NCBI GenBank assembly: GCA_009785215.1
Contig: WQWU01000007.1
Location: forward strand, 1 to 56,175
Reading direction: 5' to 3'
Length of the DNA: 56,175 bases
From: Treponema sp.
Lineage (GTDB): Bacteria; Spirochaetota; Spirochaetia; Treponematales; Breznakiellaceae
Positions 1 to 56,175 of the stretch are shown one piece after another (positions within the stretch are counted from its first letter, which is position 1; each line of letters opens with the position of its first letter). Position numbers and translations under genes: made by a program. Under the pieces are notes generated by a model that saw nothing but the letters and a program-made list of their open reading frames with translations, ran no database searches and was not told the DNA's origin.

Positions 1-646
1 CTGCACCTTCAGCGCCTCTCGTTATAGCAACAATACCCATAACAACAGCAAACGCGATAATACAAAGTACATCGTCTATAACGGCAGCGGCAACGATAGT
101 AACACCTTCCGGAGAATCCATTTTTTTATTCTCTGATAATATTCGTGCAGTTATGCCAAGTGATGTAGCCATACAAAGTATCCCAAGAAAAAGGCTGCCT
201 TCATGCATTATTGATACACCATAAAATAATGAATATGCCAATGCGCCTGAAAAGAATGAAACAACTACACCCCCTAAACCTACAATACTTCCGACCACGG
301 AGTAACGCAGGAAAAGCGCGATGTCGGTTTCAAGACCGGATGCAAACAGCAATATAACGGAGGCAATCGCAGCTATCGCGTATAACTCGTTGCTTACAGG
401 CAAAGAACTTCCGAATAATTCCATCGCATTCGGAAAGATACCATGGGGAAGCCCGGGTAAAGGGATGCCTCCAAGTGCAAAAGGTCCTATAACGATACCT
501 GCAATAAGTTCGCCTAAAACCTTGGAAATTCCGATTTTTTTAGCAAGTCTGCCGAATAATTTAACGGCAAACACAATTATACCCAACTGGAGCGCCATAA
601 GGGCTACAAGTTCGGTAATTGATTCAGATCCATCACCTATAGACAT
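1..646 (-). CDS. Na+/H+ (cation:proton) antiporter, CPA2/KefB-like, 5' part only
   Basis: This is an inner-membrane exchanger that swaps protons for sodium or potassium. Only the first 215 codons are in the window; the gene runs off the left edge. Translating the minus strand from ATG 646 gives hydrophobic segments typical of the family. Near residues 20-40 there is a KLFGRLAKKIG...VLGELIAGIVIGP stretch, as in CPA2 proteins (first half of the inverted repeat). Near residue 190 an AAAVIDDVLCIIAFAV stretch carries the paired aspartates of the ion site. GGAGG lies about 8 bases upstream of the ATG. It is divergent from the metallophosphoesterase gene. The family assignment is firm; the ion transported cannot be told from this part. 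Confidence 0.9.
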   Translation of the reverse strand, partial: MSIGDGSESITELVALMALQLGIIVFAVKLFGRLAKKIGISKVLGELIAGIVIGPFALGGIPLPGLPHGIFPNAMELFGSSLPVSNELYAIAAIASVILLFASGLETDIALFLRYSVVGSIVGLGGVVVSFFSGALAYSLFYGVSIMHEGSLFLGILCMATSLGITARILSENKKMDSPEGVTIVAAAVIDDVLCIIAFAVVMGIVAITRGAEGA

Positions 647-690
647 AATCTAAATTCCTCCATTTTTCTAAAAAAAAACATGTTTTATTA

Positions 691-718
691 ATTCTAATTG
701 ATATTTTTTAAAAAGCAA
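691..718 (-). promoter_or_regulatory. Promoter of the antiporter gene
   Basis: Reading the minus strand, TTGCTT (718-713) and TAGAAT (696-691) are separated by 16 bases, a fair sigma-70 match. This places a start about 40 bases before the ATG at 646, leaving room for the GGAGG. It is predicted from sequence only. Confidence 0.5.
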
Positions 719-800
719 CCATCGAATTGGCAGAATTTTCTGGTACATTATTGGTACGTTTACTAGTAGGCTATAGAAGCTTTTTTTGTTAAAATAAAAC

Positions 801-1481
801 ATGAAAATAGCGGTTGTAAGCGATATTCACCAGAGTGCTCATTGGCGGAAATTGATTAATCATGCGGCAGATTTTGATAAAATAATTTTTCTTGGGGATG
901 AGTTTGACTGCTGGACAAATAAATGGCCGCTTCAGATGGACAATGCAGAAAATATAATTACTTTTAAAAAAAGTTATCCCGGTAAAATTGATCTTTGCTG
1001 GTCTAATCATGCTATTAGTTATTTTCTGGACGAAAGATGCAGCGGATATCAAAGTAATCATGCTGCCGGTATTGAGGAATTTTATAAAAAAAATAAAGAG
1101 TTTTATAATGTCATTTATATTTATGATAAATGGATTTTTTCCCATGGCGGAGTTTCTGCAAAATGGATGAAGTCCTGCGGCATTAATGAATTAAACGAGA
1201 TCAACCAGTTATTTAAAGATAAACCAAATTTTTTTAAATGGGTTGGCCCTGACGGTTACGGAAATAATCCAAAAGAAGGGCCTTTATGGATCCGTACAGA
1301 AGCTCTTATTAACAATTATGTCCAGGGTTATAATCAAATAGCCGGCCACACAGAAAATCTCCAGCCGCGCATCGTTAAAAAGTACAAACAGATTTTTGTT
1401 TTTTGCGATACTCCCGGGCATAATTACCTTACTGTTATTGATACAAAAACAAACGATGTTGAATTTGTTAATTTAAAGTGA
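801..1481 (+). CDS. Calcineurin-like metallophosphoesterase
   Basis: A 226-residue phosphoesterase of the calcineurin-like superfamily, which uses two metal ions to cleave phosphoester bonds. The metal-site motifs are in order: D8-I-H10 near the start, GDEFD at 32-36, an NH pair at 69-70 (here SNHA rather than GNHD/E), a later SHGG, and GHTE near the C-terminus. No signal peptide or membrane segment is seen, so it is probably cytoplasmic. The substrate is not clear; relatives include protein phosphatases, Ap4A hydrolases and small unassigned enzymes. There is no clear Shine-Dalgarno sequence: a TAAAAT box at 790-795 ends five bases before the ATG, so a leaderless or very short-leader mRNA is possible. 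Confidence 0.85.
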   Translation: MKIAVVSDIHQSAHWRKLINHAADFDKIIFLGDEFDCWTNKWPLQMDNAENIITFKKSYPGKIDLCWSNHAISYFLDERCSGYQSNHAAGIEEFYKKNKEFYNVIYIYDKWIFSHGGVSAKWMKSCGINELNEINQLFKDKPNFFKWVGPDGYGNNPKEGPLWIRTEALINNYVQGYNQIAGHTENLQPRIVKKYKQIFVFCDTPGHNYLTVIDTKTNDVEFVNLK

Positions 1482-1495
1482 ATGCTGTCTCTCGG

Positions 1496-1524
1496 TTGAA
1501 ATATTTTCTCCAAAAAAGTATATT
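1496..1524 (+). promoter_or_regulatory. Promoter of the valS operon, placed for a leaderless mRNA
   Basis: TTGAAA at 1496-1501 and TATATT at 1519-1524 are separated by exactly 17 bases. The valS ATG begins at 1531, seven bases after the -10 box, where transcription would normally start. No Shine-Dalgarno lies in front of valS. Confidence 0.65.
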
Positions 1525-1530
1525 ACTACT

Positions 1531-4239
1531 ATGAACTCTATAGAATTACCCAAAGTTTACGACCCAAAATCTTTTGAGGATCGAATCTATGCTCAATGGA
1601 AGGATTCTGGCGCATTTACACCAGAAGCAGCAAAAGACACCTCCAAAGAACCTTTTGTTATCACTATTCCCCCGCCGAATGTTACAGGTGTCCTGCACCT
1701 GGGGCATGGTTTAAATAATAGTCTTCAGGACATTATTGTCCGTTTTCATAGAATGCGCGGCGTTCCTACACTCTGGGTTCCCGGCACTGACCATGCGGGT
1801 ATCGCTACCCAGAACGTAGTAGAACGCAAACTAAAAGAACAGGGAAAAAACAGGCGGGAACTTGGGCGTGAAAAGTTCCTGGAAGAAACATGGAAAGTAA
1901 AAAACGAACACCACGCGATTATAACTAAACAGCTGGAAAAAATCGGCGCCAGTGTTGATTGGAACCGCGAGCGTTTTACCATGGACGAAGGCCTTTCCCG
2001 CGCGGTGCGTGAAGTTTTTGTTACCCTATACGAGCGAGATCTTCTATATAAAGGCAATTATCTTGTAAACTGGTGTACCTCCTGCGGTACTGCTCTTGCC
2101 GATGATGAGGTCGACCACGAAGACACTGCAGGAAAAATGTATCACTTACGCTATTATTTTAATGATGATTACGATGCAAGCATCGGCGAAAGTTTTATCG
2201 AGATAGCCACAACACGCCCCGAGACACTGTTAGGTGACACTGCCGCAGCCGTTCATCCCGAGGACGAGCGCTATACTAGTTATAAAGGCAAAACCTTACG
2301 CCTGCCTTTAACAGAAAGAGATATACCCCTAATTTTTGACCCATATGTAGAGCGCGGTTTTGGAACAGGAGCGTTAAAAGTAACACCTGCACATGACCCT
2401 AACGACTGGGATCTCGGCAGAAAGCATAACCTGGAAATTATCAATATACTTAACCCAGACGGAACTTTAAACGAAAATGTACCGGAAAAATACCGCGGTT
2501 TAAATATTAAAAAAGCGCGTGCGATTGTAATTGAGGATTTAATTAACGGCGGCTGGTATGTTAAAGACGAACCTATTAAACACTCTGTTGGTCATTGTTA
2601 CCGCTGCAATACAGTAATAGAACCTTTCCTTTCCGAGCAGTGGTTTGTAAGAATGAAACCATTAGCCGATAAAGCATTGGCGTGCTGGCAGAAAGGCGAA
2701 ATTATTTTTTATCCTAAAAAATGGGAAAATACCTACAAACACTGGATGGAAAATATAAAAGACTGGTGTGTAAGCCGTCAATTATGGTGGGGGCACCGCA
2801 TCCCGGCCTGGACTTGTTCAGACTGCGGCAAGCTTACAGTTTCACGTAACGATATTGATGTTTGCCCGCATTGCAATAGCAAAAATATAGAACAGGACAA
2901 TGATGTTTTAGATACCTGGTTCTCAAGCTGGCTCTGGCCGTTTTCAACATTAGGCTGGGAAAAACCGGGCGTTTCAACTCCCGACCTGGAAAAATACTAC
3001 CCTACTACTTCATTAATCACAGCTTACGACATTATTTTCTTTTGGGTAGCAAGAATGATCATGGCAGGATTGGAGTTTACAGGCAAAGCGCCTTTCCGCG
3101 ACATTTATATCCACAGCCTTGTCCGCGATAAACAAGGACGCAAGATGAGCAAGTCTTTAGGGAACGGAATTGACCCTTTAGAACTTGTAGACGAGTTCGG
3201 CTCGGATGCGATGAAGTTTACTCTTGCATTCATGTGTGCACAGGGGCAGGATGTACTTGTAGATAAAGATTCTTTTAAACTTGGTTCAAAATTTGCAAAT
3301 AAAATTTGGAATGCAAGCCGTTATATATTGATGAATTTAAGCGGCAGAAACATTATCGAAAATCCTGTTTTAAACGCCGCCGACAAATGGATTTATTCAC
3401 GTTTAAACACAGCGGCAAAAGCAATGCGCGAAGCATTCTTTTCTTACCGTTACAATGACGCAGCGCAGACAGCTTACGAGTTTTTCTGGAATGATTTTTG
3501 CGACTGGTATGTAGAAGCTACAAAACTTTCCATGAAAGGCAGCGGCGAAACGGATGTTTCTTCTGAAGAAAAAGATCGCGCGGCAGCTGTATTATTGGAT
3601 GTATTAGCTGAATCGCTCAGGCTTCTCCACCCTCTCTTGCCGTTTGTAACAGAAGAAATTTACAGCAAACTACCGGAACAGGTAACAAGTAACAGTGAAC
3701 AGGGAGCAAGTTTGCTTATCTGTACACGTTATCCTGAATACGATGAAAAGCGTTATTCGCCGGCAGAAGAAAAAAACTTTTCGGCTCTGCAAGCGCTTGT
3801 TGGAATGGTTAGAACAATCCGAAGCGAATGCGGTATAACCCCCGATAAAAAACTTAAAACCCTAGTTCGAGCAAGCTCTGAATTGGAAAAACCATTTAAT
3901 GAAAACCTTGAATTAATAAAACTTCTTGCAGGTATAAGCGATCTTTCTATAGAAACTGTTAAGGAAAATACAAAACCCCAAGGTTCTATCGGAATGGCTG
4001 CAAACGGCTTTGAAGTATTCGTATTTATCGCAGAAGCAATAGATACTGCCGCTTTAAAGAAAAAATTTACAAACGATCTTGAAAAAGACCGCAAGTACAT
4101 AGAAGGAATAAAAAACAAGCTCGCAAACGAACAGTTTGTAAAAAATGCTCCAGGCGAACTTGTTCTGGAACAAAAAGCAAAACTGGAAGAAGCTCTTTTA
4201 CGGACAGAAAAATTCAACAATTATATTAAGGAACTTTAA
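1531..4239 (+). CDS. valS: Valine--tRNA ligase
   Basis: Class I aminoacyl-tRNA synthetase that activates valine with ATP, loads it on tRNA-Val and edits threonine mischarging. At 902 residues it has the usual ValS length. HIGH-type motif HLGHG lies at 56-60 and KMSKS at 538-542. Between them are the editing (CP1) domain and cysteine pairs of the CxxC type. The C-terminal 70 residues are a lysine/glutamate-rich coiled coil that binds the tRNA elbow, as expected for ValS and not IleS. It is the first gene of a packed operon, and its TAA overlaps the next ATG by one base (TAATG). The ATG at 1531 is supported by homology and by the promoter just upstream, not by a ribosome-binding site. Confidence 0.98.
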   Translation: MNSIELPKVYDPKSFEDRIYAQWKDSGAFTPEAAKDTSKEPFVITIPPPNVTGVLHLGHGLNNSLQDIIVRFHRMRGVPTLWVPGTDHAGIATQNVVERKLKEQGKNRRELGREKFLEETWKVKNEHHAIITKQLEKIGASVDWNRERFTMDEGLSRAVREVFVTLYERDLLYKGNYLVNWCTSCGTALADDEVDHEDTAGKMYHLRYYFNDDYDASIGESFIEIATTRPETLLGDTAAAVHPEDERYTSYKGKTLRLPLTERDIPLIFDPYVERGFGTGALKVTPAHDPNDWDLGRKHNLEIINILNPDGTLNENVPEKYRGLNIKKARAIVIEDLINGGWYVKDEPIKHSVGHCYRCNTVIEPFLSEQWFVRMKPLADKALACWQKGEIIFYPKKWENTYKHWMENIKDWCVSRQLWWGHRIPAWTCSDCGKLTVSRNDIDVCPHCNSKNIEQDNDVLDTWFSSWLWPFSTLGWEKPGVSTPDLEKYYPTTSLITAYDIIFFWVARMIMAGLEFTGKAPFRDIYIHSLVRDKQGRKMSKSLGNGIDPLELVDEFGSDAMKFTLAFMCAQGQDVLVDKDSFKLGSKFANKIWNASRYILMNLSGRNIIENPVLNAADKWIYSRLNTAAKAMREAFFSYRYNDAAQTAYEFFWNDFCDWYVEATKLSMKGSGETDVSSEEKDRAAAVLLDVLAESLRLLHPLLPFVTEEIYSKLPEQVTSNSEQGASLLICTRYPEYDEKRYSPAEEKNFSALQALVGMVRTIRSECGITPDKKLKTLVRASSELEKPFNENLELIKLLAGISDLSIETVKENTKPQGSIGMAANGFEVFVFIAEAIDTAALKKKFTNDLEKDRKYIEGIKNKLANEQFVKNAPGELVLEQKAKLEEALLRTEKFNNYIKEL

Positions 4240-4826
4240 TGAACACAGAACAAATGGATCAATTAAGCGGTATTCGTCTTGCACCCTATATTCAGCTTGC
4301 AACGTATCTGATAGGTAAATCGCGCGAGGGCGGCGGGAACATGTTCCGCCATCAGCTTGATACAATGTCTATTCTTGTAGATTATAAATTCATCGATTCA
4401 GTATTGCTTAAGGCTTCGCTTGTTCATGACGTTATTGAAGATGTTCCGGATTTTAATCATAACATTTTACTATCCATAGATTTTGAAAGCCATGCTGTAT
4501 ACAATCTTGTTCTGGAAGTTTCACGCCGTCACGGAGAAACAAAGGCAGATTTTTTAACACGCATAATAGAAAGCGGTTCGGAGAAAGCAAAGATACTTAA
4601 AGTTGCAGATCGCATATCCAACATGATTTCACTGGGTTTTGTTAACAATATGGAGTTTGTAGAAAGATATATTAATGAAACACAAAATTATCTTTTACCT
4701 CTTGCCGAAAAGACAGATTATAATATGTTCATCGAATTAAAAGACCTTGTAAACTCCAGGCAGAAATATCTTAACGATTACCGTAATTTAGAACGCTTTA
4801 TTATTAATAATACTACGGAGGTTTAA
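4239..4826 (+). CDS. HD-domain protein resembling small alarmone (p)ppGpp hydrolases
   Basis: A 195-residue stand-alone HD phosphohydrolase domain. Metal-binding residues follow the RelA/SpoT/Mesh1 layout: H38 in RHQLD, the HD pair at 63-64 followed by ED at 67-68, and D124 in KVADRISNM, which matches the KLADRLHNM motif of SpoT hydrolase domains. No synthetase, TGS or ACT domain follows, and the length fits the small alarmone hydrolases. The likely role is hydrolysis of (p)ppGpp or a related nucleotide. The start overlaps the valS stop (TAATG), implying translational coupling to a tRNA synthetase, which makes sense for an enzyme that answers amino-acid starvation signals. The specific substrate is inferred from motif pattern only. 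Confidence 0.7.
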   Translation: MNTEQMDQLSGIRLAPYIQLATYLIGKSREGGGNMFRHQLDTMSILVDYKFIDSVLLKASLVHDVIEDVPDFNHNILLSIDFESHAVYNLVLEVSRRHGETKADFLTRIIESGSEKAKILKVADRISNMISLGFVNNMEFVERYINETQNYLLPLAEKTDYNMFIELKDLVNSRQKYLNDYRNLERFIINNTTEV

Positions 4827-4850
4827 CCGTTTTCCCTGCGGTTTTTTATT
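4825..4850 (+). terminator. Weak hairpin plus T-run between the HD gene and dxs
   Basis: AACCG and CGGTT form a short 5-bp stem around a nine-base loop, followed by TTTTATTTT. It resembles a weak intrinsic terminator or attenuator inside the operon and lies immediately before the dxs start. The stem is short, so the call is tentative. Confidence 0.3.
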
Positions 4851-6845
4851 TTGAATGTTTTACTGCAAAAAATAAAATCTCCTCTGGATTTAAAAAAACT
4901 TACCCTTGGAGAATGCAGTAAACTTGCACAGGAACTCCGCCGGCAGATTGTTTCTGTTGTTGCAACTAACGGAGGGCATCTGGCTTCCAATTTGGGAGTA
5001 ATTGAATTAAGCATAGCCTTACACAGGGTTTTTAATTCACCGCAGGATAAAATTGTCTGGGATGTCGGGCATCAGTGTTATGCGCATAAAATACTCACAG
5101 GGCGCCTTGATTTATTTTCTTCGCTTCGCAGGCAGAACGGCATTGCAGGTTTTCCGAAACGCAGCGAGAGCGAACATGATTCCTTTAATACAGGTCATTC
5201 TTCCACATCAATATCCGCAGCTCTTGGCCTTTTGGCTGCGCAGAAAATTAAAAATAATAAAGATTTTGTTATTGCAGTAATAGGCGACGGCGCCCTGACA
5301 GGCGGACTCGCTTACGAAGCATTGTCTCATGCAGGGCATCTTGGCCTGCCGTTAATTGTTATTCTAAATGACAATAAAATGTCCATAAGCCGCAATGTCG
5401 GCGGTTTGTCAAAATATCTCAGCCGCCTTTCCATGAAAGAAAAATATCAGACTTTCCGCCGTCACTTTGATTCAATGGCAAAAAAGATACCTGTTTTCGG
5501 CGGCGCATTTTTTAATCTTGTTGTAAGATTAAAACGCGCTGTAAAAGCAGTATTTTATTTTGATAATTTCTTTGTAGATCTTGGCTTTGAATATGTCGGC
5601 CCTATTAACGGGCATAATATTCAGGCTCTTATTAATGTTTTTACCGATGTTAAAAAGTTAAACCGTCCTGTTGTAATTCATATAAATACGCGCAAAGGCA
5701 AAGGATACGGTTATGCCGAAGATGATCCGGACAGTTATCACGGCGTTGCTTCATTTTCAGTAGACAGCGGCTTAAACGGCAGCTTAAGCGGCAGTTTATC
5801 CGGCAGCGAACGGCAGGATTTACCAAAAAATCAAATTAATAAAAAAAGTTTTACAGATGCTTTCTCCGCCTGCATTACAGATATTGCAGAAAAAGATAAA
5901 CGTATTATTGCAATTACCGCTGCCATGCAGACAGGCACAGGGCTTAAAACCTTTGCCGGTAAATTCCGGGATCGTTTTTTTGATGTTGGCATTGCGGAGG
6001 AACATGCAGTTACATTCGCCGCAGGTCTTGCTGCAGAAGGTTTACGCCCTGTTGTTGCGGTTTATTCAACATTTATTCAACGCGCTGTTGATCAGGTGAT
6101 ACATGATTGCGCTTTGCAGAAACTGCCGGTAATTTTTGCGCTGGACAGAGCCGGATTTGTCGGCGCAGACGGCGAAACTCACCAGGGGCTTTTTGATATT
6201 TCGTTATTCAGAAGCACTCCCAATATGACAATAATGGCTCCTGCAAGCGAAAATGAAATGAGGAAGATGTTAAATTTTTCTCTCACAGAGACGCAGAGAC
6301 GTAACATTCCTTTGGAATGTAGAGAACACGGAGAAGAAACTAAAAGAAAAAGCGGACCTGTTTTAATTCGTTACCCAAAAGCACACTGTCCGCAGGAAAT
6401 TGAGGCGTTCTCTGCTCCCTTAGAAACAGGACGCGGGGTATTTATTAATAAAAGCGGTAAAAAAGATGTTTGCCTTGCTTTTACCGGCAGTTTGTTCAAA
6501 GAAGCTGCCGAAGCCGCCGTTATACTTAAAGAAAAAGGAATAGAAGCCGACCTTTATAATCTTCGATTTTTAAAACCTGTTGATGAAGATTACCTGACAG
6601 GTATTATGAATGAATATAAACTTATCTGTTTTATAGAAGAAGGAATAAGGGAAGGCGGATTCGGCGAATACGCTTCTGCCCTTGCATTAAGATATAAATG
6701 CTCAGCACAAGTGCTTGTAATGGCGGCAGAAAACTGCTTTATCGAAGAAGACAAAGCATTAGGTACAAGGGAAGAATTACTTTCCATTAACCGCCTGGAT
6801 AGTTTATCTATAACAGATAGAATAATGGCGTGTTTTATGGTATAG
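4851..6845 (+). CDS. dxs: 1-deoxy-D-xylulose-5-phosphate synthase with two inserted low-complexity segments
   Basis: Thiamine-diphosphate enzyme joining pyruvate and glyceraldehyde 3-phosphate, the first step of the MEP isoprenoid pathway. The 664-residue protein carries the ThDP/Mg motif GDGALTGG at about 145-152 ending in ILNDNKMS, the transketolase pyrimidine-binding domain with EEHAVTFAAGLA, and the C-terminal domain. Two parts are unlike the family. A Gly-Ser repeat (NGSLSGSLSGS, about 309-320) sits in the domain I-II linker. A segment at about 478-499 is encoded by a dispersed DNA repeat and splits MLNFS from SGPVLIRYPK. The start is TTG 4851, which gives the family's usual N-terminus; no Shine-Dalgarno is close, so it is the weakest part of the call. 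Six bases separate it from cdaA. Confidence 0.96.
   Translation: MNVLLQKIKSPLDLKKLTLGECSKLAQELRRQIVSVVATNGGHLASNLGVIELSIALHRVFNSPQDKIVWDVGHQCYAHKILTGRLDLFSSLRRQNGIAGFPKRSESEHDSFNTGHSSTSISAALGLLAAQKIKNNKDFVIAVIGDGALTGGLAYEALSHAGHLGLPLIVILNDNKMSISRNVGGLSKYLSRLSMKEKYQTFRRHFDSMAKKIPVFGGAFFNLVVRLKRAVKAVFYFDNFFVDLGFEYVGPINGHNIQALINVFTDVKKLNRPVVIHINTRKGKGYGYAEDDPDSYHGVASFSVDSGLNGSLSGSLSGSERQDLPKNQINKKSFTDAFSACITDIAEKDKRIIAITAAMQTGTGLKTFAGKFRDRFFDVGIAEEHAVTFAAGLAAEGLRPVVAVYSTFIQRAVDQVIHDCALQKLPVIFALDRAGFVGADGETHQGLFDISLFRSTPNMTIMAPASENEMRKMLNFSLTETQRRNIPLECREHGEETKRKSGPVLIRYPKAHCPQEIEAFSAPLETGRGVFINKSGKKDVCLAFTGSLFKEAAEAAVILKEKGIEADLYNLRFLKPVDEDYLTGIMNEYKLICFIEEGIREGGFGEYASALALRYKCSAQVLVMAAENCFIEEDKALGTREELLSINRLDSLSITDRIMACFMV
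6281..6345 (+). repeat. Dispersed CTCACAGAGACGC-type repeat inside dxs
   Basis: The segment begins with TCTCACAGAGACGCAGAGAC, contains a perfect 7-bp palindrome (ACATTCC at 6304-6310, TTT loop, GGAATGT at 6314-6320) and ends with an AGAGAACACGGAGAAG stretch. It is read in frame within dxs. A related sequence lies in opposite orientation in the Gfo/Idh gene at about 45006-45035. Purine-rich 'cagagacgcagagac' repeats of this kind occur between genes in many bacterial genomes; here two copies lie within coding sequence. Confidence 0.7.
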
Positions 6846-6851
6846 TAAGAA

Positions 6852-7691
6852 ATGCAATGGATTCAGTGGCTTTCTTCAATATATGATTTTATCCGCCCCA
6901 TTTTAGATGTAGCCCTCCTTGCCTTTATTCTGTACAAAGGTTATGAACTTCTGGAAAAAGCGCAGGCTTTCCCCCTTGTTAAGGGAGCGGGTTTTCTTGC
7001 CCTGGTCTTTGGTATTGCTTTCCTTTTTAATCTTTCAACTTTAAGATGGGCGCTTACAATGATTGCCCCCGGCTTATTTATTGCAATTGCCATTGTATTC
7101 CAGCCTGAACTAAGAAAAATATTTATCCGCCTTGGGCAGACAGAATTTTTCCGCCCCAATATTATAGCGCAAATTGGAAAACTTGATGCTGTTGTTACTG
7201 CGGCAGAACTTCTCTCTCAGAGAAGACGCGGAATGCTTGTTGTTTTCCCCAGAAAAATCAATTTAAAAAGTATAATAGAAACAGGAACAAAAATTAATGC
7301 AGAAATTTCTTCCAGTTTGATAGTTGCAATTTTTGAGTTTGACGGGCCTCTTCATGACGGTGCTATGATTATTCAAAACGGAAAAATTGCTGCTGCAAGC
7401 TGTTTTTTACCGCTTTCTGAAAGGCAGGATATACGCAAAAATTTCGGCACACGGCACAGGGCAAGTCTTGGCATGGCGGAACAATCAGACGCTGTAGTAT
7501 TGATAGTTTCGGAAGAATCGGGAGCTATTTCACTGGCGTACGATGCAAAACTTTATTACGATTTAACAATTACAGAAGTTACGCGCAAATTAATGGAGCT
7601 GCTCGACAAAGGCAGCAGAAAAGAAACTTCCCTGCAAGCTGCAGAAAATAAAGGTTCATCTGCAGAAGAAGGAGAGATACTTGTCGAATAG
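6852..7691 (+). CDS. cdaA: Diadenylate cyclase CdaA (c-di-AMP synthase)
   Basis: Membrane-anchored DAC-domain enzyme that condenses two ATP into c-di-AMP. The 279-residue protein has three N-terminal hydrophobic segments (about 15-33, 44-62, 66-86), then the DAC domain with the catalytic DGA at 169-171 and RHR at 201-203. This is the CdaA architecture and length. The last 40 residues are polar and glutamate-rich. The gene overlaps the next one, a YbbR protein, by 11 bases; the CdaA-CdaR pair is a known functional unit in which the YbbR protein modulates the cyclase. Confidence 0.97.
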   Translation: MQWIQWLSSIYDFIRPILDVALLAFILYKGYELLEKAQAFPLVKGAGFLALVFGIAFLFNLSTLRWALTMIAPGLFIAIAIVFQPELRKIFIRLGQTEFFRPNIIAQIGKLDAVVTAAELLSQRRRGMLVVFPRKINLKSIIETGTKINAEISSSLIVAIFEFDGPLHDGAMIIQNGKIAAASCFLPLSERQDIRKNFGTRHRASLGMAEQSDAVVLIVSEESGAISLAYDAKLYYDLTITEVTRKLMELLDKGSRKETSLQAAENKGSSAEEGEILVE

Positions 7692-8400
7692 GAGTAAACT
7701 TTTAGCAAAAATCACAGAAAAATGGCCTGTTAAAGTTCTCTCTTTGGCGGCAGCGCTGATCATTTCTGTTTTCTACAGAATGAACAGCCTGGAAACCCGG
7801 TTTTTTACTGTTCCATTGCAGATTGTATCAAGCGAAACTTTGCTGCCTGCTGCAGTTTTTGCAAGCGCCGTTAGAGTTTCATTACGCGGAGAAATTGACG
7901 GCATACAGCCAATCCTGGAAGAAGATATAGAAGCTTATATCGATCTTGGAAGATACACAAACGAAGGTTACTACAGGATTCCAGTTCATATACGGAAAAA
8001 AGGCAGCGCTCTTGGAGTTGAACCTTTGGAAATTTCTGTCCTTCCTTTGGAGATTCCGCTTCAGCTGGAAAACAGAGTAACAAAAAATATTCCTGTTTAT
8101 CCGGTATTCTCCGGATACGTAGCGCAGGATTATGAATTAACATTTCAATCATTAATTCCCGGCAGCGTGTTTGCAGAAGGCCCGCGAAGCATCATGGAAA
8201 ACCAAATCGAATTTTATACCGAGATTATTAATCTTGACAGGCGCCATGATGATTTTTTTATAATGGTAAATATTATTAACGATAACCCTCTCATTACCAT
8301 TCATGGGAGCAGGATGTTTGAATTCCGCGGATCGATAAGCAGGATTGCGCGCGAAGAGCAAAACGAAACTTATAACTCTGTTATGGATAATACGCAATGA
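7681..8400 (+). CDS. cdaR: YbbR-domain protein, CdaA regulator
   Basis: A 239-residue protein with one N-terminal membrane anchor (about 18-34) and an extracytoplasmic region that reads as YbbR-like repeats (for example VSLRGEIDGIQPILEEDIEAYIDLG). YbbR proteins encoded next to cdaA bind the cyclase and tune c-di-AMP output. The start is TTG 7681, chosen because AAGGAGAG lies seven bases upstream; it overlaps the cdaA stop by 11 bases, so translation is coupled. The repeats diverge, as is normal for the family, and the number of YbbR units is about two. Function is inferred from family and position. Confidence 0.85.
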   Translation: MSNRSKLLAKITEKWPVKVLSLAAALIISVFYRMNSLETRFFTVPLQIVSSETLLPAAVFASAVRVSLRGEIDGIQPILEEDIEAYIDLGRYTNEGYYRIPVHIRKKGSALGVEPLEISVLPLEIPLQLENRVTKNIPVYPVFSGYVAQDYELTFQSLIPGSVFAEGPRSIMENQIEFYTEIINLDRRHDDFFIMVNIINDNPLITIHGSRMFEFRGSISRIAREEQNETYNSVMDNTQ

Positions 8401-8768
8401 TTATAGGCATAGGTATTGATATAGTGGAAGTAAAACGAATGGAACGATGGCTAAAGGATATAAAACTATTACAAAGGTTTTTTCATGACGAAGAAATAAA
8501 ACATGTTCTTTCCGGAAAAAACGGCGCTCAGAGTTTAGCCGCAAGATTCGCCGCAAAAGAAGCATTCGGCAAAGCTCTTGGAACAGGTCTTGCAGATTTT
8601 TCATTAAAAGATATTATGATAAAAAACAGGGAAAACGGAAAACCGGAACTCTTTTTGCTGGAAACAGCGCAGAATGTTATGAAAAAATCCGGTGTTGATA
8701 AAATACACATTTCCCTTTCGCATGAAAGAGAAAATGCAATTGCAATGGTAGTACTGGAGGGAACATAA
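8397..8768 (+). CDS. acpS: Holo-[acyl-carrier-protein] synthase
   Basis: Transfers the 4'-phosphopantetheine arm of CoA to acyl carrier protein. The 123-residue protein has the normal AcpS length, with the Mg-binding D8 in GIGIDIVEV and E55 in RFAAKEAFGKALGTG. The ATG overlaps the cdaR stop (ATGA) and its own stop overlaps the next ATG by one base. It therefore lies inside the large valS-truA operon and depends on translational coupling; no separate promoter is seen. Confidence 0.97.
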   Translation: MIIGIGIDIVEVKRMERWLKDIKLLQRFFHDEEIKHVLSGKNGAQSLAARFAAKEAFGKALGTGLADFSLKDIMIKNRENGKPELFLLETAQNVMKKSGVDKIHISLSHERENAIAMVVLEGT

Positions 8769-9628
8769 TGCCGAAAAAAGGTAAAGATGAAGACAAAGAA
8801 TTAAAAGTAACGTTTCAATCAAAGAAAGAGTTTGAATGCCCTGCATGCTTACATAGATTCAGAAAAGAAGAGCTTTTTTCCGGCGGAGGCAGGTTAATTG
8901 CAGGAAAACTGACAGAAGAACTTCACAGACTGTATGAACCTTCTGCAAAATACGGCGAAATATTTCCGCTGGTTTACGAAGCCATAGTGTGCCCTGAATG
9001 CTGGTTTTCATCCATGGAAAGTGATTTTGCTTCTTTGCCGAAAGAAAATATTGAAACTGTAAAAAAAGATCTGCAAAAGCGAATGAAAGAAACTTCGATG
9101 GTTTTTCCAAATGTAGATTTTCACGAAAACAGAACATTAATGGACGGAGCGGCGTCACAATACCTGACACTGCGCTGTTATGATTATTATAACAAACCAA
9201 CATCTCCTACAATAAAACAGGGGCTTGCAGCCATTCGCTGCTCATGGTTAATTGATGAACTGCATAATAAATTCCCCGGGCAGAATTATGACTGGCTTGC
9301 TCTGCTTTTCAGAAAAAAGGCGCAGTATCTTTATAATGAAGCGCTAACACGCGAACAGAACGGAAAAGAAACTCTTTCCGGCATAAAAATCTTTGGCCCT
9401 GATACAGATAAAAATTATTCCTACGAAGGGATGCTGTATATGTGCGCTTATCTTCGCTATAAATACGGAGCCGCACATGACGAAGAAGCAAGAAATACCT
9501 CTCTGGAAGAAGCGCGGAGAACAATTGCAAAACTCTTTGGCATGGGAAAATCTTCCAAGGATAAACCCGGCGCATTCCTTGAACATGCCAGATCTCTTTA
9601 TGATACGATTAACAAAGAATTATCGTAA
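8768..9628 (+). CDS. DUF2225 family protein with two CxxC pairs
   Basis: A 286-residue cytoplasmic protein of the DUF2225 family. The N-terminal zinc-ribbon-like unit is visible as C24-x-x-C27 and C75-x-x-C78 (CPACL and CPECW). The rest is a helical, TPR-like region (YNEALTREQNG, MCAYLRYKYGAAHDEEARNTSLEEARRT). The family has no agreed function. The gene is locked between acpS and truA with one-base overlaps on both sides, so it is co-translated with lipid and tRNA-modification genes. No catalytic residues can be named. Confidence 0.8.
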   Translation: MPKKGKDEDKELKVTFQSKKEFECPACLHRFRKEELFSGGGRLIAGKLTEELHRLYEPSAKYGEIFPLVYEAIVCPECWFSSMESDFASLPKENIETVKKDLQKRMKETSMVFPNVDFHENRTLMDGAASQYLTLRCYDYYNKPTSPTIKQGLAAIRCSWLIDELHNKFPGQNYDWLALLFRKKAQYLYNEALTREQNGKETLSGIKIFGPDTDKNYSYEGMLYMCAYLRYKYGAAHDEEARNTSLEEARRTIAKLFGMGKSSKDKPGAFLEHARSLYDTINKELS

Positions 9629-10404
9629 TGAACAGGAATATAAAATTAAAAATAACTTATGACGGCACCGGTTACTGCGGCTGGCAGAGACAGGAAAGCG
9701 AAAAAAATAATTATCCTACGATACAGGGAGAAATAGAAAAAGCCCTAAAAAAAATTCACGGAAAAGACATAAATCTTACCGGCTCCGGCAGAACAGACTC
9801 GGGCGTTCATGCTGCAGGTCAGATCGCAAACTTCTATACAGATATAAATAGCATTCCTGCAGACCGCTTTGCGCCTGCATTGAATTCGCTTCTTCCGTTT
9901 GATATTAGAATCCTGGAAGCCTGCGAAGTAAGCAGCGATTTTCATGCCCGCTTCAGCGCAAAAGCCAGATTTTACCGCTACCAGTTTTTATGCCGTTCAA
10001 ACTGGTTTAACCCGGCTCTGCCCTTTGAAAGCCGCTTCAATCTGCATTTAAACCGTTTCCCGGACATCGAACTGCTTAACTCTTATTCAAGGTTAATATT
10101 AGGCGAAATTGATTGTTCAATTTTTACAGCCGCAGGAGACAGTTCGGCAATCGCCGGTAAATCTTTAAACCGCTATATTTACAGAGCATATTTCTACGCA
10201 GAAAAAGACAGATTAATCTTTGAAATTTGCGCCAATGCTTTCCTTAGAAGCATGGTTCGCTCTGTTGCAGGAACCTTCCTGCATTATGAAGATTTAAATC
10301 TCCCGCCGGAAAAACTGCAAGAAATTATCTCCAAAGGAGAACGCGCTCTTGCAGGCCCCACTCTGCCGCCTCAGGGATTATATTTGTGGCAAGTAGAATA
10401 TTAA
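9628..10404 (+). CDS. truA: tRNA pseudouridine synthase A (positions 38-40)
   Basis: Isomerises uridine to pseudouridine in the anticodon arm. The 258-residue protein opens with KITYDGTGYCGWQRQ and has the catalytic aspartate D57 in GSGRTDSGVHA, followed by ANAFLRSMVRSVAGTF, the conserved C-terminal TruA segment. Length is normal. The ATG overlaps the DUF2225 stop (TAATG). It is the last gene of the valS operon; a promoter for potA follows. Confidence 0.98.
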   Translation: MNRNIKLKITYDGTGYCGWQRQESEKNNYPTIQGEIEKALKKIHGKDINLTGSGRTDSGVHAAGQIANFYTDINSIPADRFAPALNSLLPFDIRILEACEVSSDFHARFSAKARFYRYQFLCRSNWFNPALPFESRFNLHLNRFPDIELLNSYSRLILGEIDCSIFTAAGDSSAIAGKSLNRYIYRAYFYAEKDRLIFEICANAFLRSMVRSVAGTFLHYEDLNLPPEKLQEIISKGERALAGPTLPPQGLYLWQVEY

Positions 10405-10414
10405 AAAAATCATA

Positions 10415-10443
10415 TTGACATAAATGTAAAAAAACATCATTGT
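10415..10443 (+). promoter_or_regulatory. Probable promoter of the pot operon
   Basis: TTGACA at 10415-10420 has a perfect -35 sequence. The matching -10 at 17 bases is CATTGT (10438-10443), which is weak. The region also holds ATGT-AAAAAA-ACAT. Transcription would give a leader of about 40 bases with a strong AGGAGG region before potA. Confidence 0.45.
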
Positions 10444-10489
10444 TCCCTATAGACAAAAAACTTGGGCAGAAGGAGGCGGAAGGAATATA

Positions 10490-11626
10490 TTGATTGGTAG
10501 CGATGTTGTCATTAAAGGGATAAGCAAATCCTTTGGTGAGTTCGAAGTACTTAAAAATGTAAGCCTGGAAATTAAAAAAGGCGAGTTCTTTTCCCTTCTG
10601 GGACCTTCAGGATGCGGAAAAACTACCTTACTGCGGATAATTGCCGGCTTCGAACATCCAGACGAAGGTACACTCACCCTTGACGGAAACGATGTTCTTT
10701 CGCTTCCTCCCAACAAACGTCCAACCAATACCGTTTTTCAAAACTATGCCCTTTTTCCGCATCTTAGCGTTTTTGAAAATGTTGCCTTTTCTCCAAGATT
10801 AAAAGGAAACTCTTCATCTGAAATAAAGAAAAAAGTAGAACGATACCTTGAGCTTGTTCGTTTGGAAGGCCATGCCGATAAAAAACCAAACCAGCTTTCC
10901 GGCGGCATGAAACAGCGTGTAGCCATTGCCCGCGCTTTAATAAACGATCCTAGCGTACTGCTTTTGGATGAACCGCTTTCTGCACTGGACGCAAAACTGC
11001 GTCAGCATATGCTTATCGAATTAGACCGCATTCATGATGAAATCGGCGTCACTTTTATTTATGTAACCCATGATCAGCAGGAAGCGCTTTCTGTCTCAGA
11101 TAGAATTGCAATTATGAATCAGGGAGAAGTTCTGCAGATAGATACGCCTCATGAAATTTATGAAAGCCCGGCTACAAATTTTATAGCCAAATTTATCGGA
11201 GAGACCAACCTTTACGACGGCATAATAACAAAAGTAGAAAAGGTTAAACTTCACGACTTTGAAGATGCAACCGAGTATATGGCAGAAGTTGAAATTCCTG
11301 AACTTGGAAAAATAAAAGTTACCGATGTCGATGAAATTCATGCAGGGCAGAAAGTAAGCTTTACTGTAAGACCGGAAAAAATTGTTATTACAAAAGAAAA
11401 ACCTTCGACAAGCCGCGATGATATTAACCTGATTCAGGGTGTTGTAGATGAACCTATTTATTCCGGCTTTCAGACAAAATTTTATGTTCAGACTGACAGA
11501 ACGATAATCCGTGTAATAAAACAGCACGCAAATTATTCCGACGAAGGGCCGGATATCCGATGGAAAGATTCGGTTTATCTTTCCTGGAGCGCCGTAGACG
11601 GTTATATCGTAGAGGTAAGAAATTGA
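10490..11626 (+). CDS. potA: Spermidine/putrescine import ATP-binding protein
   Basis: ATPase of the polyamine ABC importer. The 378-residue protein has Walker A at 38-45 (GPSGCGKT), Q84, the signature LSGGMKQ at 136-142, Walker B LLLDEP at 157-162 and the switch histidine in THDQQEA. A C-terminal TOBE domain (FTVRPEKI, then a beta-rich region) is typical of PotA. The start is TTG 10490, supported by GGAAGGAA eight bases upstream. The following potB starts inside its stop codon. The product docks on the inner face of the PotB-PotC permease. Confidence 0.96.
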   Translation: MIGSDVVIKGISKSFGEFEVLKNVSLEIKKGEFFSLLGPSGCGKTTLLRIIAGFEHPDEGTLTLDGNDVLSLPPNKRPTNTVFQNYALFPHLSVFENVAFSPRLKGNSSSEIKKKVERYLELVRLEGHADKKPNQLSGGMKQRVAIARALINDPSVLLLDEPLSALDAKLRQHMLIELDRIHDEIGVTFIYVTHDQQEALSVSDRIAIMNQGEVLQIDTPHEIYESPATNFIAKFIGETNLYDGIITKVEKVKLHDFEDATEYMAEVEIPELGKIKVTDVDEIHAGQKVSFTVRPEKIVITKEKPSTSRDDINLIQGVVDEPIYSGFQTKFYVQTDRTIIRVIKQHANYSDEGPDIRWKDSVYLSWSAVDGYIVEVRN

Positions 11627-12522
11627 AGCCGGATACCTCGCAGCTGCGAAGGAATCTTGGCCCGCTGTATTCTTCTCCAATGGCGATATGGTTTACAGCT
11701 TTTTTTCTGGCGCCGATTGTAATCATTATAATTTTCAGTTTTATGAAAAAAGGACTGCACGGCGGAGTAATAAACGAATTTTCCCTTGATGCTTACAAGT
11801 ATCTTGTAAATCCTGTTTTTTTAAGAATAACGCTTCGTACATTAATTACATCGGTTATTGCCACAGTAATTACCATACTGATAGCGCTTCCCTGCGGTTA
11901 TGCAATGGCAAGAAGCAAACATCAAACTCTTTTGCTTCTCCTTATTATCATTCCATTTTGGACAAATTTTTTAATCAGGGTTTTTGCCTGGACAAATATT
12001 CTAGGAAACAACGGATTTATAAATCAGCTTCTTATGCGTTTAGGTTTAATCGATGATTATCTTCCATTAATGTATAATCAAAATGCTGTAATTTTAGTTC
12101 TTGTTTATATGTATCTGCCGTATGCTATCCTTCCATTGTTTTCGACCATCGATAAATTCGATTTCTCTTTACTGGAAGCGGCGCGCGATTTAGGCGCAAG
12201 CAAGTTTAAATCCATGATTTTTATACTGCTTCCCAACATCCGCGGCGGCATCCTTACTGCTGTATTGTTTACGTTCATTCCGATTTTCGGCGCTTATGCA
12301 GTTCCGCTGCTTGTAGGCGGCATGAACTCTTATATGCTTGGAAACATAATAGCGGATCAGCTTTTAAAATCCCGTGACTGGCCGCGCGCCGCTGCTATTT
12401 CCATGGTGCTTACAATTGTTACTACTGTCGGCGTCCTGTGGATGATGTATGTGTATAAAAAGGAAACATCAAGAAAAATAGAAAATAAAACACAAAAAAT
12501 ATTTACGGAGGCTGTGCATTGA
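11623..12522 (+). CDS. potB: Spermidine/putrescine permease PotB
   Basis: Inner-membrane half of the polyamine channel, 299 residues, six predicted membrane helices, with the EAA motif (EAARDLGASKFKSMIFILLPNIRGG) that contacts PotA. An open frame extends upstream to 11560, but TTG 11623 is the better start: AGAGGTAAG lies just upstream, TTGA overlaps the potA stop, and the protein then begins LKPDTSQLRR before the first helix. Order A-B-C-D is the standard pot order. Confidence 0.93.
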   Translation: MKPDTSQLRRNLGPLYSSPMAIWFTAFFLAPIVIIIIFSFMKKGLHGGVINEFSLDAYKYLVNPVFLRITLRTLITSVIATVITILIALPCGYAMARSKHQTLLLLLIIIPFWTNFLIRVFAWTNILGNNGFINQLLMRLGLIDDYLPLMYNQNAVILVLVYMYLPYAILPLFSTIDKFDFSLLEAARDLGASKFKSMIFILLPNIRGGILTAVLFTFIPIFGAYAVPLLVGGMNSYMLGNIIADQLLKSRDWPRAAAISMVLTIVTTVGVLWMMYVYKKETSRKIENKTQKIFTEAVH

Positions 12523-13388
12523 ACTTAAACATTGCAATAAAAAAAATCACCTCCATAAGACCTGCAAAAATTCACGGCGAGGCAGCAAGGCATGCCAGAC
12601 GCGCATACCTGCAGCGGTTTTCCATTTCGCAGACTGTTCTTGTTATAGCGCTTATCTTTTTATTTTTGCCTTTATTGGTTTTGGTGTTCTATTCATTTAA
12701 CGGCTCTACAAGCATGCAATGGACAGGTTTTTCATTCAGATGGTATCAAAGACTGCTTACAGAACGCGGATTGTGGACAGCGTTAAAAAACAGCCTTATT
12801 ATTGCTGTATCTTCTGCAGTAACAGCTACGGTAATTGGAACAATCGGCGCTATTGGAATAAGCTGGTATAAATTTAAAATGCGGAGTTATGTTCAGACAA
12901 TTTCATTTCTTCCCATGATTTTACCGGAAATAATTATCGGCGTTTCTCTTGCAATCTTTTTTGCCGGAGTTGGAATTCAGCTTGGACTTCTTACCATATA
13001 TATAGCGCATACAACTTTTAATATTCCTTTTGTTTTTTTAATGGTTATGGCGCGTCTGGAAGAATTCGATTTTTCCATTATCGAGGCTGCCGCAGACCTT
13101 GGAGCAAACGAAAGGCAGACTATGTTTAAAATAACAATTCCAATTTGCATGCCGGGTATTATTTCCGGGCTTCTTACTGCCATTACCCTGTCATTGGAAG
13201 ATTTTGTAATTACATTTTTTGTCGCCGGCCCGGGTTCTTCTACCCTGCCAATCTTTATATATTCTGCGATAACGCGTAAAGGAGGCATAACGCCTCTAAT
13301 AAGCGCTTTATCTGTTGTAATGATTTTGGGAACTGTTCTCCTTTGTATTATGCTAAGAAAGTTTTTAAAGTACATTGCAGCTAAATAA
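12519..13388 (+). CDS. potC: Spermidine/putrescine permease PotC
   Basis: Second permease subunit, 289 residues, with helices from about 38 onward and an EAA loop (EAAADLGANERQTMFKITIPICMPG). The start is TTG 12519, overlapping the potB stop (TTGA), with CGGAGG about eight bases upstream. The N-terminal 35 residues are basic and polar, longer than in the E. coli protein. It is the third pot gene in a row with a TTG start. Confidence 0.93.
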   Translation: MNLNIAIKKITSIRPAKIHGEAARHARRAYLQRFSISQTVLVIALIFLFLPLLVLVFYSFNGSTSMQWTGFSFRWYQRLLTERGLWTALKNSLIIAVSSAVTATVIGTIGAIGISWYKFKMRSYVQTISFLPMILPEIIIGVSLAIFFAGVGIQLGLLTIYIAHTTFNIPFVFLMVMARLEEFDFSIIEAAADLGANERQTMFKITIPICMPGIISGLLTAITLSLEDFVITFFVAGPGSSTLPIFIYSAITRKGGITPLISALSVVMILGTVLLCIMLRKFLKYIAAK

Positions 13389-13440
13389 ATATATGGTTAA
13401 TGTATTTTATAACCATGGAAATTATTACTGGGGGTGTATG

Positions 13441-14496
13441 ATGAAAAAAAGGAACATCATCTATCTTGTGGTTATGACGGTATTAATACTGCCCGTCATT
13501 ATTTCTTGCGATTCAAGGGAACGGCTGTATATTTACAATTGGACATATTATACTCCGGATTCTGTCATTGAAAAATTTGAAAATGAATATAATGTCAGAG
13601 TTATTTACGATGAATTTGCTTCTAACGAAGAAATGTATGCAAAACTAAGAGCTTCTCAGGGAAGAAGCGGTTACGATGTCGTTTTTCCATCAAAGGATTT
13701 TGTTCCAATCATGATCCGGGAAGGCATGCTTGAAAGAATTGATCATTCAAAAATGACTAATTTAGGAAATATCGATCCAAAACTTCTTTTAATTATTGAT
13801 TACGATCCGGATATGTCATATTCTGTTCCTTATTTTTACGGCGCCGCCGGTATTGCTGTTAACACAGCAAGGGTTCCGAATTTTGAACAAAGCTGGTCAA
13901 TTTTTGCCAGAGAAGATCTTCGCGGCCGCATGACAATGCTTGACGATTTACGCGAAACTATAGGCGGTGCGCTTGCATACCTTGGGCACTCGGTAAACAC
14001 AACAGACCCTGCTCATGTAGCGGCGGCAAGAGACCTTATCAATTATTCATGGAAGCCGAACCTTGTTAAATTTGACGCCGAAACATTCGGTAAAGGTTAT
14101 GCCAACGGCGAGTTCTGGGTAGTTCATGCATTCCCGGAAGCAGTATATGAAGAAATTGCCGATGACGAATATCTTTTGGCTAATACTTTCTTTTTCTTCC
14201 CAAATGAAGGCGGCCCTTCATATATCGATAATATGGTTATTATGAAAAATGCCAGAAATGCCGAACTTGCGCATAAATTCATCGATTTTATACATAGACC
14301 GGAAATTTATGCCGAATTTGTGGACGATTTCCGCCTGCCTGCAACTGTAAATGTTCCTGCAAGGCAGTTTACCAGACCGAATAATGCCATATATTCAGAG
14401 GCAGATTTAGCCAGAACTGAGCTTGTCGGCGATCTTGGCGATTCGCTGGAGTTATATACAAACGCATGGTTTGACTCAATCAGGGTTGGAGACTAG
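13441..14496 (+). CDS. potD: Polyamine-binding lipoprotein PotD
   Basis: Substrate-binding protein of the importer, 351 residues from ATG 13441. In spirochaetes such proteins are lipid-anchored; the N-terminus MKKRNIIYLVVM followed by a hydrophobic run ends in IISC, a permissive lipobox. LYIYNWTYYTPDSVIEKFE is the classic PotD opening, and the protein keeps the type 2 periplasmic-binding fold pattern. Two ATGs lie in tandem at 13438 and 13441; the second is better spaced from GGGGG at 13430-13434. The longer upstream reading frame from 13375 overlaps potC and lacks a ribosome site. Ligand preference (spermidine or putrescine) cannot be read off. Confidence 0.93.
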   Translation: MKKRNIIYLVVMTVLILPVIISCDSRERLYIYNWTYYTPDSVIEKFENEYNVRVIYDEFASNEEMYAKLRASQGRSGYDVVFPSKDFVPIMIREGMLERIDHSKMTNLGNIDPKLLLIIDYDPDMSYSVPYFYGAAGIAVNTARVPNFEQSWSIFAREDLRGRMTMLDDLRETIGGALAYLGHSVNTTDPAHVAAARDLINYSWKPNLVKFDAETFGKGYANGEFWVVHAFPEAVYEEIADDEYLLANTFFFFPNEGGPSYIDNMVIMKNARNAELAHKFIDFIHRPEIYAEFVDDFRLPATVNVPARQFTRPNNAIYSEADLARTELVGDLGDSLELYTNAWFDSIRVGD

Positions 14497-14500
14497 GGCT

Positions 14501-14528
14501 TTACATTATTTTCCCTTTCTGGTACATT
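14501..14528 (+). promoter_or_regulatory. Promoter of rpmB
   Basis: TTTACA (14501-14506), a 17-base spacer, then TACATT (14524-14529 within a base) preceded by TGG, giving an extended -10. The same CTGGTACATTAT block occurs at 740-751 upstream of the metallophosphoesterase gene. Predicted transcription starts a few bases before the palindrome at 14540. Confidence 0.5.
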
Positions 14529-14539
14529 ATAAAAGTGCA

Positions 14540-14569
14540 AACACTGAAAGTGTATACACCTTCAGTGTT
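14540..14569 (+). promoter_or_regulatory. 30-bp near-perfect palindrome in the rpmB leader
   Basis: The arms AACACTGAA (14540-14548) and TTCAGTGTT (14561-14569) enclose the perfect palindrome GTGTATACAC (14550-14559), with a single A/C mismatch on either side. It lies at or just after the predicted transcription start. It could be an RNA hairpin at the 5' end or an operator for a dimeric regulator. A second small hairpin CCC-GAAA-GGG (14581-14590) followed by GCTCTTTTTT lies just before the ribosome site and looks like a short attenuator. Confidence 0.6.
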
Positions 14570-14613
14570 AATACTTAATACCCGAAAGGGGCTCTTTTTT
14601 AAGGAAGGATAAT

Positions 14614-14805
14614 ATGTCACGGAGTTGTGATATTTGCGGAAAACATACAATCACTGGCAATAAAGTCAGCCATGCAAAGAACCGTACTCGCAGAACCTGG
14701 AAACCCAATCTGTTAAAGGTAAAAACCGAAGCCGGCGGCACAACTGCTACGCTTAAAATCTGCACAAGGTGTCTTAAGAGCGACTATATCACCAAAAAAG
14801 TCTAA
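14614..14805 (+). CDS. rpmB: 50S ribosomal protein L28
   Basis: Large-subunit protein, 63 residues. It has the C4 form of L28 with C-D-I-C near the N-terminus and C-T-R-C near the C-terminus, a zinc-binding arrangement lost in many bacteria. [12 protein letters not shown] is the family signature. AAGGAAGGA lies upstream of the ATG. It is not followed by rpmG in this window; the next gene is an unknown protein 28 bases away. Confidence 0.96.
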
Positions 14806-14833
14806 GTCCGGCTGAAAAGCCTGTTTACCGCCA

Positions 14834-15409
14834 ATGGCAGATCCTGGATTGTTACAAGCTTTAGATTATATTCTCAATAGAAGCAATGAAGCCGGTATAG
14901 AGGCTCTTGCCGAAGCAGTTGTAAGGCGCAGACGTGATTTAACCGTTTTTAGCGCTGTTGGAAATATGCCCGACCCTTCACGGATGGCAAAAGAAATTAC
15001 AGCAAAAATAAATGACGGTGTCGGCGGCAGTTTAGACAGTATGAGAAAAACAGTTCAGGACATGATTGTTAAACTGTTAAAACAACATGCGCCCGAACTA
15101 AATGATAAACAGATACATGAACTTTGCCAGGCATGGCTCCCGGACGGAGTTAGTTCAGGAAAAGAAACATCTTCAGAGAAGCTTCCCGGCGATGTGCTTC
15201 TTTCCATGATTGAACAGTTTGTTTCTTTTTCCAACGGAGAAATGAAAGAATCCGTAGACAAAGGGCTTCGCAAGGAAATGGGCGTTTGGCCTCAGCGTTA
15301 CTGGAACGCATTTCCTCCTGTAGTCCGCTCGATAGTTACAGATTACCTGAAAAATAAAATATCAGAAAAAGAATATAAATCCCAAATTGTCGTCGCACTT
15401 GGAATGTAA
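14834..15409 (+). CDS. Conserved-looking hypothetical protein, mostly helical
   Basis: A 191-residue soluble protein that I do not recognise. It has no signal peptide or membrane segment. The N-terminal third contains NEAGIEALAEAVVRRRRDL, a basic amphipathic helix; the middle has a short polar linker (SSGKETSSEKLPG); the C-terminal part is rich in aromatic residues (VWPQRYWNAFPP). It follows rpmB by 28 bases on the same strand. It ends only two bases before the stop codon of the convergent uridine-kinase-like gene, so the two transcripts must overlap. Confidence 0.6.
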   Translation: MADPGLLQALDYILNRSNEAGIEALAEAVVRRRRDLTVFSAVGNMPDPSRMAKEITAKINDGVGGSLDSMRKTVQDMIVKLLKQHAPELNDKQIHELCQAWLPDGVSSGKETSSEKLPGDVLLSMIEQFVSFSNGEMKESVDKGLRKEMGVWPQRYWNAFPPVVRSIVTDYLKNKISEKEYKSQIVVALGM

Positions 15410-15411
15410 AA

Positions 15412-17067
15412 TTAATACCTGAACTCTGAGTCGCCTATAAACTCGCGGAGAATGCTTGTTCCCGGCACATACTGCGGCGGAATGGGCGTAAAGTTTTCCA
15501 GGAAAGAAAGAAGCCTTGCAGCTTCTGCATACTCAGGCCTGCCGGGTTTTATTGCGCGTAACAGAGGATCGACAAAGTATTTAAAGACAGAAAGTTCGTA
15601 ATCCAGTGCAGAATTAAATGCGGCGTCTGCAGTATTCTGAAACGGAAAAATATGCTTGCGCTCTCCTGCCTGAACTTTCGGCCACATTTTAATTGTACCT
15701 GCGGCATCCATCCCCCTAAAACGGGAGTCGCGCGTCATGCGCCGCAAAAGCCTGTTATCGCTTGTTGGAATACGGTTATGATCATCCAGGTTAAGCTGGG
15801 TAAGGGCAGAAATATAAATTTTAAACTTGGTTGTGCGGCTTATGCTGTGTGTTAAAGCATCATTAAGGCCATGAATGCCTTCGACAATCAAAATATTATC
15901 GCTTTCAAGTTTTATTTTTCTGCCGCCTCCTGCTTTCCTGCTTCCGGTTTTAAATTCATAAACAGGAAGGGTTATTTCTTCTCCGCGGTACAATGCCTGA
16001 AGCTGTTCGTTTAAAAACGGAACATCTAAAGCTTCCAGGCATTCATAGTCCGGCTCGCCTTTTTCATCTTTTGGTGTTTCTGCAGTTCCTCTGTAATAAT
16101 CGTCAAGGCTTATTGCAATTGGCTTTAGTCCTGATACCATAAGTTCAATTTCCAGCCGCTTTGCGCTTGTTGTTTTTCCTGAACTGGAAGGGCCTGCAAT
16201 AAGCACCATTTTTATATCTTTTCGTTTTTCATAGATCTGACGCGCAATATCGCCCATCTTTCTTGCCTGATGAGCTTCTGCTATTCTTATATATTCCTGA
16301 AAAGTTCTGTTTGATATGCGGGAGTTTAATTCTCCTACAACGCGCACACCGATAATTTTTCCCCATTTTTTATAATCATTATAAACTTTAAAAATCTGCG
16401 GTTCATCTGTAAATGAGCTGGTTATTGTCTTTTCTCCAATGCCGGGAAAACGAAGCAGGAAGCCATCCTGATACGGCATTAATTCAAATGCAGATAGAAG
16501 CCCTGTCCGTTCAAGAAGCGGCTGAACATAAATATCCATGTAACCTAAACATTCATTTACTTTAATGTAGGAAGAACTGCGCTGTTCCAAAAGCAAGACA
16601 GTATCTGTCTGATTATTTTCCCTGAATAACTGCATAGCTTCTTCGTATGCAATGTATTTAAATGTTAACGGCAGATTTTCAGTTATTAAAAATTGCATTT
16701 CTTTTGTAAGTTTATCGATATCTTCCTGTTTTGGTTTATCACCGGAACTTAATGTATAGTAATAGCTATTGCCCAGAGAATGACCAACGTACACACCGTC
16801 TGCAGGATAAACTTTCCGTGCAGCAATCGCCAAAACAAATGCAAGTGTCCGCCTATAGATCATAACGCCTTCTGCTGAATCAAGAAAAACCGGTTCTAAC
16901 GATGCATTTACCAGTAATGATGTTCCAAGCGGACGAATCTCGTTATTTTCCCTTACAGCCGCTATTTGTTCAGCAGGAATGCCGAAATGTTCAATAATAT
17001 CTGAAACTTTTGTGCCGTAAGGACAGGAAATTGTTTTTTCCGGAAATTTAATTTGTATGTTGTTCAT
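15412..17067 (-). CDS. Uridine kinase-family protein with N-terminal TGS and ThrRS-like domains
   Basis: A 551-residue fusion. Residues 1-60 read as a TGS/ubiquitin-like domain; about 61-230 resemble the second additional domain of threonyl-tRNA synthetases; about 285-500 form a P-loop phosphoribulokinase/uridine kinase domain with Walker A GPSSSGKT at 292-299 and ISLDDYYRG, typical of nucleoside kinases. Such fusions are usually called nucleoside or uridine kinases, but their substrate is unproven. Reading upstream on the minus strand, TTATAAT ends six bases before the ATG with no ribosome site, so it may have its own leaderless mRNA although it also follows pncB by 44 bases. Confidence 0.85.
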   Translation of the reverse strand: MNNIQIKFPEKTISCPYGTKVSDIIEHFGIPAEQIAAVRENNEIRPLGTSLLVNASLEPVFLDSAEGVMIYRRTLAFVLAIAARKVYPADGVYVGHSLGNSYYYTLSSGDKPKQEDIDKLTKEMQFLITENLPLTFKYIAYEEAMQLFRENNQTDTVLLLEQRSSSYIKVNECLGYMDIYVQPLLERTGLLSAFELMPYQDGFLLRFPGIGEKTITSSFTDEPQIFKVYNDYKKWGKIIGVRVVGELNSRISNRTFQEYIRIAEAHQARKMGDIARQIYEKRKDIKMVLIAGPSSSGKTTSAKRLEIELMVSGLKPIAISLDDYYRGTAETPKDEKGEPDYECLEALDVPFLNEQLQALYRGEEITLPVYEFKTGSRKAGGGRKIKLESDNILIVEGIHGLNDALTHSISRTTKFKIYISALTQLNLDDHNRIPTSDNRLLRRMTRDSRFRGMDAAGTIKMWPKVQAGERKHIFPFQNTADAAFNSALDYELSVFKYFVDPLLRAIKPGRPEYAEAARLLSFLENFTPIPPQYVPGTSILREFIGDSEFRY

Positions 17068-17111
17068 GTTTTAATTATAACATGGATAGGAATAAAATAC
17101 TATAACAGATA

Positions 17112-18578
17112 TTAATTCTGCCTATGACCTAAATGCTTTTGTATCAATTCCAGTTTAAGAGCGCGAAGCCTGTCGGTTACCGATACTTTATAAACATGCG
17201 GATTTAAAAGCCTTTTATACGTTGAGTCAAAACTTTCCAAATCTGCAGAAGCGTGCGCTTTTATTTCTGTCAGCGGGGGATGTTCCCGTGTTAATCTGCC
17301 GTATTCTATTCGTTTTTTTAAAAGCGGCTCCGCGCTGCCGTCTATTGTATGCATAAAATGGCGGTAGTCCGATGAAGGATGCCAAAATGCATATCGTTGT
17401 CCGTCTTTTGGAATATCAAAACCATCATCAATGCCAAGAACATCGGTTAAACTCTGTCCTTTTTTATCTCTGATTCGCCATACCTGTTTAACTCCGGGGT
17501 TTGTAGTTTTTTCCGGATTGTCAGAAAACTTCATTACAGGTATCTGATTTTTTGCAGGATTTCCTTCTCCAGGATTTTCCGGCAGTAAAGCGGCAAGTTT
17601 GTAAACACCGGTAAAAGCCGACGCATGCCCGCCGGTAACTAACCTTGTGCCGACTCCCCAGCTATTCACCGGCGCACCTTCTTTAACAAGCGTTTCTATA
17701 ATGTTTTCGTCCAAATCATTGGAAACAGTTATAAAAGCATTTTTTAATCCGGCGGCATCCAGAAGACGGCGCACCTCGATAGAAAGATAATGAATATCAC
17801 CGGAGTCGAGGCGAACGCCAAAGTTTTTTCCCTGTGCAGCAAGTTTTTTTCCAACTTTAATTGCATTGTGTATGCCGCTTTTTAAAGTGTCATATGTATC
17901 GATAAGGAAAATAGCTCTGTCCGGGTATAATGCAGCATAAGCTTCAAATGCTTCTTCTTCGCTGTCAAACGACATGATCCAGGAATGAGCCATTGTTCCC
18001 ATTACAGGAATTCCGTACATTTTTCCCGCTAATGTATTACTTGTTCCGCAGACACCGCCGATGTATGCCGCGCGGGAAGCCGAAACTGCTCCATCCGGAC
18101 CTTGTGCACGGCGAAGACCAAACTCCATAACCTGCCCTTTTTTTGATGCAAGCCAAACGCGGCAGGCTTTTGTTGCAATTAATGTCTGAAAATTAATTAT
18201 ATTAAGAATTAAACCTTCGATTATCTGACATTCAACAAGACTGCCTTCTACTCTGATAATGGGTTCCTGCGGAAAAATAACTGTTCCTTCATTCATTGCC
18301 CAAAGTGTTCCGTTAAAACGGAATGTTCCAAGAAAATCGATAAAAGTTTCTTCAAAAATATTAAGGCTTTTTAAATAAGTTATGTCTTCGTTTGAAAAAG
18401 TTAAATTGGTTAGTTTATCCAAAAGAATTTCGATACCGGCAAACAAAGAGTACCCGCCGCCAAATGGCTGATAACGAAAAAACATTTCGAATACTGCCCG
18501 TTCTGTGCGGTTATTTTTCCAATATCCCTGCGCCATGGAAAGAGAATAAAAATCTGTAAAAATCGCTGTACTGTTCAA
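17112..18578 (-). CDS. pncB: Nicotinate phosphoribosyltransferase
   Basis: Joins nicotinate and phosphoribosyl pyrophosphate to give nicotinate mononucleotide in NAD salvage. The 488-residue protein matches the longer bacterial PncB type: FTDFYSLSMAQGYW near the N-terminus, FEMFFRYQPFGGGYSLFAG, the GTMAHSW motif and VRLDSGD, which binds the sugar phosphate. The start is TTG 18578. The gene follows pncA, whose product makes its substrate, 26 bases upstream in the same direction. Confidence 0.95.
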   Translation of the reverse strand: MNSTAIFTDFYSLSMAQGYWKNNRTERAVFEMFFRYQPFGGGYSLFAGIEILLDKLTNLTFSNEDITYLKSLNIFEETFIDFLGTFRFNGTLWAMNEGTVIFPQEPIIRVEGSLVECQIIEGLILNIINFQTLIATKACRVWLASKKGQVMEFGLRRAQGPDGAVSASRAAYIGGVCGTSNTLAGKMYGIPVMGTMAHSWIMSFDSEEEAFEAYAALYPDRAIFLIDTYDTLKSGIHNAIKVGKKLAAQGKNFGVRLDSGDIHYLSIEVRRLLDAAGLKNAFITVSNDLDENIIETLVKEGAPVNSWGVGTRLVTGGHASAFTGVYKLAALLPENPGEGNPAKNQIPVMKFSDNPEKTTNPGVKQVWRIRDKKGQSLTDVLGIDDGFDIPKDGQRYAFWHPSSDYRHFMHTIDGSAEPLLKKRIEYGRLTREHPPLTEIKAHASADLESFDSTYKRLLNPHVYKVSVTDRLRALKLELIQKHLGHRQN

Positions 18579-18604
18579 TGTCTTCGTGTGAACTCTTCTC
18601 TCTA

Positions 18605-19201
18605 CTATTTTAATATATCTAAGATTTCTTGGGAAGTGTAAAATTGAATGCCGTTCGCTTTCATTGTTTCGATTGCCTTTTCTGCAGAACCTTCTGGCTG
18701 ATTTACCCCGCGTATTGCATCAGTTACAACAATCGTATTAAATCCAAGTCTCCGGCTGTCCATTGCGCTGTATAATACACAGTAATCTGTCGCAAGCCCG
18801 CCGATTATTACAGTTTCGATATTTGTCTGTTTGATACAGCCTTCCAATCCTGTCGCTGTTGATGAATCGTTTTCGAAAAATGCTGAATAAGAATCCAGTT
18901 CCTGCCTGAAACCTTTACGGATAATTATTGTTACCGGGTTTAGATCAAGGTTTGGATGAAATTCTGCGCCTTTTGTTCCCTGAACACAATGACAAGGCCA
19001 CTGAAGAAAAGAAGAGTGCTCAGCGTTATGCCAATCCTGAGTAGCGGCAGCACGTCCGCCCCTGGCTGTAAGAGCGGCGGATAAAGCGTTTAACGGAGCT
19101 GCAACAGCATCGCCGTCATTTACAGCAAGAGCGCCGCCCGGGCAGAAATCATTCTGCACATCTACAATTAAAAGAAGAGTTCTGTTTGGATTTATATTCA
19201 T
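18605..19201 (-). CDS. pncA: Nicotinamidase/pyrazinamidase
   Basis: Hydrolyses nicotinamide to nicotinate and ammonia. The 198-residue cysteine hydrolase has the catalytic triad D14 (IVDVQNDF), K77 (QGTKGAEF) and C141 (ATDYCV), and the metal ligands D56, H58 and H62 (DWHNAEH). Its ATG is three bases after the stop of the GH3 gene, so it is co-translated with the sugar-uptake operon. PncA and PncB together recycle nicotinamide into NAD precursors. Confidence 0.97.
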   Translation of the reverse strand: MNINPNRTLLLIVDVQNDFCPGGALAVNDGDAVAAPLNALSAALTARGGRAAATQDWHNAEHSSFLQWPCHCVQGTKGAEFHPNLDLNPVTIIIRKGFRQELDSYSAFFENDSSTATGLEGCIKQTNIETVIIGGLATDYCVLYSAMDSRRLGFNTIVVTDAIRGVNQPEGSAEKAIETMKANGIQFYTSQEILDILK

Positions 19202-19204
19202 GGT

Positions 19205-20941
19205 TTAATGATACATGTTATAAGCATTAACCGCAAGAGGAGTATACAATAGCTCTGCTGCAGCTTTTAGGTTTTCCTGTCCTGCCGCTGTGCCTACTAC
19301 GATTACTGCAGGAAGCTCAGGCGGATTGGTTAATTCATAGACAGTATTGCTGACAAGTATTATTTTTTTTCCTGATTTATAAAGCTCTATTATAAAATCA
19401 TTATAATTAAGCGGGCTTTTATGGTTATAATAATTTGTAAACACAATAGTTTCTGCTTCTTTAAGCCTTAAACGTACCCTATCTTTGTCTTTTTTGGAAG
19501 GAGAAGCGGATATTTCTACAGAATTTACGTTTTGTGAAAATTTGCACATTTCTTCCCATAACATTCCAGGATGACAATAAAAATTATTCGCTTCTAAATG
19601 CGTATGATGGATTTGCTCAACAAGCAATACCTTTTCCTCCGGTTTAAGAGGCAGAAACTTTTTTTTATCTCTTAAAACAACAGTACACTTCTTTGCAGCT
19701 TCTATAGCGGTACTTCTGACAAAATTATCATTAATTACCGAATCTGCATCTAAAGGATCTGTTATTCCGCCGTTTTTGGTTATTCCCATATCCCAGCGCA
19801 TAACAAGAATACGTTTAACAGAGTCATCTATTATTTTTTCGCTCAATCTGCCTGTTTTAACTGCGTCTAAAACTTTATCAATTATTTTTAAACGGACAGG
19901 GCTTTCATCTCTCATAAGAACAAGATTACAGCCGGCTTTTATCATTTCTACAACTGCATCGCTCATTTCATATTTTTTCAGGATACCGCCCATCATCATG
20001 TTATCTGTAGTGATAATACCGTCAAATTTTAGTTCGCGGCGCAGAAAATTATGTATCATATTCTTGGACATTCCTGCAGGAATAGTATTTATTCCAAGCG
20101 CAGGATAACATGAGTGCGCTATCATAATTGCAGGTAAGCCGGCTTTTATTAATTCTTTGTAAGGTTTTACATGTTCTTCAAGAAGAGTTTCATAATTTAA
20201 ATTTACAGAAGGAAGCCCCCAATGTGAGTCAGATTCTGATTCTCCGCGTCCGGGAAAATGTTTCCCTGTTGCGGTAATATTACTTTCCTGTAAACCTTTC
20301 AGGGTAAACAAAGCATATTTTGTAACATCAGCAGGATTATCCGCATAAGCTCTGTGTGCAATTTCAGGATTTTTTGGATTTGTATTTACATCAAGACACG
20401 GCGAATGTATCATATTGATGCCTAACGCATGCAATTGCTTTCCTATTGCTAAAGCTGTTCTGTAAACCAGATCGGTATCTTTACTGGATGTTAAACCCAT
20501 TGGCCCTGGAAACAATCTTTGTCCGAATAACATATCATCATTTCCATTCCCTTCCTGATCAACTGTAAAGTGCAAAGGTATACTTAATTCTCTTTCAAGC
20601 GCAAATGTACGAAGCCTGTTAAGAATACTTGTATATTCTCCCGGTGTTGCAGAAGTGCATTTATCTGCTAGGGAATAATCCCTGTTTTTTTCTGATGGTT
20701 TTATTATCGAACGGCGGGTACTTTTATTGGGCTTTTCGCCGGGTTTAATATCATTAAAAAGCGTAAGACACCTTGTTCTGTTACTGATTCTTAATCCGCC
20801 GATATGGTATTTCTTTATCAATTCTGTAATGTCAGGCGTTATCGATGTTCCGCAGAAACCAAAAACCATGAGCTGCCCTACTTTTTGATTTATATTCATT
20901 CTGCCCATTAAATCATCAATCCATTTTTCTTTATTATCCAT
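19205..20941 (-). CDS. Glycoside hydrolase family 3, beta-N-acetylhexosaminidase (NagZ-like)
   Basis: A 578-residue enzyme with the GH3 barrel. KHFPGRGESESDSH at 227-240 holds the Asp-His dyad (238-240) that NagZ-type enzymes use as acid/base, and D313 in GIITTDNMM is the nucleophile position. That dyad separates N-acetylglucosaminidases from GH3 glucosidases. The protein is longer than E. coli NagZ and has an extra C-terminal domain, as in Gram-positive and spirochaete forms. No signal peptide is seen, so it acts inside the cell, probably on sugars delivered by the transporter encoded just upstream, such as GlcNAc-containing disaccharides or muropeptides. GGGAG precedes the ATG. Confidence 0.9.
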   Translation of the reverse strand: MDNKEKWIDDLMGRMNINQKVGQLMVFGFCGTSITPDITELIKKYHIGGLRISNRTRCLTLFNDIKPGEKPNKSTRRSIIKPSEKNRDYSLADKCTSATPGEYTSILNRLRTFALERELSIPLHFTVDQEGNGNDDMLFGQRLFPGPMGLTSSKDTDLVYRTALAIGKQLHALGINMIHSPCLDVNTNPKNPEIAHRAYADNPADVTKYALFTLKGLQESNITATGKHFPGRGESESDSHWGLPSVNLNYETLLEEHVKPYKELIKAGLPAIMIAHSCYPALGINTIPAGMSKNMIHNFLRRELKFDGIITTDNMMMGGILKKYEMSDAVVEMIKAGCNLVLMRDESPVRLKIIDKVLDAVKTGRLSEKIIDDSVKRILVMRWDMGITKNGGITDPLDADSVINDNFVRSTAIEAAKKCTVVLRDKKKFLPLKPEEKVLLVEQIHHTHLEANNFYCHPGMLWEEMCKFSQNVNSVEISASPSKKDKDRVRLRLKEAETIVFTNYYNHKSPLNYNDFIIELYKSGKKIILVSNTVYELTNPPELPAVIVVGTAAGQENLKAAAELLYTPLAVNAYNMYH

Positions 20942-20978
20942 ATTATTACTCCCTTTTTTTTGTTTTTAATTAAAAGGT

Positions 20979-21809
20979 TTATCCTTTTAATCCGCTTACC
21001 GCTGCGCTTTGTACAAAGAACCGCTGAAAAAACAGAAATACAATAAAAACCGGAATTAAAGAAACAACAGAGGATGCCATGATAAGTCCGTATTCTGTAG
21101 AATACTGCCCTAAAAACATTCTGATACCCAAAGGTATTGTTCTTAACCGGACAGAATCAAAATAAATCATGGGGCCCATAAAATCATTCCAGATGGTTAT
21201 AAAACAAAAAATCGTTAGTGTTGCGATAACAGGTTTGGAAAGCGGCATTACAATTCTAAAATATATTCCGTATTCAGAAAGTCCGTCTATTCTTGCGGCA
21301 TCCAGTAATTCGTCAGGTATTGATTTATAAAATTGCCGTATCAGAAATACGCCAAAAGCTATAAAACTCTGCATTAGAATATAACCTGTATGAGTATTTG
21401 TAAGTCCAAGTTTTCCCATTATTATATACTGAGGAAGCATATATACCTGCCATGGAATGGCAATACTTACTATGTAAATAAAAAAAAGCGCATTTCTGCC
21501 TTTAAAATTGCATTTTGCAAATCCATAAGCGGCAAAACTGGATGTAAAAACCTGAATAAAAGTTATAACTATAGACAATTTAAATGAATTAAATGTAAAC
21601 AAAGCAAAATTAATCTTCTGCCATATCTGTATAAAGTTACTCCAGACAGGATTTAATGGGATCCACTGGATTGGAAGAGAAAAAACATCCGCATCATGTT
21701 TTAATGACGATGATAACATCCAGATTAAAGGCAGAAGTGTAATAAATGTTATAACGGCAAGGCCGGTATAAACTGCAAATTGTTTATGTATATTTCCCTG
21801 TTTTACCAT
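20979..21809 (-). CDS. Sugar ABC transporter permease (CUT1, MalG-like)
   Basis: Inner-membrane subunit of a carbohydrate importer, 276 residues and six predicted helices, with the EAA loop DELLDAARIDGLSEYGIYFRIVMPLSKPV. TLLPLIWMLSSSLK near the N-terminus is typical of MalG-type subunits. It lies between the partner permease and the GH3 gene. The sugar is not defined by the permease sequence; the GH3 neighbour suggests N-acetylhexosamine glycosides. Confidence 0.93.
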   Translation of the reverse strand: MVKQGNIHKQFAVYTGLAVITFITLLPLIWMLSSSLKHDADVFSLPIQWIPLNPVWSNFIQIWQKINFALFTFNSFKLSIVITFIQVFTSSFAAYGFAKCNFKGRNALFFIYIVSIAIPWQVYMLPQYIIMGKLGLTNTHTGYILMQSFIAFGVFLIRQFYKSIPDELLDAARIDGLSEYGIYFRIVMPLSKPVIATLTIFCFITIWNDFMGPMIYFDSVRLRTIPLGIRMFLGQYSTEYGLIMASSVVSLIPVFIVFLFFQRFFVQSAAVSGLKG

Positions 21810-21819
21810 TTTTATAACC

Positions 21820-22722
21820 TTATGAAATTTTCTTTTCCAGCTTAAACTGGAAAAATGTAAGAAGCGCCACTATGATAAAAAGTATCATTGCCGCCGCGCT
21901 TGTCTGCCCGTAATTAAAAGCGATAAATGCTTTGTTATAAATATAATTGCTTATTAAGGTAGTAGCAGTTCCAGGGCCTCCCTCTGTTAAAGCAAAAATA
22001 ATATCAAATGATTTAAAGCTGTTAATGGTAAGCATAAGTACAACAAAAAAAGTTGCAGGGGTTAAAAGCGGAAAAACAATCTTCCAAAAATATTTAAATC
22101 CGGATGCGCCGTCCATACTTGCAGCTTCATGAAGTTCTTTGGGAATATTCTGAAGAGCAGCAAGGTATACAATCATGTAATAACCCATCGATCTCCATAT
22201 TGCTACTATGATAACTGCAGGTAAAGCCCATTGTGTGCTTGCAAACCAGCCTGGAGGATCGGTTAAACCGATTAAACGAAGAAAAACATTAATAGGTCCT
22301 GCATCTCTCATAAAAAGAAGCCGCCATACAACAGCAATGGAAACAATGCTTGCAACATAAGGAAAAAAAACAGCGCTTCTGAAAAAACCTCTGCCTTTAA
22401 ATTTACGGTTTAAAAGCACTGCCAGTCCAAGAGATGCAGAAGCTGTAAAAACAACACACGATATTGTATAAATAAATGTTCTGTTTACAGACTGGCGGAA
22501 AATGCTTTCATTCAAAATAGAAGTAAAATTCTTAATACCGTTAAAAGACATAACATTAAAGCCATCCCATTGCATAAAACTTAAAACAAGAGAAAAACTT
22601 ATTGGAATTAGAATAAATACAAAAAAACCGGTGAAATTCGGCAATATAAAAGAGTAACCAACAAGATTGTTTCTTATGGCAAGCGATAGCCTGTTTTTTC
22701 CTGTTCCGCCGGTTTTATTCAT
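21820..22722 (-). CDS. Sugar ABC transporter permease (CUT1, MalF-like)
   Basis: Partner permease, 300 residues and six predicted helices, with the EAA loop ELHEAASMDGASGFKYFWKIVFPLLTPA. Its ATG overlaps the stop codon of the binding-protein gene by one base. No ATP-binding subunit is encoded in the operon, so the importer must borrow a shared MsmK/UgpC-type ATPase from elsewhere, a common arrangement for CUT1 systems. Confidence 0.93.
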   Translation of the reverse strand: MNKTGGTGKNRLSLAIRNNLVGYSFILPNFTGFFVFILIPISFSLVLSFMQWDGFNVMSFNGIKNFTSILNESIFRQSVNRTFIYTISCVVFTASASLGLAVLLNRKFKGRGFFRSAVFFPYVASIVSIAVVWRLLFMRDAGPINVFLRLIGLTDPPGWFASTQWALPAVIIVAIWRSMGYYMIVYLAALQNIPKELHEAASMDGASGFKYFWKIVFPLLTPATFFVVLMLTINSFKSFDIIFALTEGGPGTATTLISNYIYNKAFIAFNYGQTSAAAMILFIIVALLTFFQFKLEKKIS

Positions 22723-23978
22723 TATCTTCCCTGTATTTCTCTGGAACGTCTTGCCATGTTGTCCAAACCTCTTTGTATGCTGATCTCTTCCAGCATAATT
22801 AAACTGTGTTCTTCACCTAACATTTGATTTATTTCACCTACTTTAAGTTCCATAGGGCGATCTAATGTTATATTTTTTACAGCCAGCGCCTGCGCAGATC
22901 CGTCCGGCATACCGGGAAGAGATGCAATAACTCTTAATGTTTCGTCATTGGTTCTTCCTGGAAACTGACCGAACGATGCATAAATTTTTGCTCCTTCTAT
23001 ACCGGTTATAAAATTGATAAATTTCCATGCAAGGTCTTTGTTAAGCGAAGCCTGATTCATTGCTATAGGAGTTACAGAACCGACTGTCCATCCTCTCTCG
23101 GCATTCGGAGGATGAGGAAGCGTAGAAATTCCCCATCGGATATTGGAATCGTTATTTGCAATTCTCTCAATTACAGTGGTAAAGAACCATGTTCCCATCG
23201 GCAGAGTTGCAGCGCTTCCGCGTAAAAACAAACTTGAATAGTGTAAACCGCCGACCCGCATTGTTCCGTAATCCATGATATACCCTGCTTTTTGCATACG
23301 CAAAGCCATTTCATAAGAGGGTCTGAAAAAAGAATAATCCGTTTCCATAATTGTATTTTTTCCATCCTGTATACCCCAGTTTTGCACACAAGCCTGCCAT
23401 GTATGAAGAAGCCCGCCGTAAATTTTATTATTTCCGCTTCCCGATGTTAATTGTCCTGCAAGCCTTTCCCACTCTGCCCATGTCATATCATTGGAAGGAT
23501 ACGGAATCCGCATATTGTCAAAGATATCTTTATTGTAGTATAAAACATAATAACCTGTACTAGCAGGAAGAGCTGTGAGTTTATTATCAAAAATAAAACG
23601 GTCTGCTGTTCCGTTAAAATCACTTAATTTAATGTTATCCCGCTTTACATAACCGGAAAGGTCTGCGAGCTGTCCTCTGTTTGCTATACTTTTTGTAGTA
23701 TCTCCGTCTTTGATCCAAAATACATCAACATCGCTGCCGCCATTCAGCATGACTGTTAGTCTTTGAGTATAATCGGCAGATGGAATATCAATTACCTCTA
23801 TCGATACTCCAGGATTGGCCAGTTTAAACGCTTCTATAAGCGGAGTAACATAATGATGCGTGGTCACATCCCAATGCGCAACTTTAATCATCATCTTGTC
23901 ATCTTTTTTTTGACATACAGTAAAAAAACAAAATACTGTAACTAATAAAAATCCAAAAACAATTTTTTTATCTCTCAT
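22722..23978 (-). CDS. Sugar-binding lipoprotein of the CUT1 transporter
   Basis: Extracytoplasmic solute-binding protein family 1, 418 residues from ATG 23978. MRDKKIVFGFLLVTVF followed by FFTVC gives a spirochaete-type lipobox, so the mature protein is lipid-anchored. The body keeps the family pattern (IKVAHWDVTTHHYVTPLIEAFK, VTPIAMNQAS, AWKFINFITG). An open frame six codons longer exists, but 23978 is chosen because AAGGAGA sits six bases upstream. It is the first gene of the transporter-GH3-pncA-pncB operon, behind an XRE regulator. Confidence 0.93.
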   Translation of the reverse strand: MRDKKIVFGFLLVTVFCFFTVCQKKDDKMMIKVAHWDVTTHHYVTPLIEAFKLANPGVSIEVIDIPSADYTQRLTVMLNGGSDVDVFWIKDGDTTKSIANRGQLADLSGYVKRDNIKLSDFNGTADRFIFDNKLTALPASTGYYVLYYNKDIFDNMRIPYPSNDMTWAEWERLAGQLTSGSGNNKIYGGLLHTWQACVQNWGIQDGKNTIMETDYSFFRPSYEMALRMQKAGYIMDYGTMRVGGLHYSSLFLRGSAATLPMGTWFFTTVIERIANNDSNIRWGISTLPHPPNAERGWTVGSVTPIAMNQASLNKDLAWKFINFITGIEGAKIYASFGQFPGRTNDETLRVIASLPGMPDGSAQALAVKNITLDRPMELKVGEINQMLGEEHSLIMLEEISIQRGLDNMARRSREIQGR

Positions 23979-24069
23979 AAGATTCTCCTTTTTCAAAAAT
24001 ATATAATATATAACAAGAATCTATTAAGAGAATATTGCGATTTATAGGTTTATAATTAATTTAAAATTA

Positions 24070-24414
24070 TTAAATTTTAAGAAAATCGGTAAAGAGAGCT
24101 TCAATATCATAATTAACTTTACTTTTAAGTTTTTTCATTAATTCCAATATTTTTTTTGTAGATGGTGTTTCTTTATTGTTCTGATTGACCAAATCAGGCA
24201 TTAATAATTGGAAACACTCAATATGAAGGGCTGTTGATAACCTTGTAATTGTTTTGTCGCTTACCCATTTGCGTCCTCCCTCAATATCATTGATTGTTTG
24301 AATGGATAAACCTGATATTTCTGCCAATTTATCTTGAGTAAAACCCATTTTTTTCCGCTGACCCTTAAGATTTCTGGACAAGGTTTTACGGATTTCAAGA
24401 GGTTTTTTAGTCAT
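24070..24414 (-). CDS. XRE-family transcriptional regulator
   Basis: A 114-residue protein with a helix-turn-helix at about 15-65 (LKGQRKKMGFTQDKLAEISGLSIQTINDIEGGRKWVSD) of the Cro/CI type and a short C-terminal helical tail. It lies 91 bases upstream of the sugar operon, same strand, and diverges from the secreted-protein gene at 24521. It may control either or both. TATACT on the minus strand ends five bases before the ATG and AGGA abuts the ATG, so the leader is very short. The inducer is unknown. Confidence 0.88.
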   Translation of the reverse strand: MTKKPLEIRKTLSRNLKGQRKKMGFTQDKLAEISGLSIQTINDIEGGRKWVSDKTITRLSTALHIECFQLLMPDLVNQNNKETPSTKKILELMKKLKSKVNYDIEALFTDFLKI

Positions 24415-24442
24415 TCCTAAGTATAGTAGATGAGAAAAACTA

Positions 24443-24471
24443 TTGATAAGTTGCTAATAATAATGTATTAT
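24443..24471 (+). promoter_or_regulatory. Promoter of the 24521 secreted-protein gene
   Basis: TTGATA (24443-24448), a 17-base spacer and TATTAT (24466-24471) form a good sigma-70 pair. A small inverted repeat ACAGC-GTA-GCTGT lies just downstream at 24482-24494 and could be an operator site. Confidence 0.55.
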
Positions 24472-24520
24472 TTACATTACTTACAGCGTAGCTGTTAAAA
24501 ATTTGGAAGGAGACAATTTT

Positions 24521-25324
24521 ATGAAAAAGAAGAGCTTTTTATTAAAAGCAGCCGCATTACTCGTTTTTGGGATTTGTGCACTAATCCCGGCAGCAGCACA
24601 GCAATATCCTGCTGATACTGCGTTTTACCCGTCAGTTTACGGAGCATTCTCGGAATTATATCCAAATGCAAGATACCTGAGTATCGATTTTTATAACAAT
24701 ACTTATACATTAACTGGTATAACTGGCAGAGCCGGACTTTTGGCAATATCTTATGATTTAACTGTTAAATTAAATCAAAACCGCCAAATTGAATTTTCAT
24801 ATAACAATATTTATCAGAGAGATGCAAACAACCGCTGGACAAGGATAAATGCATTTGGTATGTATAGATACAATAATGCAATAAACGCCATAAGAACAAA
24901 GATGATGGAAATTGCAAACAATTCTTCTCTTTTTGAGCGTTTTGAAAGAGCTGCAATGGCAGATATTATTTTTGTTAATGAGATCATGAAAGATTTTACT
25001 GACCTTGCATTCACAGATTTTATTAATAATTATGCAAAAGGTTCTGTTTTTAATATCACGGGTCACATAAGCGAAGTAAGTGAGTATAATAGAGAATTAA
25101 ATGGAACAAGATATAGTTATCAGGTTACATTAAGCGTGAATCTTTCATCTCCTTCTGATGCTTACCTTTCCGGAATTGCCCCAAACATCCGCTGCAGATT
25201 TTATACGAATAACGATAATGTCATAAGATTAAGCCGGAATTCAGAACTATCTGTTCAGGGAACTCTGGTCGGCGCAACCCGAATGACAGGCGGTGTTAGT
25301 TTACAACTTGTTGACTCAAGATAA
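24521..25324 (+). CDS. Secreted protein of unknown function, possible C-terminal OB-fold
   Basis: A 267-residue protein. The first 27 residues form a type I signal peptide (KKK, then a hydrophobic core, then PAAAQQ with cleavage near AAA-QQ). The mature part starts with a mixed region (YPSVYGAFSELYPNARYLSIDFYNN). The last 90 residues (GSVFNITGHISEVSEYNREL through SELSVQGTLVGAT) read like the tRNA_anti-like OB-fold found in secreted proteins; this is my inference. GGAAGGAG lies eight bases upstream of ATG 24521. It has its own promoter and ends before a strong hairpin, so it is a single-gene unit. No function can be given. Confidence 0.65.
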   Translation: MKKKSFLLKAAALLVFGICALIPAAAQQYPADTAFYPSVYGAFSELYPNARYLSIDFYNNTYTLTGITGRAGLLAISYDLTVKLNQNRQIEFSYNNIYQRDANNRWTRINAFGMYRYNNAINAIRTKMMEIANNSSLFERFERAAMADIIFVNEIMKDFTDLAFTDFINNYAKGSVFNITGHISEVSEYNRELNGTRYSYQVTLSVNLSSPSDAYLSGIAPNIRCRFYTNNDNVIRLSRNSELSVQGTLVGATRMTGGVSLQLVDSR

Positions 25325-25337
25325 AACAAAAAATTAT

Positions 25338-25374
25338 TTTATTAATAGACATTCCAGAAATGTCTATTAATAAA
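25338..25374 (+). terminator. Perfect 16-bp hairpin after the secreted-protein gene
   Basis: TTATTAATAGACATT (25339-25353) pairs perfectly with AATGTCTATTAATAA (25359-25373) around a five-base loop, and one more A-T pair closes the base. An A-rich tract precedes it, but no clear T-run follows on the plus strand. It is most simply a terminator or mRNA-stabilising hairpin. Confidence 0.5.
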
Positions 25375-25547
25375 TACTTGAATATACATTTCTATTTAAT
25401 TAATTGAAAACTGCTTACTTTTCCTTATCTTTTCAAAGCTCCTGCATCATTTGACAATAGCTGTCTTTTTGTCAAATAGAAAGATGAAAGACTATAATCA
25501 TATCTAATGCCCCTCGTAATTACAATTGATTTTTTATTTTCTATAAG
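25375..25547. other. Intergenic stretch with an inverted repeat, no gene seen
   Basis: No convincing reading frame lies here. ATTTGAC (about 25449-25455) and GTCAAAT (about 25470-25476) form an inverted repeat around a short core that itself contains GACA and TGTC. It could be a binding site or a weak hairpin. Confidence 0.4.
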
Positions 25548-25563
25548 TTACTAGTACTAGTAA
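25548..25563. promoter_or_regulatory. Perfect 16-bp palindrome touching the DUF1902 start codon
   Basis: TTACTAGTACTAGTAA is a perfect palindrome whose last base is the A of the ATG at 25563. A TATAAG box (25543-25548) precedes it. A protein bound here would block both transcription and translation start, as expected for autoregulation by a dimeric antitoxin-like protein. No Shine-Dalgarno is present. Confidence 0.6.
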
Positions 25564-25778
25564 TGAGTGAATATACAATAACATTGTCATTTGATGATGA
25601 AGCAAACAAATGGTATGCTCAAAATGATGAAATTCCTATTATTCTCGAATACTTCTCTCTAGATTCATTAATAAGCCGCGTTAAACTCGCTGTTCCAGAA
25701 ATGTTAGAAATAAACAATATGCCTATAACTAATATTTATTTAGCATTTAAAATGGAGCCTCAGGCGGTTATGGTTTAA
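25563..25778 (+). CDS. DUF1902/HicB-like small protein
   Basis: A 71-residue protein matching the DUF1902/HicB-like fold: ITLSFDDEANKWYAQNDEIPIILEYFSLDSLISRVKLAVPEMLEIN, where the family consensus has a FDxEAxVWYAxSDDIPGL-like strand and a helix ending in PELLE. Such proteins are usually antitoxins paired with a HicA-type RNA-binding toxin. Here the expected toxin is only a remnant directly downstream. A palindrome overlaps its start. The fold is fairly secure; the antitoxin role is inferred. Confidence 0.75.
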   Translation: MSEYTITLSFDDEANKWYAQNDEIPIILEYFSLDSLISRVKLAVPEMLEINNMPITNIYLAFKMEPQAVMV

Positions 25779-25779
25779 T

Positions 25780-25848
25780 GGCAGAATTAACATACGGCAT
25801 GTTGCAAATGAGATTATGAAACAGGCAGGTATTAAATATCATTTTTAA
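25780..25848 (+). pseudogene. Remnant resembling the C-terminus of a HicA-type toxin
   Basis: Immediately after the DUF1902 gene, in another frame, codons read RHVANEIMKQAGIKYHF and stop at 25848. The pattern RH-x-x-A-N-x-I-x-K-Q-A-G-I is like the C-terminal helix of HicA-like proteins, but the N-terminal beta strands and the catalytic histidine segment are missing and there is no start. The simplest reading is a toxin gene lost by deletion while its partner remained. The match is short. Confidence 0.4.
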
Positions 25849-25857
25849 GAAACCCTC

Positions 25858-25886
25858 TTGACAAAAATAGTAATTTTTAGTAATTT
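25858..25886 (+). promoter_or_regulatory. Promoter of tRNA-Thr
   Basis: TTGACA (25858-25863), a 17-base spacer and TAATTT (25881-25886). The tRNA begins about 30 bases downstream. Confidence 0.5.
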
Positions 25887-25917
25887 TAATAAAATTCACC
25901 TTTATGGGTGCATTTAA

Positions 25918-25990
25918 GCCGTCTTAGCTCAGCTGGCAGAGCACTTGACTTGTAATCATGAGGTCTTCGGTTCGATTCCGAAAGACGGCT
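25918..25990 (+). tRNA. tRNA-Thr (anticodon TGT)
   Basis: A 73-base cloverleaf: acceptor GCCGTCT pairs with AGACGGC, D-arm GCTC/GAGC, anticodon loop CTTGTAA with anticodon TGT, T-arm TTCGG/CCGAA with loop TTCGATT, discriminator T. The anticodon stem CTTGA/TCATG has one T-T mismatch at 28-42. CCA is not encoded. Unlike the Leu and Pro tRNAs in this window, its 3' end is not duplicated. Confidence 0.93.
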
Positions 25991-26060
25991 GACTTAAGTC
26001 TATACAGAGTAAAGACTTACGCCAATAGTTGTTTTCTAATTTTTTTAGAAAAGGAGCACC
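25991..26060. other. Inverted repeats after tRNA-Thr
   Basis: GACTTAAGTC is palindromic right after the tRNA, and TAAGTCT (25995-26001) pairs with AGACTTA (26013-26019). A T-rich stretch (GTTGTTTTCTAATTTTTTT) follows, so this may terminate the tRNA transcript. Confidence 0.35.
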
Positions 26061-26189
26061 GTGAACTTATCGTGCATTATCCTTTTTGCAAAAAAAGGAG
26101 ATGCTCTCATAGCTAAACATGCAGGATCTTATACTATCCATAAACGCAATGATTCAGATACATACCAAATAACTCTGACCCCTTTGTAG
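26061..26189 (+). CDS. Possible 42-residue small protein
   Basis: GTG 26061 follows AAAGGAGCACC, a good Shine-Dalgarno at close spacing, and the frame stays open for 42 codons, ending LTPL. The middle reads KKGDALIAKHAGSYTIHKR. I do not recognise it. It lies in the accessory strip between tRNA-Thr and the two-gene operon, and could equally be the tail of a decayed gene. Confidence 0.25.
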   Translation: MNLSCIILFAKKGDALIAKHAGSYTIHKRNDSDTYQITLTPL

Positions 26190-26223
26190 CAGAAAAGCGA
26201 CAAATGCGATATATATAGAACAG

Positions 26224-26252
26224 TTGACGAATTTTGCCGCCAGCGGTATAAT
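26224..26252 (+). promoter_or_regulatory. Strong promoter of the unknown two-gene operon
   Basis: TTGACG (26224-26229), a 17-base spacer and a perfect TATAAT (26247-26252). Transcription would start near 26259, giving a leader of about 155 bases before the ATG at 26415. Confidence 0.7.
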
Positions 26253-26309
26253 TTGTTATTATATTTTTAAAGGACAGTTGACAGCAAAACAAAATATACG
26301 GTAGAAAGA

Positions 26310-26345
26310 AGGCTTTCCAGAAGGGGGATATGGATAGCCTTTGGC
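26310..26345 (+). promoter_or_regulatory. Structured 5' leader of the unknown operon
   Basis: Within the leader, AAGGCTTTCC (about 26309-26318) pairs with GGATAGCCTT (about 26332-26341) with one mismatch, enclosing a G-rich loop. A short overlapping frame starts at ATG 26330 in the loop (34 codons, MDSLWHLETLLPADYL...) and runs into the next gene's start; it may be a leader peptide or chance. Confidence 0.35.
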
Positions 26346-26414
26346 ACCTTGAGACACTACTACCAGCGGACTACTTATGTTCCCCTGATATGTATAAACC
26401 AAATTGGGGGAAAA

Positions 26415-26609
26415 ATGGCAGTAACAGCAAGTAATGAAGAATTCAATTGGAAAGAAGAACTTCCAAAAAAAGATTTTATTGAGTTTCCAGAAACTTTAAA
26501 TAAAAGATGTACACCGGAAGAATTTCACAAATTAATAACCTCTCATAATTCGGATATACACATTAATACAGTAAATTTTAGAGAACACCCTGATGTCAAA
26601 ATGGGATAA
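26415..26609 (+). CDS. Small acidic protein of unknown function
   Basis: A 64-residue protein beginning MAVTASNEEFNWKEELPKKDF. ATG 26415 is chosen because GGGGG lies five bases upstream; the frame is open further 5' to 26349, but without a ribosome site. It is acidic in its first half and ends HPDVKMG. It shares no family that I can name. Its stop is two bases before the next gene, so the two are a translational unit; a small acidic protein followed by a larger partner is the layout of many toxin-antitoxin or defence pairs, but nothing here proves that. Confidence 0.5.
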   Translation: MAVTASNEEFNWKEELPKKDFIEFPETLNKRCTPEEFHKLITSHNSDIHINTVNFREHPDVKMG

Positions 26610-26611
26610 AA

Positions 26612-27187
26612 ATGGAATATACAAAATACGAACAGGAAATTTGGAATAAAATAATAAATCCTAAAATAGTCAGAATGACAAGTGAAGATGAAGACTTGCT
26701 TTTCATAGGAACGCACGTTAAAGAGAAAATATGGTTGACTTATGAAAAATATAAAAATAGCGTTCATACATATATGCACAATCCAGACGGGCGTATAGAC
26801 AGGCATAAAGTAGCCTCAGTAATGTTATTTTCAATAATTACCAATAAGCCTTTTGATGTTAAATTTTTACATGGCAATCAGAATCTAAAAGGATCAACAA
26901 TATTAGCTAATGAGATTTTAGGTTTTAATTCTGCAATATCCATTGTATGGTCTTTTATAATGAGTGAGGCTGAACAAACAAGTAATTCTAATAAAATTGA
27001 ATTATTTAAGAATAATTTTGTCTTTCCTGTATGCGAGCATGATACTTATGAAGCAAATGTTTTTAAAATGTTATACTATGCCAAACATAATGACTGCTAT
27101 GATATATTTGCTTTTTCTCATGTTCTTTTTTATATAGAAGCTTATACTGAACTTGTTAGAAAAAACGAACTTTTAGGAAGAGTATAA
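26612..27187 (+). CDS. Unknown 191-residue protein, partner of the small acidic protein
   Basis: A soluble, largely helical protein that I do not recognise. Visible features are a DRHKVASVMLFSII segment at about 61-74, which looks like a structural core or active-site helix, and an aromatic C-terminal region (YDIFAFSHVLFYIEAYTELV). It has no signal peptide, membrane segment, P-loop or metal motif. It is translated right after the 64-residue gene from a strong promoter, in a strip of accessory DNA bounded by tRNA-Thr and tRNA-Leu. A role in a toxin-antitoxin or phage-defence unit is possible but only by context. Confidence 0.5.
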   Translation: MEYTKYEQEIWNKIINPKIVRMTSEDEDLLFIGTHVKEKIWLTYEKYKNSVHTYMHNPDGRIDRHKVASVMLFSIITNKPFDVKFLHGNQNLKGSTILANEILGFNSAISIVWSFIMSEAEQTSNSNKIELFKNNFVFPVCEHDTYEANVFKMLYYAKHNDCYDIFAFSHVLFYIEAYTELVRKNELLGRV

Positions 27188-27361
27188 TAATACCTTGAAA
27201 TTACCACAAGAATAAAAAGATTATTATTACTCTGGGGTTGTAATTAATTCTCATTTGCAGTTTCTTTGCCGGCGGCAGCTGGCCATCATATTGATTTGAA
27301 AAAATTTCTCTTTATATAGACACTCCAATCGTTTATTTTTCGTGTATTTATTATAGAGATA
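27188..27361. other. Intergenic stretch without a supported gene
   Basis: AT-rich except for a GC-rich inverted patch (TTGCCGGCGGCAGCTGGC, about 27267-27284). A minus-strand open frame crosses it but has no ribosome site and overlaps the promoter of the next gene. Confidence 0.4.
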
Positions 27362-27391
27362 TTGACATAAAGGCGAAAGCAGCGATATAAT
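27362..27391 (+). promoter_or_regulatory. Consensus promoter of the 27418 gene
   Basis: TTGACA (27362-27367) and TATAAT (27386-27391) are both perfect, with an 18-base spacer. The leader would be about 20 bases and contains GGGAGG. Confidence 0.8.
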
Positions 27392-27417
27392 AAATACCTG
27401 TTCTATGGGAGGCAAAG

Positions 27418-27840
27418 ATGAAATATGGTCTGCGCACAGCATTTTTCCTTTTTTTGTTTCTTTTTATAATGCCGGTTTTTCTTTTTGCCCAGCAAAATGA
27501 TTTTTACGGTTCATGGTTTACAGCAATTACCGAAGATGATGAGATTATTAATGTAACATTAATTATTTCTGCTTCGGAGTTAAACATCACACTGGAATTA
27601 TATGAAGATGAAAAATTATTGGACTCGGAAGTTATAAACTCCGCTATAACCCGCTGGCTTCTGTTAATAAACAATGATGACAAAACAAGAACTAATTATC
27701 CAACTGGATTTACCATCAATACGATAAGCGATGGGTTTGAACTTCCTTTAAGTATTTTTATTTCAGCAGACAAACGGCAGTTGTTAATCAGGGAATTAAA
27801 TGAAAGTACTGGTTATATGCTGGAATTTAAAAGACAGTAG
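27418..27840 (+). CDS. Secreted protein of unknown function
   Basis: A 140-residue protein with a type I signal peptide (a long hydrophobic core from about 7-22, cleavage near LFA-QQ at 23-25). The mature part is short and beta-rich: FYGSWFTAITEDDEIINVTLIISASELNITLELYE reads like a lipocalin/META-type 'G-x-W' opening of small secreted beta barrels, an inference. GGGAGG lies seven bases before the ATG and the promoter is consensus, so it is probably well expressed. It is a single-gene unit and ends 59 bases before tRNA-Leu, which is on the other strand. Confidence 0.65.
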   Translation: MKYGLRTAFFLFLFLFIMPVFLFAQQNDFYGSWFTAITEDDEIINVTLIISASELNITLELYEDEKLLDSEVINSAITRWLLLINNDDKTRTNYPTGFTINTISDGFELPLSIFISADKRQLLIRELNESTGYMLEFKRQ

Positions 27841-27862
27841 CCTTTAACTTACAAATTATTCA

Positions 27863-27895
27863 CTTTACGAGAGGAGGGACTTGCCTTTCAGCCAT
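27863..27895 (-). repeat. Second copy of the tRNA-Leu 3' end plus GGCTGAAAGG spacer
   Basis: The 21 bases at 27863-27883 are identical to 27896-27916, the 3' end of tRNA-Leu and three flanking bases (CGAGAGGAGGGACTTG core on the plus strand). The 12-base spacer, read in tRNA sense, is AT-GGCTGAAAGG. The copy starts exactly at C56 of the T-loop (CAAGTCC). The same ten bases precede the duplicated end of tRNA-Pro at 45785. Confidence 0.85.
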
Positions 27896-27898
27896 CTT

Positions 27899-27979
27899 TA
27901 CGAGAGGAGGGACTTGAACCCTCATACCTAAGGCACTAGATCCTAAGTCTAGCGTGTCTGCCAATTCCACCACTCTCGC
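27899..27979 (-). tRNA. tRNA-Leu (anticodon TAG)
   Basis: Minus-strand tRNA with a long variable arm, as in class II tRNAs. Acceptor GCGAGAG pairs with CTCTCGT (one G-T), anticodon arm GCTAGAC-TTAG-GATCTAGT gives anticodon TAG, T-loop TTCAAGT, discriminator A. CCA is not encoded. A second copy of its 3' end follows 12 bases downstream. Confidence 0.93.
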
Positions 27980-28004
27980 ATTTTACCGAAGTTTTCTATA
28001 AGTA

Positions 28005-28034
28005 AAGGTATCAATTTTGTGCCCTGCCTGTCAA
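28005..28034 (-). promoter_or_regulatory. Promoter of tRNA-Leu
   Basis: On the minus strand TTGACA (28034-28029), an 18-base spacer and TACCTT (28010-28005). The -35 box touches the divergent -35 box of tRNA-Lys at 28035. Confidence 0.5.
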
Positions 28035-28063
28035 TTGACCAATTTGGCAGTTTTTGATAGAAT
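28035..28063 (+). promoter_or_regulatory. Promoter of tRNA-Lys, probably also of tig
   Basis: TTGACC (28035-28040), a 17-base spacer and TAGAAT (28058-28063). It lies back to back with the tRNA-Leu promoter, sharing a TGTCAATTGACC core. No terminator separates tRNA-Lys from tig, so both may be read from here. Confidence 0.6.
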
Positions 28064-28087
28064 TACAATAGACTGAAGTGCATTGCC

Positions 28088-28160
28088 GGACCGCTAGCTC
28101 AGCTGGTAGAGCAGCAGACTCTTAATCTGCGGGTCGATGGTTCGATCCCATCGCGGTTCA
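28088..28160 (+). tRNA. tRNA-Lys (anticodon CTT)
   Basis: A 73-base cloverleaf: acceptor GGACCGC/GCGGTTC with one G-T pair, anticodon arm GCAGA-CTCTTAA-TCTGC with anticodon CTT, T-arm GATGG/CCATC with loop TTCGATC, discriminator A. CCA is not encoded. It ends 31 bases before the tig start. Confidence 0.95.
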
Positions 28161-28191
28161 GAGTGAAAATTAACCAAAAAAGAGGATAATT

Positions 28192-29538
28192 GTGGCTATT
28201 AATAAAGAAATAAAACGTCTTGATAAGTCAAATGTTGAATTAAGCATTACTGTTCCCAAAGAAGACATAAAAAATCAATATAATGAAATGCTTAAAGAAT
28301 ATTCCAAAAACCTGCAATTACCGGGTTTCCGCAAGGGAAAAGTTCCGCAGGAAGTGCTCGAACGCAAGTATGCTGAAGCTCTAAAGGGCGAAGCAATGGG
28401 GCGCATTATGGAATCGACCCTGCAGGATGTATTTAAAGAAGACAACCTGCCAAGAAATGAAAGACCCCTGCCCTACGCTCATCCGGAACTTCAGGGGGAG
28501 CCGGAACTCGATTTTGAAAAAGACCTGCAATTCTCTGTAATTTACGATGTTCTTCCCGAGGTAAAAATTGGCCAATGGAAAGGGCTTAAAATTGAGCATT
28601 CTTACGCAGAAGTTGATAAAAAAGATATCGATAAAGAACTGGAAGAAATCCGTGAGCGTAATGCAATTGTTTTGGATCGCGATGACAATACAAAAGCTGC
28701 CAAAGGTGATGTTGTTACAATTGATTATCAGGTTTTTAATGAAGACGGAACGCCTTCCAGCATACAGCGCAAAGATTTTGTATTTTCTATCGGAGCAAAC
28801 ACCAATGTTTATCAGTTCGATGATGACATCATCGGAATGAAAAAAGGCGAAAACAAGGATTTCAATAAAAAGTTTTCCGATGATTTCTTTGAACCAACCC
28901 TCGCCGGCCAGACAAGAAAAGTTCAGATAACTCTTACAGCTCTTAAAGAAAAAAAGCTGCCGGATTTAGACGATGATTTGGCGCAGGATGTCGATGAAAA
29001 GTTTAAAACGCTTGATGATCTGAAAAACAACATTAAAGAACGGCTGGAAAAGCAGCTTGAGTTCCGTTTAAGAGAAAAAAAATTAAACGAACTTTTAAAG
29101 AAAATAATGGAAAATACTCCTGTTGTTCTGCCTGAATCAATGATAAATGCAGAAGTAGAAGGCCGCTGGCGGAAAATGGCGCGTTACTACAATACAAGCG
29201 TAGAATCGATCCAGCAGATGATGGCAATCGGAGAAAAAAGCCAGGAATGGCGCGATTCGGCTGTTAAAGCGCTTCACTCACGTTTAATAATGGAAACATT
29301 AATGGAAGAGCAGAAAATCGAAGTGTCAGATGACGAAATAGAAAAAGAATTTGAATCGATAGCAAGCGCAAACGGCGCTAATACCGAAGATGTTAAAAAA
29401 CACTATAACGAAGAAGCGGTTTTCTATCTAAAAGAAGATATAAGAGAAAAGAAAGTTACAGATTTATTGTTTGCTGAAAACAATTTTAAACAAGGGAAAA
29501 AGGAGAATTATCTGGATTTCATGACAGATAATGGTTAA
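28192..29538 (+). CDS. tig: Trigger factor
   Basis: Ribosome-bound chaperone with peptidyl-prolyl isomerase activity. The 448-residue protein has the ribosome-docking signature LPGFRKGKVPQEVLERKYAE (about 43-62), a central FKBP-like domain (about 150-245) and the long helical C-terminal arms. The start is GTG 28192 with AGAGGA about seven bases upstream. It opens the tig-clpP-clpX-lon cluster, a classic grouping of chaperone and protease genes, and lies 31 bases after tRNA-Lys with no visible terminator between. Confidence 0.97.
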   Translation: MAINKEIKRLDKSNVELSITVPKEDIKNQYNEMLKEYSKNLQLPGFRKGKVPQEVLERKYAEALKGEAMGRIMESTLQDVFKEDNLPRNERPLPYAHPELQGEPELDFEKDLQFSVIYDVLPEVKIGQWKGLKIEHSYAEVDKKDIDKELEEIRERNAIVLDRDDNTKAAKGDVVTIDYQVFNEDGTPSSIQRKDFVFSIGANTNVYQFDDDIIGMKKGENKDFNKKFSDDFFEPTLAGQTRKVQITLTALKEKKLPDLDDDLAQDVDEKFKTLDDLKNNIKERLEKQLEFRLREKKLNELLKKIMENTPVVLPESMINAEVEGRWRKMARYYNTSVESIQQMMAIGEKSQEWRDSAVKALHSRLIMETLMEEQKIEVSDDEIEKEFESIASANGANTEDVKKHYNEEAVFYLKEDIREKKVTDLLFAENNFKQGKKENYLDFMTDNG

Positions 29539-29547
29539 ATTTACAGT

Positions 29548-30162
29548 ATGAGTATAAAAATGAGCAACCTGGTTCCAATCGTAGTTGAGCAGACTGGGAT
29601 GGGGGAACGTTCCTACGATATTTATTCCCGCCTTTTAAAAGACCGCATTGTGTTTTTGGACGGAGATATCAACGATATTTCTGCAGATTTAGTTGTAGCA
29701 CAACTATTATTTCTGGACGGTCAGGACACAGAAAAGGATATAAATCTTTATATCAATTCTCCCGGCGGCTCTGTAACAGCAGGGCTCGCTATTTATGATA
29801 CTATCCAGCATGTAAAATCCAATGTGCAGACTATATGTCTTGGACAGGCTGCTAGCATGGCGGCTTTAATCCTGACTGCAGGAACTGCAGGAAAGAGAAT
29901 GATTCTGCCTTCTGCAAGGGTCTTGATTCATCAGCCTTGGGGAGGCGCACAGGGGCAGGCACGGGATATCGGCATACAATCAAAAGAAATTGTCCGTTTA
30001 AAAAAATTGATAATTGAATATTTTTCAAAACATTCAGGCAAAACAATCGAGCAGATCTCCTCCGATATGGAAAGAGATTTTTTTATGTCCGCACAGGATG
30101 CGGTTGAGTATGGCATAGCCGACTCCATTTTGACGAGGGAAAAAGATGGCGCGTCTTCGTAA
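29548..30162 (+). CDS. clpP: ATP-dependent Clp protease proteolytic subunit
   Basis: Serine protease that forms the barrel of the Clp machine. The 204-residue protein has S103 in [11 protein letters not shown] and H128 in RVLIHQP, with the aspartate further on, and the [15 protein letters not shown] helix. The start at 29548 follows the family; a second ATG at 29560 (MSNLVP) is also possible and neither has a strong ribosome site. Its end overlaps clpX by 17 bases. Confidence 0.97.
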
Positions 30163-31417
30163 CGGACCCGAATCATTCGAAAGAGTCTGCTCTTTCTGCG
30201 GAAAAAGCGCGGACATGACACGCCGCCTTATAGCAGGCCCGGGTGATATTTTTATCTGCGATGAATGTATAGAAGTATGCCGTAAAATTCTTACAGAAGA
30301 AGAACACGAGCTTACTGCACAATTTACAGGCGATATTCCTACTCCGAAGGAAATTAAAGCATACCTTGACCTTTTTGTTATCGGACAGGACAATGCAAAA
30401 AAAGCGCTTTCTGTCGCTGTTTATAATCATTATAAAAGAATTGCAAATCCTTCCAGCGAAAAAGAAAAAGACATTGAAGCTGTAGAAATAGAAAAATCCA
30501 ATGTTCTTTTAATAGGGCCGACAGGAACAGGAAAAACTTTGCTTGCAAAAATCCTTGCAAAAAAACTAAAAGTGCCTTTTGCAATTGTAGATGCTACTAC
30601 CCTTACAGAAGCAGGTTATGTCGGCGAAGACGTAGAAAATATACTTTTAAAACTGATACAAAGCGCAGGCGGAAATATCTCTGCGGCAGAAAGAGGCATT
30701 GTTTACATCGATGAAATTGATAAAATTGCGCGCAAAGGCGAAAATGTTTCGATTACCCGCGATGTTTCGGGCGAAGGCGTTCAGCAGGCGCTTTTAAAAA
30801 TAATCGAAGGTTCCGTTGCTTCTGTTCCTCCGCAGGGCGGAAGAAAACATCCGAATCAGGAACTGATTCGCATTGATACTACAAATATTTTATTTATCTG
30901 CGGCGGCGCATTTGTAGGCCTGGATAAATTAATTGAACGCCGTGTTGTAAAACAACCGTTGGGTTTTGGATCTAATACCAGTACAAAAGAAAAAAACTTA
31001 AAAGAACTTTATGATTCGCTTCATCCGGACGATTTAATCCAGTTTGGCATGATCCCTGAGTTTATCGGGCGTCTTCCGATTACTGTAGGTCTGGAAGAAC
31101 TAAAACGCGATGATTTAAAACGAATCATTACAGAACCGCGCAATGCAATTGTAAGACAGTTTCAGGCATCGCTTGCCTATGACAATGTAAAGCTTGAATT
31201 TACAGAAAAAGCAATTGATGCAATTGCAGATATGGCAATAAAACAAAAAACCGGCGCCCGCGGTCTTCGCGCAATTGTAGAAAGAATGATGACAGATATT
31301 ATGTTTGACATTCCTTCAATTGCAGGTGATAAACAGGTAATAATAACAAATGATACTGTAGAAAAATCGCTGCCGCCAGAAATTGTATTCCTTGAGCAGA
31401 AGCAAAAGAGCGCATAA
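30146..31417 (+). CDS. clpX: ATP-dependent Clp protease ATP-binding subunit ClpX
   Basis: AAA+ unfoldase that feeds ClpP. The 423-residue protein has the N-terminal C4 zinc finger (C15, C18, C38, C41), Walker A GPTGTGKT at about 125-132, Walker [10 protein letters not shown] and the RKHPNQE substrate loop region. GAGGG precedes the ATG, which lies inside the clpP coding region, so the two are translated together. Confidence 0.98.
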
Positions 31418-31418
31418 C

Positions 31419-33998
31419 GTGAAAAAGACAACCGGTAAAAAGGGTCTTTTTGGCAGCCTCTTCTCTCCAAAAAAGGGGAAAAGCCATCTTTTTTACGATT
31501 ATGCCGGCACGGAAGAACTTGTAACAGAAGACTTTCCTCTGCTTCCGCTCCGCGATCTTGTTATTTTTCCGCAGACTGTAGTTCCGATTTTTATTACATA
31601 TAAACCGGGCATTGCCGCCCTGGAAGAAGCAATAAAACGCGATAACCGCCTTTTTGCAGCATGTTTAAAAAAGAATGAACTGCGTTTGTCATCTGACGAA
31701 CCTTATGAAATTGGAACCGTTGCAAGAATTATTTCTCATTTAAAACTTCCGGACAATACATACCGTGTTGTATTTCAATGTGAATACCGCGGTACAGTTA
31801 TATCTGCCAATACGCAAAATAATTATTCGCTTGTAAAAGTAGAACCCTTAATGATTAATGGGTTAAATGAACCGCTTAACACAGAAGATTTAGGTTTGAT
31901 GCGAAGTGTTCAAAAAGCTTTTTCCCAATATGCGGACTTTTCCGGAAAAATTAATCCTGACACTCTTTCTGCGGTAGAAAAATCGGAAGACCCCGAACGT
32001 CTTGCAAACCTTGTATGTAATGCGATATATATAAAATCAGAAAAAAAAATCGAACTATTGTCTTTTACCGATACAAAAGAAAGATTTCTTGCCATTTTGG
32101 AAATTCTGGAAAAAGAAAATGAGATTTACGGTATTCAAAAAAACATTTCCGGAAAAGTCCGCAGAAAAATGGATAAACGCCACCGCGAGTATATTCTTAA
32201 CGAACAATTAAGAGAAATTAACAAAGAACTTGGCAAAGATAAAATAGAAGATGAATTTGCAATTCTGGAAAAACGCATAGCAGAAAAAAATCCGCCTAAA
32301 GAAGTAACAGAAAAATGCGAAAAAGAAATTAAACGCCTTAGAAAACTGCAGCCTTTATCGCCGGAAGCAGGCGTACTTCGCGGCTATCTTGAATGGATTG
32401 CTGATCTTCCCTGGAGTAATTTTTCTGCAGAACCGGAAAACAAAGAAACATGCCTGCTTGCAGAAGCGGAAAAAATCCTGGACGAAGATCATTTTGGCAT
32501 GAAGAAGGCAAAAGACCGTATTATCGAATTTATCGCTGTCCGCCAGCTTTTGGGCAGCGAAGAATTGTTAAATAAAGAAAACAAAGACTCATTGGATACA
32601 GCAGCGCAGACGGACAGCGGGATGCCAAAAGCTGCTCATCAATTTTTAAATCCGATAAAAGGGCCTATCCTTTGTTTTATCGGCCCCCCGGGAACCGGAA
32701 AAACCAGTCTTGGAAAATCTGTTGCGCGTGCTTTGGGGCGTAACTTTGTGCGTATATCTCTTGGCGGCGTTCGTGATGAAGCGGAAATCCGCGGGCATAG
32801 AAAAACTTATGTCGGCGCACTTCCCGGCAAAATTATCCAGTCTATGAAAAAAGCGGGAACTGTTAATCCTGTTTTTTTGTTAGATGAAATCGATAAGCTT
32901 TCCCACGATTTTAGGGGAGACCCTGCTTCTGCATTACTGGAAGTTCTTGATCCGGAACAAAACTCTACGTTTGTGGATCACTATCTGGAAGTTCAATACG
33001 ATCTTTCAAAGGTTATGTTTTTAACCACTGCAAACTCGCTTCATTCCATTCCGTACCCGCTTCTTGACCGCATGGAAATTATCGAAGTTCCGGGTTACGG
33101 CGAAAACGAAAAATTAAGCATTGCTAAACAATTTTTGGTTCCAAAAGAACTGCGCGACAATGGTTTAGCTTCTGCAAATATTACTTTTAAGGATGAAACC
33201 TTAAAAGATATTATTCGTTACTGGACGATGGAATCCGGCGTAAGAAATCTTGAACGCGAAACAGCTAGATGTATAAGGCGTATTGCACGTGATGCAGTAA
33301 ACAAAGGTTACGGGAAAGAACTTCCTGTCTCTGATTTCAGCAAAACTGTAAAACCGGAAAATCTGGAAAAACTGCTTGGAAAGAGAAAATACAAACGCGA
33401 TGTTGTTTACAGGGAAGCCCGTATCGGCGTTACATACGGACTTGCATGGACAGAATACGGCGGAACCATCATGCCTGTAGAGACTTTACGTTATGAAGGA
33501 AGCGGCGAACTTTTAATAACAGGAAATCTTGGTGATGTTATGAAAGAAAGCGCCCGTATTGCTCTTTCTTATCTTCGCAGTATCTGCGGAAAATATAATT
33601 TTGAAATAAAACATTTATCAAAGTATGATTTTCATATTCATGTGCCGGAAGGCGCAATTCCCAAAGACGGCCCTTCCGCCGGTGTTACCCTCGCTTCTTC
33701 GCTTCTTTCTACTCTGTGCAATGTACCGCCCCTGCCGTGCATCGCAATGACAGGTGAGTTAACATTAACAGGGCGCATACTTCCAATCGGCGGTTTAAAA
33801 GAAAAACTGCTTGCAGCCATAAGAAACGGCATGGAAACTGTATTGCTTCCAAAAGATAACACAGATGACTGGAACGAACTTGACAAAGACATTAAATCTG
33901 CCATTAATGTAAATTTTGCAGAAACTGCATCGGATGTTTTTGGTTTGTTGTTTCCTAAAGACATTATGAAAAAGAGCGCATCCAAAAAAAACAGTTGA
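31419..33998 (+). CDS. lon: ATP-dependent protease Lon
   Basis: AAA+ serine protease for damaged and regulatory proteins. The protein is 859 residues from GTG 31419, two bases after the clpX stop; a longer frame into clpX is not likely to be used. It has the N-terminal LON domain (FPLLPLRDLVIFPQTVVPIF), Walker A GPPGTGKT at about 422-429, Walker B VFLLDEIDKL and the Ser-Lys dyad S753 (KDGPSAGVT) and K796 (GGLKEK). An extra polar stretch before Walker A (NKENKDSLDTAAQTDSGMPK) is longer than in E. coli Lon, as in other spirochaetes. Confidence 0.97.
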   Translation: MKKTTGKKGLFGSLFSPKKGKSHLFYDYAGTEELVTEDFPLLPLRDLVIFPQTVVPIFITYKPGIAALEEAIKRDNRLFAACLKKNELRLSSDEPYEIGTVARIISHLKLPDNTYRVVFQCEYRGTVISANTQNNYSLVKVEPLMINGLNEPLNTEDLGLMRSVQKAFSQYADFSGKINPDTLSAVEKSEDPERLANLVCNAIYIKSEKKIELLSFTDTKERFLAILEILEKENEIYGIQKNISGKVRRKMDKRHREYILNEQLREINKELGKDKIEDEFAILEKRIAEKNPPKEVTEKCEKEIKRLRKLQPLSPEAGVLRGYLEWIADLPWSNFSAEPENKETCLLAEAEKILDEDHFGMKKAKDRIIEFIAVRQLLGSEELLNKENKDSLDTAAQTDSGMPKAAHQFLNPIKGPILCFIGPPGTGKTSLGKSVARALGRNFVRISLGGVRDEAEIRGHRKTYVGALPGKIIQSMKKAGTVNPVFLLDEIDKLSHDFRGDPASALLEVLDPEQNSTFVDHYLEVQYDLSKVMFLTTANSLHSIPYPLLDRMEIIEVPGYGENEKLSIAKQFLVPKELRDNGLASANITFKDETLKDIIRYWTMESGVRNLERETARCIRRIARDAVNKGYGKELPVSDFSKTVKPENLEKLLGKRKYKRDVVYREARIGVTYGLAWTEYGGTIMPVETLRYEGSGELLITGNLGDVMKESARIALSYLRSICGKYNFEIKHLSKYDFHIHVPEGAIPKDGPSAGVTLASSLLSTLCNVPPLPCIAMTGELTLTGRILPIGGLKEKLLAAIRNGMETVLLPKDNTDDWNELDKDIKSAINVNFAETASDVFGLLFPKDIMKKSASKKNS

Positions 33999-34024
33999 TG
34001 ATTTTCTTTCAAACATGGTAATAT
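33995..34024 (+). promoter_or_regulatory. Promoter of the 34044 lipoprotein gene
   Basis: TTGATG (33995-34000), an 18-base spacer and TAATAT (34019-34024). The -35 box overlaps the lon stop codon. Confidence 0.45.
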
Positions 34025-34043
34025 GGTTTTAATGGAGATAAAG

Positions 34044-35027
34044 ATGAAAAAAATCTTTTTTGTAATGATCGTAGCGCTGTTATTAAGCAACTGCGCATCA
34101 ACCCCCACAAGCCCTGACGAGTTAGACATGGCAATTCGTGATGCTTCTGATTATCTTAACGACAATATTCCAAGAGGAAGTAAAATAGTCATTCTTAATA
34201 TTCAATCCGATTCTCTTGCGTTATCTGAATATATTATCGAAGAAATGATTGCTAACGCAGTTAACGACAGAATTTTTACAGTAGTTGATCGTGCGCAGTT
34301 GGATTTAATCAGACAGGAACAAAACTTTCAGTTATCAGGTGAAGTTGATGATAACACTGCTCTTGCAATCGGGCGTTTTTTCGGAGCGCAGACAATTGTT
34401 TCGGGAAGAGTGAGCGAATTGGGCGACCGCTATCGAATGTCTATTCGTGCGCTTAATGTGCAAACAGCACAGGTACAAGGCCAATACAACCGCAACATGA
34501 CAGCAGGGAGAACGATAACCGCATTAATGAGAAACAGAGGCAATACGTCTATTGCAACGCAGGGAACGAGAACAACTGCACCTGCAGCAGCGCAGGCAAC
34601 AACCAACAACAGACAAACTGCAGCACAACCTGTGCAATCCAGAGGAGCAGAAAACGGAACATACACAATGTGGCCAAGACCTCGCGCAATGCAGGCAGGA
34701 TTACCCATCAATTTTTATATCGCACAAATTACTGCTTCTAATGATTATATAGTAATATTTTTTGCAAGAAGCGGAACAGGTGATTTTTCGAACGGACACA
34801 GCGGGTTTTGGGAAATCGGTGATTTTTCATTACAGGATTTGGATAACCCTTCCAGATTTTACACTCCAGTACAGGCACGTGAAACAACTAATGGCATGGG
34901 TACAATTTGGTCATTATCGTTCAGGCGTTTCCCTGCAACACGCTTTAAAATGACCGCCAACGGCAAATGGCCTTATGGAACAGAACCAATAGTTTGGGAA
35001 GAAATTATCCTCGATAAACCTGATTGA
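34044..35027 (+). CDS. Lipoprotein with CsgG/LpoB-like domain
   Basis: A 327-residue protein with a spirochaete lipobox, LLLSNC with the lipidated cysteine at 17. Residues about 35-160 read as the CsgG/LpoB/TolB-N-like fold found in spirochaete lipoproteins: IVILNIQSDSLALSEYIIEEMIANAVNDRIFTVVDR, then FGAQTIVSGRVSELG. A Thr/Ala/Gln-rich linker (about 175-205) follows, then a beta-rich C-terminal domain. Related proteins bind peptidoglycan synthases or form secretion rings; which applies here is not known. The start at 34044 has GGAGA upstream; an earlier ATG at 34023 has no ribosome site. Confidence 0.75.
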   Translation: MKKIFFVMIVALLLSNCASTPTSPDELDMAIRDASDYLNDNIPRGSKIVILNIQSDSLALSEYIIEEMIANAVNDRIFTVVDRAQLDLIRQEQNFQLSGEVDDNTALAIGRFFGAQTIVSGRVSELGDRYRMSIRALNVQTAQVQGQYNRNMTAGRTITALMRNRGNTSIATQGTRTTAPAAAQATTNNRQTAAQPVQSRGAENGTYTMWPRPRAMQAGLPINFYIAQITASNDYIVIFFARSGTGDFSNGHSGFWEIGDFSLQDLDNPSRFYTPVQARETTNGMGTIWSLSFRRFPATRFKMTANGKWPYGTEPIVWEEIILDKPD

Positions 35028-35052
35028 AACTTTTTCCGGTTTCCTGCATAAT
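35024..35052 (+). promoter_or_regulatory. Promoter of iorB-paaK
   Basis: TTGAAA (35024-35029), a 17-base spacer and CATAAT (35047-35052). It overlaps the end of the lipoprotein gene. Confidence 0.55.
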
Positions 35053-35069
35053 AATATATCGAGGTTACC

Positions 35070-35648
35070 ATGAAATACGATGTAATTTTAGCAGGAGTCG
35101 GGGGTCAGGGAGTTCTTTCCGTTGCTTCCATTATTGCCCATGCCGCATTAAGTGAAGGATTCGAAGTAAGGCAAAGCGAAGTTCACGGTATGGCTCAAAG
35201 AGGCGGAATGGTTTTATCGCATTTACGCATTGCCGATAAGAATATTTCCGGCGACCTGGTTCCCAGAGGCGGCGCAGATATGATTATTGCCATGGAACCG
35301 CTTGAAGGTCTTAGATATTTATCATATTTAAAAGCTGATGGTATTTTAGTTACTGCCGCTGATTCTTATATCAATATGCCGAATTATCCGGATATTAATG
35401 ATGTTCATGCTTCTATAAAACGCCTTCCAAAGTGGCGGATGGTACAGACAGCGGCTCTTGCAAAAGAAGCTGGTCTTGCAAAAACAGCAAATACAGTAAT
35501 GATAGGAGCTGCTTCCTGCTTTCTTCCAATTAAAGGCCAAAGCCTGGAAAAAATAATTACAGAAACTTTTAAGAAAAAGGATGCAGCTACTGTAGATGCA
35601 AACAACAAAGCTTTTAAGCTGGGACATTCTGCTGTAAAAGTAAAATAA
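35070..35648 (+). CDS. iorB: Indolepyruvate oxidoreductase subunit beta
   Basis: Gamma-type subunit of a 2-oxoacid:ferredoxin oxidoreductase, which converts aryl-pyruvates such as indolepyruvate to aryl-acetyl-CoA. The 192-residue protein opens with ILAGVGGQGVLSVASII and has RQSEVHGMAQRGG, the IorB hallmark. The alpha subunit (iorA), with the thiamine and ferredoxin parts, is normally just upstream but a lipoprotein gene lies there instead. Either iorA lies elsewhere or the enzyme is partnered differently. GAGGT precedes the ATG. Confidence 0.9.
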   Translation: MKYDVILAGVGGQGVLSVASIIAHAALSEGFEVRQSEVHGMAQRGGMVLSHLRIADKNISGDLVPRGGADMIIAMEPLEGLRYLSYLKADGILVTAADSYINMPNYPDINDVHASIKRLPKWRMVQTAALAKEAGLAKTANTVMIGAASCFLPIKGQSLEKIITETFKKKDAATVDANNKAFKLGHSAVKVK

Positions 35649-36962
35649 ATGCAATTTCAGTACTGGAATTCTCAAATAGAAAAAATGCCGCGTTTAGAAC
35701 TCGAAGTTTTGCAGCTTGAGAAGCTAAGGACAGAAATTGATTATGCTTTGCGTACTCCTTTTTATAAAGAGCGGTTATCAAAAACAGGTATTAAAAACTC
35801 CGGTGATATTAAAACTCTTTCCGATTTAAACAGGATTCCATTTACTACAAAGGACGATTTAAGAGATGGTTTCCCTTATGGTTTTTTATCTATTCCCAAA
35901 GAAGAAGTTATTCGTCTTCATTCATCGAGCGGTACCACAGGTATTCCCACTGTTATCTACTTTAATAAAGAAGACATCAAACAATGGGCATCCTACATGG
36001 CGCGCTGTATCTATGCAACGGGTTGTACAAAAAACGACGTGTTTCAAAATATGATTACATACGGACTTTTTACAGGGGGTTTGGGTTTTCATCAGGGCGG
36101 CGAAGAAGTTGGAATGCTTACAATTCCTGCAGGAGCCGGAAATACTACCCGTCAGTTTAAAATGATGCAGGATTACGAAACAACTGTACTGCACGCAACA
36201 CCCAGTTTTTTACTGCACCTGGAAACCAAAATGAAAGAAGCAGGTGTGACCCGGGAAAGCCTTTTTATTAAACGCGCATTCGCAGGAGCCGAACCTCATT
36301 CCGAGGATACCAGAAAAAGAATCGAAAAACTCTTAAATGTTGATGTTTATAATTCTTACGGTCTTTCAGAAATGAACGGCCCTGGCGTTGCTTTTGAATG
36401 CCAGTGCAAAGACGGACTTCATATATGGGAAGACGGCTACATTGCAGAAATAGTAAATCCCGATACTTTAGAACCAGTAAAAGACGGCGAGATAGGCGAA
36501 CTTGTTCTTACAATACTTTGCCGTGAAGCAACGCCGATTTTGCGTTACCGCACCCGTGATTTAACATCGTTTTACACAGAACCGTGCGCCTGCGGAAGAA
36601 CACACCGCAAACTGCACCGGATTACAGGACGAAGCGATGACATGCTAATAATAAACGGCGTTAATGTTTTCCCAAGCCAGATCGAAGAAGTAATCATGAG
36701 CATGAAAGAAGTTGGAAACAATTACCTTATTGTAGTGGAAAAAGACGGCGCACTTGACAGGCTTACTGTAAAAACCGAAGTAAATGCCGAAACATTCATG
36801 GACGACTCACGCCACTTAAACGCGCTCAAAGAAAAAATTATAGAAACATTGCAATCATCAATATCAATAAGCCCCAAAGTTGAGCTTCATGAAAGCGGCA
36901 GCCTGCCCATCTCCGAAGGCAAAGCCGTACGTGTTAAAGACGAAAGACCAAAAGACATTTAG
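35649..36962 (+). CDS. paaK: Phenylacetate--CoA ligase
   Basis: Adenylate-forming ligase that makes aryl-acetyl-CoA from the acid, ATP and CoA, the reverse direction of the IOR-coupled ATP-forming step in some anaerobes. The 437-residue protein has the P-loop SSSGTTGIPTV at about 94-104, the SYGLSEMNGPG motif, RYRTRDL and the C-terminal hinge ITGRSDDML. Its ATG follows the iorB stop directly, so the two are one unit; IorB-PaaK pairs are common in anaerobes handling aromatic amino acids. Confidence 0.94.
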   Translation: MQFQYWNSQIEKMPRLELEVLQLEKLRTEIDYALRTPFYKERLSKTGIKNSGDIKTLSDLNRIPFTTKDDLRDGFPYGFLSIPKEEVIRLHSSSGTTGIPTVIYFNKEDIKQWASYMARCIYATGCTKNDVFQNMITYGLFTGGLGFHQGGEEVGMLTIPAGAGNTTRQFKMMQDYETTVLHATPSFLLHLETKMKEAGVTRESLFIKRAFAGAEPHSEDTRKRIEKLLNVDVYNSYGLSEMNGPGVAFECQCKDGLHIWEDGYIAEIVNPDTLEPVKDGEIGELVLTILCREATPILRYRTRDLTSFYTEPCACGRTHRKLHRITGRSDDMLIINGVNVFPSQIEEVIMSMKEVGNNYLIVVEKDGALDRLTVKTEVNAETFMDDSRHLNALKEKIIETLQSSISISPKVELHESGSLPISEGKAVRVKDERPKDI

Positions 36963-37011
36963 AGTAGAGTTCACGCAGGGATCAAATGTTAAAATTTCCA
37001 ACAAAAACCTC

Positions 37012-37040
37012 TTGACATTTTTGCTAAACGCTTGTATAGT
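37012..37040 (+). promoter_or_regulatory. Promoter of the radical SAM gene, close to the start codon
   Basis: TTGACA (37012-37017), a 17-base spacer and TATAGT (37035-37040). Transcription should start near 37047, only three bases before ATG 37050. There is no Shine-Dalgarno. Confidence 0.75.
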
Positions 37041-37049
37041 TATATTGAT

Positions 37050-38351
37050 ATGGGAAACATCGATTTACAGGAAAAAATCTCTATTCTCTCCGGAGCCGCC
37101 AAATATGACGCTTCCTGCGCTACCTCAGGAAGCAGCGGTTTTAACAATTCCGGAAAGAATGGTACGCCTAAGTTCGGCAATACCCTTCCCATGGGGGTCT
37201 GCCATAGCTGGACACAGGATGGCCGCTGTGTAAGTCTTTTAAAGGTGCTCTACTCCAATGTCTGCAAATTTGACTGCGCTTATTGCGTAAACCGCGCTTC
37301 TGCAGATGTAAAAAGAGCCTCTTTTACAGTTGATGAACTTGTTGAACTTACATGCGAGTTTTACCGCCGTAATTATATAGAAGGATTATTCCTTTCTTCC
37401 GGTATATTTGCAGACCCGGATATTGTCATGGAAAAAATGATAGAAACTTCTAAAACTCTGCGGACAGAAAAGGGTTTTTGCGGTTATATCCATTTAAAAT
37501 TAATTCCCGGAACCGGCGATAAAATGATCCGCGAAGCCGGAAAGTGGGCGGACAGGCTTAGCGTAAATATCGAACTTCCAACAGAAAAAAGCCTTCTATC
37601 CCTTGCGCCGGAAAAAAACAAAAAAGACATTATTGGCGCCATGAATGATTTTTCTGAAATCAGCATAGAAACAGAAAATGAAAAACAAAAAAGTAAATTT
37701 CTCCCGCAGGGAAAAACCTTATCCCCCTGGTTTGCACCTGCTGGACAAAGCACCCAGCTTATTGTTGGAGCAACTGGTGAAAACGACAAGCAGATCATAA
37801 ACCTGACCAGTTCGCTCTACAATAAGTTTTTTTTAAAACGAGTGTACTACTCTGCTTTTATTCATCCGGGCAGTTATATTCAAAATAAAACCCTTATAGA
37901 CCCGCGCCTGCCGGAAACAATCGGGCCGCCTTTGGTAAGAGAACACCGTCTTTATCAGGCTGATTGGCTGTTAAGATTTTATCACTTTAGCGCAGGCGAA
38001 ATATTAACCGAAGAACAGCCTTTCCTTGACGCGCATCTCGATCCAAAAACAGTTTGGGCGCTAAATAACCTGGATTTTTTCCCTATAGAAATAAACCGTG
38101 CCGATTATGAAACCCTTTTAAGGATTCCGGGTATTGGCGCAAAAACAGCCCGGCGAATAATAGAAAACAGACGCTCCAGAACTTTAACACTGGAAAATCT
38201 GTATAGAATCGGCGCGGCTCTAAAACGTGCACGTTATTTTATTACTGCCAAAGGCGCTTATATTGAGCGGCCGGATGATCCTTTCCGAATCCGCCGCTTG
38301 CTTTCGGATACAGACAGAGCGGGGCTTCAGCTGCCGCTTTTTGATTTTTAA
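37050..38351 (+). CDS. Radical SAM protein linked to a DNA-repair-like pair (TIGR03916-type)
   Basis: A 433-residue radical SAM enzyme of the type annotated as 'putative DNA modification/repair radical SAM protein'. The iron-sulphur cysteines are C72, C76 and C79 (CKFDCAYC). The C-terminal part (about 345-420) contains two helix-hairpin-helix motifs, LLRIPGIGAKTARRIIENR, as in DNA-binding proteins. The next gene is the usual partner of this family. The reaction is not known. The open frame extends to TTG 37032, but that lies inside the promoter, so ATG 37050 is the likely start. Confidence 0.85.
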   Translation: MGNIDLQEKISILSGAAKYDASCATSGSSGFNNSGKNGTPKFGNTLPMGVCHSWTQDGRCVSLLKVLYSNVCKFDCAYCVNRASADVKRASFTVDELVELTCEFYRRNYIEGLFLSSGIFADPDIVMEKMIETSKTLRTEKGFCGYIHLKLIPGTGDKMIREAGKWADRLSVNIELPTEKSLLSLAPEKNKKDIIGAMNDFSEISIETENEKQKSKFLPQGKTLSPWFAPAGQSTQLIVGATGENDKQIINLTSSLYNKFFLKRVYYSAFIHPGSYIQNKTLIDPRLPETIGPPLVREHRLYQADWLLRFYHFSAGEILTEEQPFLDAHLDPKTVWALNNLDFFPIEINRADYETLLRIPGIGAKTARRIIENRRSRTLTLENLYRIGAALKRARYFITAKGAYIERPDDPFRIRRLLSDTDRAGLQLPLFDF

Positions 38352-38403
38352 TTTAATGAGAATACCTCAAAGAGGTTATACCTCTCACAAAGGAGAAAAA
38401 AAG

Positions 38404-38853
38404 ATGAATAACAGCAATACACTATTTGCGATACCGCAAATTCCGGAAAAAACAGATTATAATTCTTACGAAGTTCAGCGCGAAGTCCACAGAATGATGG
38501 GGCTTTTGCGGTTTTCTCCGAATTTAGACGGAGTATTTATTGCAAGATGTGCGCCGGATCACAATATTTTACCTGAACTAAAAGAATATTTTACTGATAG
38601 GTTCGGGGAAACTCCCTGGGCTATTATCGATGAAAAAAGAGGAATTTGCCTGCACCGCCGTATGGGAGAAAACGCATGTATCATCAATATAAATGAAACA
38701 TCCGGGAATTGTTATCTAAACAATAATTCTGATGAATGGGAAGATCTCTGGAAACATTATCACAAAACAATCAATAATGAAGACCGCGATAACCCAAAAG
38801 TACAAAAGCAGTTTATGCCTAAACGCTATTGGAAATATCTGCCGGAAGTTTAA
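38404..38853 (+). CDS. Short DUF4130 (TIGR03915-type) protein
   Basis: A 149-residue protein. EVHRMMGLLRFSPN and the closing PKVQKQFMPKRYWKYLPE match the C-terminal half of the family annotated as 'TIGR03915 putative DNA repair protein'/DUF4130, the usual partner of the radical SAM protein encoded upstream. Family members are typically about 250 residues and include an N-terminal half that is absent here. It is not an obvious fragment, because AAAGGAG lies a few bases before ATG 38404 and no family-like sequence is seen upstream in any frame. Some link to uracil-DNA glycosylases has been proposed for the family. The function is unproven. Confidence 0.75.
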   Translation: MNNSNTLFAIPQIPEKTDYNSYEVQREVHRMMGLLRFSPNLDGVFIARCAPDHNILPELKEYFTDRFGETPWAIIDEKRGICLHRRMGENACIININETSGNCYLNNNSDEWEDLWKHYHKTINNEDRDNPKVQKQFMPKRYWKYLPEV

Positions 38854-38944
38854 TTTCGCTTAAAGTTCCCCATATTACGGCAAAAATCACCTATTTTATA
38901 TTAATTATTTATGATATATTATTTTAATTAGGGAGGTTTTTCGC

Positions 38945-40261
38945 CTGAAACCGCTTGTTTTCCTTTTTATTACCGCTCTCTTTTCTGCTGGCTTTTTTAG
39001 TGCGTATGCAGACGAAAATGGGCTTACCCTGGATGATGCTTTAAATCTAGCTCTGGAATATAACCTGAATATCAGAAAAACCAGTATTGACCTTGCCGCA
39101 AGCGGCTATTCAGAAAGAAATTTATGGGCAGAAATCTTCCCGGCCATAAACGCGAATGCCAGCATTGGATATAGAAATCCTTTTTTCAGCGATCCGCCGG
39201 TTCGCGGAGCTAGAAACACAAATCCGAATTACAGTATTGGTTTTAATATTAACCTTGGTTTAAATGCCGGAATTCCTTATATCATGAGAAATATTAGCCT
39301 GGCTCACCAAAGCAATTTATTAAGATATGAAGATGCGCAGAATCTGCTTTCCATCCAAATTACAAAAAATTATTTTGCGCTGGTTGCAGAAAAAAGCAAC
39401 CTTCTGCTTTTGGATGAAGTTTTTAATCTAACACAAAGACAGTTCACAAGAAGCGAAACATTATTCAGAAACGGAATTGTCGGAGAACTTTCGCTGACAC
39501 AAAGCAGGCTGGCTCTGGAAAATGCACGTTACAATTTAAGCGCAGCAAGAACAGCGCACAACAATAATACAGCAGAATTCCTGGCAATGCTCGGAATATC
39601 GATTAACGAAAATATTACTTTATTGGGTGAATTCAATATTATAAAAATAGAAGCTGATGCCGAAACGCTGATTAACGATTATCTTCCGTCTCGTCCTGAC
39701 ATTAGAAGAAGCAATCAGGAAATTGAAAGGCTGGCATCTGCCCAAATGCAGACTGCTTTGCAAAACCGCGCTCCTTCGCTCAATTTATCGGTAGACTGGA
39801 ACAGTTCATCTTTTGATCCGTTTACCGACTCAATAAGCGCTACTGCCCGCCTTAATATTCCCATAGACCCATGGATTCCCGGAACAACAAGACATCAGGT
39901 TATTTCAAGGAGCGCGGGTGCTGTAGAAAAGGCAAAACTTGACTTAGAGATTACTTCCAATGCGGCAAAAACGCAGATTCGTTCCTTGTCTGCATTGCTT
40001 TATAATTCGTGGGATAGCATAAGAATAGCAAGGTTAAGCCTGGAAGCTGCAACAAGAGGGTATCAGCTGACAGAACAGGGTTTTTTAAATGGAACTGTAG
40101 AAGCGCTTACCCTGGAAGACGCGCGAAACAACATGGCTAATGCAAAGCAGCGTTTGCTGCAGACAGAATTGTCTTACTTTTTTATGATCCTGGATCTATC
40201 TGCAGCGCTTAACATAAGCTGGAAAAATCTAATAGAAAATTACGGAGTAACAGGTGAATAA
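38945..40261 (+). CDS. TolC-family outer-membrane efflux protein, CTG start
   Basis: Outer-membrane channel of a tripartite efflux pump, 438 residues. The frame, signal peptide (KPLVFLFITALFSAGFFSAYA, cleaved before DENG) and LTLDDALNLALEYN opening are all intact from 38945, and the paired coiled-coil repeats (TQSRLALENARYNL, TLEDARNNMANAKQR) are normal. No ATG, GTG or TTG exists in frame before the signal peptide; the first is at 39284, deep inside the protein. GGGAGG at 38931-38936 is eight bases before CTG 38945, which I take as the start. The next gene overlaps its end by eight bases. Confidence 0.85.
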   Translation: MKPLVFLFITALFSAGFFSAYADENGLTLDDALNLALEYNLNIRKTSIDLAASGYSERNLWAEIFPAINANASIGYRNPFFSDPPVRGARNTNPNYSIGFNINLGLNAGIPYIMRNISLAHQSNLLRYEDAQNLLSIQITKNYFALVAEKSNLLLLDEVFNLTQRQFTRSETLFRNGIVGELSLTQSRLALENARYNLSAARTAHNNNTAEFLAMLGISINENITLLGEFNIIKIEADAETLINDYLPSRPDIRRSNQEIERLASAQMQTALQNRAPSLNLSVDWNSSSFDPFTDSISATARLNIPIDPWIPGTTRHQVISRSAGAVEKAKLDLEITSNAAKTQIRSLSALLYNSWDSIRIARLSLEAATRGYQLTEQGFLNGTVEALTLEDARNNMANAKQRLLQTELSYFFMILDLSAALNISWKNLIENYGVTGE

Positions 40262-41168
40262 AGCAAAAATTATCACTATCGCCATTATTTCCCTTATTGC
40301 GCTTTTTGGAATACTTATTCTTTTAAATTTATTTGTTCCAAAAAACAATGAAAACACAGGACAAATGCAAAGACAGCGTGTTAATACAACAACTGTCCGC
40401 GTAACCGAGGTTGTTCCGGATACGATAGAAAGAAGCGTAATATTAAACGGCGAAATACTTGCACGCAACCAGGTTACAATTTTTCCAACTATCGGAGGAA
40501 GACTTGTAGAAACACGATTTGGAATCGGAGACAGGGTCAGCCGCGGCAGTGTTCTTGCAATGGTAGATCCTTCAAGACCCGGAGAAGTCTTTTCCAGGAA
40601 CCCAATTGTAAGTACAGTCTCGGGAACTGTTTTAAACGCGCCCTTTAGTATAGGTGATACTGTAACAATGCAATCAGGGGTTTATGTTATCGGGGATATT
40701 TCTTCGCTTTTGGCAGAAACTTTTGTTCCTGAACGGTTTGTAGCTTCTGTAAGACAGGGCATGAGGGCTGTTATATGGTTCGAAGCAATTCCCGGCGAAA
40801 CTTTTAATGCTGTTGTTACAGAAGTAAACCCTGTAATTGATCCTGTTACGCGAACATTAAGAATACGCCTTGAATTTTCCAGCCCTGATACGCGCATCAG
40901 AGCCGGAATGTTTGCGACAATAAGCCTTGTAACCAACAGAAAAACAAATGTTCCTGTAGTTCCCAGATCCTCTGTAATAAGCACATACGGTTCATGGATT
41001 GTATTTGTTGTTGATGAAAATAATACTGCTCGCAGGCGAGAAGTAACCTTAGGTCTTGATAACGAAGATTTTGTAGAGATATTAAGCGGCGTAAGCCTGG
41101 GAGAAAATATTGTCAGCGCGGGTCAGAATTTTTTAACTGACGGCGATACCGTCCGAATAACAGACTAA
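40254..41168 (+). CDS. RND efflux membrane-fusion protein
   Basis: Periplasmic adaptor linking the TolC and RND partners, 304 residues, with one N-terminal membrane anchor (about 5-23) and the barrel-sandwich and beta-barrel strands (ILARNQVTIFPTIGGRLVETRFGIGDRVSRGSVLAMVD, RNPIVSTVSGTVLNAPFSIGDTV). The helical hairpin is almost absent, making it a short adaptor. The start is GTG 40254, overlapping the TolC-family gene, with GGAG upstream. Confidence 0.92.
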   Translation: MNKAKIITIAIISLIALFGILILLNLFVPKNNENTGQMQRQRVNTTTVRVTEVVPDTIERSVILNGEILARNQVTIFPTIGGRLVETRFGIGDRVSRGSVLAMVDPSRPGEVFSRNPIVSTVSGTVLNAPFSIGDTVTMQSGVYVIGDISSLLAETFVPERFVASVRQGMRAVIWFEAIPGETFNAVVTEVNPVIDPVTRTLRIRLEFSSPDTRIRAGMFATISLVTNRKTNVPVVPRSSVISTYGSWIVFVVDENNTARRREVTLGLDNEDFVEILSGVSLGENIVSAGQNFLTDGDTVRITD

Positions 41169-41179
41169 CGGAGATAAAT

Positions 41180-44100
41180 ATGAATATTACCGAATTTTCC
41201 GTTAAACGTCCTGTTACGATCATAATGCTGTTTGTTCTTGTTATCGGTATTGCTGCAACTCTTCTTGGAAATCTTGCAATGGATCTTTATCCTTCCATAG
41301 ACAGGCCTGTCTTTTCTGTTTGGACAAGATTCCCCGGAGCCGGCCCTGAGGATGTCGAACGCAATGTAACAGAAAGGCTCGAACGCGCTCTTTCATCATC
41401 AAGAGGGCTTGTTAACATGACAAGTAACTCTCAGTTTGAAACAAGTTTTATCAATCTGGAGTTTGCATACGGAACCAACATGGACAAAGCTGTGAATGAT
41501 GCGCAGATACTTCTTAACAGACTTGTCAATTCACTTCCGGATGGAGTGCAAACTCCAACTGTACGGCGTTTTGACATGAATGCAATGCCGATAATGCGCC
41601 TTGTTGTCAGGGGAAATTATCCGCCTGATCAGCTTCGTATATTTGCAGAAGATGAAATACAGCCCAGCATTGAACGAATCGAAGGCGTTGCTGCGGCGGA
41701 AGTCACGGGCGGAACAACTCAGATTGTCAGAGTCGAAGTTTCTCTTAACCGGCTTGCCGCTTTTAATTTAACACTCAGCGATATTTCCAATTCGTTAAGG
41801 GGTCAGAATGTTTTATCTTCCGGAGGAAATCTCCGCCGCGGAACACGCGAATATCAAATTATGACCCAGGAAGAACTTGTAAGTATAGAACAAATTAAAA
41901 GGCTTGTTGTAAGAACAGTAAATACTGCAGGCGCAGGACAGGCGAACCGGTTTCAGGTTATCCGTATAGAAGATATTGCCGATGTATCGATGGGTTATAA
42001 TGACAATGCATCAAGAGTTCATGTCGATGGTCAAAGCGGCGTATATATTCAGGTAACATGCGAAAGCGGCAGTAATCAGATAAATGTTTCAGACAGGATT
42101 CAGGCTGCTCTTTATGATATTAATGCATCTTTGCCGCAGGGAATAACTTTATCTGTTCTTTCTGATAATACAACAATGATCCGATCAACATTAAACCAGG
42201 TTTACACAAACGCAATACAGGGCGCTTTTCTTGCTATGTTTATACTTATGCTGTTTTTACGGAATGTAAAAGCAACTTTAATAATTGGGCTTTCTATTCC
42301 TATTTCCATCATGCTTACATTGATGTCTATGTCAGTTTTTGGATTTACGCTGAATCTTATGACATTAACAGGCCTTATTATGGGAATGTGTATGACATTG
42401 GATGCTTCTATCGTTATCCTGGAAAATGTTCACAGTTACCGTGAACGCGGCGCAAAAAGTTCTGTAGCCGCCGTTCTTGGCTCCAGGGAAATGTTACGCG
42501 CTATTGTTACATCAACTGTTACTACTCTTTGTGTTTTTATACCAATCATTATTTATAAAAACGATTTAAAAGAAAACGGCATCCTGTTCAGCGACCTAAT
42601 ATTTACTGTTGTAATATCGCTTTCTGTCTCTTTACTTGTTGCAATTACCCTTGTTCCAAGCCTTTCCGGCTCTATTTTAAAACTTAATACCAGAAAACAA
42701 AAACCCATAAAAAACCGTATAATTGGTTTAATTGATAATAAAATTGAATCTTTTATATGTTTAATGGAAAATAAATATAAAACAGCGCTGGAATACTGCC
42801 TTTCTCATAAATTAATAATAATCTCTCTTGTAGCACTTGTTCTTGCATTTTCTCTTATGCAATTCAGCGGAATTGGAATGAACATGTATGTCCGCATGAG
42901 GACTGACGATAACGTAACTCTTAACGTTGCCATGCCGCGCGGAACTGCGATAGATGTTACAGAAAAAGTTTTATTCGATATAGAAGAAATTGTTAAACGC
43001 GAAATACAGGGTTACAGAAATATTGTTTTAACTGCGCACCGAAGCGGAAACAATCAAGGATCATTGCAGATAACCCTGCCGCCTCCGGCACAGCAGATTG
43101 ATACTCCTGATACAATTATAAGAAAACTTACTCCGCTTTTAAATACAATACCGGGTACGCAGGTTAGCTTCAGAGCCGGACGCGGCATGGGCAACACAAC
43201 GCCTATTGTTGTTGCAGTCAGCTCAAGAAACTATGAAGCGCTTATTGCAACAGCAGAAGAAATTCAGCATATAATGAGAAATCATCTGCCGGAAATTGAA
43301 AACCCCATAATTAATCTTGATGAAGGAGCTCCTCAATTACAAATAGAGATTGACAGAGACAGAGCATCAAGTTTTGGTTTATCTCTTGCTTCCATTGCTT
43401 CCGAGGTACGAACTGCAATGGACGGAGAAACAGCAACTACAATGAGTCACGGCAGAAGAATGATAAATGTGCAGGTTCGCCTAAGAAATGAAGACCGCCA
43501 GGGGCTTCCCAACCTGGATGCTATATCTGTTATCAGCCGAAACGGTACGCGCGTATCCCTTTCAAATGTTGCAAAAATTTCGGAAGGACGCGCTCCTTCA
43601 TCCATAAGGCGTGAAAGACAGGAAAGGGTTCTTCGCGTAACCGGCGGTCTTGAACCTGGCATTGCGGCAACAGATATGCAAAGACGTCTTGAAGATACGA
43701 TAAACCAGCGGCTTGTTCAGCGCGACGGCGTTACAGTTCGTTATCTAGGCGAAGCTGCAGAGATTCAATCTAATCTTTCATTATATCTATTAATTATTCT
43801 TACAGCCGTTTTTCTGATATTCGGAATAATGGCAAGCCAGTTTGAATCATTTGTAGATCCGTTAATTATTATCTTTTCTATTCCTCTGCTTTTTATCGGC
43901 GTTATCTGGATATATAAGTTTTCCGGAGAAGCAATGAGCATGTTCTCTATTGTTGGGATTATTGCTTGTGTTGGAGTTGTAATAAATAATGGAATTGTTC
44001 TTGTTGATTATACCAATACATTGTGCGCACGCGGTATGGATGTTAGGGAAGCTTGTATAGAAGCAGGCAGAAGGCGCTTGCGTCCGATTTTAATGACAAG

Positions 44101-44317
44101 TCTTACAACTATTCTTGGGATTGCGCCAATTGCTTTTTTCCCCGGCGCAGGAGCAGATACAATTCAGCCCATCGGAAAAACATTTGTAGGCGGGCTTTTT
44201 GTCAGTACATTTATGACTATTTTTGTTACTCCGATAATGTATTCTGTTCTTAACTCATGGCGCAGTAAAAAAATAAACAGCCAATTAAATAAAAACCGGA
44301 TAGATAATGAGGCTTAG
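41180..44317 (+). CDS. RND-family efflux transporter permease
   Basis: Proton-driven inner-membrane pump, 1045 residues with twelve helices and two large periplasmic loops, as in AcrB. FSVKRPVTIIMLFVLVIGI is the N-terminal signature; TM4 carries GLIMGMCMTLDASIVILENV, where the family has a proton-relay aspartate pair (one Asp is seen here, the partner position is Thr/Leu-rich). The substrate may be drugs, bile salts or lipids and is not read from the sequence. CGGAGAT precedes the ATG. Confidence 0.95.
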   Translation: MNITEFSVKRPVTIIMLFVLVIGIAATLLGNLAMDLYPSIDRPVFSVWTRFPGAGPEDVERNVTERLERALSSSRGLVNMTSNSQFETSFINLEFAYGTNMDKAVNDAQILLNRLVNSLPDGVQTPTVRRFDMNAMPIMRLVVRGNYPPDQLRIFAEDEIQPSIERIEGVAAAEVTGGTTQIVRVEVSLNRLAAFNLTLSDISNSLRGQNVLSSGGNLRRGTREYQIMTQEELVSIEQIKRLVVRTVNTAGAGQANRFQVIRIEDIADVSMGYNDNASRVHVDGQSGVYIQVTCESGSNQINVSDRIQAALYDINASLPQGITLSVLSDNTTMIRSTLNQVYTNAIQGAFLAMFILMLFLRNVKATLIIGLSIPISIMLTLMSMSVFGFTLNLMTLTGLIMGMCMTLDASIVILENVHSYRERGAKSSVAAVLGSREMLRAIVTSTVTTLCVFIPIIIYKNDLKENGILFSDLIFTVVISLSVSLLVAITLVPSLSGSILKLNTRKQKPIKNRIIGLIDNKIESFICLMENKYKTALEYCLSHKLIIISLVALVLAFSLMQFSGIGMNMYVRMRTDDNVTLNVAMPRGTAIDVTEKVLFDIEEIVKREIQGYRNIVLTAHRSGNNQGSLQITLPPPAQQIDTPDTIIRKLTPLLNTIPGTQVSFRAGRGMGNTTPIVVAVSSRNYEALIATAEEIQHIMRNHLPEIENPIINLDEGAPQLQIEIDRDRASSFGLSLASIASEVRTAMDGETATTMSHGRRMINVQVRLRNEDRQGLPNLDAISVISRNGTRVSLSNVAKISEGRAPSSIRRERQERVLRVTGGLEPGIAATDMQRRLEDTINQRLVQRDGVTVRYLGEAAEIQSNLSLYLLIILTAVFLIFGIMASQFESFVDPLIIIFSIPLLFIGVIWIYKFSGEAMSMFSIVGIIACVGVVINNGIVLVDYTNTLCARGMDVREACIEAGRRRLRPILMTSLTTILGIAPIAFFPGAGADTIQPIGKTFVGGLFVSTFMTIFVTPIMYSVLNSWRSKKINSQLNKNRIDNEA

Positions 44318-44320
44318 ACA

Positions 44321-45364
44321 GTGAAAAAGATAAAAGCTGCCATTGTTGGACTTGGCAGAATAGCATCGCTTCTTGAAGAAGACGCGCTCCGCGAAAAGCC
44401 ATGCACACATGCAGGCGCGGTAACTTCCAGCGATGACTGCTTTATTGCTGCAGGCTGCGATACTAACGAAGAACGGCGGAAACTTTTTGCAGAAAAATGG
44501 AGCTGTAATGGAACGCAGGTTCAGGTTTTCAGCGATGCGGCGCAGATGCTTTCTTTGTTAAAACCTGAGATTTTTATAATAGCGACGCATCCGGACAGCC
44601 ATTACCATTACTGCCGTATCGCTTCAGAAATGCAGGTACCTGTTGTCATCTGCGAAAAACCTCTTGCAGACAGTATCGGTAAAGCAAAAAAAATAGCAAA
44701 GCTGGCGGCAAGCGGCGGTATTACTATAATTACAAATCATGAACGCCGCTATTCTCTGGATTATATCCGCATTAAAGAAATCTTGGAAGAAGAATCATTT
44801 GGTGCGCTTATTTCTGTTCATGCCAAATTATATATGGGAAAAACAATGCGTCTTTTAGATCAGCTCTGGCATGACGGAACTCATCTAGCCGATGCGATCA
44901 TGTTTCTTACAGATTCAGTATTGAAACACCGCCGTACCTGGGGCGCAAGTCTTACTTCTCGCAGCGGCACTGCCTGGCTTGACGGAGAATTGCAACAACA
45001 TAAATCTTCCTCTGCGTCTCCGCGTCTCTGCGTGAGGTCTTCTGGGATTCCTGTACTTATAGAGATTGGCGCTGGAAGAGACCACCTTGTTTTTGAAATT
45101 GAGTTCTCCTGCGAAAGAGGACGCCTGCGAATCGGCAATGGTATCTTCGAAATCTGGGAAAGCGTTCCAAGCCCTTATGCAGAAAAATTCCGTTCTTTAA
45201 AAAATACAGAAGAAACATTTCCAGGTGTTACAGGTTACTTTGCCAATATGATAAAAGATGCAGCTGCTTGTGTAAAAGACCCAAAGAAAAAACCTGTTTC
45301 CGGCGCAGCTGACGGGCTTAGGGTAATTGAATATTTAAACAGCGTAAAAAAATGGCGGAGCTAG
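44321..45364 (+). CDS. Gfo/Idh/MocA family oxidoreductase with a repeat-derived insert
   Basis: NAD(P)-dependent dehydrogenase for sugars or similar substrates, 347 residues. The Rossmann opening IVGLGRIASLLEEDAL, the EKPLADS motif with the catalytic-site lysine-proline, and a C-terminal alpha/beta domain with DQLWHDGTHLADAIMFL are visible. Residues about 228-240 (KSSSASPRLCVRSSG) are encoded by a dispersed DNA repeat like that in dxs, inserted in a beta-strand loop. The stop codon TAG overlaps the end of a MITE-like repeat, so the last residues may have been changed by its insertion. The start is GTG 44321 with GAGG upstream. It follows the pump genes by three bases. Confidence 0.88.
   Translation: MKKIKAAIVGLGRIASLLEEDALREKPCTHAGAVTSSDDCFIAAGCDTNEERRKLFAEKWSCNGTQVQVFSDAAQMLSLLKPEIFIIATHPDSHYHYCRIASEMQVPVVICEKPLADSIGKAKKIAKLAASGGITIITNHERRYSLDYIRIKEILEEESFGALISVHAKLYMGKTMRLLDQLWHDGTHLADAIMFLTDSVLKHRRTWGASLTSRSGTAWLDGELQQHKSSSASPRLCVRSSGIPVLIEIGAGRDHLVFEIEFSCERGRLRIGNGIFEIWESVPSPYAEKFRSLKNTEETFPGVTGYFANMIKDAAACVKDPKKKPVSGAADGLRVIEYLNSVKKWRS
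45001..45045 (-). repeat. Dispersed CTCACGCAGAGACGC-type repeat inside the oxidoreductase gene
   Basis: On the minus strand the segment reads CCTCACGCAGAGACGCGGAG ACGCAGAGG. Its core CTCAC-(GC)-AGAGACGC-R-GAGACG matches the dxs repeat at 6282-6301, in the opposite orientation relative to the host gene. It preserves the reading frame. Confidence 0.7.
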
Positions 45365-45468
45365 TGTCCAGTAATATTTGGTTCGTAAAATAAAAAATGC
45401 GGTAATTCCTTATTTCACAAGGAATTACCTTAACATATCATTGTCTCATTTGAATATTACAGGACACT
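45363..45468. mobile_element. MITE-like inverted-repeat element
   Basis: The 106-base element has terminal inverted repeats AGTGTCCAGTAATATT (45363-45378) and AATATTACAGGACACT (45453-45468) with one mismatch. Its centre holds a perfect 11-bp hairpin, GGTAATTCCTT and AAGGAATTACC (45401-45429). No gene fits inside. The left repeat overlaps the stop codon of the oxidoreductase gene. A matching transposase is not in the window, and no clear target duplication is seen. The inner hairpin could also end transcription. Confidence 0.6.
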
Positions 45469-45519
45469 GTACCCTCTTGATTAAAAATGATTAAAAGTTT
45501 ATAGTGAACTAAGACACTG

Positions 45520-45592
45520 CGGAGGGTTGGATAGTGGCTATTCCGCCTGGTTTGGGACCAGGATGTCGGGGGTTCGAATCCCCCCTCTCCGA
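45520..45592 (+). tRNA. tRNA-Pro (anticodon TGG)
   Basis: Cloverleaf with acceptor CGGAGGG pairing CTCTCCG (one G-T pair), anticodon arm CCTGG-TTTGGGA-CCAGG giving TGG, T-arm GGGGG/CCCCC with loop TTCGAAT, discriminator A. CCA is not encoded. Its 3' end from C56 on is repeated 210 bases downstream. Confidence 0.93.
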
Positions 45593-45699
45593 ATAAAAAA
45601 CAAACACTGATAAATTGTTCAATTTTTATTAGATAACACAAAAGCATCTGTTAGGGGATTCGAAACGGAGCAATCCTGTAAATATGTAAGGCGTTAGCC
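45575..45699 (+). repeat. Direct repeat R1, tRNA-Pro 3' end plus 107 downstream bases
   Basis: The 125 bases begin at C56 of the tRNA-Pro T-loop (CGAATCC) and run to GCGTTAGCC. They match 45785-45911 over the whole length with scattered substitutions and small indels, roughly nine of ten positions by eye. The first 26 bases are identical. Confidence 0.9.
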
Positions 45700-45784
45700 T
45701 TATTTAGAATATTGATGCCGCATGGATGCGGCAGGATTGCGCAGACGGCCTGAAAACCCGAAACAGGAGTTGAGGGCTGAAAGG
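45700..45784 (+). repeat. Hairpin-bearing insert between R1 and R2
   Basis: An 85-base insert with the perfect hairpin GCCGCAT-GG-ATGCGGC (45717-45732). An outer stem joins R1 to the insert: GCAATCCTG (45670-45678) with CAGGATTGC (45732-45740). Within the stem lies AAGGC-GTTA-GCCTT (45688-45701). The insert then holds AGACGGCCTGAAA (45743-45755) and ends GGCTGAAAGG right before R2. GCATGGATGC and AGACGGCCTGAAA also occur in the element at 55.95 kb. Confidence 0.75.
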
Positions 45785-45911
45785 CGAATCCCCCCTCTCC
45801 GAATAAAAAAACAAATACTGATAAATTGTTCAATTTTTTATTAAATTATCACAAAAGTATCTATTGGGGATTCAAAACGCAGCAATCCAGTATATTCATA
45901 AGGCGTTAGCC
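45785..45911 (+). repeat. Direct repeat R2, second copy of the tRNA-Pro 3' end
   Basis: Copy of 45575-45699 starting exactly at the T-loop base C56. It lacks the 5' part of the tRNA and so is not a functional tRNA. It ends GCGTTAGCC and is followed by the promoter region of the chemosensory operon. Confidence 0.9.
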
Positions 45912-45975
45912 ATGTTAAAAATATAGTAATATTTGAGTTATTCCTCCTATTGTATTAAAATTAGAAATAATAATG

Positions 45976-45981
45976 TATAAT
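45976..45981 (+). promoter_or_regulatory. -10 box before the chemosensory operon
   Basis: A perfect TATAAT lies 20 bases before cheA, followed by AAGGAG at 45987-45992. No convincing -35 lies at normal spacing; TTGTAT is 20 bases upstream. No sigma-28 motif is seen. Confidence 0.4.
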
Positions 45982-46001
45982 AGTACAAGGAGTTATCGCC
46001 G

Positions 46002-48506
46002 GTGAATAAAATAGAAACTCATATGTTTCTAGATGGTTTTATAGACGAAGCCAAAACTCACATCGAAAGGATAGAAACAGCCTTTTTAAATACAGATACC
46101 CTCATAAGTACCCCCAAGCTAATGAACAGTGTTTTTCGCGCCGCTCACAGCATAAAAGGAACAGCGGGATTCTTTTCCCTTAGAAAGATTGTTGCCGTTT
46201 CACATGAACTGGAAAGCGTCTTTTCTCAGATTAGAGACGGCGAATTAAAAATTGATGAAAAAATAGTAGATATAACGCTTCAGAGCGTTGATTGCCTGAA
46301 AGAACTTATTGTCAATATTAAGGACGACAGCTTTGTCGATGTCTTTCAGGTTATAAATACTCTAAAAAAAATATCCGGCGCAGATCAGGATTTGCTTATT
46401 CCATTCGATTTAAAAAATAACGATACAGAAAAAAAACTTAAAGAAGCAATTCAATACGGACATAAGGTATATTATATAGCTATTACCATAAACAAAAACA
46501 ATCCGGAATCGGTAAAAGAAATTACCGATATTATTAATAAAACTGGCGCCGTTATTGAAGAAAAACTTGACGCTTCTTCATTAAGCCTTCTTGTTACCAG
46601 TGTTTTGGATTTAAATTTATTTTCTATTGCAGTCAACATTGATAAAAAAAACATACACCATTTGCACAATGATACTTTTTTTATTTTTGAGGAAACTTCC
46701 GATAAACATGATAATCTGCCGGTTTTTACAGATAACGGGAGAACAGGCAAAAGAACAAAGGAAAATGAAAACAGTATTTATATAAGGCTGGATATTTCCA
46801 TCCTTAACGATCTTATGGATTTTGCAAACGAAATGATATTAACGAGAAACCAGCTTTTTTCTACACTTGCTGGACATACAAAATCAATTTCAGGCCTTGC
46901 GCATATTCTTTACGATGTTAACCGGCTTACAAGCGAAGTCCAGGAAAAAATAATGTCCATGAGAATGCAGCCAATAAGCGTAATTTTTGCAAAGTTTCCG
47001 CGTATTATACGGGATACTGCAAAGGCACTTGGCAAGGATATAAATGTAGAAATTTTAAGAGACGATGTTTATCTGGATAAATATTTACTGGAAGCGCTTA
47101 CAGATCCAATTACGCAAATTGTAAAAAATTCGGCATCACACGGACTTGAAACATCCGAAACCCGCGTTTCTTTGGGCAAACCGCCGAAAGGCCGGATATG
47201 CTTAACAGCTTACATGCGCGATGGCTCGGCTGTTGTAGAAATTATTGATGACGGCGCAGGCATTAATACAAGCGCAATAAAACAAAAAGCCCTTGATCTT
47301 GGGCTTACAACAGAAGATGCAGCTTCTCAAATGTCAGAGAACGAAGTCTATGATTTATTATTCGAACCCGGCATTTCTACATCCAGCCAAATAACAGATC
47401 TTTCCGGACGCGGTTTCGGCATGGATATTGTAAAAACAAACATAGAAAAATTAGGCGGCTACATCGAGATAGAATCCCAAAACGGTCTTGGCACTACTAT
47501 AAGATTGGTTATGCCTATCACCCTTTCTGTAATTAAAACACTAATTGTTAATATTGATTCTATCCAGTATGCAGTACCGGAATTAAATATTGAACGAATA
47601 GTGCGCATAAACAAAGAAAATACAACAAGACGCATAGAAAAGGTAAACAAATCACTTGTTCTTGTTCTTAACGGAAGAATTATTCCAATTGTAACAATAA
47701 AAGAAATTGAAGCAAAAGTAAAAGACCTTGAGAGCATCTCTGCAAATGCTTTATGGGATCATTATCAGCATGCAGGGATTGTTAAATGCCTTATACTAAA
47801 AACAAAAGGTAAAACTTTTGCACTCCTAATTGACGAAGCTCTGGATGCCGAACAGATTCTTGTTAAACCTCTTCCTGTTTATTTACATAGCTGCCGCTGT
47901 TATTCAAATGTAACTGTTTTAGGCAATGGAAAAGCCGCAACTGTTATTGATGCAGAAGGCATAATGCAGTATATGGGTCTTGACGATGTAGAAAAAGAAG
48001 CAATAAAAACCCTCTCGCTGGCAGATGAAGCTGTCATTACAGAACAAACAGAAAGTGAGAAAAAACAGATTGTAGTATTTAAATGCTCAGGACCGGAATA
48101 TTTTGCTGTTAACATAGAAGATGTTCAAAGAATAGAAAATATAAATGCAGGTGATATTCAGAAAATCGGCCCGGAACACTATGTTAATGTTAACGATAAA
48201 ACGATCCGCATTTTAAAGCCGGAAGATTACTCGCCTGTTACAAAAAAAGATTATACAAAAGAAAAACTTTTTATTTTAACTTTAAAAAACAGCGCTTCCT
48301 TAACAGGTCTTCTTGCCAGAAAAATAATAGATAAAATAGAAGATACTTTTACCCTGGACACGGAGCAGCTTCACAGCGATTATATCCGCGGAACAAGCGT
48401 ATTTAACGAAAAGATATTAATATTTCTGAATCCTGATGTTATAACATCTGCAAAACAGCTTTCTGTTTCCAATGCCGGAAAAAACAAAAAGGCAGGCGTT
48501 TTATGA
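46002..48506 (+). CDS. cheA: Chemotaxis histidine kinase CheA with two CheW-like domains
   Basis: Receives signals from the chemoreceptor and phosphorylates CheY. The 834-residue protein has an N-terminal HPt domain with the phosphoryl-accepting H49 (AAHSIKGTAGF), a dimerisation helix pair (about 265-325), the ATPase domain with N-box VKNSASHGLE and G-boxes DDGAGIN and GRGFGMDIV, and a CheW-like regulatory domain (about 500-640). A second, more divergent CheW-like domain (VVFKCSGPEYFAVNIEDVQRI) fills the C-terminus. A usual CheY/CheB-binding P2 domain is replaced by a shorter region. The start is GTG 46002 with AAGGAG upstream. It opens the che operon. Confidence 0.95.
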   Translation: MNKIETHMFLDGFIDEAKTHIERIETAFLNTDTLISTPKLMNSVFRAAHSIKGTAGFFSLRKIVAVSHELESVFSQIRDGELKIDEKIVDITLQSVDCLKELIVNIKDDSFVDVFQVINTLKKISGADQDLLIPFDLKNNDTEKKLKEAIQYGHKVYYIAITINKNNPESVKEITDIINKTGAVIEEKLDASSLSLLVTSVLDLNLFSIAVNIDKKNIHHLHNDTFFIFEETSDKHDNLPVFTDNGRTGKRTKENENSIYIRLDISILNDLMDFANEMILTRNQLFSTLAGHTKSISGLAHILYDVNRLTSEVQEKIMSMRMQPISVIFAKFPRIIRDTAKALGKDINVEILRDDVYLDKYLLEALTDPITQIVKNSASHGLETSETRVSLGKPPKGRICLTAYMRDGSAVVEIIDDGAGINTSAIKQKALDLGLTTEDAASQMSENEVYDLLFEPGISTSSQITDLSGRGFGMDIVKTNIEKLGGYIEIESQNGLGTTIRLVMPITLSVIKTLIVNIDSIQYAVPELNIERIVRINKENTTRRIEKVNKSLVLVLNGRIIPIVTIKEIEAKVKDLESISANALWDHYQHAGIVKCLILKTKGKTFALLIDEALDAEQILVKPLPVYLHSCRCYSNVTVLGNGKAATVIDAEGIMQYMGLDDVEKEAIKTLSLADEAVITEQTESEKKQIVVFKCSGPEYFAVNIEDVQRIENINAGDIQKIGPEHYVNVNDKTIRILKPEDYSPVTKKDYTKEKLFILTLKNSASLTGLLARKIIDKIEDTFTLDTEQLHSDYIRGTSVFNEKILIFLNPDVITSAKQLSVSNAGKNKKAGVL

Positions 48507-49024
48507 GAGGATTTAGTTTTTATGTTAATGACGAACTGTTTGCCGTAGATGTTAACCGCGTAGAAAAGATTGTCCGTAAAATGGAAATAACCTATATTCC
48601 GGCTGCACCGGATGTAATATCTGGAATCATCAATTTAAAAGGAAGAGTAGTAACTATTTTTAACCTTAATGAATTGCTCGGACGCGGAATTAAACGGTAT
48701 AATCGCAAGCCGCAGGCGCTGGATTCCAGGCAGAATATAACTGATATTGTTAACATAATTATTTTTAAATCAGATTCCGGCAATGAAGACCAGATGGGTT
48801 TAATTATGGATAGACCCGGCGTTTTAATCAACATAGAGGATGAATTAATACGCGTGCCTTCACTGACTACAGGCGCTCAGGAAAGTTACTGCATTTCCGG
48901 AATCGCCGAACTTGATAACACTCTTTTCAGAATCATTAACATTGATTCTATAATAGACAAATATAAAAATAACGGCACAAAATCTGCCGAAAATATCCCA
49001 AATGGAGGAAATTATGATTATTAA
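48503..49024 (+). CDS. cheW: Chemotaxis coupling protein CheW
   Basis: Adaptor that ties CheA to the receptor array. The 173-residue protein is a single CheW domain, opening [22 protein letters not shown] and containing [23 protein letters not shown], the receptor/kinase-binding hallmark. An insert (about 68-85) is longer than usual. The ATG overlaps the cheA stop (ATGA) and its own end overlaps the receptor gene, so cheA-cheW-mcp are co-translated. Confidence 0.94.
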
Positions 49025-51026
49025 AGCAATTAGCAACATGAAATTAAGGGCAAAACTTTTGTCGGCATTTTTAGTTGTTGCAGTTATACTGATTGTTACA
49101 TTAACAATTGCAATTATCGATGTAAACAATACAGTTAAACTAAGCGATGAGGTTATCAATTATGTGGTAGAACCCCTTAGCACTGTTTTCGAAGCAAGAA
49201 TGACAATAGAAAAAATGAAAGTCGAAGGACGCGATATTCTTCTGGAAAGAGATATACAAAAACAAACTATTCTAATAAATGATTTTTTGGGCAGAATAAC
49301 CTTTGTAAAATCATTAATGCAGGATTTTTATGAATCAATGCGTATTGAAGATGCCCGTGTTTATTACCGTGAATTTCTTGAAACCATAAACATTTATGAA
49401 GCAAATATGATTATATTCAGGGAAAAAATAAGCAGAGGAGACAGCGATGTAGATTTGTTTTTAATTGAAGATCTTTCTCCGTTCTCCGAACATTGTATGG
49501 TTTTAATGGCTAATATGAGCGATTTAAGGCTGGAACACGGAAGAATTCTCATGCGGGAAAGCCTGGAAATCTCCGAAAGCATTCTGCAATTTCTGATTAT
49601 TTTAGCAGTATTTGGCGTCGGTTTTACAGTTATTTTCGGTTTTTATTTTTCAATATCGATAAGCAGGCCTATATTGCTTTGCACAGAAAAAATGATAATT
49701 GCCGCAAAAGGCGATTATACTGTAAGGCTTCCTGAAACATACGGCGCAGAAATAGGACAGCTTTTTGAAGCATGTAACTCACTTTTAATTTATGATGATA
49801 TGATATCGGTAAAACTTAAAGGTGTAACAGAAAGTTTACGCAGCTCTGCGCAAAACATGCTGCTTATATCCACTAACATGGAAAACTCCAGCAAAGATTT
49901 GAATCAGCATACTTCATCTGTAAGTATATCTACAGAAGAATTTTCTGCAGGCATGACACAATCGTCTAATGCTGTATCAACTGCAAGTTCTCATATCAGC
50001 GCTGTAGCGTCTTCCATAGAAGAAATAAATGTAACAATATCCACAGTTGCAACTGCCGCAGAAGAAACCAGCACAATGGTGGAACAATCGAGTCAGCTTG
50101 TTGACAATATACAAAAAAGCATTACAAAGGCATCCGAATCCGTTAAACTTGTTTCCGGCACTTTTAACAATGTTGCAAACAGCGTAAACGAAATAAATAA
50201 ATCCATTCTTGTTGTTCAGGATCGCAGCGTAAAAGCAAAAAACAATGTTGCTGATGCGGATGAAAAAGCAAAAAATACAAATGAAATAATCCGCAGGCTG
50301 GATATTGCAAGCAAGCAAATTGGAAAAATTATAACTGTAATCAGCGATATTGCAGATCAAACCAATATGCTCGCATTAAATGCTGCAATCGAAGCTGCTG
50401 GCGCAGGAGAAGCGGGTAAAGGTTTTATGGTTGTTGCCAACGAAGTAAAGGAACTTGCAAAGCAAACAACGGAAGCTACAAAAGAAATAGCCAACGAAAT
50501 TGAAAACATGCAGCTAAAAGTTCCGGAAGCGGTAACTGCTGTTTCGGAAATAACCATGATTATAAACGGAATGACAGAGTATATAAATACATTTGCACAG
50601 GAAATAACCCAGCAGGGAAAACGCAGCGACGAAATAGCAAGTGAATCATCTGCTGCAGCTAAGCAAATGAATGATATAAGCTCGGAAGTAAACATTATCT
50701 CGGAAAATGCGCAGTCGGTTACAAGAACGGTTTTAGACTCAACAAGAGGCGTAAATGAAATTGCAAAATCTACAGCCGAACTTGTTATTGGATCGCAGGA
50801 AATAGCAATGAACTCTGAACGCGCTTCCAATAACATGAGCGAAATAAACAGGGCAACAAGAGAAATGGCATCCGGTTTAATTGATATTTCCAAAACAGTC
50901 CAGCATATCAGCGAGGAAACAAATGTTTCTCAGCAGAATACGATTTCCATAAGAAATTCAAGCGAAGAACTTCTAAAAATGGCAAATGAACTGGAAACTC
51001 TTGTATCAAATTTTATAACAAGCTGA
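49014..51026 (+). CDS. Methyl-accepting chemotaxis protein
   Basis: Transmembrane receptor, 670 residues. It has a first membrane helix at about 15-36, an external four-helix-bundle-like sensor (about 37-190), a second helix (about 195-217), a HAMP domain, and a long cytoplasmic signalling coiled coil whose tip [17 protein letters not shown] lies at about 445 followed by [15 protein letters not shown]. The sensor is rich in Glu/Ile and gives no ligand clue. There is no C-terminal NWETF-like CheR tether. The start at 49014 (not 49002) has GGAGG at seven bases. The gene overlaps cheW by 11 bases. Confidence 0.94.
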
Positions 51027-51043
51027 TTTTGCAGGTAATAAAC

Positions 51044-51658
51044 ATGGATGATCGCAGTAAAAATATTAACAATTTCCGTCCGGAAATAATTCTCATTGCG
51101 GCATCTACAGGCGGTCCAACTGCTCTTGAAAAAATTCTAGCTAAGATACATGTGGATTTTCCTGCGCCAATTTTAATTATTCAGCATAATCCCGCATATT
51201 TTTTACAAACTCTGGCGAAGCGTTTAAACCGGGTTTGCCGTTTAAGAGTAAAAATCGCCGAAAACAGGGAAACAATCTCGGCGGGAACAGCATATATTGC
51301 ACCGGATGGTTTGCATTTAAAAATCAGTACAAAAAACAGATTTTTCTTTGATGACTCTCCGCCTGTTAACGGGATTCGTCCTGCCGCTGATGTCCTTTTT
51401 GAGTCAGTTGCAGACAACTTTTACGGGCATGATGTCCTTGTTATTATTTTAACCGGAATGGGCAATGACGGCAAAGAAGGTCTTGCCAGATTAAAGGAAA
51501 AAAAGACATGTTTTTGCCTGGTTCAAAGCGAAAAAACATGTGTAATTTACGGAATGCCGAAGGCCGCGGCAGATGATGGTCTTGCTGATAAAATTCTGGA
51601 TTTAGAAGATATTCCGTTAGAAATGGAAAATTTCAATTATTTGCGAAAAGTGAGTTGA
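51044..51658 (+). CDS. cheB: CheB-type methylesterase without receiver domain
   Basis: Removes methyl groups from receptor glutamates (and can deamidate glutamines). The 204-residue protein is the catalytic domain alone, with S21 (AASTGGP), H48 (IQHNP) and D142 (TGMGNDG). The usual N-terminal receiver domain with its phosphorylated aspartate is missing. The likely start is ATG 51044 with AGGTAA upstream; the frame opens at TTG 51029 but has no ribosome site. Methyl removal may therefore be constitutive or controlled by another partner in this pathway. Confidence 0.9.
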   Translation: MDDRSKNINNFRPEIILIAASTGGPTALEKILAKIHVDFPAPILIIQHNPAYFLQTLAKRLNRVCRLRVKIAENRETISAGTAYIAPDGLHLKISTKNRFFFDDSPPVNGIRPAADVLFESVADNFYGHDVLVIILTGMGNDGKEGLARLKEKKTCFCLVQSEKTCVIYGMPKAAADDGLADKILDLEDIPLEMENFNYLRKVS

Positions 51659-51661
51659 AAG

Positions 51662-52528
51662 ATGGATATAAAAACGCTTCAATGTTCCATAAATGAACAT
51701 GAATTTATGCTTTTTAAAAAGTATATTGCAAATATTGGCGGAATTATTATTTCTTCTGAAAAGGCTTATTTAATAGAAACAAGACTTTCCAAACTTATGC
51801 TTGATGCAGGAGCAAAATCTTTTGAAGAGTTCTACACGCAGATTATATCCAGTTCTGATCCTGGAGTGTCACAAAAAATAATTAATGCTATCACTGTAAA
51901 TGAAACCATGTGGTTTCGCGACAACATGCCATGGAATGTGCTTGAAAGAGTTATGCTGCCCGCATTTATAGAGGATATTCTTTCCGGCAGGAAAACAAAG
52001 ATAAGAATATGGAGCGCTGCTGTCTCGACAGGACAGGAAATCTATTCTGCCGTTATGTGTATAGACGACTATTTAACCAAAAATAATATTAAAGGCGTAA
52101 GTTTAAAGGACTTTGAATTTTTTGCTACCGATATTTCCAGCCGTGTTCTGGAAACGGCTAAAAACGGAAGATATGACAAAATAAACATTATGCGCGGATT
52201 AAATGAATATTACAGAACAAAGTATTTTAAAAATAATGATTCGGCATGGGATATAGATCCCAAAATTAAAGATACCGTTAATTTTGAACATTTTAACCTG
52301 CAGGAAAACTTTAATTCATTCGGAGTATTTGATGTAATATTCTGCAGATATGTGTTAATATACTTTTCTGAAGAATTAAAAAAGGAAATTATACAGAAAA
52401 TGCGCGATTCTTTGGTAAATGAAGGTTTATTATTTACAGGAAATTATGTTTTATACGATCTTTTTAAGGATGACTTTGATACAAAACCTTACAGTAATTC
52501 GACTTATTTTACAAAAAAAAGGAGATAG
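51662..52528 (+). CDS. cheR: Chemotaxis protein methyltransferase CheR
   Basis: Uses S-adenosylmethionine to methylate receptor glutamates, balancing CheB. The 288-residue protein has the N-terminal helical CheR_N domain, the motif I region RIWSAAVSTGQEIYS (canonical members have C at the second A position), the ISSRVLETAKNGRYD motif and NLQENFNSFGVFDVIFCRYVLIYF. It follows cheB by three bases. Confidence 0.95.
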   Translation: MDIKTLQCSINEHEFMLFKKYIANIGGIIISSEKAYLIETRLSKLMLDAGAKSFEEFYTQIISSSDPGVSQKIINAITVNETMWFRDNMPWNVLERVMLPAFIEDILSGRKTKIRIWSAAVSTGQEIYSAVMCIDDYLTKNNIKGVSLKDFEFFATDISSRVLETAKNGRYDKINIMRGLNEYYRTKYFKNNDSAWDIDPKIKDTVNFEHFNLQENFNSFGVFDVIFCRYVLIYFSEELKKEIIQKMRDSLVNEGLLFTGNYVLYDLFKDDFDTKPYSNSTYFTKKRR

Positions 52529-52584
52529 TTTAATGTTTTTTAATATATATTTGGTAAATATGTTTTTAAAAACAAGGAGTAAAT

Positions 52585-52965
52585 ATGAAATTGCTTGTTG
52601 TTGATGATTCGTCAGTAATAAGGAAGGTTGTTAAAGCGGCAGCCGATATGCTTCAAATGAAAATTGTAGAAGCACAGGATGGAATAGAAGCTATCGAGAT
52701 TCTTTCCAAAATCTACAAAGAAATAGATCTAATTCTTTTGGATTGGAACATGCCGGAAAAAAGCGGCTATGAAGTTCTTGTAGAAATAAAGAACGATGAA
52801 ACATATAAACATATTCCGGTAATGATGGTAACAACAGAGGGGCAGCAAAGCAATATTGTCGCCGCGGTTCAGGCAGGCGCATGTAATTATCTTGTTAAGC
52901 CGTTTACTGTAGAAGATTTGGAGTCCAAGATTCTTGAATGTCTTGGAAAAGGAGGCGGTTTTTAA
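52585..52965 (+). CDS. cheY: Response regulator CheY
   Basis: Single receiver domain of 126 residues that carries the phosphate signal to the flagellar switch. Residues D7, D8, D53 (LLDWNMPEKSG), T84 and K105 (LVKPF) are all present. AAGGAG lies seven bases before the ATG. A 1-base overlap ties it to cheX, whose product dephosphorylates it. Confidence 0.96.
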   Translation: MKLLVVDDSSVIRKVVKAAADMLQMKIVEAQDGIEAIEILSKIYKEIDLILLDWNMPEKSGYEVLVEIKNDETYKHIPVMMVTTEGQQSNIVAAVQAGACNYLVKPFTVEDLESKILECLGKGGGF

Positions 52966-53417
52966 TGAACATAGATGAAGAATTAGGACAGATTTTTTCC
53001 AGTGTACTTATGGAGATTGTTTCAACTATCTCTGGTTTTTCTCTTGATATTATACCGGACAGCGATGAAAGTTTTGATGAAATGACAGGTATAATGTCTC
53101 TTTGTGATAATAACAGCAGAATATTATTTATTTCTGCAAAGGAAAAAGATATGCGCCAGTTATGTTCATATATGATTGGTGTTCCCCAGGAAGAAATATC
53201 CAGCGATGATGTTGATGATTCTTTATGTGAACTTGTAAACATGGCTGCCGGCAGCGCAAAACTGCGCCTTAGCGGATCAGATTGCAAATTTAATCTGTCA
53301 TCGCCGTTTCTGCTTAAAGGAGATAATATGCGTATAAGCGGCAAAAAGAAAACCCGTATTATTTCAAAAACTCTGGGAAATGGTGATATAACCATTAAGA
53401 TTAAAATTGTTTATTAA
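52965..53417 (+). CDS. cheX: CheX/CheC-type phosphatase
   Basis: Removes phosphate from CheY-P. A 150-residue CheX protein: the family's ELVNMAAGSAKLRLSG helix carries the catalytic Glu and Asn (E in CEL, N in VNM, about 90-96), preceded by SSDDVDDSL. CheX is the usual CheY phosphatase of spirochaetes in place of CheZ. The true start is ATG 52965 (TTTTTAATG, overlapping the cheY stop by one base) with AAGGAGG about nine bases upstream. The longer frame from 52938 is not expected. Confidence 0.85.
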   Translation: MNIDEELGQIFSSVLMEIVSTISGFSLDIIPDSDESFDEMTGIMSLCDNNSRILFISAKEKDMRQLCSYMIGVPQEEISSDDVDDSLCELVNMAAGSAKLRLSGSDCKFNLSSPFLLKGDNMRISGKKKTRIISKTLGNGDITIKIKIVY

Positions 53418-53441
53418 AATTATAACGCAGGAAAAAGACAA

Positions 53442-55760
53442 ATGACAAATGAAATTGAACGGAATAATCTTCTCCTGCAGACATTAAATCAGGTTGCAAT
53501 TGTACTTCTGGATCCCGAACTTACCGGAATGGAAAACAACATTTACGGCAGTATGGACATGATGGTAAAAGCTGTAAATGCAGACAGGGTTTCTATATGG
53601 AAAAATCATATTTATCATGATGAGTTATGCGCATCTCAGCTTTATGAGTGGTCAGAAGAGCTTGTTCCCCAGCAAAATGCAGATTATACAGTAAATATAT
53701 CTTACAAAAAAAATATGCCCGATTGGGAAAAATTGTTTTCTTCTGGGCAATGCGTAAACGGTTTAACAGACGATATGGAACCTAACTCGCGTAATTTTCT
53801 TGCAATAATGCAGGTACAGTCTATTTTTGCGGCTCCAATTTTTGTACGCGATCATTTTTGGGGGTTTATTGAGTTTGATGATTGTCATATTAAAAGAACA
53901 TTTTCAGAAAACGAAGTAGCTATTTTAAGATCCTGCTGTCTTTTAATTGGAAACGTTTTTCTTCGCAGTGAAATGACGTTAGACCTCCAAAATAATATAA
54001 AAGAATTAAAAAATCTTCATTTAGAACTGGAAAAAGCGCTTGACGATGCAAAAGCCGCCAGCCGCTCCAAAACATCGTTTCTTGCCAACATGAGTCATGA
54101 AATCCGCACTCCCATGAACAGTATTATTGGATTTTCTGAACTTGCTATAGACGACAATATCTCACCGAAAGCCAATGATTATTTTTTAAAAATACTGGAT
54201 AATTCCAAATGGCTATTGCATATAATTAACGACATTTTGGATTTATCAAAAATTGAATCCGGCAAGATGGAATTGGAAAACATTCAATTTAACCTGCATG
54301 AAATATTTGCTGCCAGTAAAACGTTAATTATGCCCAAAGTAATAGAAAAAGGTTTAAAAACTTCATTTTTTATAGAACCTGTTACCGGCAGAAAAATGTT
54401 CAGCGACCCTACAAGGCTTCGTCAAGTACTTGTAAATCTATTATCCAACGCTGTTAAATTTACAGATTCAGGCACTATTGAAATGCAGGCGGTTGTAAAA
54501 GAAATAACACCAGACAGCGTAACAATATCTTTTATAATCAAAGACAGCGGCATTGGAATTGCCCCGGATCAAATAAAAAAAATAATGGATCCGTTTACAC
54601 AGGCTGAATCAGGAACAACAAGAAAATTCGGCGGAACAGGCCTTGGTCTTCCAATTACAAAAAATATTATAGAAATGATGGGGGGTTCGCTTTCTGTCGA
54701 AAGCACACCAGGTGCAGGCAGTAAATTCAGCTTCGAAGTAACTTTTAATACCATTAATGCAGCCGCTGATAATGATATAACTGAACATAGTAATTTTGAT
54801 AATTTAGAAAAACCAGTTTTTGACGGCGAAATTTTAATTTGCGAAGATAATATAATGAATCAGCAGGTTATACGCGAACATTTAACCAGAGTGGGATTAA
54901 AAACAATAGTTGCTTCCAACGGCAGGGAGGGTGTAGAATATATAGAAAACCGCGCCAAAAGAAAAGAAAAACAATTTGATTTAGTTTTTATGGATATACA
55001 TATGCCTGTCATGGATGGCCTAAAAGCTGCAGCTGCCATTACTTCGATTGACAAAAGTATTCCTATTGTTGCAATGACAGCAAATGTAATAACTGATGAC
55101 AGGGAAAATTATCTGTCTATGGGTATGGTTGATTGTGTAGGAAAACCCTTTTCTTCGCAGGAGCTTTGGTTGTGTTTAATGAAATACATCAAATCTGCGG
55201 CTGTAAAAAAAGATAAAACAGCCAATCAGGAAGAAAGCGATCATGTTTTTTATTTAAAGTTAGTGAATTATTTTGTTAAGATAAACTGTAATAAATTCCA
55301 GGAAATAACCAGCGCTTTGGATTCTGGTGATATAAAATTGGCACACATGCTTGTTCATACTTTAAAGAGCAATGCCGGGCAATTAAAAAAAACGCATTTG
55401 CAGAAAATATCGGAAGAAGTGGAAAACTGCCTTAAAAACGGCGAAAATCTTGTTACAGAGCAGCAATTAAGTTTACTTGAAAAAGAATTAATCTCTGCCT
55501 TAAATGACTTTAAGCTCTTAATAGATGAGGTCTCTGAATCTGAATCTGTAAATGAGACAATAACAGACACCGCAGCAGCTCAACTATTATTAAATGAACT
55601 GGAACCTTTATTAAAACAGGGTAACGCTGAGTGTCTGTCTTACATTGAAAAACTAAAATCGATCAAGGGCAGTAAAAAACTAATTTCACAAATTGAAGAT
55701 TTAGACTTTGAACCCGCGATTCTGACATTAGCTGAATTGAAAGCCGGATATCCTGCATAA
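53442..55760 (+). CDS. Hybrid sensor histidine kinase with GAF, receiver and HPt domains
   Basis: A 772-residue cytoplasmic hybrid kinase with no membrane segment. Order: an N-terminal GAF-like sensor (about 20-175), a short coiled coil, a HisKA domain with H219 (MSHEIRTPMN), an ATPase domain with NLLSNAVKFT and GGTGLGLPI, a receiver with D518 (FMDIHMPVMDG), and an HPt domain with H639 (HTLKSNAG). This is the four-step phosphorelay layout of BarA-like kinases, but with a soluble sensor. It follows cheX by 24 bases, so it probably feeds on, or reports, the same array. The output response regulator is not in the window. Confidence 0.93.
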   Translation: MTNEIERNNLLLQTLNQVAIVLLDPELTGMENNIYGSMDMMVKAVNADRVSIWKNHIYHDELCASQLYEWSEELVPQQNADYTVNISYKKNMPDWEKLFSSGQCVNGLTDDMEPNSRNFLAIMQVQSIFAAPIFVRDHFWGFIEFDDCHIKRTFSENEVAILRSCCLLIGNVFLRSEMTLDLQNNIKELKNLHLELEKALDDAKAASRSKTSFLANMSHEIRTPMNSIIGFSELAIDDNISPKANDYFLKILDNSKWLLHIINDILDLSKIESGKMELENIQFNLHEIFAASKTLIMPKVIEKGLKTSFFIEPVTGRKMFSDPTRLRQVLVNLLSNAVKFTDSGTIEMQAVVKEITPDSVTISFIIKDSGIGIAPDQIKKIMDPFTQAESGTTRKFGGTGLGLPITKNIIEMMGGSLSVESTPGAGSKFSFEVTFNTINAAADNDITEHSNFDNLEKPVFDGEILICEDNIMNQQVIREHLTRVGLKTIVASNGREGVEYIENRAKRKEKQFDLVFMDIHMPVMDGLKAAAAITSIDKSIPIVAMTANVITDDRENYLSMGMVDCVGKPFSSQELWLCLMKYIKSAAVKKDKTANQEESDHVFYLKLVNYFVKINCNKFQEITSALDSGDIKLAHMLVHTLKSNAGQLKKTHLQKISEEVENCLKNGENLVTEQQLSLLEKELISALNDFKLLIDEVSESESVNETITDTAAAQLLLNELEPLLKQGNAECLSYIEKLKSIKGSKKLISQIEDLDFEPAILTLAELKAGYPA

Positions 55761-55836
55761 AAACATAGTATTTTTAACTGTATTTAAGCAAAAAAAAGCT
55801 ACACTCCGAAAATGGAGCATCGCTTCTTATAGCGGA

Positions 55837-56043
55837 GATAGGACTTGCCTTACATTCGGCAACAAGCCTCCCTACGGTCGGCGAGCCGAATAGAAGTTTT
55901 TACTGCATCGCCATTCGGCGATGCGTCGGCTTCCATGTTGCCTCATTTCAGGCCGTCTTTTTTGCTGAACCAGCATCCATGCTGGTTCACCCTGTGGAAC
56001 CTTTCGGTTCCTTCAGGCACGCAAAGAAGTTTCAAGTCCTATC
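55837..56043. repeat. Hairpin-rich repeat with terminal inverted repeats
   Basis: GATAGGACTTG (55837-55847) and CAAGTCCTATC (56033-56043) are exact inverted repeats around about 185 bases that fold into perfect small hairpins: ATTCGGC/GCCGAAT (55854-55891), GCATCGCC/GGCGATGC (55905-55924), GAACCAGCAT/ATGCTGGTTC (55967-55988) and GGAACC/GGTTCC (55996-56011). On the minus strand it shares GCATGGATGC and AGACGGCCTGAAA with the tRNA-Pro insert. Its left edge on the minus strand is AAGG-CAAGTCC, the same junction as at tRNA-Leu. A plus-strand open frame across it is not a real gene. Confidence 0.75.
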
Positions 56044-56053
56044 TTGCTTTATA

Positions 56054-56175
56054 ATCGAGTAGGAGACCGCTCATTATTTGAGCGATCGACCTCTCACACC
56101 ACCGTGCGTACCGACCGGTACACGGCGGTTCAACAGAAACTATGACACAATTCTAATTGATTAAACTTTGCTTTC
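56054..56175 (-). mobile_element. Group II intron, 3' end (domains V and VI)
   Basis: On the minus strand 56131-56098 form a 34-base domain V: CCGCCGTG pairs with CACGGTGG, TACC with GGTA, with a CG two-base bulge, and the CGC catalytic triad near the base. Domain VI follows (GATCGCTC pairs with GAGCGGTC at 56087-56065), ending CCTACTCGAT at about 56054, which is the probable 3' splice end. The intron-encoded reverse transcriptase would lie to the right, beyond the window. The CGC triad is of the type found in bacterial group IIC introns. Confidence 0.75.

Follow-up and report, generated by a model that had tools for sequence, protein, structure and literature searches.

The window analysed here, a stretch of 56,175 nucleotides from a Treponema sp., carries a tRNA-Pro gene with two units behind it, the second of them truncated, and each unit opens with a copy of nucleotides 56-73 of the tRNA. 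Its relevant features, with their basis in brackets, are these:

45520 to 45592, plus strand: tRNA-Pro(TGG), the docking gene (ARAGORN; Rfam RF00005, 58 bits)
45575 to 45592, plus strand: tRNA nt 56-73, first copy of the duplicated tail (ARAGORN coordinates)
45575 to 45784, plus strand: unit 1, 210 bp, made of tRNA 56-73, spacer, P1-left and core (self-alignment, covariance model)
45593 to 45653, plus strand: AT-rich spacer of unit 1
45654 to 45662, plus strand: P1-left GGGGATTCG, the tRNA tail inverted from C56 on (family-wide pairing test)
45670 to 45740, plus strand: P2, with outer stem 45670-45678/45732-45740 and hairpins 45688-45701 and 45717-45732
45744 to 45785, plus strand: GACG followed by P3 (P3 is 45748-45785)
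45785 to 45802, plus strand: right copy of tRNA nt 56-73, which is also the start of unit 2
45785 to 45911, plus strand: unit 2, truncated within P2 after AAGGCGTTAGCC, its P1-left at 45866-45873
55832 to 56040, minus strand: second element of the window, with a long P3 and tail copy CAAGTCCTATCTCCGC (covariance model, 49.1 bits)
56054 to 56130, minus strand: end of a group II intron (RF00029, 41.1 bits against a cut-off of 40)
27863 to 27897, minus strand: remnant at tRNA-Leu(TAG), the tRNA tail CAAGTCCCTCCTCTCGTAAAG twice with 12 core-end bases between

The direct repeat behind tRNA-Pro (45575-45712 against 45785-45924) has 85.8% identity over 141 alignment columns (E 3e-34 within the window), and its copies begin exactly at C56 of the T-loop, at 45575 and 45785, 210 bp apart. 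An earlier note had described a 125-bp repeat starting at this base and framing a separate 85-base insert with hairpins. The repeat, its starting base and the hairpins all lie where it placed them, and the repeat is slightly longer than it stated; the separate insert does not stand, because half of the folded core falls within repeat copy 1, so that the natural unit is 45575-45784. The core of unit 1 terminates in AAGG, and its P3 carries a GNA/GNA loop and tandem GA/GA, with C56 of the right copy as its final base. No ORF of at least 80 aa overlaps unit 1, a simple detector finds no intrinsic terminator in its spacer, and no Rfam family except tRNA reaches its gathering threshold in the tRNA-Pro/element stretch. 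With the family covariance model R1, built from 14 aligned copies of which it is itself one, unit 1 scores 103 bits; together with 154 family matches, this places the repeat and fold at the locus beyond chance.

The source genome (1.9 Mb, 54 contigs, 74.7% complete) matches R1 at seven places. The docking gene of the element at 55832-56040 is out of view, with the contig end and a group II intron at that spot; the intron end lies directly upstream of the element, and the intron has apparently inserted into the spacer separating the core from its unseen tRNA. In a different part of the window, an oxidoreductase ORF (44321-45364) contains an in-frame insert of about 10 aa near 45005-45040, of CTCTGCGTCTCCGCGTCTCTGCGTGAGG-type coding sequence, which is shorter or missing in three aligned orthologues.

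The window unit is one copy of a large family; in the spirochaetes at large, its members stand behind tRNA genes of many kinds. R1 matches (E 1e-4) occur in at least 127 of the 195 genomes of the window's family, a lower bound set by strict filters, and in all 14 genomes that were searched more fully, with 5-21 matches each. In a phylum sample, 45 of 296 genomes carry matches (E 1e-6), again a lower bound because the filter was strict and few candidates were scored. Altogether, 154 matches (E ≤ 0.001) were collected from 100 sources. An exact-pattern scan of genomes gave at least 117 stretches, of which 11 loci were judged real from the pattern, a P1 check and reading, while the rest look like chance; among the real loci listed are six from Treponema sp. 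and one from Spirochaeta sp. The same scan of viral contigs gave 17 stretches, none of them convincing. Our literature search, conducted mostly without subscription journals and aimed in part at known analogues, recognised no description of this tRNA-docked family, which appears to be undescribed. Several elements are themselves interrupted: those at L031, L035 and L038, at contig ends of genome G043, and at L076 and L117 are broken in the second P2 hairpin, and the three G043 elements share the same interrupting sequence there, which extends up to the contig end; the pattern resembles targeting of this hairpin by an insertion sequence.

Of the 154 copies, 143 lie downstream of the 3' end of a same-strand tRNA or tmRNA gene, within 676 nt, and 108 of these within 100 nt. 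The other 11 comprise six that are interrupted or at contig ends, four with a tRNA-tail-like remnant (by reading) and one without any (L281:2149). A similar picture emerges at 20 loci from outside the family (other families, classes and beyond; 33 matches), 17 of which have a same-strand tRNA just upstream, one a tRNA on the other side (L394) and two none (L396, L406). The docking genes of 138 units span 17 tRNA families plus tmRNA, or 33 kinds by anticodon with tmRNA included.

In these 138 units (of 139 tRNA-bearing ones), identity between the tRNA and the right copy rises abruptly within the T-loop, from 0.05 at nt 54 and 0.10 at nt 55 to 0.93 at C56 and 0.93-0.98 through nt 73, although the comparison could move C56 by as much as 3 nt to reach the best match, with a bonus for a preceding TT, which favours identity after C56. 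Past nt 73, identity drops to 0.63 at the next base and then to about 0.4. The duplicated piece is therefore nt 56-73 (18 nt), stopping at the last encoded base of the tRNA, and the step at nt 55/56 places the entry of the element between U55 and C56. The spacer and P1-left together measure 60-79 nt in 63 of 118 units. Units also stand head to tail in arrays of two to five, such as four at tRNA-Gln (G038) and five at tRNA-Asn (G394), and the printed arrays leave no space for an integrase gene. At two loci (L219:3640-3900 and L278:440-700), the tail copy and P1 extend over the T-loop TT and part of the T stem, and ARAGORN does not recognise the tRNA-like sequence upstream.

The core has a conserved fold. 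Inverted boundary boxes pair around a structured centre of variable sequence, as covariation in P1, P2 and P3 and a P1 swap test indicate. Specifically, RNAalifold on the 14 copies gives 26 pairs, 15 of them with compensatory change; pairing cells amount to 94.5% versus 74.8% in shuffles and double-change cells to 68 versus 18.5, in a test that favours the structure in that it was derived from the same 14 sequences. When partner columns are slid by 1-3, every covariation measure falls. In alignment A3, which holds 150 of the 154 matches, related to each other and fitted to the model, the tandem GA/GA mismatch of P3 is kept in 105 of 106 parseable copies and the GNA/GNA loop in at least 99 of 106.

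The sequence of P1 follows the host gene. Across 134 units, 8.20 of the 9 P1-left positions pair with nt 57-65 of the unit's host tRNA, compared with 5.75 for other tRNAs and 6.16 in the best of 2000 permutations; by position, the paired fraction is 0.93-0.99 for nt 57-63 and drops to 0.82 at nt 64 and 0.60 at nt 65. Two genomes have units with similar cores at different genes. In G102, units at tRNA-His and tRNA-Arg have about 92% core identity and both P1 strands changed, and in G134, units at Ser(tga) and Ser(gct) have 96% core identity, with CCCAC in one tail, CCCTC in the other, and P1-left changed to match. This leaves two routes: P1-left is copied anew from the target, or the match is quickly restored by selection.

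The earlier note had read the tRNA-Pro locus as a tRNA-docked element whose own end restores the 3' end of the tRNA, and had proposed comparing empty and filled sites in other strains. The step at C56 supports that reading, and so does the comparison, made between species of one genus rather than between strains, in which filled and empty sites were both found; the outcome that the note had named as speaking against it, a lack of empty sites and of mobile relatives, did not occur. The note had missed the breadth of the family, the nature of P1-left as an inverted tail copy, the identity of the second copy as a truncated unit, and the other copy and the tRNA-Leu remnant in the window. A first attempt through CheA synteny was abandoned in favour of a search for the tRNA-Pro gene, as the stretches of six relatives contained no tRNA. 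A search of 39 congeneric genomes located the tRNA-Pro(TGG) gene in 30; R1 together with reading classes these 30 loci as 13 filled, 4 remnants, 12 empty and 1 cut by a contig end. Three of them have a common downstream gene and are, respectively, empty (L414), occupied by one unit (L415) and occupied by two (L418); L414 and L418 also share the upstream gene, with aa identities of 57% upstream and 69% downstream. In L415 and L418, the sequence that follows the final tail copy is similar to the trailer of the empty site, which puts the native trailer to the right of the element. Relatives of the window's own upstream gene (60-70% aa identity) lie beside an empty tRNA-Pro at five loci (L411, L412, L422, L427 and L438). 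From the filled/empty comparison, the donor would therefore have carried nt 56-73, the spacer, P1-left and the core, and the native tail would have been displaced rightward.

Taken together, we favour, with a probability of roughly 0.55, the reading that these units are non-coding mobile mini-cassettes that dock at tRNA genes via a folded single-strand site and are moved in trans by an enzyme encoded elsewhere. Comparison of sequences across loci brings out docking, the 56-73 duplication, a covarying fold, a matched P1, filled and empty sites and arrays, and mobility of the cassettes is well supported. We infer a single-stranded active form, excision or a circular or linear intermediate, and the enzyme with its class. 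In this model, a unit consists of tRNA nt 56-73, spacer, P1-left and the P2/P3 core, and its point of entry into a tRNA or tmRNA gene would be the step between U55 and C56. The nt 56-73 that it brings would complete the tRNA, and the displaced native tail would end up after the core. On the tRNA-sense strand, the end of the core and the tail would fold into a branched structure with two half-sites, P1, which is common to the element and the tRNA, and P3. Joining of this folded strand to the T-loop, comparable to the joining of attC and attI by IntI, would be the work of a recombinase that reads structure and is encoded at another site, and repeated entry at C56 would build head-to-tail arrays. 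The scarcity of G-T pairs, the better folding of the tRNA-sense strand and the terminators between tRNA and core in some units, all described below, also speak for this reading. Against it, the candidate recombinase A2 does not co-occur with the elements (below), neither an excised form nor movement was seen, P1 pairing weakens at nt 65, attC is recombined as the bottom strand whereas the tRNA-sense strand folds better here, and near-identical units of an array could also stem from unequal crossover.

The integron gene cassette is among the closest known parallels. Integron cassettes are ordered as the 3' part of R', payload, R'', folded hairpin and the cut before R', and their boundary boxes follow the R-box consensus. 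The docked units are alike in their order (C56-73, spacer, P1-left, core, then the cut before C56), in their head-to-tail arrays and in a structure that is kept while sequence varies. They are unlike integrons in that the recombinase nearest to integron integrases, A2, does not co-occur with them (4 of 45 element-bearing phylum genomes) and in having no attI, each tRNA being its own platform. Furthermore, an integron cassette usually has an ORF, whereas the window unit has none of 80 aa or more. One genome with 19 R1 matches is, we presume, that of T. primitia. T. primitia and T. azotonutricium, both termite treponemes, are reported to lack integrons (PMC3607928). PMC2727003 describes attC sites of 57-142 nt whose R'' and R' pair when folded, whose structure is read rather than their sequence, and which are recombined as the bottom strand; here, in contrast, predicted folding favours the tRNA-sense strand (141 of 144 copies), there is an extra branch, P2, and the P1 boxes are tRNA sequence. 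The integron-like cassette order, together with the T-loop crossover by a phage integrase that PMC1762012 proposes for Ms6, led us to propose that a folded-strand site is recombined with the tRNA T-loop in trans.

That same T-loop crossover also speaks for an alternative, an ordinary double-stranded mini integrative element, moved in trans at the T-loop by the tyrosine integrase of a phage or island, with the core as no more than an arm-binding or regulatory region. A restored target plus a displaced fragment is a signature of islands according to PMC4383910, and the 56-73 block equals such an att block. The likeness to tRNA/tmRNA islands and prophages of the T-loop class thus includes the element-borne tail that rebuilds the gene, the displaced tail at the far end and the crossover in the T-loop. 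The docked cassette is unlike these islands in being small, gene-free and without an integrase, and in having a conserved fold, an inverted tail copy and dozens of target genes. An inverted tail copy is needless for a double-stranded site, yet P1-left tracks each tRNA; moreover, the half-site at the core end before C56 varies (AAGG in 51, AAGC in 15, ACCC in 10 and AAGA in 8 of 138 units) while pairing persists. One element also had no match when compared by distant blastn with 50,697 phage and 72,556 plasmid records. We therefore regard a double-stranded integrative element as unlikely. A probable island does touch the family: in G033 (C1:1505000-1524500; L237 and L281), a tRNA-Met 3' fragment with an element behind it lies about 15 kb from an intact tRNA-Met, and an integrase gene stands just within the stretch between them; the island seems to have split a tRNA-Met that already bore an element.

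Hairpins of a single-stranded unit could instead be read by a transposase of the HUH/Y1 type (IS200/IS605 or RAYT-like), with one cut following GGTT in the T arm and another following the core. The folded tRNA-sense strand with its conserved GA mismatches, the lack of a fixed-sequence inverted terminal repeat and an empty site consistent with precise removal or insertion all suit such an enzyme, but GGTT at one cut does not resemble AAGG or its variants at the other, and we consider this explanation decidedly improbable. Small gene-free repeats offer partial parallels as well. REP/RAYT and other palindromic repeats are dispersed hairpin elements without genes, and MITEs are likewise small, gene-free and dispersed, and have an autonomous partner, a duplicated target and terminal inverted repeats of fixed sequence. 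The cassettes, unlike REP elements, are tied to one tRNA base and have a larger fold, and, unlike MITEs, have inverted ends that copy the host tRNA rather than a transposon, with an 18-nt duplication (56-73) present.

Whether the fold acts as DNA or as RNA bears on a further alternative, a SINE-like retroelement, in which an RNA with a tRNA tail would be reverse transcribed into a tRNA gene. With DNA energies, the tRNA-sense strand is the better fold in 141 of 144 copies (of 150), by a mean of 2.9 kcal/mol; this strand preference, and the group II intron near one copy, would fit a retroelement. In P2 and P3, G-T pairs outnumber A-C pairs by 40 to 14 in the model-fitted alignment; yet G-T makes up 1.8% of their pairs versus 9.4% in the stems of 148 tRNAs from the same loci, a roughly fivefold scarcity of wobble pairs, so a folded DNA strand fits better than RNA, in an alignment fitted to the model and of related copies. 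Additionally, 20 of 118 units have an intrinsic terminator between tRNA and core, compared with 5 of 590 shuffled spacers, as called by a crude detector that finds none in the other 98, the window's included, and with a few "spacers" of second units that contain the first unit. In those 20 units, a transcript of the tRNA would be expected to stop short of the core; the idea that the core is generally part of that transcript is thereby weakened, not excluded. The junctions inspected by eye bear no trace of CCA. Priming of reverse transcription by the tRNA was considered too, as P1-left resembles a primer binding site, and was rejected, since no CCA complement precedes it at the junctions so inspected. 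A retroelement thus appears very unlikely. The units might also be immobile, a structured RNA or a processing element downstream of tRNA genes that reached its distribution through vertical inheritance and duplication in place. This would account for the strong covariation, the phylum-wide spread and, by unequal crossover, the arrays, but is highly improbable given that loci with the same neighbours occur both filled and empty, that similar cores sit at different tRNAs with P1 switched, and that presence is patchy (at least 127 of 195 genomes).

Among tyrosine recombinases, the class in which the earlier note had suggested looking for a linked enzyme, the strongest candidate does not co-occur with the elements. 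This candidate, A2, is present as a third tyrosine recombinase in many of these genomes and is mostly about 395 aa long, with an extra N-terminal stretch that has no Pfam match in six scanned proteins. Its nearest NCBIfam model is XerA/integron integrase; eight A2 proteins score 186-216 bits against the TIGR02249 cut-off of 265, so that none passes TIGR02249, and one of the eight passes NF040815. A2 is present in 69 of 195 family genomes (for example L225:532-1716 and L229:5220-6407) and was examined as a mobiliser because, in one genome (L225), it lies beside tRNA-Asp and an element. That locus is the only one of nine A2 loci with an element; at a tenth (G039:C72), an A2 fragment lies some 9 kb from two elements. 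Among near-complete family genomes, A2 occurs in 17 of 27 element-bearing and 8 of 15 element-free ones, partial matches counted, and in the phylum in 4 of 45 element-bearing versus 41 of 251 element-free genomes, the two draws of 296 being taken as one set. Co-occurrence therefore fails in both samples, and A2 is rejected as a general mobiliser. No autonomous partner element was found among the loci examined. Two near-complete genomes, G014 with 7 copies and G016 with 10, each show just a pair of PF00589 genes, separated by about 5 kb and presumably the housekeeping XerC/XerD; we considered XerC/XerD because these genomes show no other tyrosine recombinases.

By the features tested, the family is not an integron, nor an island in the Islander sense, nor an Rfam family above threshold, and the finding of its enzyme could place it near integrons or IS200/IS605. 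More tentatively, and with less confidence than in the mini-cassette reading itself, we suggest that it may represent a new class of mobile DNA, a "tRNA integron" of gene-free folded single-strand cassettes that use the tRNA gene as platform, are retargeted via P1 recopying or matching, and are moved in trans, possibly by XerC/XerD. As Islander requires an integrase (PMC4383910), Islander would not list such cassettes, and island finders with this requirement overlook elements of this kind. If docking at one tRNA base holds phylum-wide, the cassettes would, in our judgement, be among the smallest site-specific mobile units. Their fold would add to integrons another, independent example of DNA attachment sites recognised by structure, and the inverted arm matched to each tRNA makes target switching of mobile DNA testable.
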